Below, piece after piece: positions 1 to 64,000 of a stretch of 64,000 nucleotides of DNA. The DNA comes from Ypsolopha sequella (taxonomy: Eukaryota > Arthropoda > Insecta > Lepidoptera > Ypsolophidae): assembly GCA_934047225.1 (NCBI GenBank), contig OW204000.1:16448001-16512000 (forward strand). The letters are read 5' to 3'. Both the position numbers and the translations under genes were made by a program. Position 1 is the stretch's first letter. Every line of letters begins with the position of its first letter. The notes below the pieces were generated by a model. That model was not told where the DNA came from. It ran no database searches and saw only the letters and a list, made by a program, of their open reading frames with translations.

Positions 1-255
1 GGGTTCTTATGTTATACTCCAACCACAAGTTTTGATGGCTAGGCTTATCGATAACCGTTTTTGATTAATGCCACCCGACCCGAATGATTAAAACGAACTG
101 AGCAATTATTTTTATAGTGAATCTTCAAAATTTTAAAAACTCGTGTCAAAATTCAATGACATGTGTTTTCCCTCGACGGCGGTTTCCCCGGAATAAACAG
201 CTGTTCTAATGCCGTCTCTTTTACACGCATAAAATGATATATCCTCATCAACATC

Positions 256-373
256 ATATCATTGCAATATAGAAACGCAGAAAGAAAAGTAAATCTGGAT
301 GTGAGGAGCTATGAACCGGGATCCTCACATCACATCCAGATTTACTTTCTCCGTTTCTATACTGCAATGATAT
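256..373. mobile_element. Palindromic element (~118 bp)
   Basis: Left arm atatcattgcaatatagaaa pairs with tttctatactgcaatgatat; the inner arm aaatctggatgtgagga pairs with tcctcacatcacatccagattt. Confidence 0.85.
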
Positions 374-599
374 AATGTTAATTTATATCTCCTTAGCCTT
401 TATTTAAAATACAAAAAGGTTAACATTGACAAATAGTTACATTTAAGAAACACGGATTTTTAATATGCATTTAACATGAATATGCATTCAAAAGAGATAT
501 TTTATTTTATTCTATTATACTTTTTTGGATTTAATTCTTATCAGATATTATTAGTATTTCAATTCCTTCAATAACATATATTCTACAGATCCCGGATCC

Positions 600-735
600 C
601 GGTTTGTAAATAATGCACATCGTATCGTAGCGTCATCTCTGTCGCACGAAGCACTAACATTCCGGTGACAGTCGTCGCTCTACGAAGACGAAGATAGCCG
701 ATGTGCATTATTTACTGCCGGGACCAGTATATACA
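600..735. mobile_element. MITE family B, copy 1
   Basis: taaataatgcacatcg and cgatgtgcattattta inverted ends; shares gtcatctctgtcgcacgaag with 45362-45476. Confidence 0.85.
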
Positions 736-1002
736 ACGTGTAACAAAAAGATGTAACCATATTTGAAGAGCTTATTCAGTCAATGGTATAGATAGAACAA
801 CTTTTACTATGGAAGAAACGCTGTATATCGAAAAAAAAATTACTTTTTCATAGAAAAATGCAATGCCGCTCGGCCGATATGTATGGAAGGGCAGATTTTC
901 TTTTTGCGATTTCAGTGTTGGCTCCATAGTAAAAGTTGTTCTATACCATTGACTGAATAAGCTCTTCAAATATGGTTACATCTTTCTGTTACACGTTGTA
1001 TA
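730..1002. mobile_element. 270-bp palindromic MITE family A, copy 1
   Basis: tatacaacgtgtaacaaaaa to tttctgttacacgttgtata. Abuts MITE B directly. Confidence 0.9.
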
Positions 1003-1101
1003 GTACTATTATTATAATTATGTATGAATAAATATTAATATATTTAGTAAGTACTTAACATCTTTCATCATGCAATGGATAAATCGCAAAGTATTCTTTT
1101 A

Positions 1102-1312
1102 ATACATCGTCGCTGATAGGGCAATATGTGAAAAACATAATTTTACAGGAGATAAAAGACCGTGTTATTTTTTATATAGACCAATATGAGATTATAATTC
1201 TTAAATAAGTATATAGTAAATTATTATGGTCTCCATAAAGAATAACACAGATTTTTCTCCTGTAAAGTTGCGTTTTTGACATACAACATATTGCTATATC
1301 AGCGACGGTATG
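1102..1312. mobile_element. Palindromic MITE (~210 bp)
   Basis: atcgtcgctgatagggcaat pairs with attgctatatcagcgacg; tttacaggagataaaaga pairs with tttttctcctgtaaa. Confidence 0.8.
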
Positions 1313-1527
1313 GTACATCCAAAGACATTATGCAGAGAATTAGACTGCGCAATGTTTGTTTAACTAATTTAGATTTTATTGATTACAAATAAGGTTGTTA
1401 TTGTTATGATGACATATTCAAGCGAAAAATTAGTCGAGCGAGAGAAGCAATAGCCACTCGTTGTTTAGCAAGTTGCTAGTATATATAGCCTGAAGTAAAC
1501 GTTATACATACATATACCTAAGCTCCG

Positions 1528-2476
1528 GCCGTTCATTCGAGAGAATGGTGACGTTTGCAAATGTCAGGGGATAAAACCTTTTTTTTTACTGTTATGCATT
1601 TCGATATTTTATATTTATCATGATGATTTTAGGGAAGATTGTATATCGTTAAAAGGTCCCATTTGTTAATAAAAGTATTTTTGTCGTATATATTTTCCAC
1701 TTTCTAGTACAAAACTTAATGAATCAGCTGACTCAATTTCTACGTAAAAGTTAAAAAAAAGCGCAAAAAATATTATTTTTGGCGAAAAGTTGTGTATTAG
1801 CGATACTGTGTTCACTTGAATTTAAGAACCTTATATAGGGGTCGTCATTTTATTTATGTAGCGGAAATCATATTGAATTAAGACTCTGTATCTAAGTGAT
1901 CAATGTTCTATTACCCTTTTTGTGAAACTCGTTAATTTGTTTTTATCGTTTTCCCGAGTCTCCGAGTCAGTTACCATTTTATTTGGCAAAATTAGCAAAA
2001 AGTATTACGATCCGTGTTGCTGATTTATTATTAATACTTGCCAATATGGTAGTTTGGCTGTATAAATAAATGTCACCTTTCAAAGAGCTCGTGCTATAAC
2101 TAAAATTTCCTTCTGCTCATTATTTCTGTCAAATCAGCAATTATAATGCCTGCAGTATGAATCCTCGACTTTTTGAATCGACATTTCAGAAAAAGGTTTA
2201 TAATATCTGCGGTGTAAGGCAGTGTTGTCGTATTATAAAACTGACATACCTTACCAAATAATAAGATCGTATATATATATTCTATTCCAGGGTTTTTAAT
2301 TATAAAAAAGTTTAAATAATCATGATTTGGATTTATTTCGTCCCATTTGTTGTACCGTTGATATTTTTTTAACGTGCCTTTATTTATTTTTGTCGTGAAG
2401 AAGCTCTTGTTGACTTGTAGTATTTTTTCGAGATATCGCCACACTCCAGCTGTCATCATTCTCTCGAATTAACGGC
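1528..2476 (-). mobile_element. 949-bp TIR element with a 119-codon ORF
   Basis: Ends gccgttcattcgagagaatg and the inverse of gccgttaattcgagagaatg (19/20). A minus-strand ORF (2100-2459) begins ATGATG immediately inside the right TIR: MMTAGVWRYLEKILQVNKSF ... ending RRKF. I do not recognise the protein. The start-next-to-TIR layout suggests a relic transposase N-terminus, but no zinc-binding Cys/His pattern is present. Confidence 0.5.
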
Positions 2477-2515
2477 AGCAGTATATATATAATATAATAA
2501 AAATTGAAGTGCCAA

Positions 2516-2650
2516 ACGTGAAACATGTGAGTGGTCACGCGAAAAGGGACCTGAAGGGATACAATTATTCAGAGAAAAACGTATTCCTGTGATTTGCTAA
2601 ATTCTTTCAGGTCCTTCAGGTCGCTTTTCGCGTAACCACTCACATATTAG
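2516..2650. mobile_element. Palindromic MITE (~135 bp)
   Basis: gtgagtggtcacgcgaaaag with ggacctgaag at the left pairs with ttcaggtccttcaggtcgct tttcgcgtaaccactcac at the right. Confidence 0.85.
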
Positions 2651-2853
2651 TAAAAAAGGGACAAACGAGTGCTTGCGCTCTTCTCACTCGGCTCGTTTTT
2701 CGTGTCGTAGTGCACATCCCAAATCTCTGTATAATGTCTTTGGGTACATCCTACTGCTACATTAGTAGTTAGTTGTATAGCGCAAGTCTGCATTCAACTC
2801 GCGCGCTAGCTGTATGCATATTTTCAATGCCATTCTGGTGGTGACGATCTCAC

Positions 2854-2977
2854 CTGGGCCGGTTGGCCGCATTAAGCAGCCTCGCCTGTCGGCCGCGTCG
2901 CGCAGCTTCCGATGAGCTCCCGGACGACGACGACGATCGGGACTCGCTGTCCGACTCGCTCGATGATGATGACGAGT
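2854..2977 (-). CDS. ZC3H18: ZC3H18 coding exon 13 (Ser-rich), last exon in the window
   Basis: Acceptor ttgtaccacag, donor CCCAG/gtgaga. Completes the split GAC codon and encodes a Ser/Glu/Asp-rich stretch ending ARLLNAANRPR, phase 2. The acceptor and the first nine exon bases are identical to the unit of the adjoining minisatellite, so the cell must choose this AG among about 60 look-alikes. Confidence 0.8.
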
Positions 2978-5900
2978 CTGTGGTACAAGTAACGTATATG
3001 ACGAGTCTGTGGTACAAGTAACGTATATGACGAGTCTGTGGTACAAGTAACGTATATGACGAGTCTGTGGTACGAGTAACGTATATGATGAGTCTGTGGT
3101 ACAGTAACGTATATGACGAGTATGTGGTACAAGTAACGTATATGACGAGTCTGTGGTACAAGTAACGTATATGACGAGTCTGTGGCACAGTAACGTATAT
3201 GACGAGTCTGTGGTACAAGTAACGTATATGACGAGTCTGTAGTACAAGTAACGTATATGACGAGTCTGTAGTACAAGTAACGTATATGACGAGTCTGTGG
3301 CACAGTAACGTATATGACGAGTCTGTGGTACAAGTAACATATATGACGAGTCTGTGGTACAAGTAACGTATATGACGAGTCTGTGGTACAAGTAACGTAT
3401 ATGACGAGTCTGTGGCACAGTAACGTATATGACGAGTCTGTGGCACAGTAACGTATATGACGAGTCTGTGGTACAAGTAACATATATGACGAGTCTGTGG
3501 TACAAGTAACGTATATGACGAGTCTGTGGTACAAGTAACGTATATGACGAGTCTGTGGCACAGTAACGTATATGACGAGTCTGTGGTACAAGTAACATAT
3601 ATGACGAGTCTGTAGTACAAGTAACGTATATGACGAGTCTGTGGCACAGTAACGTATATGACGAGTCTGTGGTACAAGTAACGTATATGACGAGTCTGTG
3701 GTACGAGTAACGTATATGATGAGTCTGTGGTACAGTAACGTATATGACGAGTATGTGGTACAAGTAACGTATATGACGAGTCTGTGGTACAGTAACGTAT
3801 ATGACGAGTCTGTGGCACAGTAACGTATATGACGAGTCTGTGGTACAAGTAACGTATATGACGAGTCTGTAGTACAAGTAACGTATATGACGAGTCTGTA
3901 GTACAAGTAACGTATATGACGAGTCTGTGGCACAGTAACGTATATGACGAGTCTGTGGTACAAGTAACATATATGACGAGTCTGTGGTACAAGTAACGTA
4001 TATGACGAGTCTGTGGTACAAGTAACGTATATGACGAGTCTGTGGCACAGTAACGTATATGACGAGTCTGTGGCACAGTAACGTATATGACGAGTCTGTG
4101 GTACAAGTAACATATATGACGAGTCTGTGGTACAAGTAACGTATATGACGAGTCTGTGGCACAGTAACGTATATGACGAGTCTGTGGTACAAGTAACGTA
4201 TATGACGAGTCTGTGGTACAAGTAACATATATGACGAGTCTGTAGTACAAGTAACGTATATGACGAGTCTGTGGCACAGTAACGTATATGACGAGTCTGT
4301 GGTACAAGTAACATATATGACGAGTCTGTGGTACAAGTAACGTATATGACGAATCTGTGGTACAAGTAACGTATATGACGAGTCTGTGGTACAAGTAACG
4401 TATATGATGAGTCTGTGGTACAGTAACGTATATGACGAGTCTGTGGTACAGTAACTTATATGACGAGTCTGTGGTACAAGTAACGTATATGACGAGTCTG
4501 TGGTACAAGTAACATATATGGGTGAAATGCAGAATAGATGTACATAGATACAAATTAAGTTGTCCCGTAAGTTTGGAACAAGATACCGTCTTTTCTCTTT
4601 CCTTCATTAAAATTATTTCTACAATACTGAGTAGTGTATTTATTGTCCAAAAGCACCTTTTTTTATTTCTTTGATGCATGCAATCAGGCACGAATTATAT
4701 ATATATTTTTAATTTAATACTAAACAACTTTCATACAAATTTGAAATGTCTCTCCACTATTTGTCAATTTTGTGTATCAATTTACAAATTTTTCTAAGTT
4801 TAATTTAACCTTATTTTGGTTAAAATCACCACTTATTATCTTAATTAATAAGTTGAAATAGGCTGCAATTAAAAGGAAACGATCCAGTTTATAAGATTAG
4901 CATATTTAATGTTTGTCTCCACTTTTGTTAATTTCGTAACTCAGGGATAGTAACGCCATTTTGGGCACAACTCAACAACAATTCTACCATTAGATTGCAT
5001 TTTTATAAAATGGCAACACTTTCTCAAGTTATGTCAAAATATTGACAGTAAGATGGCCGTATTTTGCTTCGCAGTTCGTGGGTGGTATCAGACACGCATT
5101 TTGTTAAATATCAATATCAGGGTTACTAACGCGATTTTCCTATTTCCGGTGAGTATTATTCGTAAGTTATTTGTTGATTTATCTAGCGTAAGAGATATAA
5201 TTACCGCTGGGATACAAGTTATTGTCAAACCAATAGCGATTTTGGTAGGAAATATTTTTGAGGTTAGGATTTCTCAGTTTATTTTTTCAGTTTCGTAACG
5301 TTTCGTTACGTAACGAAACTGAGCTCTCAGTTTCGTTGCACTAAGGTTTCGTCCACAACATGAGTTTTTGATATAATATTTAATCAATACTATAAATTAA
5401 AAAATATATTTTATGCTATACCATGATACAGATCTGGTGTATTTCAGCTTAAAATATTGTAAAAGTCGAGACGAGACCTAATTTGCCTAATTTTAATTTA
5501 TATAAGTTTGCTATTTCATCACCAAAATAAGTAAAAAAAACAAATGAAAAAATATATTTAAAAAATAAAGTAAATTTGTTAATGTTTCTTTGAAGATAAG
5601 ATTGATTTTTAACAAGGTCTGTGTAATTGGTACATAAATGCCTATAGGTGTAACTTAATTAATAAAGTTGATTTATGTCATAATATTTCATTTATTTTAA
5701 TGCTTGTGTGATCTCACCCTTTCATTATCAGTTTCGTAACAATTTATCAGTTTCGTTGCAATCTCAGTTTAATAACGATCTCGTTACGGTACATCTATTC
5801 TGCATTTCACCCATATGACGAGTATGTGGTACAAGTAACGTATATGATGAGTCTGTGGTACAGTAACGTATATGACGAGTCTGTGGTACAGTAACTTATA

Positions 5901-8900
5901 TGACGAGTCTGTAGTACAAGTAACGTATATGACGAGTCTGTGGCACAGTAACGTATATGACGAGTCTGTGGTACAAGTAACATATATGACGAGTCTGTGG
6001 TACAAGTAACGTATATGACGAGTCTGTGGTACAAGTAACGTATATAGTAGTCACCTGATCCAGAGGACGAGGACCTGGAGTAGCGCTTCCTGTTGCGGCC
6101 GACCGGCTTCGTGCGGCCGTACGGATCAACCTCGTCCTGTAAACAAAAAGATATAGAGACCGAAACGCGCTATTGACTATTTTATTATCAATTTTATTAC
6201 TACGGTATAAATGGTTAAATTAATTTAAATAAGAATATAAATAAACTTGAGGATAATGACTTGATGGTGTAAACAACAGCTCACATCCATAAATACTACG
6301 ATCGGGATAGACGACCAGGTTCAGCAGATTCAGTCTGCCTTCTTCAGGGTGAATGAAGACGCTTACGCGACGATGAGGACGCACAGCGGTGGGTTCATTT
6401 ATGTACCTTATGTCGCTGCGTGGGCGGCGGCGGCGGGTTGGCAGCATGCTGGCGGGCGGCGGCGGGGGAGGGCGCGCGGCGGCGGGGCGCAGGCGGGTTC
6501 ATGGCGGTCGCGCGAGCTGTTGCCAGGCGACGCTCACGCACTATCACTGACGGGGATAATCTGCAACGTGAACAAGATAATGATGATTAAATAGTTATGA
6601 GGGCGCGTCTTCACTTAGGCGTACCATCCTCACACAATGTAGGTGCTTAACAGACGCAGTTAGGCCTCTAGAGACAGATTTTTACGCATTTTTACGCGTG
6701 GTTTCATTTTTTTTTTGTACATGGGGTAATAAAATGTACAGTAAGCCATGGAAAGGAACGCGCAAAAAGGTGTCTGCGAGAGGTCTTATTCAAATTCAAA
6801 CCAGAGGGAAAACAAGAGAACTTTTTACAGACGGGGCCAATGTCTCGCTGATTGGTCGAGCGCTCTGCCCCATATCGATAGATACTACATACACACAGTT
6901 TAAAGTACCATTTATCACAAAGTGATATTAAATTATCGAAAGAACCCGATGCCCGTAAAAAATTCACTACCGAAAATTTTACTGAAGTTGGTAGACTCTG
7001 AAGTTAATAGACAAAGACAATGCTTATTGGAAGATGTTTTTGTTTGTGCCATTAATGTCACATGAGTTAAACTGCGAGAACTGCTTATACCCGGTGCGCG
7101 TTAGCATGGCGATAGCGGTCATTGACCCCTTTTGTACTGTCGTAACTAGCGGCCATATTGACCCCGCTAGTATAGTACGCTTAGAGACAGTACTTTCGCA
7201 CCTTACGCGGAACATATAGAAGTATCGCTACCGCAAAAACGAGTACGGTGGTTAAAGGGGTGAATGACCGCTATCGCCTTGCTAACCCGCACTTACTATA
7301 TGCAAAATTATAGGTGGTAAGCGCAACAAAAACAAACGTGTTTGTTACAGCTATAACATTTGCTCAACTCTGCATTCTGACTTATTAGATCAATGCAAAA
7401 CACAGACCACATGGCTTAGTGGTATGTAATGCAAAACAATAAAATAGAGCATTTGAATTGAAAACAATAAATGTCACCACCAAAAATAATTTTTCAAAGT
7501 TTGTGCGCGAAACACCGAAAGTTCGCAATCAAAGGGCGAGCGGTCAGAGAGAACGAAGCAAGCGAATAGTCGGTAGAGCTCTTTCATTTGACCTTAGAGA
7601 GAAAGAGCGACTGACAGTTCTCTCGCTAGGTCTGTTCGCTGCTCATACATTCTTATCCGCGCCCCGTAGCCCATAGATATATCGCGTACTAACTAAAAGC
7701 CTCGGCAGACAGACATCGTTGAAGCACGATGGTAACTGCCGGCCGACATCGAGGTCATCCGCGCCGGGCGAGTAGAGGAGGCCGGAGGCCAGTTGCCCAG
7801 GGAGGAGCTAGGGGCGTGTAAGCGAGCCATTGCCGCGGATGTTGTTGCTCAGTAGCAGACCCGATGGTTAGACGTCGATAAGGGCCGCGAATTATTTAGT
7901 TTTTTTCCCGAAGTCGAAGCGCGACTGAAGGCTTCGTGGATAGAGCCGGACTACGAGACGTCGCAAATAATCAGCGGGCACGGCTGCTTTAGGAAACGGC
8001 TACACAGCATGAGGCTATGTCACGTTAGCCACTGTGGATGCGACCTAGGGGTTGACGAAGACCGGGACCACGTCCTCTGGGACTGCCCTTTATACGGCGA
8101 GGAGAGGCGGCTGCTGTTGGACGGCGTGACACGTGCGGTTTCGGGTTCAGTTTATTTTCACGATCTCGTCTCCTCAGAGGCGAGCTACTCACCGCTCAAG
8201 AGATTCGCGCACTCGTGGCACAAAAAGAGGAAAATGTGGCAGATTGGGTAAAGCGCGCCGGCAAGCACTATATATTTGTAAGCGTCTTGCGCAGAATGCG
8301 CCGCAGCTTAGAGGCCACGGCCGCGTTACGGTGGGAAGATGTGGCCGGGACACCGCGCTTTGCAAAGAAGAGCATAAACTGCTGTAGGGGGTGCAGTCCC
8401 GGCCAACGTCACGCTTTCTGTCTGCCGAGGCCTTTACAGACGAGACAAATAAAATGACATACATTTTCAATCGTACGACCCAAACAAATCCACATACCTC
8501 TGTCTCGACGAGGAAGAAGCCCTTCTCTTGCGTCTGGCACCTGGTGACCTTGAACTGCGCGAACTGGAATTTGAAGAGCTGCCGGGTCAAGCACCGCGGG
8601 GACGGGGGGGACGGGGGGGACACGCACACAGACACGTTCCTCACACAAGCAGACGTGATCGTGAAGCAATCCCAAAGATGAAAGAATTGCATGCAGAATG
8701 GTTAAATGAACACCGTAAACCATCGCACAGTAAAATGAAAGTAAAACCCGTTAGCAGGGAGGGGGAGCGGGGGAATATCCATGTTAATAAATTTGATTCA
8801 GGAAATTCGAATTGAGAATGGGTTGATTATTGAATTATGCTTTAATTTTTACTTTCATTGTTTGATTTTCAAATAAAAATCAATAATATTTCAATATCGA

Positions 8901-11900
8901 AAATATCTAAAAGAAAGGATATATACAACGTGTAACAAAAAGGTGTAATCATATTTGAAGAGCTTATTCAGACCATGGTATAGAACAACTTTTACTATGG
9001 AGCCAACCCTGAAATCTCGAAAAAAAAATCTGTCCTTCCATACATTTCGGCAGAGCGGCATTGCATTTTTTTTATGAAATTGTCGATTTTTTTTTTTTTT
9101 CGAGATACAGGGTTTGTTCCATAGAAGTTGTTCTATACCATTGACTGAATAAGCTCTTCAAATATGGTTACACCTTTCTGTTACACGTTGTATATATAAA
9201 AACTGAAAACCTCATATCATAACAAATAAATAAAAAATGTGACGAATACAATTTATCCCGCGATACAAGACATATTTGAATTTCTTGTGCAGTCTGCGTT
9301 CACTGACGTTAGACACTCGCTCGATCGAAAATATTATACTGAAAAATCGCGGCAAAAATTGTATGTAAGTGTAATCCGTCACACCTTTTAATTATGAATT
9401 CAAGTAGTTACAAATCTAAAACTCACAAAACATTGCATTTTATGTGTCAGCACTTTCCACTTTGTTAACTACAGTGCTGCACAAATATAACTACAAAAAT
9501 CAACAACCACATGTGCGTGGCCGACCAAACAGAGCCACGTTCCGCATTCTGCAATCACATATCTATGCGACAGCTTAGAACTTAAGAGCGGTTTCGCAGC
9601 CGGATTGTGAAAACCCCAGCTTTTTCTAATGAGAGGTTTATTTTTTGAGTATTAAAAAAAACATAGTTTCCAAGAACTCTGTAGATGGCGTTGAACTGAC
9701 TACGTTACTAGGGGTCACAGCCAAAACGATTGGAAAAAAAAACATTGCGTCACGTCACGTCACATACGCTCGTTGGTTGACTGACATGTGTGCTGAGCAT
9801 ATGTGCGAATGCTTTGTTATGGTCCGTCCAGGTTTAAAATGTACGATGGCTTGTACTCATTGCGCTTTACGACTTTCATCTTTAGGAAAAAGATGTATGC
9901 CTCCATTTTTACACAAATCCACAAGGCACAGACTTCTCTTCTTTTTCTCTTGGGACATTTTCTTTCTGTCGTAGAAAACTCATAAAAAGACTGCTAAATA
10001 TTTTTTTTTCCTTGTTGTTATTATTTATTTATTTTCAAAATGTCATTGTGATGTGATGTGACCATGACATTAATTACTTTTTTATGTACGTTTCGTTTTA
10101 CGATCTCAAAATTACATCCAAGTGAAATAATCAAAAAATTATGTGACGTTCCGTTCCTTGCAGTAACTTACCAAGTTCAGCGCCATCTATCCAGCGACTA
10201 GGGAAAAGTAAAAAAAAAAAAGAAAAGAAAATCCCTCATTAATCGAAACAGCACACTTATATTCAAAATTTACTCAATAGTTCCTCAACAAAACCTTATT
10301 ACCTATGTTTTGTGTAAACTGTCATGGCAAGTTTCCATTGGTTTCTGCAAATTAGAATTTTAAAGTTTTAAATTTTAACCTGCTAATAATAAGGTTTTGT
10401 TGAGGAACTATTGAGTATATTTTGAATGTAAGTGTTCCGTTTTGATTAATTAGAAAAAGGCAGGTTTTTCACAATCTGGCTGCTAAGCCGCTCTTAATAC
10501 ACAGTACCGCGTGTACGCGTGTTATATTGTGTGGACAGCAGAACGCGCTCTGTGTGCTCGGCGCCTTACGGTTCGTTCCAGTATAGAAGGCGTGCTGAAA
10601 TTAGCTGTCACCTGTATAGTATCCTCCACGCAGAACCCCCCACGTCGAAGCTCAGAGAATGGGGATCCACAATGCCAAATTATCCCTGTAGATCCCTGGC
10701 GCATCGTCGAACCAGCCATGAAAATCTCTCATTTTAGTACACTGTTGTGGTTTTTGCGTGGTTTTTTGTGATTTTCAAATAATTTCTTTGATAAATGCTT
10801 TTTTGTGCTCTAATGTTTTTAATTTATTGTTGAATAACCCTATATTAAAAATGAATAACATAATAAGTAAAAATAATAACAAATATATAAAATATTGGAA
10901 AAGAGCGGAAGTAAAAAAAAGGCGATATATTGCAGAAAAACAGTAGGAAACCCGGAGCACACACAACAAAGTTTGACATAGCCGGACCAAAGTACAATTT
11001 CTCTTGGCCGGACCTATGCTAGCGCCATCTACAATTAGCTTTGCCTGTGAGTCCCCATTATGACACTATCTGTGAATCATTTTAAGCACTCCTTCTGTAC
11101 TGGTCCAAACGGTACATGTAACTCCTTAAATTTGACTACAGATTTTAATAAAAGCGGCTAGAGTTTAGTATTGACCGCGCAACATACCTTGTGCTGGAAT
11201 ACGAGTCGTCGCTAGAGGGGGGTCTGCGACGGCGTGTGGCGGGGGACGCGCGCATCCAGGGGTCCGCCCACTCGTCACCCCGGCCCCCGCGCCCTTCGCC
11301 GCCACCCCGCTCACGCACCTCTCCGCCCCGCTCACGCACCTCCCCGCCACGCTCGCGCACCTCGCGCGATTCCCGCGCCTCGCGACGTTCCACTTCCGCG
11401 CGTTGTACGATCACTTCTCGGGACGAGCGGACGCGACGCTGTTTGCGATAAAGGCCATATATAATTATAACAAAAATGATAACTATGCTTGTTCTACAAG
11501 TGGTAAGTAAACAAATACTATATATATTTATATATGTATATAAATAAAAGAATACGCGAGTCTAACTGACTGATCTATCAACGCCCAGGCCAAACGGCTG
11601 GACCTAGAAAAAAAAAAATTGAACTATAGGTTCCTTGTATGACGTTATAATCCGCTAAGAAAAGATTTTAAGAGATTTCTACGGGATCGGGATCCACGTG
11701 AGCAACCGGGGCGAGTTAAATAAAAAATAAAAATTAATAAAAATGATTAATTTATCCAAAAATTATTAAATTTAGCATAAATAATTTGAAAGTTACAGAA
11801 TTCGAATCTGGGGGCCTTATTGTATAACTTCAACATCTATCGCTTTCAAAGGTAACATGATGGGCTAGAAATGACTTCACACATACATCCATAGCCAATC

Positions 11901-14900
11901 ACAATACATTGTGAAAGCAATAGCGATTGATATACTCACTAATAAGTTTTTAACCAATAATGGGCCAGATCTCTAATCCATGCCTTTGCAATTTAGATAG
12001 CAATATTTCGTGATTCCCGAAGTCAAAAGCTTTGCTCATATCTAAAAATATTGTTACTGTTGGTGTACCTTTATTTAGATTTTCAGTAACACCTTTCACT
12101 AGGTTCAAACATGCAAGTGAAGTTGAACAGTTTTTTCTAAAGCCGTATTGTTTCTGCGTTTAGATGTTATGTTTATTTAATAAACTTGTATGTCGTTTTT
12201 GCATAGTTCTTTCAAATCACCTTTGAAATGACGGAAATCAGAGTTACTGGTCGCTAATGATTAAGATCTGATTTGTCACCTTTTTGTGTATGGGCTTAAC
12301 AATGCTTATTACTCCAACTGATGCCGGGCCCAGAAATATATCTTCGACTCTATTGTGTTATCTTATAATAATTGTGTCTCATTTATATGTATTTACCTAT
12401 ATAATTATATAAATAATGATATACAAGGTGACTTTTTCATCATCGTCCAAATTCATACTGGAGGCTTAGTAAGTGATCAGCATAATGAATCGATAACAAT
12501 TTTTGTGAAATTCGTGTAATGAAATTTCGACTTCCCGAATCACTATGGGGAGTCGAAATTTCATTTTATGAATTTTACAAAAATCGTTATTGGTTCATAA
12601 TGCTGATCACTTACTAAGGCTCAAGTATGAATTTGGACGATGTTCACAAATTCACCTTGTATATAAAAAACAAAAGAAACAGGTTTAACAATGCTAAGTT
12701 TTAAAGCTCGTGGAAAGCTCTCTTCAGAAAACGACAGATTTATAAGAAAGCTGATTGGTATACACAGAAAGTATGCACATAATTTGAGAACTTTGGTACT
12801 AATTTCATAATAACTCACAGAATTACTATTACTTAACGACATTATTATCTTGAACACCTAGACAATAAGGTCCTTAGGTTGAGAGTTCAGCGTTTTAGGG
12901 ACTGAGCTACCGCTGCTATAGTATACTTTAATCTCGTATCGACTGGGGTCTATTGTTATAGCGATAATGAGAATAAAGAGGGAATGAGAATAATGAAGTC
13001 GGCAGATTAGAGAATGTGCACCTGAGTCTTCTGTGGAAGTGGGTGAAACGGCGCGACGTTAATAGCGGACGGGTTTTCTGGTTTTGGTCCTCCATATCGT
13101 ATCCTTGTTTTTACCTTGTGATAAGACGCTTCATCAGCAGCAGACGCATGCTCATCGTAATGCGGAGGTCGCTCAAATTGTCTCTCTCGCTCGTACATGC
13201 GCTCTCGGTCGCCGTAGTATCTCTCTCTCTCCTCCATCATAGGGCGGCCATGCGGCATGAAGCGCGGGGGGCGCCCGAACATCGGTCCGAATGGACGGCC
13301 GCTGAAAACGATAAATAGGGTGTCATTGATAAAAAGCAGTAATAAAAACTGCCTACGCCCCAAGTTTACGTCATACGCCAGCTACCAACGTACCTGCAGA
13401 CATCCGAGTCTCCCTCCCTCTCTATGTGCGGCGTGTCGTGGTGCGTGGGAGGAGGAGGGGACGCCCTAACTGCTGCCGCCGCCAGCTAGCAACGTACCTG
13501 GAGACCTCCGGGTTTTTCTCCCTCTCTATGTGCGGTGGGTGCGGCGTTGGTGGGTGGGAGGAGGAGGGCACACCCCAACTGCTGCGGCGGCATACGCCAG
13601 CTAACAACGTACCTGAAGACCTCCGGGTCTCTACCTCCCTCTCTCTCTGTGTGTGTGAGAGGGTGTCTCCGTTGTGTGGGTGTGGCGTGTCGTGGTGGAT
13701 GGGAGGAGGGGACCCCCAACTGCTGTGGCGGCATACACCAGCTAATAACGTACCTGAAGACCTCTGGGTCTCTCTCCTTCCCTGGGTGTGTGTTGGTGCG
13801 GCGTGTCGTGGTGGTTGGGAGGAGGGGGCGCCCCAACCGATGCGGCGGCATACGCAAGCTAACAACGTACCTGAAGACCTCCGGGTCTCTCTCCCTCTCT
13901 CTGTGCGGGTGTGGGTGCGGCGTGTCGTGGTGAGTGGGAGAAGACGCCCCAACTGCTGTGGCGACTTACGCTAGCTAACAACGTACCTGAAAGCCTCCGG
14001 GTCTCTCTCCCTCTCTCTGTGCGGGTGTGGGTGCGGCGTGTCGTGGTGGGTCGGAGGAGGAGGGGACGCCCCAACTGCTGCGGCGGCATACGCGAGCTCT
14101 GCGTCCGGATCGTGAACCACTCCACCCACTGACAAGTGGAGTTTCTTCTCTTCGAAATCCATGTCTTGTTCTTTGCGCTTGTTCGCTATGCGGAGCATCT
14201 AGGGATAAAAGGATGTTTCAATTATAGCTGAGTGACTTATCTTGCACTACATATTGATGACATGGCTCGGGTTTCGCTCTGTTGACTGTAATTTTTTTAT
14301 TGCTCTCACTTCAGCTTCTGTTTTATCATGATTTTTGCTATCTAAGTTCTTTCTGTAGGGTTGACTGGGAGAAAATGCTTCTAGCATTAAGTCCACCTGT
14401 TGTACATTAAACTGTGTTTTGTGCAATAAAGAATTTAGAAGAAAAAGTTACCTCTTTAGCAGTCCTAAGTCCCCGTTCCCAGGCGGACTCGACGGGCGGT
14501 TGGTCCTTTAGCGCGGGGTGTGGAGGGTACGGAGCGGGGGCGGGGGGCACCCCCCTCACCATCTCAAACATGCTGTAGTTACCCTTGTCTGTGACCCCGG
14601 GGTGAAGGAATCTAGGGAATATAAGAGTTTATATTAAAAATCCAACTAAGCAGAAACTTGTTAAGCGATTTGAAATATTTGTTTAATGCACATAATGCTC
14701 TTTTTAAGGCGAAGATAACAAGAGAAATCTGTCCTACTCCAACATTTAATTTTAAACTCAGTGGAAGCGAGCCGCTCAGAAAACTCGCGATTTCCATGTG
14801 TTTTTATTTATTATTATTTTATTAGAGGGATGGGCTTTATTTAAATGCTGGCCGTTATGTATCGCATTTAATACGTTTATTTTGTTACAAGTTTTATTGT

Positions 14901-17900
14901 CCAGAACCATTTTTCTTAATATCTTTGCGATTTTATGCGATGAAGGAAAATACAAGTAATCGTGTTTCGAACGGCCGAAATATTAAAATCAAAAAGTGGA
15001 ATATGACAAGTATTTTTTTTTTCCAAATTCAAATACTTGTTATTTACAAATAAAATACAGAAGAATACAGCACTTATCCGGAAAAAGAATAATACCCTCG
15101 CCTTAATAAAAATATTAACAATTTTTTTTTCTATAATTCTTATATAATTTATAAGCCATACATCTTAAGATTAATTCGGCTTAAAAATATTTGTTCAATC
15201 GACTTCATCAGCAAGGGCGTATATATTTTTTGTCGCTGAAAAACCGAAAACTAGAGATGGTAGTTGTCTAAACGAATAAAGTTTACTATGAGGCCAACCC
15301 TGAAATTGTGTAAATAAAAATAATTTGCCCAAGTAACCCTTAAAACATTATAGTAAACAACTACAATATAGCAACATCAAGGTGGCAAAAAACAATACGT
15401 TAAAATGGTAGCCTGACAAACAATTCGGCACCCTCTGAGTACGGAACCCTAATTTTTATTATTTGTCGTTTTACTTTACAGGTACAACAATCTGACCAAA
15501 TTTGAAACTTGTAGTATTATCGTCTTTAAGATAGTGCCGAAATAAATTATGTTAAAAAATACTACTTTTTTTTAACCGGGTGGGTTAAAATTTTATTTTT
15601 GTTTTTGTAGTTTGCCATGATAGAGGAGTAGGACATCATAACAAGTGTTCTGTGAAAACTTTAACTGGGTCCTGCGGGTCTACCGCTTAATTCTCATTTT
15701 CATCAACATCAACTTGAGATTGAAATTTGACGTGCGTGCGACGACGCCCGCCTAACATGCCATCTCTTTTGCACGCGTTGAATTTCGCATGCATTTGCTT
15801 GAAGTTGATACAAATGAGAATTACGCGGTAGAGCCCCTGTTTAGTATATGTGTATAGGGAACGTCAATCAAACACGGAGTACGAGCTAAGACTAATAGTT
15901 TATTAGGTACCCACATCATCGCATACATCATAATACATATCGACAGGTCCCTATAACGGCTGCAGCTGTAATGTGACAGACGAAGAGACGGGCAGACAGA
16001 CGGACAGCTACTAAAATATATTCCAATTCCTTTACTGAGTCAGCAATTCGACTTTCATATACGCGAGGCTACATCGGTGACTACTCTTAAAAACAAGGTA
16101 TATCAACATTACCTTGATCTACAGAATACACAGTTGGGTCAACTCTAATAAACAAAAATACGTGTTTAACTTAAACAGAATAAACAGTTCGGTCAACTCT
16201 AATAAACAAAAATACGTGTTTAACTTAAACAGAATAAACCGTTGGGTCAACTGTAATAAACAAAAATACGCGTTTAACTTATACAGAATAAACAGTTGGC
16301 TCAACTCCGATAGACAAAAATACATGTTTAACTTAAACACGATATAGAGGTAGTATATGTATTTGATTATAAGTTACCTATTTATGTATTTTATAATATT
16401 TTTAGTTAAAATTAATTTTATTATAATATAGTCATAAAACTCTTTTCTCATCGAAGCACTACCCTTGACAAGTTCCACATCGCCAAGGTTAGCTGGAAGA
16501 AAATGCTAACTAGCATTAAGCTCCCATGTAGGATGGAGACCGCATCAAGTAAGACACATTGGACTTTGTACCTATCTTATATTATTCTCTGTAGGGGCTA
16601 ATGTCGTACTGCAAGTGTATAGCTTGATGTGGTCTCCACTGTACATGTTTAGATTAGTGCAATAAAGAATTTTATACAATAACAGCGGAGGCTTAGTAAC
16701 AGGGTACAGCTACTAGACCAAAAGGGTTTCAATACGACGTGCTCCTACTTTGGCTGTTTTTAAAAGACTAATTAAGGAGCATTTTCTATCCCTTTCATAG
16801 TTTAAGTTTAATTTATCTCTACTTATTACTGTATATATAGAAATATATATATATATATTTCTATATATCTTTATACACAAGTATATATTTTGTATTAAAT
16901 TGAATGTAATATTTATTTATTTTGTATCTAGTTTACGTATTGAGTTAATATATACATATGTTTAGACAATTATTTATGTATTTTTGATTATAATAGGTAC
17001 ACCGCCTACGCCTTCACGTAAATCCAAAATATTTTCCACCCAAAGGTTGTCTGGAAGAAATCGCTCTAAGCGATAAGACCGCCAATTGTTGCCTATATTT
17101 TTGTTTTTTTCCAACTTTGTATTGTTGTTTTTCTTTTGGTGCACAATAAAGCGTATTTATGTTTATGTTATGTTTTTAGCGACGAAAAACCGAGTCTGTT
17201 TATGGGTTTCAGTAAATACAATAAAACCCACCTGCAGCTAATCCCCCAAGTGCAGGCTCCTCTAGAATAGAACCGGCACACTGGTCTCGGCTCGGTTTCC
17301 TCAGGTCTTCGTTCCGCCTCGTCCGAAACCTCTCCTTCCTCGGGCGAGGAGGCGCGGGTGGTTCGTCCGATGCTGATAGGCGCTCGGATTTCTTCTGTGG
17401 AAGATATAGATATATCGTCACAACATGAATCCCCGAGGGGGTGTCAGAGGTGTTCAGAGAGTGAACTGTGAAATGCAAGTCACAGTCCACACTCGGTAAA
17501 CCCGCATTTCACCGACGATTATTACGTCCCAACGTTTTTCTTCACCATTCAGCAAGTGGTAGGTATTAGGTACTGCAAATACTATGCACATAAATTCTGA
17601 AAAACTCATTGGTGCATGCCCGACCAGGGATCGAACCTGGATTGCAAGATGGGATTACCCCTGTGCTACCGCCTATATGGAAGATAAATATTCGATTATA
17701 CATAAGGAACTCTTTATTTTTGAGGGATTGTTTGTTGGGGAATTATTGTTTGCGCGAAGTTTGTTATCTGTGGAATATTCAAAAAGAAATCTTATTAGTG
17801 AAAATCACAGGTATGCCTTTGCTTCACTGTTGTACGAGATCACATGACGCCAGTTATTGCCCGGCCCTTCGCTACTACAAATGCAACTAAAATTAAAAGC

Positions 17901-20900
17901 AGCGTGTTTGTGATTGTGTACCAATAGAATGGCTCCTTTCGTCCATGATTGACAGACGCATTAGCCGTTCTCGTAGCGCGGCGTCCCTTTCTAGCGCCAA
18001 TAGTGATGGGAACATAGTTTCTGCCGAGAATCGTATTTTGGTAATCTTTTGGCTTCGTTATATTTTTTGCTTTGTTAATACAATAAAGAAATGTTATTAT
18101 ATGTGATACCAATAGTGAAGGAAAGTAATAGATTATATTTAAAAACAAACACAATAATATTAATATATCGTCACGACATGAATCTCCGAGAGTGTGTCGG
18201 GAGTGAAAGTGAGTCGTTCCCAAGTGTCGTTCCCACTTAATTCTCTAGAATCCATATTTAAGTCAAATTAGAACAATATGTTATTACACTAATAAGCGGG
18301 TCGCAAAGAATCTATTTCTAAATGTATACAAAAGCCGTTGTACAATGCCGATATATGTATGTGCACCTGATTATTTTTATCAGAAACTACGATACAAAAT
18401 TCCTATCCCAAAAAAAAGGTCCGATACTTTTTGCTGAATATACGATTCATATGTAATTTCTATAAGATATCCCATCCCTACTAAAACAGTCAAGTACGCA
18501 CGAAATATTTTTTGATGGATTATTTTTTTAAATGATTACAGTGAAAATGTGTGATTACTTTACTAACTTAACACTTACCAATGCCAACTAACACGTCTAA
18601 CACGTTCACTTGATGAACATGCAGTTCAACTTTTGTTCCAGCACGCAATTACAGTACAGCAAGGCATTTAAAAATATATATTTTCGACGTTCCGCACGCC
18701 GTGTCTCGCTTACGACTGATCGGCCCGAAAGCATGCTCTCAGCAAGTGAGTTCCTCTGAGCATACTCGAAACACAGGCCTACATGGCTTATCCCCTCTGT
18801 TCTAAATCCGTGGTGAAAATACAATGCATTTAGAGAAATAAATAGAGAAAATATGGAGTTGTGATGGTGACTTGTTTTTCCCGCGACTCACCCCCGGTTT
18901 CTGAAAGGCCAATCAAAGTTAACAGTAGATTAAAAAAACTTTAACCGCAAATAACGGTGAAAATAAAGCATATATGAAGTCTGAATAGTGATGAATCAAT
19001 AATTAACTTAGTTTATTTTTGATTTCAATGTAAAATTCCCACTTTTTCTGGCTTAATCCGCAGATAATTATTTTTTAATCTACTGTTGACATTGATTGGC
19101 CTTTCAGAAACCGGGGGTCAATCTGATTTGATTTTGTAGTAGTTCCCAGGACTGATTTTCCGTGATAAAAACTACTATATGTGTAAGCCAGCCTCACAAC
19201 TTCTTAAATGTACACCACTGAATAAGTTGCATTATGGTTCGTTAATGGTAGTGTTATAGGCAGGGTTTCCCGGATTGACCGGGAGCCCCCGGGAATATTG
19301 TTCAACCTTCCGAGCTCCCAAGATGCAATAAATTCTCCGAATTTTCTAGAATAAAATAATTGCCATTAACGTAATAGATAAATAAGGCGAAATAAATAAT
19401 TTTATGACGAAATAACATTAGATTTTTCATATCAAATATGAATGATGCTTCTACAAAACAAAGCAAATTAAAAATAACAAATATTACCGACTTTCATTCA
19501 ATTGCCCAACAGTTTGTTCAAATCTCCCGGGTTGGTTCCTCCGAGAGTTGGCAACCCTAGTTATAGGCCAGCAAACAAACAAACCAACCAAATTTAAGAT
19601 ATTAGTAAACATAGACTGTGTTACTATAAAAGGGCGTTTAAACTATGTTTAACTTTAGACAGTGTTTAAATCTGTTGCTGTCACTTTTTTACAATATGAA
19701 ACAAAAGGCGACAACAACAGATTTAAACACTGTCTAAAGTTAAACACCATTTTGTAGTAACACCGAGATTGTTTAATAGACGTAGAATGGGATAGAAGAA
19801 ATATACCTCGTTCAGTGGCCTTGATTTCTCCATCTCCATCCAAACTCTCCTTAGATTTAGGCTCGACACACTCCCCTTCCTCTGCCTCGAAATCCAGTTG
19901 CTCCTCGCAGTCTTCCGTATTACTTGTCTTTTCTTGAGGCACCTATAACAACGAATACAATTTTAGGTGGACCACAAAAAAGTTACTGAATTTATTATAA
20001 TTAACATTTTTTGTATTAAGGTTAAACGTCAGTAGCTTAGCGCAAAATGCATAACTTTACTTTGTTTTTCTTGGCCAGAAGTTAAAAATTGAAAAACATT
20101 GTGATGTGTGGCAGTTGACGCCAATAGTTCAGTTATTAGTGAGGTTTATAAAGCATGAGTTTGAAATTTATTGCACAATTTTAGTCATGATCTTGTCCAA
20201 ACAAAGTTAAAACAGGATTTTAAGTTGGTTTTGAGAAGATCATGACTAATCGTGTATATAATTTTAAATTGTTTCTTTATAAACCTATAAACCTCACTAA
20301 TACTAAACTATTGACATCAAATGCCACATACCAAAATACATTTCAATTTTAAATTTCTAAACAAGAAAAACAAAGTTAAGTTATGCACTTTGCGCTAAGC
20401 TATCGACATTTAACTTTATTAAATTTTAAGTTTAAAAATAATTTTCAAAGATTTCGACTTTTTGTCATACATATCTTCTCAACACAAATTAATCAAGCTT
20501 TCTTTTATCAATTTCTCCTTTTTTAGGCTTCCGTATCTCAAATAAAAAACGGAAACCTTATAGGATCACTTTGTTGTCCGTCTGTTTGTCCCTTGCTCGG
20601 CCCCCGTAACTGATCCTACAGAAGTCTCTGTTGTGAACTTCAGCTCTGATCACTTGTATGCCGGCGACTTGCAGCTTATCTTGTAAGCAGGGGCTCTACC
20701 GCGTAATTCTCATTTGTATCAACTTCAAGCAAATGCATGCGAAATTCAACGCGTGCAAAAGAGATGGCATGTTAGGCGGGCGTCGTCGCACGCACGTCAA
20801 ATTTCAATCTCAAGTTGATGTTGATGTAAATGAGAATTACGCGGTAGACCCACAGGACTCGTTATCTCATGCTGTTCAGAAGTTAAACATTAACCTTGAC

Positions 20901-23900
20901 TCTATTAGTGTCCGTATAGAGCAGTATGGACTTTTTAGTCAATCCTGCTAAAACGAAAGCCATAATTCTGGGAGTAGAGCTCTAGTGGACTAACTTGACT
21001 TAAGAGAACCTTACCCCAAGTTTGCTTTATTGTAATTACAGTATTGAGGTAAAAATTCTGGGTTTGCATATCAAAAATAACATGTCCTGGCACTTGCATG
21101 TGTCTGTATGCAGTAAGAAAATATTTGCATCTATGCATTCCCTTAATTGGAAAAGGGCGGGTTTTTCACAATCCGGCTGCGAAACCGCTTTTAAATTTCT
21201 CATTTTATGAGCTCGTCAAATAGCCAAAACTCGTCGATGTCGGTGATTAAAATTATTCTAGTGAATGTTTTCGCGGAAGTAAGTATGATATTTGTTTTTT
21301 TTTTAGGGAGGAGCTATAACATAAAGTACATAGAAAGCGAAAACACATTACTAAAAAACAGTATACCAAAATCATTCTAAAAATTCCAAGATTGTGATTC
21401 TTACACACCTCACTGTAAAACAATACATGAAAAACTGATGATTATTCGAATGAATAATTCAGAAAAAAATTAATAGAAAAACCAATCGACAATCTAAACT
21501 CAATCATATTAAGTGTCCATGAATTTTTTATTTAATCAACAAAGAAAAGACCTCGACTTGGTTAAGGCAGGGGACTTTATTGATTCTTCATTCATTATTC
21601 ACGTCCTTTGTTTGCATGTATTACAACTGAACAGTTACATTTGGACTTTTGTACATCAGTCAATACTTTCAAATTAAAATTATTTATTCACATAAGAAAC
21701 AAATACGTTTTAAAATTACATAATAGTAGGTAGCAGTAAGTACAATAACAGCGTCGTGTAGTCCCCACAGTAGGATTCCCTGGGTGGTGGGGACTAGGTT
21801 CCTTCACTCGCCTTTTATACAACGTGTAACAGAAAGGTGTAACCATATTTTAAGAGTTTATTCAGTCAATGGTATAGAACAACTTTTACTATGTAACAAA
21901 CCCTGTAACTCGAAAAAAAAATTCACTGTTTCATAGAAAAATGCAATGCCGCTCGGCCGATATGTATGGAAGGGCAGTTTTTTTTTTGAGATTTCAGGGT
22001 TGGCTCCATAGTAAAAGTTGTTCTATACCATTGACTGAATAAGCTCTTGAAATATGGTTACACCTTTTTGTTACACGTTGTATAAATAATCAGCTTGAAT
22101 ATAAGCTCCATTTGACAATCACATGCATGATGTTTTAAAATAGGATAACGTCACCAAATATTCGCTTATTGAACCTGGGGTCCCATTGCGCCCAGTATAA
22201 AGACATATAACTTAAATAGCCTAACCATTTTTGAGCTCCTCTATGGTCGCATCTATGAAAGACGGGCGGTAAAGAGTTTCCTTTTTAATGAAACTCGACT
22301 TGTCAAAAGTCCGTCATCTACAGGTTGCTCTGAAATTCGACCTATTCCTTAAAAGGAGTTATACTAGAGATCATTTTCAACAGATTAAGCCCATCAACTA
22401 GGGGTCGAAAATAAATGGTCTCTGAGTTATGAAGGTTTTTAAGATATTTTTCAAACTTACACACTGGTAACAAAAAACAAATTATTTAAAAATAATGATT
22501 CCTCTCTTGGCACTTATTTGTTATTTTCCTGACTAATGATAAATGAGTGATCATTTATAAAAAATACACATGCCCAGAATTCCCATAATCTCAGAAGTAA
22601 AAGTAAGTGGAAAGAAAATCATTTTTATTTAGTAGTTTTTGAAATATCAACGTGTTTTACTTGAAAAAAAATACATCATTTTCGACCCCTAGTTGATAAG
22701 CATTATTTGTTGGAAATGATCTCTAGTATAACCCCTTTCAAGGAAAAGGTCGAATTTCGGATCACCCTATATGATGGACGTTCCTGTGAATGTGTTTTCC
22801 TAGAAAATTGCTTTTATTTATTTATTGGAACACGGAGTAAAAACAGAAAAATATACAGATTTTATAAGGTAAACATTAAACTTAAAACTAACATGCACAT
22901 GCACACGACTTGGGTTTGTAAAATATCAATAAGTTACTTAATTGTTATAAGACACTATTGTTAGAGAGCACTTTCTTCATATTTTTTTTGATATCTTTCA
23001 CATGCTTGGGAAATCTCTTGATAGATAAAATCTGAAACGAGGATATAAGTGACCGATATATCCTGCCGAATTAGTAAGTTGAAGTGGCAGAGGGCTGGCC
23101 ATATTTGTCGCCGACACGATGGCCGTTGAGGCCGAAAGGCGTTGGAATGGAGTTCACGTACAGCAAGCATAGCATAGGCCGACCTCGTGCCCGCTGGACC
23201 GACGCCGACGTCCTGAATGACGTTGCGGGTAGCGGCTGGATGAGGATGACGCAAGACCGCCAAGAGCGGCGAAATATTGGAGAGGCCTATATCCAGCAGT
23301 GGATGAACACAGCCTGATGGATGGATGGATCTTTCACACGTTCGCAAAATATTGGTGCAAACAAACACTTCCTTACCTTTTCAAGTTTGGGCAGTTCAGT
23401 GAACTTTCCAGTGTCAGATTTAGGAGATGATTGTGCACTGGCCCCGGTGTTCCCATTAACCTTCACATCGTGCGCTGGCGACGCAGGTGGTGATGGTGAT
23501 TTGGGCTGCAAGTAAATTTAATGGTCAGAATTGCAAGATTTCATCTTATTAGGTTGTTACTTTAACAATGTCAGCTAACTTTGCGGTTTTCAATTAAGGA
23601 GGTGGATAGGGGGGTGGCAGGGGAACCAGCACAGCTAGCAGTCTCTCAAAGTTACTTGCATTTTAGTTGACTTTACTCAGCTTTTGTCTGCATATTGTAT
23701 TATTAGTTTTTAGGTGTAAGTATACTCATAAGAGAATGCGAATTCTCGCAAAGTGGAGTTTTAGTGTAACTTGTGAGTCAGTCTTTTGAGTTCTTTTTTA
23801 GTGTTCCATACTCAAAAAGTTTGCCAGTCACCATGTGCCACATCAAATTCACCAAACTTTATAGCACTTATTTTGAATTTTTGCAACACTACTCTTATGT

Positions 23901-26900
23901 ACACAACACACTATGTAATAGTAGTTTATGCTACAAGGGCGCAAAGGAATAAAGTACGAGGACGATTTAAAACACGAGCGTAGCGAGTGTTTTAAACGTA
24001 ACCGAGTAATTTATTGCTTTTACGCCCGTGTATCATACTACGTTTTTCAATGCATAGTGTGAGGAAATGAAAACAAATATAATCTTGTGAACTTTAAATT
24101 ATAATTGGCTCAAAAAGACTGTATCCAGAGCCGTTAAACAGTGTAAAAAAAAGTATAACATCTATGGTACACAGGAAAGTCTGCAGGTTAGCCAACCATT
24201 GTAAATAAATTTAAAAAAATAATAATAATAAAGCCCTAGGGCTAAATAATCGACTTTTTGTTCGGTTTTGATGCATAAAAAGTGGGCCTTTACGAGCACA
24301 TGCATTGAAAATGTTTTTATGCACTTTTTCCACTGTTTTTCCTCGTCGCCACTATTATATACTCACAAATATAGTCTCAGTCTTGATGAGTAGCACACGT
24401 TAGGTATTTGACACAAGCCAGACTGGTGATTTTCATCTACCTCCACATTATGCACTGACATGTATAAACTACTCTCTATGTCCAGTACACTAAATTATAA
24501 TTAGTGTCTATCTGTCTTTTAGTCGGACACCTTTTTATCAGAGATTGATAAAGCCATTTTGAAATTAAGATGTTGTAAAGCTTACAGCACTTAGTTAAGC
24601 ATTATTGCTTCAACAATAAAAATGTTTTTGTTTTAGAACAATTTTTTATTTTTTGTGTAATTTAAGTAATGCCTTTTTATCAGAGACTGATAAAGCCATT
24701 TTGAAATTTGGATGTTGTAAAGCTTACAGCACTTAGTTAAGGATTATTGCTTCAACAATAAAAATGTTTTTGTTTTAGAACAAATTTTTATTTTTCGTGT
24801 AATTTAAATAATTTTGCCAAGTGCGAGTCAGACATAGGGTTTCATACCACCAAACATTACTAGTGAAGAACCCTAAAAACCATATGATAAATATACCATT
24901 TAAGATGCCAAACCAACATCAAGGCAACAAAAAACAAGGCACTAAAATGGTAGCGCCTGACAATTAATTCGGCACCCTTCTGAGTACAAAACACAAATTT
25001 TTATTATTTATTGTTTTACTGTAGAGTATGTATTTTTATATATTACCGTCTTTAAGATAGAGCTAAAACAAATAACGTTAAATAATGCATGCTTTCTTTC
25101 GAGGTTTTTTTGTATGGACAGACCGACAGTGGAGGCTTAGTAATAGGATCTCGTTGGCATCCTTCAGGTATGGACTTCTTAAAAGTGCAAAAGTACTATA
25201 ACACCTTTATTCCTGAAAGTAGGTGACTGAAAATATTCCAAGATATATTTTTTCCGTATGAAAAATCTTTCCTTCTGATTTTTAATATTGGGAAGGATGT
25301 ACCTATTTACAAAAGCAAGGAGGTAGAGATGCAACGCTTGGAAAGATCTTTATTTGGCATGTAAGGTAAATTAACTAGCAATGTGAACGAACCTTTTGTT
25401 CTTTTTCTGGTTCCTCAGGACCTATAGAATCTAAATCAGACACGTCTGATAAGTCTTCATGACTAATATTGAGAGGGACATCATCTTTATTGTCAAGTTT
25501 CTCACTAATTATTGACTTGCTTGGAGATTTCCTGTCCTCTTGGTCAGATTCCATTTCACCTGAAATTTTAATAATAATATATTATATTAGAACCATGTTC
25601 TTTTTAAATAACTTTTTTTAGACTTCGTTACAAAAGGCTTAAGGGGGAACGATTCGTATCCTCTACGAAAAGCACAACTTAAGATGGTTCTTCTTATTTT
25701 TGAATTAAAGATATTAAAAAAACGGGATTTATAGCATTTCGCGAACATAGTTAAGTGTCATTTGGGCTTTTCTGGCAAAATGTTGTTATATTATGCATAA
25801 CATTGTAAATGAATGGGCACACATACTTAAATCGTGTTTTAAGTTTGTGTGCCCATACATCTACAACGTAATGCATAAAATAACAAAATTTTGCTGGAAA
25901 AGCCTAACTGACATTAAACCATGTTCGCGAAATGCTATAAATCATATTTCTTTAATATCTGTAATGCAAAAATAAGAAGAACCATCTTAAGTTGTGCGTT
26001 TCGTAGAGGATACGAATCATTTCCCCTTAAGTGGTGTTAATAATAGTGTCAAGTAAAAAGGCCCTTACATCCCACATTTTACAGAAGATATCCTAGGCAG
26101 CAGGAATCAATCATGTGAGACTGGTGTCCCTACTGACCAGGCTTCTGCTGCTATTACACTAAAGTATAAATTACCTTCCGAAATCTCTTCAGTAGGAGGG
26201 TCCTTAATATTTGTCCGTTTATTGTATGAGGAGCTCCGGGTAGACTGACTAGAGTTAGACCGAGAGTGTGCTGTGGGGGCCTGTTTTTGTTCTGCCTTAT
26301 TTTTTCTTCTCCACTTATCCTGAGGGCTCCACTCATTCCTGTTTACTGGAGATAGCGAATTTCTATCTGGTGAAGGCCGGAATTGTTCAGTTTTTCTTTC
26401 TGGAGATACAAGTTGAGATGTAGCTTCAGGCGATGCTGGCTGCGACCTAGTTTCCGGTGATGGTTGAAAATGGGCATCAGGGGAGGCTGGAGCTGATCTT
26501 GCTGAGCTGCTAGGACTTTGCGGTGTTTTAGGCCCATCTTTTGGAGATGCAGGAGCTGAATAGTGATCCTGTTGTTCTGGTGAAGCTATGTTTGATCCAT
26601 GTTCACTTGGAGATTTTGGAGCATCTGGTGATTTTGGGCCAGCCGGTGATGCTGGCATTGAGTTGTCAGGTGAGTTTATGTCAGAATGAGCTTCACTTAA
26701 GTTGTCGGGGGAGCGTGGAGGTTTGCTGGCGGGTGATCTAGGGGACGGAGATTGAGATCTGGATCTGCTCTCTGGAGAAGGAGATCTAGGGCCTGGAGAA
26801 GGGGATCTTGGGCCAGGGGAATGAGATCTCGGGCCAGGGGAAGGGGATGTTGGGCCGAGGGAAGGGGATCTAGGACCAGGGGAAGGGGATCTTGGACCAG

Positions 26901-27102
26901 GGGAAGGGGATCTAGGACCAGGAGAAGGGGACCTTGGGCCATTAGAAGAAGGAGATGGAGGGGATCGCGGTGGAGACTTGGGGTTCTTCCTTGAACCCAC
27001 ACTTCTGTCTGGAGATGAGCTACGGCTACTCGAGCTGGAACTGCTACTGCTTGAGGATGACTTAGCATCTCCGCTAACATCACGAGAATCCTCTGACTCC
27101 AT
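2854..27102 (-). CDS. ZC3H18: Zinc finger CCCH domain protein 18 orthologue, 13 coding exons visible (3' end off window)
   Basis: In animals ZC3H18 is a nuclear adaptor linking the cap-binding complex/ARS2 to RNA decay (NEXT/exosome). Thirteen exons, read from high to low coordinates, join in phase into 955 codons plus 2 nt. Residues 1-309 are a Ser/Pro-rich region. An acidic tract (about 417-435 and 471-488) precedes a single CCCH finger C493-X7-C501-X5-C507-X3-H511, followed by FLHPG and DKGNY. The conserved ESAWERGL (549-556) and DFEEKK (575-580) blocks follow, then an Arg/Glu-rich stretch, DEWADPW (780-786) and RS-rich exons. This order matches human ZC3H18 (about 950 aa, recalled). The vertebrate-type C-terminal tail is not seen, so the gene continues left of base 2854. 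Oddities: two splice-junction tandem arrays lie inside the gene. Identity is firm; boundaries of the RS exons are inferred from splice consensus and phase. Confidence 0.9.
2966..4519 (-). repeat. 28/29-bp minisatellite carrying a 3' splice site, main block (~54 copies)
   Basis: On the plus strand the unit is gacgagtctgtggtacaagt plus aacgtatat (29 bp) or a 28-bp form with ggcacagt. Minority variants are gtagtac, gtacgag, gatgag, gagtatg and aacatat. On the gene strand each unit contains TTGTACCACAG followed by ACTCGTCAT, the junction of exon 13. A ~630-bp higher-order duplication is visible: the rare tacgag variant recurs at 3071 and 3702 with matching neighbours. Confidence 0.95.
4520..5812. 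mobile_element. Non-autonomous DNA transposon, 24-bp perfect TIRs, ATAT target duplication
   Basis: It begins GGGTGAAATGCAGAATAGAT and ends with the exact inverse. ATAT flanks both sides (4516-4519 and 5813-5816), and removing one copy restores a normal minisatellite unit. The interior is AT-rich with repeated CAGTTTCGTAAC-type motifs near the right end (5280-5780). A plus-strand 81-codon ORF at 5053 resembles nothing I know. Superfamily not assigned. Confidence 0.85.
5813..6045 (-). repeat. 28/29-bp minisatellite, gene-proximal block (~8 copies)
   Basis: Same unit and orientation as the main block, and split from it by the transposon. Its order of variants (gatgag, then tggtacagt, then aacttatat) also occurs at about 4400-4460, suggesting internal duplication. 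Confidence 0.93.
6055..6136 (-). CDS. ZC3H18: ZC3H18 coding exon 12
   Basis: Acceptor ttgtttacag, donor GGATCAG/gtgact. Encodes DEVDPYGRTKPVGRNRKRYS followed by RSSSSGSG, phase 0 to phase 1. The minisatellite starts about 9 nt after its donor. Confidence 0.8.
6137..6406 (-). other. ZC3H18 intron 11/12 with a MITE J remnant
   Basis: 6222-6392 matches MITE J (gatcgggatagacgaccagg, cagcagattcagtctgcctt), reaching to about 15 bp from the exon-11 donor. Confidence 0.75.
6407..6560 (-). CDS. ZC3H18: ZC3H18 coding exon 11 (Pro/Ala/Arg-rich)
   Basis: Acceptor cacgttgcag, donor CATAAG/gtacat. It takes phase 2 to phase 0, exactly what is needed between exons 10 and 12. The peptide (LSPSVIVRERRLATARATAM and then poly-Pro) is not conserved enough to recognise alone; GC-richness and splice sites support it. 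Confidence 0.68.
7096..7296. mobile_element. TIR element (~200 bp)
   Basis: gcgcgttagcatggcgatag with cggtcattgacccc at the left; ggggtgaatgaccgctatcg with ccttgctaacccgc at the right. Confidence 0.8.
7725..8275 (+). pseudogene. R1-clade retrotransposon C-terminus
   Basis: Conceptual plus-strand translation: QIISGHGCFRKRLHSMRLCH, then the zinc-knuckle-like C..C..H..C motif CHVSHCGC...EDRDHVLWDCP, followed by YGEERRLLL. This is the usual end of R1/TRAS-type ORF2. Upstream matching sequence has frameshifts and a TAG, so it is a fossil. Confidence 0.8.
8498..8578 (-). CDS. ZC3H18: ZC3H18 coding exon 10 (RS-rich)
   Basis: Acceptor after a C-rich tract (gacccggcag), donor AGACAGAG/gtatgt. In the phase required by exon 9 it reads SSSNSSSRSSRSPGARRKRR, an RS-domain segment in the position where human ZC3H18 has its Ser/Arg tract. 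The antisense strand is an acidic open frame that looks coding but is a mirror of RS codons. Confidence 0.8.
8922..9194. mobile_element. 270-bp palindromic MITE family A, copy 2
   Basis: tatacaacgtgtaacaaaaa to its inverse; small deletion near the right arm (ggtttgttccatagaagttg). Confidence 0.9.
9585..10500. mobile_element. Family C palindrome with nested insertion
   Basis: Outer ends ttaagagcggtttcgcagcc and the inverse near 10500 match 52465-52836. The internal block 9636-10235 is foreign and has its own inverted arms (gatggcgttgaactga / aagttcagcgccatc). Confidence 0.75.
11188..11438 (-). CDS. ZC3H18: ZC3H18 coding exon 9 (RE-repeats and DEWADPW)
   Basis: Acceptor tcgcaaacag, donor ACAAG/gtatgt. 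Encodes residues 726-808: Arg/Glu-rich with three tandem VRERGGE-like heptads, then DEWADPW, which aligns with the family's DEWKDPW. Ends SSDDSYSST in phase 2. Confidence 0.87.
11950..12855 (-). pseudogene. Jockey/CR1-like RT fragment interrupted by a MITE
   Basis: Minus-strand pieces: VSYYEISTKVLKLCAYFLC and FLINLSFSEESFPRALKLSI (12663-12855), then after the palindrome KGDKSDLNH and RPVTLISVISKVI, then stop-riddled sequence including CMFEP. Order and motifs match RT fingers/palm; dead. Confidence 0.75.
12420..12661. mobile_element. Palindromic MITE (~240 bp) inside the RT fossil
   Basis: atacaaggtgac... and ...tcaccttgtat ends, with arms atcgtccaaattcatact, cttagtaagtgatcagcat and the central gaaatttcgactccc. 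Confidence 0.85.
13022..13301 (-). CDS. ZC3H18: ZC3H18 coding exon 8 (Gly/Pro/Arg-rich)
   Basis: Acceptor cgttttcag, donor CTCAG/gtgcac, 280 nt in phase 2 to phase 0. Begins GRPFGPMFGRPPRF, then a Glu/Arg-rich segment (EERERYYGDRERMYERERQ) like the RE-rich stretch of vertebrate ZC3H18. Confidence 0.85.
13302..13986 (-). other. ZC3H18 intron 7/8, mostly donor array
   Basis: Five intronic copies of the exon-7 end fill this intron down to about 13382. Only about 80 bp upstream of the exon-8 acceptor are outside the array. Confidence 0.8.
13382..14098 (-). repeat. Tandem array of exon end plus 5' splice site, six copies of 104-141 bp
   Basis: Each unit (minus strand) has a CAGTTGGGGCGTCC-like start, a His/Pro and Arg/Glu-coding stretch, GAGGTCTTCAG and the donor gtacgttgttagc. 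Candidate donors follow exon bases 13987, 13871, 13754, 13613, 13498 and 13394. The first unit is the end of coding exon 7; the other five lie in the intron. CA/CT-rich tracts within the unit make lengths variable. Confidence 0.9.
13987..14198 (-). CDS. ZC3H18: ZC3H18 coding exon 7 (its 3' half is the array repeat unit)
   Basis: Acceptor tccctag. The first codons encode KRKEQDMDFEEKK, matching the family. The exon ends EAF plus 2 nt at donor TTCAG/gtacgt. Reading through the donor meets a TAG five codons later. The last ~110 bp recur five more times in the following intron with the same donor; those copies carry GTC (Val) where this exon has GCT (Ala) just before the donor. Use of a later copy cannot be excluded. 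Confidence 0.85.
14199..14451 (-). other. ZC3H18 intron 6/7 with a LINE 3' tail
   Basis: A plus-strand motif at about 14360-14445 (gggagaaaatgcttctagca ... gtgcaataaagaattt) matches the tails at about 16490-16675 and 17045-17160: the truncated 3' UTR of a non-LTR element with an AATAAA. Confidence 0.55.
14452..14611 (-). CDS. ZC3H18: ZC3H18 coding exon 6 (finger His and ESAWERGL block)
   Basis: Acceptor ttccctag, donor AAGAG/gtaact. Starts FLHPG with the zinc-ligand His511, continues DKGNY and a Pro-rich linker, and ends ESAWERGLRTAKE. This is the most conserved part of the family and gives the identification. Confidence 0.93.
15668..15835 (+). mobile_element. ~170-bp MITE family G, copy 1
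   Basis: Ends carry inverted ctaccgc(t/g)taattctcat; the interior includes tttgcacgcgttgaatttcg. A full second copy lies inverted at 20688-20856. Confidence 0.8.
16123..16347. repeat. 54-bp tandem repeat, four copies
   Basis: Unit contains gtcaactctaataaacaaaa and acgtgtttaacttaaacaga. The period is a multiple of three and there are no stops in one frame on either strand, so both strands show ~75-codon ORFs of an 18-residue repeat. Probably not coding. Confidence 0.9.
17045..17160 (+). mobile_element. LINE 3' UTR/tail fragment
   Basis: gtctggaagaaatcgctcta followed by agcgataagaccgcc and a terminal cacaataaagcg is a recurrent 3' end of lepidopteran non-LTR elements (recalled). No ORF is attached. 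Confidence 0.6.
17232..17394 (-). CDS. ZC3H18: ZC3H18 coding exon 5 (CCCH zinc finger)
   Basis: Acceptor cttccacag, donor TGCAG/gtgggt. The correct frame is fixed by the phase-1 donor of the previous exon. It reads EEGEVSDEAE and then CRFYSRGACTWGISC, the first three zinc ligands; the His ligand is in the next exon. Another open frame across the exon (KKSERLSAS...) fits neither splice phase nor family. A SINE tail ends about 10 bp upstream of the acceptor. Confidence 0.92.
17405..17690 (-). mobile_element. tRNA-derived SINE, copy 1
   Basis: On the minus strand the head has a box-B-like ggttcgatccctggtcgggc and a box-A-like region, then a body matching the copy at 44236-44600, and ends at an AT-rich tail next to the zinc-finger exon acceptor. 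The anticodon arm is degenerate, so this is not a working tRNA gene. Confidence 0.8.
18165..18235 (-). mobile_element. SINE 3'-end fragment
   Basis: atatatcgtcacgacatgaa and tctccgagagtgtgtcggg match the 3' end of the SINE at 17405-17690; the head is missing. Confidence 0.6.
18886..19121. mobile_element. TIR element, ~236 bp
   Basis: Arms cccccggtttctgaaaggcc and the inverse ggcctttcagaaaccggggg, followed by tctactgtt/aacagtaga inside. AT-rich interior without an ORF. Confidence 0.8.
19261..19559. mobile_element. hAT-like MITE with 8-bp target duplication
   Basis: Starts CAGGGTTTCCCGGATT and ends GAGAGTTGGCAACCCTA, flanked by GTTATAGG at 19253-19260 and 19560-19567. The 8-bp duplication and CAGGG-type end fit the hAT superfamily. 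299 bp, no coding capacity. Confidence 0.85.
19616..19765. mobile_element. MITE family H, copy 1
   Basis: Inverted gtgttactataaaa-type ends with the internal arms acagtgtttaaatctgttg and caacagatttaaacactgt. A second copy lies at 34168-34290. Confidence 0.8.
19807..19942 (-). CDS. ZC3H18: ZC3H18 coding exon 4 (acidic)
   Basis: Acceptor gttatag, donor ACGAG/gtatat. Encodes residues 409-453 in phase 0 to phase 1, including the acidic motif FEAEEGECVE. ZC3H18 family members carry a comparable acidic stretch upstream of the zinc finger. Confidence 0.85.
20019..20411. mobile_element. Palindromic MITE family K, copy 1 (~390 bp)
   Basis: Arms such as cttagcgcaaaatgcataac pair with the inverse near 20380-20400, and aggtttataaagca with ctttataaacct. 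The same family at 51372-52463 is split by a LINE tail. Confidence 0.8.
20640..21145 (+). mobile_element. Jockey/CR1-like reverse transcriptase fragment (broken by MITE G)
   Basis: Plus-strand conceptual pieces read LYAGDLQLI (degenerate YADDLQLY catalytic box), then after the 20688-20856 insertion AVQKLNINLDSISVRIEQYG, then a shifted ILGLHIKNNMSWHLHV. These are the typical thumb-region motifs of jockey-type elements. Frameshifts and the insertion make it dead. Confidence 0.75.
20688..20856 (-). mobile_element. MITE family G, copy 2 (inverted relative to copy 1)
   Basis: Near-identical to the inverse of 15668-15835, bounded by ctctaccgcgtaattctcat and its inverse. Inserted inside the reverse transcriptase fragment. 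Confidence 0.8.
21147..21205 (-). mobile_element. Fragment of the TTAA palindrome family C
   Basis: Matches the terminal arm gaaccgc-type end (gcgggtttttcacaatccgg ctgcgaaaccgct) of the full copy at 52465-52836. Confidence 0.7.
21816..22084. mobile_element. 270-bp palindromic MITE family A, copy 3
   Basis: Ends tatacaacgtgtaacagaaa and its inverse. Nested arms include the conserved tcaatggtatagaacaact. Same family as 730-1002, 8922-9194 and 39154-39424. Confidence 0.9.
22315..22772. mobile_element. TIR element with ~80-bp arms
   Basis: Left arm includes gagatcattttcaacagatt and ctaggggtcgaaaata; the right arm is its imperfect inverse (tttcgacccctagttgataa). ~460 bp, non-coding. Confidence 0.75.
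23078..23335 (+). mobile_element. RTE-clade retrotransposon 3' end with GATG tail
   Basis: Conceptual translation shows KLKWQRAGHICRR..DGR and, in a shifted frame, GRPRARWTD...AGSGWMRMTQDR...IGEAYIQQW, the C-terminus typical of RTE elements. It ends in repeated gatg units. Frameshifts mark it as dead. Confidence 0.8.
23377..23505 (-). CDS. ZC3H18: ZC3H18 coding exon 3
   Basis: Acceptor acttgcag, donor AAAAG/gtaagg, 43 codons in phase 0, starting PKSPSPPASP. It continues the SP-rich disordered N-terminal half (residues 366-408). Confidence 0.85.
23506..25392 (-). other. ZC3H18 intron 2/3
   Basis: Contains a short palindrome around aaaacacgagcgtagcgagt (23930-24040) and a ~141-bp tandem duplication (24530-24810). 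Around 24820-25150 are common dispersed-repeat phrases (gcaccc..tctgagtac, ggaggcttagtaa) also seen at 15430 and 31540. The remainder is unrecognised. Confidence 0.6.
24530..24810. repeat. ~141-bp direct duplication, two copies
   Basis: cctttttatcagaga(t/c)tgat begins each copy (24530 and 24672); both end in the aacaatttttattttt-type stretch with a few mismatches. Confidence 0.85.
25393..25559 (-). CDS. ZC3H18: ZC3H18 coding exon 2
   Basis: Acceptor attttcag, donor AAAAG/gttcgt. It completes a split Gly codon and encodes an acidic, serine-rich segment ending EPEKEQK (residues 310-365). The phase joins the flanking exons exactly. Confidence 0.85.
25560..26174 (-). other. ZC3H18 intron 1/2 with palindromic element
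   Basis: Filled largely by the TTAA-flanked palindrome at 25641-26033; the rest is short flanking sequence. Confidence 0.7.
25641..26033. mobile_element. Palindromic element with TTAA ends (~390 bp)
   Basis: Left gcttaagggggaacgattcg and right cgaatcatttccccttaag are near inverses, with arms of well over 100 bp. TTAA at both edges suggests piggyBac-type mobilisation (inference). Central arms contain the self-complementary ttgtgtgcccat/atgggcacaca. Confidence 0.75.
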
Positions 27103-27104
27103 CC
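26175..27104 (-). CDS. ZC3H18: ZC3H18 coding exon 1 (start codon at 27102)
   Basis: ATG lies two bases inside the exon after acceptor ttctcag. The exon encodes residues 1-309 and ends in phase 1 at GGAAG/gtaatt. It has a 12-serine run near residue 16, then tandem GPRSPSP-type heptads (21-nt DNA repeat, roughly 26800-26960), then many SP sites. It is low-complexity and probably intrinsically disordered and phosphorylated (inference). Confidence 0.9.
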
Positions 27105-27561
27105 CTGAGAACAGATATCAATAAGTTATATCATCATCTTTAAAAGATTTTTAATTCCATCCCATTAAAGCAGTTTCTCTGTGAAATTTAACAGATGGGC
27201 ACCACAGACCTTTTATCCCTCTGAAATTGGTTACATCTCCAATATAACAGTAGAATAGCGCCAACAAATCATTTGCACTAAATGAGAAAAAATATTTACT
27301 AATGTTAGTCTTCAACAAAAATAAGCAAGCATTTCTTATCCTGAACCTGCCTATACAAAAAAATATTAGTCGATAAACCATGAAAAGAAACGCTTTTCTC
27401 TAAATTTTGATAAAAAGATGCGTAGAGTTACCTGAAATTCTGAGATAATTTGACACTAGCAAAAAAAACACGTCTGTATGTAAGTTTTAGAATGTATTTA
27501 ACTCTTTTAGTTGTAGTGGTTGTAAAATGCTACGTTCTGATGAAGACACGACCAGTCTTAC
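27105..27561 (-). other. Intron in the ZC3H18 5' UTR
   Basis: Bounded by the strong donor at 27562 and the acceptor at 27105. No repeats or genes recognised inside. Confidence 0.5.
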
Positions 27562-27720
27562 CTTGCAGAAGACGCCTCGACGCCAGAATCGGTGGCACTT
27601 TAGAACACTTCTCATTTTTAGAGATATCAACTTTTGAACTTTTGTAATCACAACACAAACTAAACTTGGGTCTTTCACATATACTTGTGAATAACTTGTA
27701 ACTTTCTCTGAACTATAAAA
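27562..27720 (-). other. ZC3H18: ZC3H18 non-coding first exon (5' UTR), 5' limit uncertain
   Basis: A near-perfect donor (CTGCAAG then gtaaga on the minus strand) ends an exon at 27562. The next downstream acceptor (ttctcag) lies two bases before the start codon at 27102. The upstream limit is a guess; no TATA-like element was identified with confidence. Confidence 0.5.
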
Positions 27721-27724
27721 CTGA

Positions 27725-28558
27725 CGAAACTTAGTAAAATGAACACTACTTGAACAACATGGCTGTGATACAGGAGGAAATATATAACATAATAAATAAT
27801 CACTTTCCAGTACTCCCGGAGGGTTAACTTACGTCCTTACCTTTACTGAGATGGATTGGACGGTAATATTCTTGCTGATTTAATTAATAATCAGTAAAAA
27901 TCCTTATTTTGCGCCGCCACAGCCCTTTCGCATCGTAATTTATTTTACCATAGACATTTTTTTTCCATTTTTGTTTTCGCACCAACTGAGAAGGCAAAGG
28001 GAACTTTGCCCATAAAGCCTATTCTGTGTGTGTTACAACTATTTAAATGACAACGACCCATTTGTTTTTTTTATCAGCCCGTGGTTTCAATATTCAGTAT
28101 AATTTACAAAATATATGCTTTTTGTTTCATTGAATGGAAGTTTACTATAATGAAAGATTGCTTGATAACATTCTCTGCTTGACTCTTTAGAATTTCTTGA
28201 ACGTTGCCTTACTATAGATTGGCATTTTTTTATAGTGTTTCTACTTCGTTTCTACAATGAGAGGAAATTCCCTTTTTGAGGGCAAATCAGACTCCAGAAA
28301 AAGGGAAAAGAGCTAGAGAAGGGAAATTGAGGGGAAATCATGAAAAGATTTAAGTGAAAACACTGATTTCTCTATATCGTTTCTTTGGCTCAGAAGGACT
28401 TGCATCCAGAGCCGTAAAACCATTAAAAATATATTTATATCGTTTCTCTATGCTTTTTGGGCGCCAAACTCCATAATTTTTTTGTTTGCTTTGCCAGTTT
28501 GCAGTTATTCTTTAGTTTTCGTAATAATATTCGTTAAGTTTTAAATAATATTTGTACA
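27725..28558. promoter_or_regulatory. Shared divergent promoter region of ZC3H18 and DMC1
   Basis: The ZC3H18 first exon and the DMC1 start codon point away from each other across ~850 bp. I cannot place a transcription start exactly. Around 27960-28030 is a segment (aaggcaaagggaactttgcc) that I recall as a dispersed repeat in moths, so part of this interval may be transposon-derived. Confidence 0.45.
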
Positions 28559-28881
28559 ATGGCTGATCAAGCTCTTGACGATAATGTTTCTGAAGTGGAC
28601 GAAGAGGAAAGTTTTTTCCAAGATGTGGACATTTTACAGAAACATGGCATTAATGTAGCCGATATTAAAAAGCTAAAAGCTTCAGGAATATGCACGATAA
28701 AAGGTATTCAGATGTCCACTAAAAAGAAACTTTGCAATATAAAAGGATTTTCCGATACCAAGGTAGAGAAAATTAAAGAAGCCTGCCAGAAAGTCGTTTC
28801 TCTAGGTTTTATGACTGCGTTGGAAGTTAGCGATAAACGAAAACAAGTTTTCAAAATAAGTACAGGAAGTGCAGAACTTGA
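28559..28881 (+). CDS. DMC1: DMC1 exon 1
   Basis: Starts at the ATG preceded by aatatttgtacaatgg; ends AACTTGA/gtaagt with two bases of a split Asp codon. Encodes the acidic N-terminus and HhH domain. A 5' UTR exon junction is possible but not visible. Confidence 0.95.
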
Positions 28882-31800
28882 GTAAGTTAGTTGCCTTTCC
28901 AATTTTACCCAGGATGCAATAGTTTAGGGTTCTTTTAAACGGATTATGAGTTTTGTTTCAGTAAATTATTAGCAGGCGGTATCGAGTCGATGGCTATAAC
29001 TGAAGTATTTGGTGAATTCAGAACAGGAAAAACTCAACTATCTCATACGTTCTGCGTCACCACACAAATACCAACCTCCAGCGGCTACCACGGCGGAAAA
29101 GTCATGTTCCTTGATACTGAGCATACTTTGTATCCTTTTCAGTTTAATCATTTGCTTGGAGGCAACAACAGGATCGGATCAACAACAAGGAAAAACGTCA
29201 TATAGTCAAGATGATGTGACGATTGACGGTTTAGGTTTATAAGGGTTTTATAACAGTTTAGTAACAACCGAACAGATTTATAGAAGTTTATTATAGAATA
29301 TTTTATTTTTTGGCAACCGTTAAGTCATTTAAGTTAGTCATGAAAAATGAAAACGTTTTGGCAACTACTTTATACGACGATTATATAGAAGTATCAGTGA
29401 TGACGTTAACATGTTAACATTTTGTGTGGTAATAACGTTTTAGTCAAGTTAAAATCAAGCGCAAATGATTTCGTTATTTTGAAAACGTTTATACCTACAA
29501 TACTTATATAACAGTCGCATACTTGTTGTTCATTATAACATTTATATAATGTTTCTGTTATAACGATTACGGTTACATGCCTTTTCTATTATTTTAACGT
29601 TATTTTAGGAACGTTTATGCAACAATTTTGAAACAATTGTATTGATTTACTTAAAATGTTTATATAATGTTTATGTTATATAATTAGTTTATTATATCTT
29701 TTTGATTATCTAACGCGATGGAGTAACTTTTGTGTAACTCGGCCATTTAAATTTGAAGTCAGTTATGGAAAAATATTAAACGAAGTGGTGGTTTCAAAAT
29801 AGAAGTGAGAAAAACGTATGTTTCGTTACAAAAAGAAGAAAAAAACAACATTTAATTGTATAAAAAACCGAAGCAAACAATGTGAAACTGGCGAAAATCA
29901 AAGTGGGTCCGTACATTCTTTTTCGTCAGAAAGCACCAAACAAGATGAAAATGGTGATTTTTTACTTATGTTTAGAAATCGTAGGTCACCTTTTAAAAAG
30001 GTTTTCTAAGGCTACAGTACCCTAATTACAACTGTCATAGTTGACATGTAGCAAAACACAAGTTATATAAGCAACGCCTATAAAATTAAATTGTTATATA
30101 CACGTTATATAGCGGTCCCCTAATGTTTCGTCAACAAAATCCATCGTCAAGGGGTTATTTTGTTGGACCCTCCCCCCCTAAAACAAAATCCCGGATATGT
30201 TCCTGCTGGCACCGATATACTCGTCAGACACGTGTTCAGTTCAAGACACAAGTACAAAACAAACAAATACGCGTAGTCCAGTCAATCTATGAACTCTTTG
30301 TATGGAGAAGGTTGAATGAAACGTGCACTAAGTGAAAATTGGGAAAATATCAGTAAACTAAGTGAAAAATTTAAATTTCGCAGCCGGATTGTGAAAAGCC
30401 CGCCTAATAGTTATTCAACAAAACCTTATTATCTATGTATTGTGTATGTTTCCATTGCAAAGTTTCCATTGGTTTCTGTAAATTAGAATTACGAAAATTT
30501 TGAATTTAAGTGTTCTTTTTCGATAAATTAGAAAAAGGTGGGCTTTTCACGACCCGCGGCTGCGAACCCGCTCTTAATTAGACCATGGCTAAGAACAATA
30601 TTAGTAAGATCAGGAGTCTAATTATTTTGGAAACAATAAAAAAATATATTTCTTCCGGGGGAATGTCAATTATATGAAAATACTATTATTTCGAAGTCAT
30701 TTTACTTGTGTATGTTTAATTCGACGTCAAATATTTCATTACTGGACTAGCGTGCCGTAATAAAAAATCGAGTGCGCGGTAAATTTAATTACGTAGTTAA
30801 TCTTATCGATTACCTATTTATTAGTAGGTACAACGCATACATTACATAGATCAACATTCGTAATTCAACATTAAAATTACCATTCATGCGTGGGAAAATT
30901 ACAGTTGCTTATAAATTATTTGGCTAAGTACGAGTCGAACTCGCGCACAAAGGTATCCGTACCACATAATACATGTACGGAACCCTAAAAATATTATATT
31001 TACAATATTATACCTCGAAAATATTATATCAACATCAATATAGATGCCAAAGCAACAAAAAGGCGAGTCCGAATTTCTTCAAATAAATCCTCGAAAGTCT
31101 GGCGTTGTTCATGCTCTAGGCTCATGTACAGTCTTAACTCGGCTCCTTCTAAGTACGGAACCCAATTTTTTATTATTTGTTGTTTACTTTGGGGTATGTA
31201 CAACAATCTGACCTTTGAAACTTGTATGTAAGAGTATCACCGTTTTTAAGATAGAGCTGAAACAAAAAATATAGGTAAATAAAATCTACTTTTTCGAGGT
31301 TTTGTGTATGGATTGGATTGGATTTCAATATTTAATTTTTTTGTTTATTTTATGCAATGTTCGCCTGAAAGAAGCTTTATTATTTGCCGTGATAGAGGCC
31401 ATACACGTAACACGTACTGTGTGAAAATTTCAACTGCCTACCTATCACGGCTAAACCTGTGACAGACGGACGGACGGACGGACAGACAGACGGATGGCAG
31501 AGGTTTAATAATAGGGTCCCGTTTCGTTTGGAACTCTTCGGGTACGGAACCCTAATAATACAAAGTTTGTAATAAATTATATAGCGTGCTGTACAATACA
31601 CTAATAGCTAAACTTTGAAATTCTTATTGGTTATTAAACATTTAAATTCCTAATGAGTACTAAAACTTTTCCCTGAACTTATCGATTCCAGTCGGCCTGA
31701 TCGATTGAGGCCTATCGCAGACAGATTCAACCTTGACCAAAATGCTGTTTTGGATAACGTCTTGTATGCCAGAGCGTATACTTCTGAACATCAGGTAAAT

Positions 31801-34800
31801 AGGACTTCAAAGCAAAGATCTCAAAAGTTTAGATGAGCCCCGGCACCTAAAATCTATTGCATTGTTTTTTAAATGTGTGCGGTAACATAATACCGACGCG
31901 CGCACTCTTATGAGTGCGCAATCTTTCTACACACATACAGTCAGCAAAACTGATCAGACTACTAAAGTTGTTAAAAATTCAAAACTTTCAGTGCACTTAA
32001 GGCGTCCAACTATCACTGTGTTCAGATGAGCGCTGATTCCAAATGTGTGAGCGTCACCCATTTAAAGGTGGAAACATTTTGGTGCTGTCATACTACGGTA
32101 TGGGCTTATCTTTACTTTTGAAATCTTTGCTTCAAAGACGCCTCTTATAACATTACGCACTATTCGATTCTAGAACATCGTCTTAAGGTTTTTTTTTTTT
32201 GCTTCTATACTGTCTATACTAGGATTTGTATTTGTACTAGTCCAGTGCGAATAAGAGCAGTTTTTTTAAATTATTTCATGAGCCTTGTTTCTGGTAGCTG
32301 GCCGGGTCTTCGGAAAATGTTCTGAGGTTCGGGCGGTTGATTAGATTTCACCTTGTATAATTATAGATTTTACTTATCATTTAAATCGTATATATATTGC
32401 TACATAAATTAAATAAACATTTAACTTAGTTCATATACGTTTATTATTTTATTAAATATATTTTTAGAAGATTAAATTTGACTCGTAAAATGTGTGTTAT
32501 GTTATGTGTACCTACTTTACAAAATAAACAACATATTTTAAATTTGAGTTTGATTATGAATTTGAAGTGAAGTGTGCAACCCAATATTTGCCTGTCCCAC
32601 AGATCATTTTTCACAGGTAAACGAATAATAATTAATAAAACCAAAAATATGTACTTTCTATATTTTTAATAAATATTTTAGTCTGAAAAGAGTCTGCCCG
32701 TCCACAGCGATAACCAGAAATCCTCTCACGAAAAAAATATACATTACAGTATATAATATACTAAGTGTAAAAAGACAGCTATCTTTATATGAAACCCTTG
32801 GACGAGTAAACCAGATGAAACTACATAATTCAATGATCATAATGAACATTTTTTACCGAAAGAAAACAACCACTAAAAATGTTCTCTTCATACTAACTTT
32901 AATATCTTTTCTTGGAATTGTTTCAAAAGTTGTTCGACACGGTCATGGTCAGTCGCCATTTAAAGATAGGTGGAGGACACAACAGGTGGTAGAGCTGATG
33001 CCGGGCTCGACTGTGGAGGTACCACCATCTTACTTGGAGACCCCCTCGAAGTAATTCGGGGGAGAGTAAGAGGACAGCTCACAGGCAAAAAACCAGGAGG
33101 CCCACCATGCCTGGGACCGTTGGATGGCGCTATATCCATCACTAATGGCCGGGCCTTATATGGAACAGACTGGTGATGGGCAGCGGCGTCACTGGTGCGA
33201 GGGTTCCGGCACCGCGCTCACCAACCCGCCTGCCCAGCGTGTGTGAGTATGGGCAATTCTTCCAGGATGACCGCCGGGGGTGGCAAAGTCCTGGAAAGGC
33301 TTATGTCCAGCAGGTGGACGAACTAGGCTGATGGATGGATGGATGGAGGACACAACCAGCTAGCCACAAGCGCAGCGCCAAGCAAAAGGAACTCTATCAG
33401 ACAAATATGAAAAATATATAGGTGAACTTCCCATCCGCTTGCAGCTGTAGAAAGGGAATATAATAAAGTATTCATTAAATATCAAAAATTATTATTTGAA
33501 TCAGGCCTTTTGGTTTATTTCCAAACACAAAAAGGACTTCAGGACTTCTTTGGTGGCGCAAGCAAATAATAATAATATGCTAGTGTTAATAACAATAATA
33601 TGCTAGTGTTAATACCGATTTCAAAATATTTTACTAATAGTAATGGTATTTTTTCCAAATATTGTAAAAACAGTCACAGCTTCTCAATACAATTTTCCAT
33701 CCATTCATCAGCCTGGTTCGTCCACAGTTGGACATATATATTTCCAAGATTTTGCCACCCTTGGCGGTCCTCCTCGATGAAATGCCTGTACACGCTGGCG
33801 GTGACACCACTGCCCGTCACCAATCTGTTTTATAATATTTCTGTGGTTTTATATACGGGCCAGTAATCAGAGATGGATATCACCTGGTTGTGCCTGTTTG
33901 AGAGCTGTCCTGTTACTCTCCCCCAAATAACTTCGAGGGGGTTTATTTATTTATTTGGTCTACCAACAGATGATACACTTAACAACATACAATTAATCTA
34001 GCGTACAGTAGGAATAGAGTGTAACTCCAATGACAGGTAAACACTGCATGCAATAAAAATGAGAGGAGTGACGTGTGACGCCAGTTGGCGGAAGCAGAGA
34101 CGCACCCGTCTCGGCTCTGGAGACGTCTCGTCCCCCGCCAACCAGTGCTGCTCGTTTAAACATTAACGGTGTTACTACAAAACGGTGTTTAACTTTAGAC
34201 AGTGTTTAAATCTGTTGCTGTCACTTTTTTACGATATGAAAGAAAAGGCGACAACAACAGATTTAAACACCGTTTTGTAGTAACACAGTAATTATTTATA
34301 TATATATGTAACCAATTTTAATGTGTACCTACGTAATTTTATATAATGAAATAAAATATATATATATATGTTTAATAAACAAGAGCAAACTAATAATTAA
34401 TATACATTTACATTATAATTAAGAAAAGATTGAAACAATGCAATAATTTCGAAACACAACGAAAGAAAAAAATAAAAATGAAAAAAGAATCACAAAATCA
34501 AATTAAACGTACAAAAAACTACTTAATTAATGAACTTTTAAAAGAACTAAACGACAAAGTTTGATGGTAGTACCTCCGATGGTAGTAAGGGTTTGCGAGT
34601 AAGATGGTAGTACCTCCACAGTCGAGCCCGGCATCAGTTTTACCACCTTCAGTATACTTTATAAAGATTGAAATGTGACCAATTGCCCTCAGGCAGAACT
34701 CCTGGACTACGTAGCGGCCAAGTTCCACGAGGAGGCGGGCGTGTTCAAGCTGCTCATCATCGACTCGATCATGGCATTGTTCCGCGTCGACTTCTCGGGC

Positions 34801-37800
34801 CGCGGGGAGCTGGCGGACCGGCAACAGAAACTGGCGCAAGTGCTGTCGCGATTACAGAAGGTAGGTAACAAAGAGAATGTTGGTAAGTAACTTCTCGGAG
34901 GGGAGGTGTCTCCATTTCTAAATGAAGGGTAAGCGGGAAGAGGGATCATAGTCAACAGAAGGTAAATTTGAAATAAGTAGAAAAAACTTGCTTAGGTTAT
35001 TATTTTAGAACTCTGCTTAGTGGGCTTATTGTAATCACAGTTAATTATTGTAATAACAATATTTTTTTTCTCAAAAGCAGACTTTACTATCAGCCCATAG
35101 CCCCCCATATTCACAGTTAAAACGACAATTTTTTTTACTTTTTGTACTAGTTATGACCTTTTTTTAAGTTAGGTAAAAACCTAACTTGAAAAAAAGGTCA
35201 TAACTAGTACAAAAAGTAAAAAAAAATAAAAAGCTTCTTGAGTCCGGTTTATTTTTAAAAGCGATATTCTGCGGACTGTGTTATTTTTTTCAAGTTTTTG
35301 TTTTCGCTCAATCATTGTTATCGAGACATTTTAGGAGATGGCACTATTTATTTTACTCAATTTTGGAAAAAACTGACAATGATCTTTCTTCCCGCGTACC
35401 CTTCAAATTCATAGAGTTGTCATATCAAAGGTGAAGACAAAAGGTAAGGGTACTGTTTTTTACGCATTATTAATGAAATTATTGAAAAATAACGACATTA
35501 TGGAACGTCATTATTTATAATCTAATAAAAGTTGCTTCTTTGTAATCTATGAACTGAAAACCAAAATGTTCAGGTAATTTTATCGTCAATGAGGGGCCCC
35601 CTGCGAAAATGGTCTATCTGACAGGCCACACCTGATGGGTTCAAGTGTAATGGGCGGTCCCCTCCTGACGATAAAATTACCTGACCAATTTGGTCACCAG
35701 GTCCCAGCATATTAGGTATTTGTAACCCTACCCGAGATATATGAAAACGAGTGATCGAACCCCAAATCTATTACTATTTCATTTTATGTTGCGAAAGTAG
35801 CAAAAAGTGTTATTGATCCGTGATTCTGATTACTTACCAAACCTCCAGTATGAATTTGGCTGCATAAATAAATGTCACCTTGTATAATAATTCTTTATTG
35901 TACACAGATACATTAAATAGAATTATTTAAAATAAAATACACGGACAGAGGCGAGCTTATCTCTGAAAAGAGATTTCTTCCAGCAAATCTTAGTGGGAGA
36001 GGACACTACAATAATAAAAAATAAGTAATACTAACTTTACGAAATGTAAGCATTTTAATTTTAGCGCCTAAATAATAGTTGCGATGCAACTTTCATCCCA
36101 AGGGAATAATTTCCAAAAAACGCTAAAACATGCTATAAATGTTTAACCAAATGGCTAAATCTAAGATTAATTTTTATCATTCGCGATAAGCCAACGCATG
36201 GCAGAAACAATTTTAAGTAGAATGACAAATATTTTGTGAAAACATTCCTTGGGCCAGAACTTTTCTAACTTTATTCTGTTGTTATACTTGTCTTTTTGGT
36301 TCGTCTACCAGCAGTCGTAGCATAGTGTTTAATCGCGCGCGACGCAACTTAGTTGAATCACAAGTGCGAAGAGCGTGCGTGAAACGATGTTTTTGCGATT
36401 AAACGATAAGTCACGCTCCTTGCACTTGTGATTCAACTAGTGGCGTCGTGCGCGATTAAACACTGTGCTACGCCTACAGGGCCAGGTATAGGGAGTATAG
36501 GGTGAAAAAGTTTAGCGATTCAGATGAGAACTTCGGTAGCTCTATTGGGAGAGCACTTAATGCTCTGTCAGCAAGAGGTCGCCGGTTCAAATCCTAAACC
36601 GAGAATATTTTTCACAAAATATTTATTGAATTTCTACGTAAAAAATGGATAAATATTTCATTTTGATGTTTTTAATTACAAAAATAACAGACTCATTAAA
36701 CTTCCACCCCCTTAGATGATTTGTTTAGTTGTTCTTTGACGGAGTTCGTAAAAACTGCTTTAAATATAATTTGTTACCAACCGCATTAGGTTAGATTGTA
36801 AGGATTGTGTAGTATCAGTGGCGTGCACAGAACTTTTTGCTGGAAAAGCAAACAACTGGCCAAGAACAACAATGAAAAAAATATAAAAAAATTTAAATAT
36901 CACTTTGAAAAAAAAAAAAATTGTATGATGCCAGGGTAGACAATGTCTACCCTAGAGTGAAAATTTCCTATACAAACTTTTTTTTTTCAAAGTGATATTT
37001 TAATTTTTTCATATTTTTTTTATTGTTATTCTTGACCAATTGCTTGCTTTTCCAGCAAAAAGTTCTGTGCACGCCACTGTGTAGTATAAATGTGTATAAT
37101 AAATAAAATTAAAAAATGATTTCCCAAAAACCCTGAAACACGTTATTTTTTTTTATAATAAATGCTACATGCTTTAGGGGATGATTTTCCAAAAAACGCT
37201 GAAACACCTTTTTAGGCAAAAGGCCTTATTCATACAAATTTTCATTATTTTTACTAGAAAAAACGAAGAATTTATCCTTTAAATTGATGATTTTCCAAAA
37301 ACAGGATAAACACCTACAACATTTAATGTTTTAAGAAATCTGAGCAAAGTAAGCAATGATAATTGTGCCTGGAGTTAATGAATTGAAAATGGTGTCAATC
37401 TGAAACCGGTTGGAAGAAAATATAAATAAAGTGAAACTACTGTACAACTATAGAATTAAATGAGACTTGAGGATAATTCATGATTTATATAAAAACGGCT
37501 CACCTCAATACATGTTATGATCGGGAAAGTACTGTGCAACTGCTTTTAACTCAAGATGTGTTTCAAGTTTCACCAAGTGCCGACAATCGCAAGTATAAAA
37601 AAATCATGGATTGGCCATACAAACTTTTATTCCATATTTCACCCCCTTAGGGGTGATTTTCGAAAAATCCTTACACTTATTGTCCAATTTTCATGTTTCT
37701 AAGTCTAGTCTGATAGATGAGTCAGATTATTTTATATACTTTGTGTTAATTCACAGAACTGTGTGTTCATTTGATAACCTTTTTCCTTCAAGTAAGGTGT

Positions 37801-40800
37801 TCTATTCATAAACTATATATGAAACTGCTAACTTTAACTTTTTTTTTGCAGTTTTGGGTTGGCCCCATAGTAAAAGTTGTTCATATTAGTAGCTAAACAA
37901 GGAAAAAGGTTATCATCTTAACAACCTGTATATAGATATCATTAAATACTGTGTAATCAATCTAATCAATCACACTGGTGTCTATTGATGACACACCCGC
38001 AATGCCTATCTATATAATCTTTAGCCTTGGATGACGCATTTTCGTAATGAGACTAGAGGCATGGGCGTAGCCAGGGGGGTTTTCGGGGTTCAACCCCCCT
38101 GAAAAGTTTAACTATTACAACCCTTCTCCTGTTTTGATATTAATACAGGGGTTAAGTGCCATGGCACTTCTGCTAGCAGCTGCTAGAAGCATTTTGCGTT
38201 TGAAAACTATTTTTCACAAACATAATGAATATTAATTTCATTTCATGCACTTTTATTTTCTGGACCCCCCCCCCCCCCCCGAAACTATAAACTGGCTACG
38301 CCTGTGACTACAGGAGTATTATTCCGCATCTATAGATTAACGATAGCTTGTAGTATAAGTATAATTAATTACGATACAGTACGAAAAGATCGATCAAGAT
38401 CGATTAGCACTCGTGCGCTGAGGGTTCCGGACTGTTATTTAAACTTGCATAATTTATATAAACGGCTCACCTCAATACGTATTATGATCGGGATAGCCGA
38501 CCAGTTTCAGCAGATTTAAGACTGCCTTCATCTGGGCGAGTGAAGACGTTTACACGACGACGTTACGCCTCACACTGATCGGCTATCCCGATCATAACAC
38601 GTATTGAGGTGAGCCGTTTATATAAATCATGAATTATCCTCAAGTATCATTTAATTCTATAAACTTGCATGATTTAAACAAAAAATACAAATTCATCATT
38701 ACGACTTGATTTACAACATGTATGAAAGAAACTGCAAAATTAACTTAGTAACTTAACAATTGGAAATTAATGATTTCCCGATTTATTCCTTCACTTATAC
38801 AAAAAGCCTACCTCCATACCAAAATTGCGTTAAAACAGAAACTTGTAAGTATTTTTCACAGTGCAGAGTGCGATATAATGTAAGGCACCTTGGTATTCGA
38901 TAATTTCGACTTGATAGCTTATGCTGTTCCAGAGAATAAGGGCCCTGACACACGGACAGACAGAGATGGATAAAAAAGTGATCGTGTAAGGTTTCCGTCA
39001 ATTATGAGGCACGGTACCCTACAAACTAGTCAAGTGCGAGCTTCTCCCCCCCCCCCCCCTCTACCCTCTTTGAACGTATAGGACATTATATACATATACG
39101 TAATACGGCAACGCCCGGCCGGGCCGCGGAACAACAGAGCCTTAAAAGTTTGTTATACAACGTGTAACAGAAAGGTGTAACCATATTTGAAGAGCTTATT
39201 CAGTCAATGGTATAGAACAACTTTTACTATGGAGCCAAACCTGTACTTCAAAAAAAAAATTTACTGTTTCATAGAAAAATGCAATGCCGCTCGGCTGAAA
39301 TGTATGGAAGGGCAGATTTTTTTTTCGAGATTTCAGGGTTGGCTCCATAGTAAAAGTTGTTCTATACCATTGACTGAATAAGCTCTTCAAATATGGTTAA
39401 ACCTTTCTGTTACACGTTGTATATAACAGAACCTATTTATATATTATGTAAAATTTCATTCGTTTCTGTAAATTAAAATTTTAAAGTGTTTTGCAGCCGG
39501 ATTATAAAAAACCCGCCTTTTCCTAATTAATCTAAACAGAACACTTAAATTCAAATTCACTCAAAAGTTATTCAACAAAACCTCATTACCTATGTAGGTA
39601 TGCTGCCATCGCAAAGTTTCCATTAGTTTCCGAGAAATTGAATTTCAAAATTTTTAATTCCAAATTTTCAAATTTCTAATTTACAGAAACCAATAGAAAC
39701 TTTGCGAACTGGCTGCTTTCATTTTACACTTTTTTATCCTGCTCAGTGGAAGCGGGCCGCTCAGAAAATCATTAACTCTCATTCTCTTTTATTTTGGTTC
39801 CATCCATCAGCCTAGTTCGTCCACTGCTGGACATAAGCATTTCCAGACCTTTGCCACTCCCAGCGGTCATCCTGGAAGAATTGCACATACTCCCACACGC
39901 TCGGGCAGGCGGGTTGGTGAGCGCGATGCAGGAACCCTCGCACCAGTGACGCTGCTGCCCGTCACCAGTCTGTTCCATATAAGGCCCGGCTATTAGGGAT
40001 GGGTATACCGCCATCCATCGGTGCCAGGCATGGTGGGCCTCCTGGTTTTTTGCCTGTAAGCTGTCCTCTTACTCTCCCCCGAATTACTTCGAGGGGGTCT
40101 CCAAGTAAGATGATGGTACCTCCACAGTCGAGCCCGGCATCAGCTCTACCACCTGAGGAGGTATTTTGGTTTATAATTACAAATTATAAACTTATTCTCG
40201 TTGACAAACAGTTTCAACCAATAAATAACATTGAATCAGCAAAGATCTGAGAATCGCGAAATCAAGTTAATCTAATTATTATTGTCGGCCTTGTAAACGC
40301 TTTAGCGAGCAGATAAACAACCCAGTGGCGGTCCGAGGAGGGGGGGGCGTCACCCATGACATGTCATGGTCATGACACCCCAAAATCATCCACGTTGATT
40401 CCAAAATTTTATAAAACTTGACTTTTTGGATAGATCTTCTGCATTTATCTAAAAGTTTGGCGCAATCATTACTCGTTAACTTGTAAAGCCTACGTTGCTG
40501 TGATGGTTTTGTTTTAACTTCGTTATACATACTACTACCATGAATTTCTTCACTTGACTCTAACAAAAATATTCAACAATTATTTCTATCGAGGATAAAT
40601 TAGGTATCCAAACATGTTTTCCAATTACAAAATTCTATATAGATTATACTATCAAAATGCATATACAAGAAATTGATTACAATTGTCCGTGTATTTCATA
40701 AAATACACAGAAAAGAAGAACTTAAAAAAAATACTTGAGCTCCCCTCCCTATACCTCTCCTCCCCTCTCCTCCCCTCGCTTCCCTTCCCCTCCCATCTCC

Positions 40801-41896
40801 TCCCATCCCCTTCCCCAAAATGGAAGTCTGGGGCCGCGCCTGAAACAACCTCGAGTTAAATAGGCCGAAACTTTCTGTTTCATTGAAGATTAAGAGAGCA
40901 TATCGACAGATTGTTCAATGAATCAAATGAATAAAACGTATAATTCACGGCTTGCTTGTACTATTCGTGCCAAGTTCACGAGGTCAGCTGATAATATCGT
41001 GAACATCCGTCTGTGGCAGACGGTTCAGGTCTTTGACTCATAGACACGCATAATAGGAGATTATACTCGATCAACATATTTTACACCAACAAAAACATCT
41101 GATAATCTTATAATGTGGACGCCATAGAAAACATTGTTGAAGTCTAGCCAGTGAGGGAAGGGAAGAGGGTCGGATTCAGATGCCAAACAAAAAGAATTGT
41201 TGTGATATTTGTACGCAGCCTACAGCCTATCTGTCTTGAAATTTAATATGTTCAAAAAATAAGAAATTTTGTATTTTAAGCTTCCTAAACGTCTCATTTC
41301 CACATATATTATTCTTAAATAACGTTTTTTTCTTGAATTTGAAACATATTTGAAAAATGCAGTAAGTTTGGTATATAAAATATATAGGATAACAATAAAA
41401 CTTTAACAGCTAGAATTCGAAATCGCAGTAAAAAGTTCCCGATGTTGTGTAGCTTTCATAGCTCAATTTTTTTCTGGGACATTAATTTACAAATCAGTGA
41501 AAACTCCATGAAAATTTATTTAGCCATTTTTATGTGATGTGTATTCATACTGGCCACTAATAAATGGCAGCAATTATATATTTATCTTCGTTTCGATTTT
41601 GTAATATTTACTTTAGATTTATCTGGTATTCGTTTCAGATTTCGGAGGAATACAACGTCGCAGTATTTATTACCAATCAGATGACCTCCGATCCCGGAGC
41701 CACGCTGACCTTCCAGGCGGACCCGAAGAAGCCCATCGGCGGTAACATCCTGGCTCATGCTTCTACCACGAGGATATCCTTGAGGAAGGGTCGGGGGGAG
41801 AACCGGATCGCCAAGATATATGACTCGCCCGACCTGCCTGAAAGTGAAGCTACTTTCGCTATCACAAATGGTGGTGTTTCAGATGCCAAAGATTAA
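28559..41896 (+). CDS. DMC1: Meiotic recombinase DMC1, complete, five exons
   Basis: RecA/RAD51-family strand-exchange protein that forms filaments on resected DNA in meiosis to drive inter-homologue pairing. Five exons join in phase to 339 aa (human about 340). Residues 1-100 are the helix-hairpin-helix N-domain ([20 protein letters not shown]). The Walker A box is GEFRTGKTQ (125-133) and Walker B is LLIIDS (218-223). The C-terminus ends RIAKIYDSP...[13 protein letters not shown]. The DMC1-type phrases [12 protein letters not shown] and KGIQMS set it apart from RAD51. One family position differs: LLAGGIES where LLGGGIES is usual. Introns carry much transposon DNA, but all splice sites are GT-AG and no exon is broken, so it looks functional. 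Confidence 0.96.
28962..29129 (+). CDS. DMC1: DMC1 exon 2 (Walker A)
   Basis: Acceptor tttgtttcag, donor ACTTT/gtatcc. Encodes [10 protein letters not shown], the P-loop and FLDTEHT. The donor is inferred from the family and from phase; reading on gives an early stop. Confidence 0.93.
29130..31691 (+). other. DMC1 intron 2
   Basis: Holds an AT-rich stretch (29200-30120) with an unrecognised 63-codon Lys/Ser-rich ORF at 29818, a family-C palindrome remnant (30377-30580), and 30930-31560 dispersed-repeat debris including gacggacggacggac and the phrase tacggaaccctaa. No host exon seen. Confidence 0.65.
30377..30580. mobile_element. Family C (TTAA palindrome) degenerate copy
   Basis: cgcagccggattgtgaaaag at the left and its inverse (cttttcacgacccgcggctg) at the right; shares the ttcaacaaaaccttattacc block with 52465-52836. 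Confidence 0.75.
31692..31794 (+). CDS. DMC1: DMC1 exon 3
   Basis: Acceptor tcgattccag, donor CATCAG/gtaaat. Encodes [14 protein letters not shown]...[13 protein letters not shown], a canonical RAD51/DMC1 block. Confidence 0.95.
31806..32136. mobile_element. MITE family I, copy 1 (~330 bp)
   Basis: Inverted ends ttcaaagcaaagatctcaaa and tttgaaatctttgcttcaaa. An inverted second copy is at 58437-58750. It starts just 12 bp after the DMC1 exon-3 donor. Confidence 0.85.
32990..33345 (+). mobile_element. GATG-tailed non-autonomous retroelement, copy 1
   Basis: Head gagctgatgccgggctcgac, body with actcctccc-type GC-rich segments, and 3' end ggcttatgtccagcaggtgg followed by gatg repeats. That end matches the 3' end of the RTE fragment at 23078-23335. 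Confidence 0.75.
33692..33945 (-). mobile_element. GATG-tailed non-autonomous retroelement, copy 2 (deleted)
   Basis: Inverse of the same family: begins ccatccattcatcagcctgg and reaches cccaaataacttcgaggggg; the head is missing. Confidence 0.7.
34168..34290. mobile_element. MITE family H, copy 2
   Basis: Near-identical to 19616-19765 in the central arms (acagtgtttaaatctgttg / caacagatttaaacac). Confidence 0.8.
34565..34640 (-). mobile_element. Head fragment of the GATG-tailed family next to DMC1 exon 4
   Basis: gtacctccacagtcgagccc and ggcatcag match the heads of 32990 and 40155; it lies about 50 bp upstream of the exon-4 acceptor. Confidence 0.7.
34693..34860 (+). CDS. DMC1: DMC1 exon 4 (Walker B)
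   Basis: Acceptor tgccctcag, donor CAGAAG/gtaggt, 56 codons from [16 protein letters not shown] to LSRLQK, with [17 protein letters not shown]-rich compared with its surroundings. Confidence 0.95.
35125..35224. repeat. ~100-bp near-perfect hairpin
   Basis: tactttttgtactagttatg ... aagttagg, then taaaaa, then cctaactt ... cataactagtacaaaaagta. Arms ~45 bp with a loop of about 6 bp. Confidence 0.9.
36310..36478. mobile_element. Palindromic MITE (~170 bp)
   Basis: cgtagcatagtgtttaatcg and its inverse cgattaaacactgtgctacg form the ends; the inner arm is ttgaatcacaagtgcgaag/ccttgcacttgtgattcaa. Confidence 0.85.
36532..36602 (+). mobile_element. tRNA-like SINE head or tRNA pseudogene
   Basis: Box A-like tagctctattgggagagc and box B ggttcaaatcc at tRNA spacing, with partly pairing ends (cttcggt/accgag). 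The anticodon stem does not fold to a standard 5-bp/7-nt arm, so I do not call a functional tRNA. The similar head at 45950 supports a SINE. Confidence 0.55.
36816..37079. mobile_element. Palindromic MITE family F, copy 1
   Basis: Ends cagtggcgtgcacagaactt and the inverse; the centre is ggtagacaatgtctacc. Copy 2 at 49375-49632 is about 95% alike by eye. Confidence 0.9.
38050..38300. mobile_element. Short TIR element with homopolymer C tract
   Basis: gggcgtagccaggggggttt and the terminal ctggctacgcctg are inverted ends; a run of about 16 C lies near the right end. Confidence 0.6.
38446..38640. mobile_element. Palindromic MITE family J, copy 1
   Basis: atataaacggctcacctcaa at the left and ttgaggtgagccgtttatat at the right, with inner gatcgggatagccgacc/ggctatcccgatc. 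Related partial copies are at 6222-6392 and 37440-37520. Confidence 0.85.
39154..39424. mobile_element. 270-bp palindromic MITE family A, copy 4
   Basis: Best-preserved copy: tatacaacgtgtaacagaaa to its inverse, with ggagccaaacctg / cagggttggctcc near the centre. Confidence 0.9.
39490..39720. mobile_element. Family C fragment
   Basis: gcagccggattataaaaaac, then attaatctaaacagaacact and ttcaacaaaacctcattacc; the right terminus is lost. Confidence 0.65.
39785..40155 (-). mobile_element. GATG-tailed non-autonomous retroelement, copy 3 (near full length)
   Basis: ccatccatcagcctagttcg at the left (tail end) through gtcctcttactctcccccga to cgagcccggcatcagctcta at the right; high identity to the inverse of 32990-33345. 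Confidence 0.75.
41639..41896 (+). CDS. DMC1: DMC1 exon 5 (C-terminus and stop)
   Basis: Acceptor cgtttcag; starts [15 protein letters not shown] and ends VSDAKD followed by TAA. Contains [12 protein letters not shown] and [16 protein letters not shown]. Confidence 0.96.
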
Positions 41897-41916
41897 CTTT
41901 TTTTTTTTATGTTTTG

Positions 41917-41922
41917 AATAAA
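41917..41922 (+). terminator. DMC1: DMC1 polyadenylation signal
   Basis: Canonical AATAAA 20 bp after the stop codon. Confidence 0.6.
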
Positions 41923-43589
41923 TTGATGTGTTTAGAACATATTGCAGTAGTCATTGTTTACCTCCCTATGTATGATGCTTGTAAAAATTTAATTGCGGTA
42001 ATTGGCAGGCCAGCATTAAATCAGGGATAGTTGAAAATTACAACCTAATATAAATTGCAAGTGCCTAAAAATACTTCCTTTACAAAAAAAGCTTTGGCAA
42101 CCTTTAGAAGTCCAGGGACCCGTTACTTCCCAGCCAGTCTTGTGTTTTCTTGTTCAGACAACATAAGATTGCTGGGCCTGAATAAAACTTTAAATAGGTA
42201 CTCATTATTATTATGCTCGCGAACCGCTATAAATTATCTATCGCTTTAATATATAAATAAAAAAAACAACAATGATTTGTTACACAAAGATATTACTCAA
42301 AATGCTATACGGTGTGTTAAGGCGATACCAAAAAAAAATATGGGGTTTTTGCGAACCCATATACTCCACTACAATATCATCTACGTATTTATTTTTTGGG
42401 AAAATGTTTATTGAGTATTTGAATAAGATTCTCACTGAAGGAAAACGCGATTGGATGAAATTTTCTCGAAATTTAATTCCGAAAAGACCTCTAAATTGTT
42501 TTATTTTTTCCTGTATTTCTGAAATCCTAACTAATTTCATTGTGTATTTCAAAATGTGGATATATGTATTTGTAAAGTCTCCTTGAAAATCTTTTAAGTA
42601 CATTTTATATTAATAAAAAACCGACTTTTTGCTACTTTTCCACGAATCCATCCCAATCGCACTGAGGGTTTTTTCGCATATGGAGTAACAGGGACGCTAA
42701 AACTTTTACGTTGCGGAAGCCGAAAACTGGCGATAGTACTCGTCCACACGAACAACTTTCCGAAAAAGAAAATTGAGACATCGAAAACAAAAAAAACAGT
42801 TGTTTCATACATTTTGTTCGGGTTACCCGACTCGAGTAGCTATGTAACTGTTTTTATTTAACAGCTGATTTTTTTTCGTGATTCGAGGGTTGGCTCCATA
42901 GTCAAAGTTGGTAATATCCTGTGCTTATATCAATGGGTAGAATACCCCATTTTACGGAAAAAGGCTACAATCACTTATCATCTTAATATCTTGTAAAATT
43001 ATATGTAAGTAAAATAATAACATTTATATAATTTTTCTGTAGTTTAATTTTAATGTTACATATTTTCTCTCAGTTTATTTATGAGTTCCTGGTAATGCGT
43101 TAAATGAGCGATTGGCCTACAAATTGGATTACTTGACCGATAACGTAACATCAGCAGCCGCAATCTATCTCGGAGTTGTGAAAACCAAAGTCCACATTGA
43201 GCGGCTCGCATTCGTCGCTGGAAGTGGCGTGACACGCAGAGCCAATAGGTCGACTGTAATTTTAGAGACAAGTTAGATAATTTAAATTAAATATTTTACA
43301 CTATCTATTCCAAAAGTTATTGCTTTACGATCATAGGTAATTTATTTTATATAGGTCAGTGACTTGACTAGTGCCAGTCATTTTCTTATTTGAAATAACA
43401 TCCCCAATAAGAACTAGAACTGTTCTACCTATTGTCCCACCCGTATTTAAGCAGCAGAAGTCGCAATCTTGGTATACAACAGTAACCGTGCTCGAATCTG
43501 GTCAAGTAAATACCTACATAAGCAACAATCTGTTTTTTTTACAGTTTATGTGCTTAATATTTTGTATAAGTACCTACTTACCATTTGAT

Positions 43590-43668
43590 AACGGTGTAGA
43601 AAAACACAGTAAGGTAAACCTGGCGTGCCTCAAAAAGCGTGAATTTGTGCCCGCAGCATGGTAATAAT
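43590..43668 (+). mobile_element. SINE body fragment
   Basis: acacagtaaggtaaacctgg and cctcaaaaagcgtgaatttg match 44380-44440 of the SINE copy downstream. Confidence 0.6.
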
Positions 43669-44235
43669 ACTCACCTGATGAGGTGGTAGAGCTGATACCG
43701 GGCTAGACTGTGGAGGTACCACTTTACATGCTCAGTGGCAGAGAATATAAAGTATTACTACGTAAAGAAGCGACACTCACCTCCCCGCGCGAATTTAACG
43801 TCCCCGCGGTCCCCCGCAAGTTAGTGGAAATCTGGAGTCAGGCAGAGCTCGATTACCACTCGTTTGCTGCGCGCGTGTTTTGTTACAAAGTTTTATCACA
43901 ATACTGATTTTTAATCAGTATGGTGCGTTATTGCAGTGTTTATGGATGCCTGGAAAACTTTTTTTCAAAAATTAGAATTGCGTGATCAAACCTTACAATT
44001 TCGTTCAGTAACGCATTTGGAACAATAAAATCAGTATTTATAACTTTCCATGTTTTGACAAGTTTTCATTTTTTTTCCAAAATTTATGTTTGAGTAGTTG
44101 TTAATCATTTATGCATACGAAACTATATATATAATATATATAGTATGCCTAAGCTTAGTAGGTATATAGTTATATATATATAAAGTAAATATATATTAAA
44201 TATATATATATGTACTTTTAAAGTAACGAAAAAGC

Positions 44236-44600
44236 AGCGGTAACTCAGGGGTAGAACACTGGCCTCTTAATCTTGAGATTAAGGTTCGATCTCCGGTCGG
44301 GCATGCACCAATGAGTTCTTCGGAATTTACATAATGTGCATAGTATTTGCTAATAGGTACTTACCACTTGTGAACAGTGAAGGAAAACATAGTAAGGAAA
44401 CCTGCATGCCCTAAAAAGAGTGTATTTGTGCCCGAAGAACGATGATAGGGCTCACCACCCATCACGTTGGGACGTAATATTTGCAGGTGAAACGCGGGTT
44501 TACCGAGTGTGGGTGGACTGTGACTTGCATTTCAAAGTTCACAATCGGAACACATCCGACACCCCCCGGGGCATTCAGGTCGTAACGATTTATATACATA
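44236..44600 (+). mobile_element. tRNA-derived SINE, copy 2 (near full length)
   Basis: tRNA-like head with gtaactcaggggtagaacac (box A-like) and ggttcgatctc (box B-like), then a body containing gacgtaatatttgcaggtga and acgcgggtttaccgagtgtg, ending in a TA-rich tail. Matches 17405-17690 over its length. Confidence 0.8.
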
Positions 44601-44606
44601 TATAAG

Positions 44607-44875
44607 GTTAAATAACATTATTTGGCGAAACTCAAAACAAAGGTAGTACTAGTCTATATGGACAACTGTTTGTATGGGAGCTAAGCGAAATTCTTAACTT
44701 TTTTTCACTTCCTCCTATACAAATTGCTCCGATCAGCTGACTCGTCCAGTATGGAAAGGTGAAAACGAATTCTAAGAATTTTTCACTATCCTATTAAAAA
44801 AAGTTATTCATATGGACATGTTCTACATATGTTTCAAATTTCGCCAACTAATTGAATTTAACCTATTATAATATT
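44607..44875. mobile_element. TIR element (~270 bp)
   Basis: ggttaaataacattatttgg and cgaaact at the left, tttcgccaactaattgaatt and taacc at the right, as imperfect inverted ends; non-coding. Confidence 0.65.
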
Positions 44876-45118
44876 AATATATACATATATTTTTTTAATA
44901 CTGATTAATCCACGGGGAACCAGAAATTGGACTACGCTAAAATTTAGGAAGAGAATCACATAAGTTGCTGACTTATATTGTGTCCCTCTCGGGCGACGAC
45001 GCTCACACGATTGCTGCCAGCCCTAGACTAGCTCACGCACACACACAAGCGTGTGCGGACAAGCCAGATGCGCGCGTGAGAGTGTAGGTAAATAATTTGA
45101 GCCTTGACTATGAAGTGA

Positions 45119-45280
45119 CGGGGGTGTGTCAGTGGGTACCACCACCTTACTCGCACAAACCCCCTTCGGATTTCGGGAAGTTATTCGAGGGAGAGTAAGT
45201 GGACAGCTCTACACGCACCCAAAAACCAGGTGGCCCACCATGCCTAGGATCGATTGATGGCAGTATATCCATATATTCAT
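45119..45280 (+). mobile_element. GATG-family 5' fragment
   Basis: gtaccaccaccttactcgca, agagtaagtggacagctct and aggtggcccaccatgcctag follow the order in 32990-33345; the 3' half is lost. Confidence 0.65.
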
Positions 45281-45361
45281 CCCCTCCGGCATATTAACTA
45301 AATGTTTGTTGATATCTTTTTATTGTTTTTATTATTCAACGTAAGGTTACAGCAGGACCCG

Positions 45362-45476
45362 GCAGTAAATAGTATCGTAGTGTCATCTCTGTCGCACGAA
45401 GCAGTAACAGTCCGGTGACAGAAACGACGCTCTACGAAGCCGAAGATAGCCGACGTGCATTAAATTCTGCCGGGTA
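45362..45476. mobile_element. MITE family B, copy 2
   Basis: gtcatctctgtcgcacgaag and ccggtgacag...gctctacgaag..cgaagatagccga match 600-735. Confidence 0.85.
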
Positions 45477-45952
45477 CTGTATCTATATTTTTATTTCGTG
45501 TCAATCTCTGTTCAAATTTTTCACTCATTCGACTGAGCCTCAAAGTGGGCCGAAATATATCTCGAAAATATTTAACTTGCTATATATCTTGTCGTTTTGT
45601 TGATATTACCCAACGGACCTTGCTATCTTTCGGATTTTGGCAAACCTTGGTAATCTCGCTATACACATACAGTGTGACCCCTGCTTGAAAACCATTGTTC
45701 TTTCCGTAATGAATTCTTAGGGAAACGTTGTGTTCCTATATTTTTACAATTACTCGTAGCCACAATACATGAGATGACTATTTTGAATGCAAAACTAGAC
45801 TGCATTGTCCAATTAAATTAGATTTTACAAACTTATTAATAAGGTTGTTATTATTATTGGAGCGCATTACAAACTAGAAATCAATTCGAAATAAATTTAA
45901 AAGCACAAATATTTTTGAAATAAATTCCTCAGGCCAGGATTTGAATCTGCAA

Positions 45953-46005
45953 CCTCCTGCTTACACGACAGGCGCGCTACCGACTGCACTACCGAGGAAC
46001 TGTAG
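45953..46005 (-). mobile_element. tRNA-like SINE head
   Basis: On the minus strand: cggtagtgcagtcggtagcg (box A-like), then gattcaaatcc (box B). Similar in layout to 36532-36602. No intact cloverleaf is proposed. Confidence 0.5.
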
Positions 46006-46239
46006 TATCTTCTATGCGAGCACGTACGCGTCGATTAGATAAATTTGACAGATAAAATCGATAACATCCAAACGATAACCCTTATTGCAATGAAATGAGA
46101 GTTACATTTTTATTTAACGAATCGATGTCGAGTCGATAGTAAGTTCATGCTGGAAAGACGAATTTTTCCACTAATATTTGTGCTTTTAAATTTGTTTCTG
46201 ATTGATTTCTAGTTTGTAATGAACTCTAATAATAATAAG

Positions 46240-46990
46240 AGTATTCAAAGCGACGGATTTCGCAATAAAAATATATACCTAATAAAGGTTGTTATTGTTA
46301 TAATTTATAATAGCATATTCAAGCGAAAAACGAGCCAAGCGAGAAAGACACTCGCCACCCGTGTGTCCTTGTTTAGCAAATTGCCATTATAAATATATAT
46401 TATATATTTATAGGGTGTGGTCATATTAGTAAAAAGGGACATACAGTTGCTTGCACCCTTCTCGTTAAGCTCGTTTTTCGTTCCGTAGTGCACAGTCTAG
46501 TTCTCTGTATAATGTATTTGGTTGAACGTTGTGGAGTAATATTACAACCTGAATTATGTAGGCTTTAATGTGCTAAAATCCAAGTAATGTAACGAATGAG
46601 ATATCTAATCAAACTGACAATTTACCATAAATACGAGTATACGACATTCTCCCGGAATCTCAGAAATGGGCACAAATAATTGAATTTTTTATTTATATCT
46701 AGCACATAATCTAGCATCCGCTAATATTTGTTCAACTAAATTAGATTTTATTAACTTACAAATAAATTGTTATTGTTATGATAGCATATTCAAGCGAAAA
46801 ACAAGCCGAGCGAGAGAAGGAGAAAACTACTCGCCTCCCCTATGTCCGTGTTTAAAAAGTTGCCCGTATATATTATGTATATCTATATAATCAAGTGTGC
46901 CAAACGTGTGGTCATATTAGTAAAAAAAGGGACAAACGGACACATGCACCCGTCTCGCTCAGTTTGTTTTTCGTGTTGTAGGGCACATTC
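46240..46990. repeat. Family L terminal blocks, two partial copies
   Basis: ggttgttattgttat...agcatattcaagcgaaaaac (near 46266 and 46756) and ggtcatattagtaaaaa.gggaca (near 46428 and 46908) recur in the same order as at 1390-1450 and 2645-2760. It looks like a TIR family whose right end is tctctgtataatgt.tttgg. Confidence 0.65.
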
Positions 46991-46998
46991 TAGGGTGT

Positions 46999-47256
46999 GG
47001 TCATCAGATTAAACAAAATAAACACACTCAGCTATCGTGAGTAAGTCGGTAACGTAAATAAGCAGAATAAACCATATAAACCAACTACCTTTCATAGTAC
47101 ATACCATGATGATAATGGTTTATAGTGGCTTGAAGTTAGCTACGCAATCACGTTTGACAGCCAATTTTCCCCCACGATTTTTGACGTTTGTTGAGGGTCA
47201 TGACCGAATCGTGCGTGTTTATAGTGAAAAATAGTAGTTCATTGTGATCTGATGAC
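46999..47256. mobile_element. MITE family D, copy 1
   Basis: Ends GGTCATCAGAT and ATCTGATGACC; interior has cacactcagctatcgtga and tttgacgtttgttgagggtc. Confidence 0.85.
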
Positions 47257-47394
47257 CTTACCCCATCGAAAATAATTATTTCGATGCCTTACCCCTTTTT
47301 ATTTGATACATTGTTTTTGAGTGAAACAGAGCGTTATTGAATGTTGGCAACGTTCTGTTTGATAGCGAAACCACACATTTTTTTAAAGAAAAAA

Positions 47395-47475
47395 TCTCTT
47401 TGAAGATCGCCTCCAGCACCTGTCCCAGTATTTTGTGATTACCGGTTCCGGCAGCAGCCGGCAGCTGAGCCACAG
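47395..47475 (-). pseudogene. Exon-like fragment of unknown gene
   Basis: GC-rich, with acceptor-like attttttag on the minus strand followed by an open frame AVAQLPAAAGTGNHKILGQV that then runs into AT-rich sequence. Coding-like composition, wedged between two MITE D copies. I do not recognise the protein; it may be a captured exon fragment. Confidence 0.3.
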
Positions 47476-47496
47476 CCTAAAAATAACTAAGGGTGT

Positions 47497-47883
47497 GGTC
47501 ATCAGATTAAACAAAATAAACACACTCAGCTATCGTGGGTAAGTCGGTTATGTAAATAAGCAGAATAAACCAACGACCATAGTACATACATACCATGGTG
47601 GTTTATAGTGGCCTGAAGTTAGCTGCACAATTACTTTTGACAGTCAATTTTTCCCCATGACTTTTGACGTTTGTTAAAGGTTATGACCGAATCGTGGGTG
47701 TTATAGTGGAAAATAGTAGTTTATTGTGATCAGGTCCTCTAAAAAGGCCGCTTTGGATGAATTATATTATGATTCTGTTGCAATGCCGTCTCTTTTGTAC
47801 GCATGAAGAAACTCTGACTCTATCCTACTTTCAAATCATTTGATGATTCACCCAAGTTGGCCTTTTTAGATCCCCTGATGACC
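47497..47883. mobile_element. MITE family D, copy 2, carrying a nested MITE E
   Basis: Starts GGTCATCAGATTAAACAAAA; the expected tgtgatc..tgatgacc terminus is split by the 47730-47873 insertion. Both halves align with copy 1. Confidence 0.85.
47730..47873. mobile_element. MITE family E, copy 1 (nested)
   Basis: Inverted ends cctctaaaaaggcc and ggcctttttagatcccc; interior cttttgtacgcatgaag. An inverted second copy is at 53607-53751. Confidence 0.85.
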
Positions 47884-48126
47884 GTACCTAAAGTCAACTG
47901 TCTATGGTTTTTCGTTATGCCGTTGACAGGACATGACAGATGATGATTCAGTGACAGTTGTACGGAATCTGTCATACGAAGTGCTTGTGAGTTGTGATTC
48001 ATTGCGCATTAAAAATTGATTTTAGTAGATTTATTTATATTTAATTGAAATAACGTAGCGTAATCATTTTTTTTACGAAATACTGTATACTAACACGTTA
48101 TAAATTATTTTACACAAGTGCAAATT
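47884..48126 (+). promoter_or_regulatory. PCYT2: Putative PCYT2 promoter and 5' UTR
   Basis: Sequence between the end of MITE D and the start codon. Composition becomes unique here. I cannot point to a TATA box or initiator with confidence; assigned by position only. Confidence 0.35.
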
Positions 48127-58968
<10,842 letters not shown>

Positions 58969-61837
58969 GTGAGTACCCTAAGAGCATATTTTCATTTGTA
59001 TACCATTGTCCGATCGACTGCTCATTTACCTTACAATTTTATACCTCCTAATTCTGTATTGTAATTTAATTCCTATTCACATGAAGTCAAGATCGACTAA
59101 ATTAATTTATTTGCCTTTACTTATTTTTGTAACAACTATTGTAACATTGTAGTAGCAGCCGTTCGACAAACAATTTCTCTCGTCATCTATTGTAAAATTA
59201 TAATATGTATGCAGGTAGCTATCAGTATCAGTATTTATTTTTTTCTACTTTTGTGGGCATATCTCATGCACGAATATGAGTAGTATTCACGAATTGTAGT
59301 ATCAGGACAAACTCATGTGAGTTTATTGATACTATTCACCATGTAATAAAATAGTGTAAAATTATGAATAAATAAAAAATAAATAAAAACCTGGCGTGTA
59401 GACTGTACCTGAGCCTAGAGCATGACCAACTCCAGGCTATCTAGGATTCGTTTGAAGAAATTCGGACTCTCCTTGTATTGAAAAAAATATATTTGGTTTA
59501 TTAACCTTTTCTCTAGGGATCTTACGTATAAACAATGTACTAAGTATTATACTTTTGTCAAAAAAAAAATTTTGCACCCTCTTTTTTTTTTGGTTTTCAA
59601 ACGTGCGCTTCAAGAACGCGGTTAAGAGATCAACTTGATTTTTTTTTATAAAATAGTTAATAGAAATATAAAGGTATATCACCTAAATTCAATATTTTTT
59701 TCCCTACAAAATATTTCAGTATGAGCTAAAAACCACACCAATTTGTTGTTTCGCTGCGTGATCACTAGTATTACGCGTCCAAGAAAAAGAGGCCAAAGAG
59801 CCAACATATAATCGCCTCTATGAAAAGCAAATAAAGTCTTTGCCATTAGACTTAATGTGCTGGACGGGTAATAAAAAAAGTTGCTAGGGTATGCCATCTT
59901 CTTAACACATTAAGGGTTCATTCAGATTGAGCACCCCATTTTGCATCAATCCAAATTGAACTCAGTCGTGGCTGTTACGACCACCAACGAACACGCGCTC
60001 ACGAAAAACTGCGTTTTTATTTAAGATTTAATTTTTTTATTTTATCCATTATACGCCAACTGCAATTTGGACCTTGAAAAACTTTCATAAAAATATATGA
60101 TAGGCATTATAGAGTCAAAAATAAATTTTAAGTTTCATAAACTGTTTTTCTATTGTAAGTTTTTACAAAAAAAATCGAAAGTCATCGAAAGTTTCACATG
60201 ACTAACACGAGAATTTTCTTCTAAACGCGTAAAGCGATTTTAATCATTATTCCACCAAATTATAGGAAATTATTAGATCTAAAAAATTTAAGTTCAAACA
60301 TTTTTTTTCGTTCATGGCGTCCATGTGAAAAGTATTATTTTCTCCTATTTTGCGCTAGCCGGAGAAGCAGTGGTTGTCGTAACAGCCACTTTTCAATGCA
60401 CGCTGAAATGAACATAATTTCAATGTCGTTTCCGTTGATATTTGTACCGACACACATCGAGTTGCTTATTAAGCGTGGTCATACGCCTTAATAACTCGGC
60501 TTCTAGATGAAATTATTAGAATGTTGTAAATTGTTCAGACGGAGTCGTTGTTCACTTATTTTATTACATATTTCAAGGCTGTAAAATTTAAGGAAGGTCC
60601 TTTAACACTCGAAAAACATGAAATTTAGAGGTAGCTTCATAATTTATTTCTATCGGGCGAACTTAAAGCTTTTGCAATTTTTCAAAATTTTTTGACCAAC
60701 TCTTTAGTCTAGTATCTATATTATTTTAATTAAACCGATTGACCAAGTTCCACAATGTGAAATGGTCATTTAAAGTTGTGCATCTGACCTTATACGGACC
60801 CTGTGGCGAAATTACAAACCATTTGAAAAATATCTAACAAAACCTATGCTATTTTAGACCAATTCTTGACTAAAATGGATTAGGTATTGTAGTAGACATT
60901 TGCACGAACAAAAGCTCATCTATTTTAGTTTGAGTAGTGACTCAAATGGAATAGCCTTTGTAATTTCGCGACCCTGTGATGTCATAAGTCAAGTGTAATG
61001 CACCTGCTTTAAAAATATATAATTTAATGTATAACTCTTTATAACCTTCACATGGGTGAATTAAGATCTGCAATAATAACTTAGGGCGAGTAAATACCAT
61101 TATTGGCTTAGGATTGAAATCATCATAGTCACAGGCAAGCTGTTCGCATTTAAAGTAAAGTGGATTGTTTCCTTTTTCAAGGACAAATAAGTAATTAAAT
61201 TAAAACATCGACGAAATGTAGTTCAAGGTTGTTTTACGCCTGATATGTCTTATCTGCCGTCATAATGCATATTTTTAAACGAAAAGGTCCTTGGCGTTTT
61301 TTGCAAACAATTATTTATAGATACGAAAAGTCAGATGCTTATTACCTATTTTGAACAATGAAATTGTAATTTTACAAGGTAATTGTAATTTAGGTTCATG
61401 TGTAGCTTAACTTCTTAGGTATAGTTGTGTAATACATAATATTTTGGGTAATTTTCTCTGGATTATAAACGTTTTAATTTTAACTCTCTCTAATCAACTG
61501 CCGCGCTCGTAAAACCTCAGTTATTTTCACTTTTCTGCAGCATTTTTATGCAGAAAAATTACACTAAATAATATCATAAAACCGTTTTTAATCATGTTTT
61601 TTATGCGTTATTATGGTTCTGAAGTAAGTTTTGTCGTTGTTATGTCTCTATTAAATCACAATACTGAGAATGCGGCAATGCTATTCGAGAGTATTTTTTT
61701 CTAAATTCCTGCAATTTTTTTCTGAACGCACAATGAAATTTAACAATACATTTTTTTATGGTCTTATACTTTATTTTATAGGGTAGCAAGTGGTATTTAT
61801 ATTGTTTAGAAATTTTAATATTTACTATCATCTAAAG

Positions 61838-62042
61838 CAGGGGTCTTCAACCTTTTTTAGCTGGGGGGCAAATAATCTATTCCAGGTCTGTCAAAGGGCC
61901 GCACATTGCCGCACGTAAACATACCACCTCAACAATAATTTAAAACCAAACAAGTGAATTAAAAATGTCTTATAGAATAGATGAAAATTTCCTTAGCCTC
62001 GGGCCGCAAAAAATGTCCCGGCGGGCCGCATGAACACCCTTG
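61838..62042. mobile_element. hAT-like MITE with 8-bp duplication ATCTAAAG
   Basis: Starts CAGGGGTCTTCAACC and ends GAACACCCTTG, flanked by ATCTAAAG at 61830-61837 and 62043-62050. Internal gggccgc motifs are typical of this widespread hAT group. Confidence 0.85.
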
Positions 62043-62829
62043 ATCTAAAGTGAGAATACCGAACCCTGTTTTTGCCCGATTTAGGATGAATTAGTTAACA
62101 CAGATACATACATTAAATTAATTAGATAATACATTGTAAGAAATATAAATAAATCTGCATATTTGTCTATACCTACATATATTTACATACAAGTCAACAA
62201 ACCCGTAGGCACAGCTGGAATATTCAACACACTAAAATAAATAATATAAAGTGCGTGTCTTACTCACGTAAAAATGTATTATTATAAATGTACCTATATT
62301 TATACAAGAATAGAATGAAAACAATACTAATGTTTATTCTAAAAATGACATTAGCTGAGAGCCAGCTGTATTATAACAGGCTAATGAGATGTTTCCAGCA
62401 AAACTGTTGTTCTTAGACATGTAAAAAATATATTTTCACCTCACTAGCAGAGAATATAAAGTCTAGCATCAACAGCGCAGCGCGCCTTTGCTACTTAAAA
62501 TCAGTGAGCAAAAGTCAATTTTGCTGACTCAGTGAAGAAAAGTGTTTTGAATTAAGAACCTGTGAATTGATATTTCGTATTTCATTGGCTCACGAAATGT
62601 TCAGCAATTCCATAATTAACTGCTCAAAGGAAAAAGGGATAGCAAACATCAGCATCATAGACAAACTACCCCCAAGACGACTCATAACAGGCGACCGATT
62701 TCTATCAACACATCTGACAAATCGAGCCGATATAAAGGCCGCTGATTCAAAACAGTGTCAGTTGTGACCAGCGGCCCTTATTATGTATTATGTATCTCTA
62801 GTTGCCAACTGGACTGGGTGCCTATCATT

Positions 62830-63715
62830 GTATACAGCCCTGCAGCTTGTCGGATACCATAACAAGGTAAACTTCTCGTAATCCTGTGTATAGCCTCCAC
62901 ATAGATAGACGAGAGTCTATCGTAATGCCTAAAATCTTAGTTTCGTTAACCAACTCCAGCTTGGACCCCTGCAAACGCAAATTAATATTCACTTGAATTA
63001 CATTTGGTAACGTAAATTTTATAAATTTCGTTTTTTTTGCGTTTAAAACTAAATTATTTGCAGTGACCCAATCAAGAACCAGTGATAGAGTCGTATTCGC
63101 GTTGTCAAGGATGTCGTTAAGTGACGTGTCGTCTGCGAATAGTACTATCTTAGATAAGTCTTTAACTAAATAAGGAAGGTACGTAAATTAAAAACAACAA
63201 GGGCCCCAATATGGAACCCTGTGGGATACCCATTTTAACTAATGCTCCACATGATTTTACCCCATTAATGTCTTTGGAATTAGATCACTAAGATATTACT
63301 TCAATAACGCCAAAGATTTACTCCTCACTCCGTAGTTTATCCAATTTACATAAGAGTGTTTCATGATTAACGCACTGGAAAGCTTTTAAGGGGTCAAAAA
63401 ATACACCAAACGCATCCTGTTTTTCTTCCCAGGCATCAAAAATGTGCTAGACTAAAGCAACTTCTGCATCTATGGTTGACCTTCCTCTAATGAATCCATA
63501 TTGTTCACAGTGAACTCAGTGAAGCAACTTATTCAAATTAAAATGAGATAACAATTGATTAAAAAATATTTTTTCGAAATCTTTTCTCAATAGCGGTAAA
63601 ACTGACACAGGTATATAGTTTGAAGGGTCCCCATTGTCGCCTGAGTTACAAAGGGGCATCAGTTTACTCAACTTCATTAAATCAGGAAAGATACCATCAT
63701 CTACACATTTATAAA
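62830..63715 (-). pseudogene. CR1/Jockey-like reverse transcriptase remnant
   Basis: Minus-strand frames give PSNYIPVSVLPLLRKDFEKI, then QYGFIRGRSTIDA, MGIPQGSILGPLLF, the catalytic FADDTSL (about 63117-63137), and NNLVLNAKKTKFIKF with ETKILGITID. Several stops and frameshifts; no endonuclease part. Confidence 0.85.
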
Positions 63716-63717
63716 AA

Positions 63718-63880
63718 ACTAGATTTTCCCGCGGCTTCGCTCGCGCTGATTTAACCTATGTCGCTCTCCGGCCCATAAACTATATCTATGCAAAAAATCA
63801 CGTCGATCCGTTGCTCCATTGCTCCGTCAAAGAAGGACAAGCTAACAAACACACTTTCGCATTTATAATGGCGGTACGGA
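63718..63880. repeat. Dispersed repeat ending in cacactttcgcatttataa
   Basis: cccgcggcttcgctcgcg, aaaaatcacgtcgatccgtt and the terminal phrase are, as I recall, very common in moth and butterfly genomes. No coding content. Confidence 0.6.
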
Positions 63881-64000
63881 TTAATGCTAAATAAGGAGTT
63901 ATTAAACCAATTACTTTCACAGATATGCCCCGTAAGTCCTCAGTTTTTTTCAAGTTTTCGATTTAAATGCTTTAATTACAGTTAATAAATAAATTTAAAA

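Follow-up and report, generated by a model that had tools for sequence, protein, structure and literature searches.

In the 64,000-nt stretch of Ypsolopha sequella DNA analysed here (the window), the intron between exons 12 and 13 of the lepidopteran ZC3H18 gene, which lies on the minus strand and spans 3077 nt (6054-2978), consists of 9 unique nt, 62 tandem units of 28 or 29 nt and one 1293-bp transposon. The repeat unit spans the exon-intron boundary, combining 20 nt of intron end with 9 nt of exon, with the edge between the two placed by comparison with orthologs. We favor the hypothesis that the array is a minisatellite of the "mirage" type described below, which probably expanded in place and in a roughly neutral manner, with splicing still directed mostly to the true edge of exon 13. 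The features on which this reading is based are as follows (a slash marks an exon-intron junction).

6136-6055, minus strand: exon 12 of ZC3H18, 82 nt, upstream of the array; ends ...SSSSGS G at the junction and aligns to orthologs
6054-6046, minus strand: intron donor (GTGACT, starting at 6054) and the only unique intron sequence, 9 nt, GTGACTACT
6045-5813, minus strand: donor-side part of the array, 8 units plus the initial piece of the unit split by the transposon
4520-5812, no strand assigned: non-autonomous DNA transposon, 1293 bp, with 24-bp perfect terminal inverted repeats
4519-2969, minus strand: main array past the transposon, with 52 AG acceptors, the authentic one included
3093-3065, minus strand: variant unit ACTCATCAT..., with the branch-site-like word CTCAT (3092-3088)
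2979-2978, minus strand: authentic acceptor AG, as placed by ortholog alignment
2977-2854, minus strand: exon 13, 124 nt, protein start D SSSSSSESDSESR..., followed by the donor GTGAGATC
14098-13380, minus strand: second array in the same gene, six copies of an exon end plus donor (CAG/GTACGTT), spacings 104-141 nt

The identity of the gene is based on alignment across orthologs, covering the CCCH finger and its flanks (71-77% identity to 12 orthologs); the zf-CCCH_4 domain, scored on the cut exon alone, reached 21.3 bits, under the cut-off of 24.6. Ortholog proteins also point to position 2977 as the exon 13 edge in use. The start region of exon 13 was present, at the protein level, in 12 of the 16 top orthologs examined; the residue at the exon start is E in eight of these, D in two, G in one and, in the remaining one, E without the preceding SG, and the two residues after it are Ser-Ser in 11 orthologs and Thr-Ser in one. 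Since all 12 orthologs thus carry E, D or G ahead of a Ser/Thr tract, exon 13 was probably the source of the repeat unit.

The original prediction had described an intron in which its own 3' splice site recurs about 60 times in tandem, with an array that starts about 9 nt past the donor, runs into the exon and leaves room for little more than one transposon, and this description agrees closely with what we found. That is, the array begins at 6045, directly after the 9 unique nt that are the only intron sequence outside array and transposon, and ends at 2969 (predicted at 2966, i.e., correct within a few bases), taking in the opening 9 nt of exon 13 (ACTCGTCAT, which are common to the repeat unit). 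The 62 units comprise one partial, donor-proximal unit, 20 units of 28 nt, 40 of 29 nt and one that is split by the transposon, and their mean pairwise identity is 94.5% (61 units, the donor-proximal one left out and a 28-nt unit counted with one gap); Tandem Repeats Finder (TRF) scored the array at 2740 and 403. Units end in ACAG in 59 of 62 cases and in ACAT in the other three, and in the same fraction (59/62) the bases after ACAG are the exon-like 9 nt, either exact or with one base changed. The acceptors are indeed nearly equal, as predicted, at the level of their sequence.

Also well supported is the proposal that the junction itself was captured as the repeat unit and then expanded, given that the repeat extends across the beginning of an exon with conserved coding sequence. 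Under our preferred hypothesis, a 29-nt stretch (the final 20 nt of the intron plus the 9 nt that begin exon 13) would have been tandemly duplicated and would then have grown to about 62 units by unequal exchange or slippage. A block of 12 units (BCDDBBCDEEBD) is repeated at a 22-unit period in the main array, which is the pattern expected from unequal exchange. The old intron body may have been displaced by the array, as its absence suggests, and a cut-and-paste transposon landed inside one unit; this insertion is observed, in a type-C unit and flanked by a 4-bp target duplication (ATAT), and no long open frame was seen in the element. The array could have been tolerated in ZC3H18 because the downstream exon stays whole with every duplicate, and, by analogy with published cases, the array itself is most likely near neutral and variable in length.

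The possible consequences of acceptor choice are consistent with such neutrality. All seven AGs upstream of the transposon (of 59 in total) run into a stop, and the 52 downstream of it fall into three frame classes of about one third each: 16 keep the frame and stay open, 19 change the frame without meeting a stop before the exon end, and 17 change it and meet a stop. No selection was seen for in-frame spacing (59 AGs) or for the AG itself (61 units), the G of which differs in 3/61 units in a repeat where 22 of 29 columns are invariant. The combination of an AG that is not specially conserved with random-looking frames favors neutral expansion; a splicing timer, an isoform generator and a length-polymorphic switch, the roles offered in the original prediction, are speculative at this locus. 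Exon 12 would be joined mostly to the true exon 13 edge, and in a minority of transcripts splicing would probably go to one of the last few AGs ahead of it, 28 or 29 nt apart, to give products that would mostly be frame-shifted and degraded.

We also considered, and rejected, the array as a coding repeat. Long reading frames do cross it (one stop in one of the three frames past the transposon, and one in each of two frames before it), but 14.4% of shuffled units are stop-free as well, and the mixture of 28- and 29-nt units scrambles the frame.

The original prediction held that no described gene has this arrangement, which does not stand in that form, since the kind is known. Amphioxus "mirages" are exon-boundary minisatellites, reported with units of 10-160 bp at 5' or 3' boundaries, variable in length and not disturbing splicing (PMC3087553). 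The genes described include Adh3 (units of 10-72 bp), the globins BflGb6 and BflGb9 (about 150-160 bp), troponin C and PGBD5, with AG/GT signals kept in many units and with concerted evolution as well as length change (PMC3087553, PMC3902484). The moth array resembles these in being a tandem repeat across an exon-intron boundary, which in amphioxus may be a 3' or a 5' junction, and differs in its insect host, in its copy number (62 units vs. 3 and 6 in two reported BflGb6 haplotypes) and in an intron practically without sequence outside array and transposon. Similarly, human genes in segmental duplications are reported to carry boundary minisatellites of variable copy number, with units averaging 30 bp, in 27 intron modifications, 66% of which show alternative transcripts (PMC2812944). 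The likeness here is in the ~30-bp units at exon-intron boundaries, and the differences are that the human repeats have about 4 copies and are said to form novel introns inside exons (PMC2812944). Also related are intron creation by tandem genomic duplication (the Rogers model and later work, as cited in PMC3087553 and PMC2812944), in which sequence around splice signals is likewise duplicated within a gene, and NAGNAG acceptors, which also offer more than one usable AG at close range, as two NAGs 3 nt apart vs. dozens of AGs at 28/29 nt in the moth. A literature search on ZC3H18, insects and splicing returned no title on such an array among the matches listed. What is new relative to the known cases is the insect host, the approximately 60 copies and the near absence of any other intron body.

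The reported precedents point both ways with respect to splicing, being normal in amphioxus (PMC3087553) and involving alternative transcripts in human genes (PMC2812944), and the latter, with a similar unit size, argue by analogy against a neutral mirage. Two further points count against our preferred hypothesis. First, with practically no intron outside array and transposon, any branch point must lie within the repeat or the transposon, and a yUnAy branch-site word is found in variant units only, the standard units lacking it. Second, the scanning rule reported for human introns is that splicing takes the AG met first after the branch point, with AGs within 12-15 nt bypassable (PMC1431707); by analogy, the true AG, as the last in the array, should often lose, which counts against its main use.

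The alternative that fares best, although we consider it unlikely, is an isoform generator, in which the spliceosome is spread over many AGs, producing a ladder of ZC3H18 mRNAs in 28/29-nt steps, perhaps with one favored product through the AG at 3066-3065 that adds 29 residues in frame to a serine-rich stretch. In its favor, the 59 acceptors are nearly identical, their pyrimidine content (10/17) is within the range of 9-13 of the eight other acceptors scored (exon-B row left out), and human boundary repeats are reported to alter splicing (PMC2812944). CTCAT in the variant unit 3093-3065 is a candidate branch site judging from its sequence; its A lies 25 nt before the edge formed by AG 3066-3065, and use of this AG would add 87 nt, in frame and open, with the residues landing in a low-complexity, serine-rich region. 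However, of the 52 AGs past the transposon, 36 put the exon out of frame, the AG is not conserved among units, and normal splicing is reported for amphioxus mirages (PMC3087553). Further, a protein search with the array translation (179 residues) gave no match at E <= 0.001 among 6034 candidates, which were only ~98-313 residues long and came from a database in which no Ypsolopha sequella proteins were seen.

A broader version of this idea, somewhat less probable still, starts from an intron with neither branch point nor acceptor outside repeat and transposon and would have exon 13 chosen stochastically among dozens of near-equal AGs, with the variant units that hold a branch-site-like word steering toward AG 3066-3065, array length and unit order setting the share of functional mRNA and of the 29-residue isoform, and ZC3H18 being a recurrent mirage gene of moths. 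It draws on the second array and on a duplicate-like exon start in Ostrinia.

It is quite improbable, in our view, that the repeat came from elsewhere, as a satellite or on a transposon, and was inserted at the junction, with the 9-nt match arising by chance or target-site choice. The missing old intron body would fit a replacement, but what the repeat carries, in register, is the acceptor together with the 9 nt that open a conserved coding exon; the probability of matching 9 nt in a single fixed register is ~4e-6, with the caveat that a junction-spanning array holds such a match by definition. In addition, ACTCGTCAT does not occur on either strand of the 64-kb window outside 6054-2969, and a second junction-spanning array in ZC3H18 points to duplication in place. 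The junction 20-mer had no matches in viral_contigs, a result of little relevance to a moth. Finally, an assembly artefact that created the array or inflated its copy number is very improbable: long arrays are error-prone and amphioxus supplies a reported case of a draft genome in which a mirage was aberrantly assembled, yet mis-assembly would hardly yield a transposon flanked by a clean target duplication or variant units arranged in a repeated block, and the repeat over the junction stands whatever the copy number.

At this locus, 59 acceptors have nearly equal 20-nt upstream contexts and differ mainly in position, a natural experiment in how 3' splice sites are chosen that would tell apart scanning, kinetic first-come choice and exon definition. 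Insects would also be added to the hosts of exon-boundary minisatellites, which our searches found in print for lancelets and for duplicated genes of humans, with two junctions affected in one gene and one array occupying a whole intron.

The array at the second junction, which concerns the end of exon 14198-13987, upstream of exon 13301-13115, was not foreseen in the original prediction. CAG/GTACGTT is present in all six of its copies, the last exonic bases of which are 13987 (authentic), 13871, 13754, 13613, 13498 and 13394, so that 5' and 3' boundaries of ZC3H18 are both affected. A gene with both 3' and 5' arrays is not new, since repeats are reported to overlap both kinds of splice site in amphioxus PGBD5 (PMC3902484).

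The gene that carries the repeat is ZC3H18, as the original prediction had named it. The minus-strand pieces, when joined, encode a product 71-77% identical to lepidopteran ZC3H18 in an alignment with 12 orthologs, and a protein search with it returned 204 matches at E <= 0.001 (best 120 of 204 listed); for residues 704-825, the top match was from the bagworm Eumeta japonica (86% identity), which may point to a tineoid moth as the source of the DNA. A search of the window for exact words from the conserved C-terminus found none. The start exon also includes a 21-bp coding repeat (SPGPRSP-like; 26777-26941, minus strand), which is mostly a gap in the 12 aligned orthologs.

Features of ZC3H18 and its two arrays (exons from the gene model unless noted)
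27102, minus strand: start codon
near 25560-25400, minus strand: additional exon
19942-19807, minus strand: exon
17394-17232, minus strand: exon with CCCH finger
14611-14452, minus strand: exon
14198-13987, minus strand: exon, end duplicated in the second array
14098 to about 13380, minus strand: second array, the end of exon 14198-13987 and its 5' splice donor in six tandem copies
13301-13115, minus strand: exon
11438-11188, minus strand: exon
8578-8498, minus strand: exon
6560-6407, minus strand: exon
6136-6055, minus strand: "exon 12" (numbering of the original prediction)
4520-5812: non-autonomous DNA transposon, 1293 bp, inside the acceptor array
2977-2854, minus strand: "exon 13" (numbering of the original prediction)

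The intron between exons 12 and 13 (6054-2978, 3077 nt) consists of 9 unique nucleotides, 1775 nt of repeat (target duplication included) and the 1293-bp transposon, in agreement with the prediction that the array starts about 9 nt past the donor and that nearly the whole intron is repeat plus one transposon. The predicted ~60 tandem copies of the intron's own 3' splice site were counted as 62 units, 59 of which end in ACAG, with the exon-like 9 nt next, either exact or with one base changed; dozens of near-equal acceptors do exist at the sequence level. A block of lettered unit types, BCDDBBCDEEBD, occurs twice, 22 units apart. The transposon has perfect inverted ends of 24 bp and a 4-bp ATAT duplication, its end word is found within the window only at its own two ends, and removing it with one ATAT copy yields a unit type found elsewhere in the array.

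The array is a true and striking structure, and its kind is known but little described, contrary to the earlier statement that no gene with this arrangement was on record. It shares the structure of mirages, the exon-intron boundary minisatellites named in amphioxus (PMC3087553, in the text available), and is of that kind as to structure; the accessible parts of PMC3902484 add PGBD5 and troponin C, and those of PMC2812944 describe human genes in segmental duplications whose exon-intron boundaries carry variable internal tandem repeats (on average, 4 copies of a 30-bp unit). The form seen here is extreme. No insect case appeared among the literature matches listed, judged by title and abstract start, with subscription papers mostly outside this scope.

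The unit's nine exonic nucleotides, (G)AC TCG TCA T, translate to D-S-S-S. Sixteen orthologous proteins from the search (P0001-P0016) were inspected at the start of exon 13, and four (P0009, P0013, P0015 and P0016) are missing the region. The other 12 have E (nine, one without the preceding SG), D (two) or G (one); Ser-Ser comes next in 11 of them, Thr-Ser in the remaining one. Because of this pattern, the exon sequence probably predates the repeat, which would have taken over the exon start and not vice versa, consistent with the proposal that the junction was captured as the repeat unit.

In the donor-side array, all six copies read CAG|GTACGTT. Soon past GASPP and a variable stretch, P0001-P0012 (12/12) have R, one to three residues and then [YF]G; since this pattern fits the first-copy edge (the last base before the donor) joined to the next exon, the first copy is taken as the authentic donor. 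Using any of the other five would introduce a stop roughly five codons beyond the first-copy edge. Therefore, both arrays reach into the intron, and the exon stays whole in each.

In favor of the reading in which the spliceosome uses many of the acceptor-array AGs and generates isoforms, PMC2812944, as far as its text was available, reports alternative transcripts for 66% of 27 intron modifications in the human genes with boundary repeats. Selection on the acceptors is not suggested, since the G of AG is changed in 3 of 61 units (22 of 29 columns being invariant among these) and in-frame AGs downstream of the transposon (16/52) are close to one third. Conservation of ZC3H18 argues that correct exon joining would still be frequent enough.

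The scanning rule for human introns (PMC1431707, in the part seen) favors whichever AG comes first once about 12-15 nt past the branch point have been cleared. As to branch-point prediction per unit, a check that the original prediction had suggested, the standard unit has no yUnAy word, only the relaxed GTCAT (A 22 nt before each edge) and GTTAC (A 13 or 42 nt before); four variant units carry CTCAT, the only yUnAy fit in the intron outside the transposon. One CTCAT lies 25 nt before the edge following the AG at 3066-3065, use of which would add 87 nt in frame, and a TTCAC in the transposon end lies about 25 nt before the first array AG past the transposon; both words are predicted candidate branch sites. 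The true AG (2979-2978) is preceded by 10/17 pyrimidines, and the eight other scored acceptors span 9-13. A yUnAy word was found 12-55 nt upstream of five of these eight (C, D, F, I and J, for the windows used), and the same script found none in that range for E, G and H; hence, absence of the word is not unusual.

Protein models offer leads to recurrence in other species. Scanning 123 proteins for repeated 9-mers with at least six residue kinds returned four (P0009, P0090, P0040 and P0058). In Ostrinia furnacalis P0009 (isoform X10), residues 697-772 hold a 38-residue stretch twice in tandem that opens with the exon start RLSPSVIV; the linker, IFLSVY|R, might represent a polypyrimidine-AG read in translation, and the two stretches resemble the translation of a repeated 3' splice junction, here in the ZC3H18 of a second moth. 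Homalodisca vitripennis P0090, a model marked low quality by its source, has another exon start three times (residues about 641-800), with a linker, QVS...FVQ, that could be read as donor plus acceptor.

Elsewhere in the window, several long imperfect inverted repeats seen by eye (approximately 270-1000, 2500-2650 and 12440-12660) are likely foldback or MITE-like elements, and an open frame at 28538-28885 (plus strand) encodes a helix-hairpin-helix domain according to a domain search, presumably resembling the DMC1/RAD51 N-terminus.
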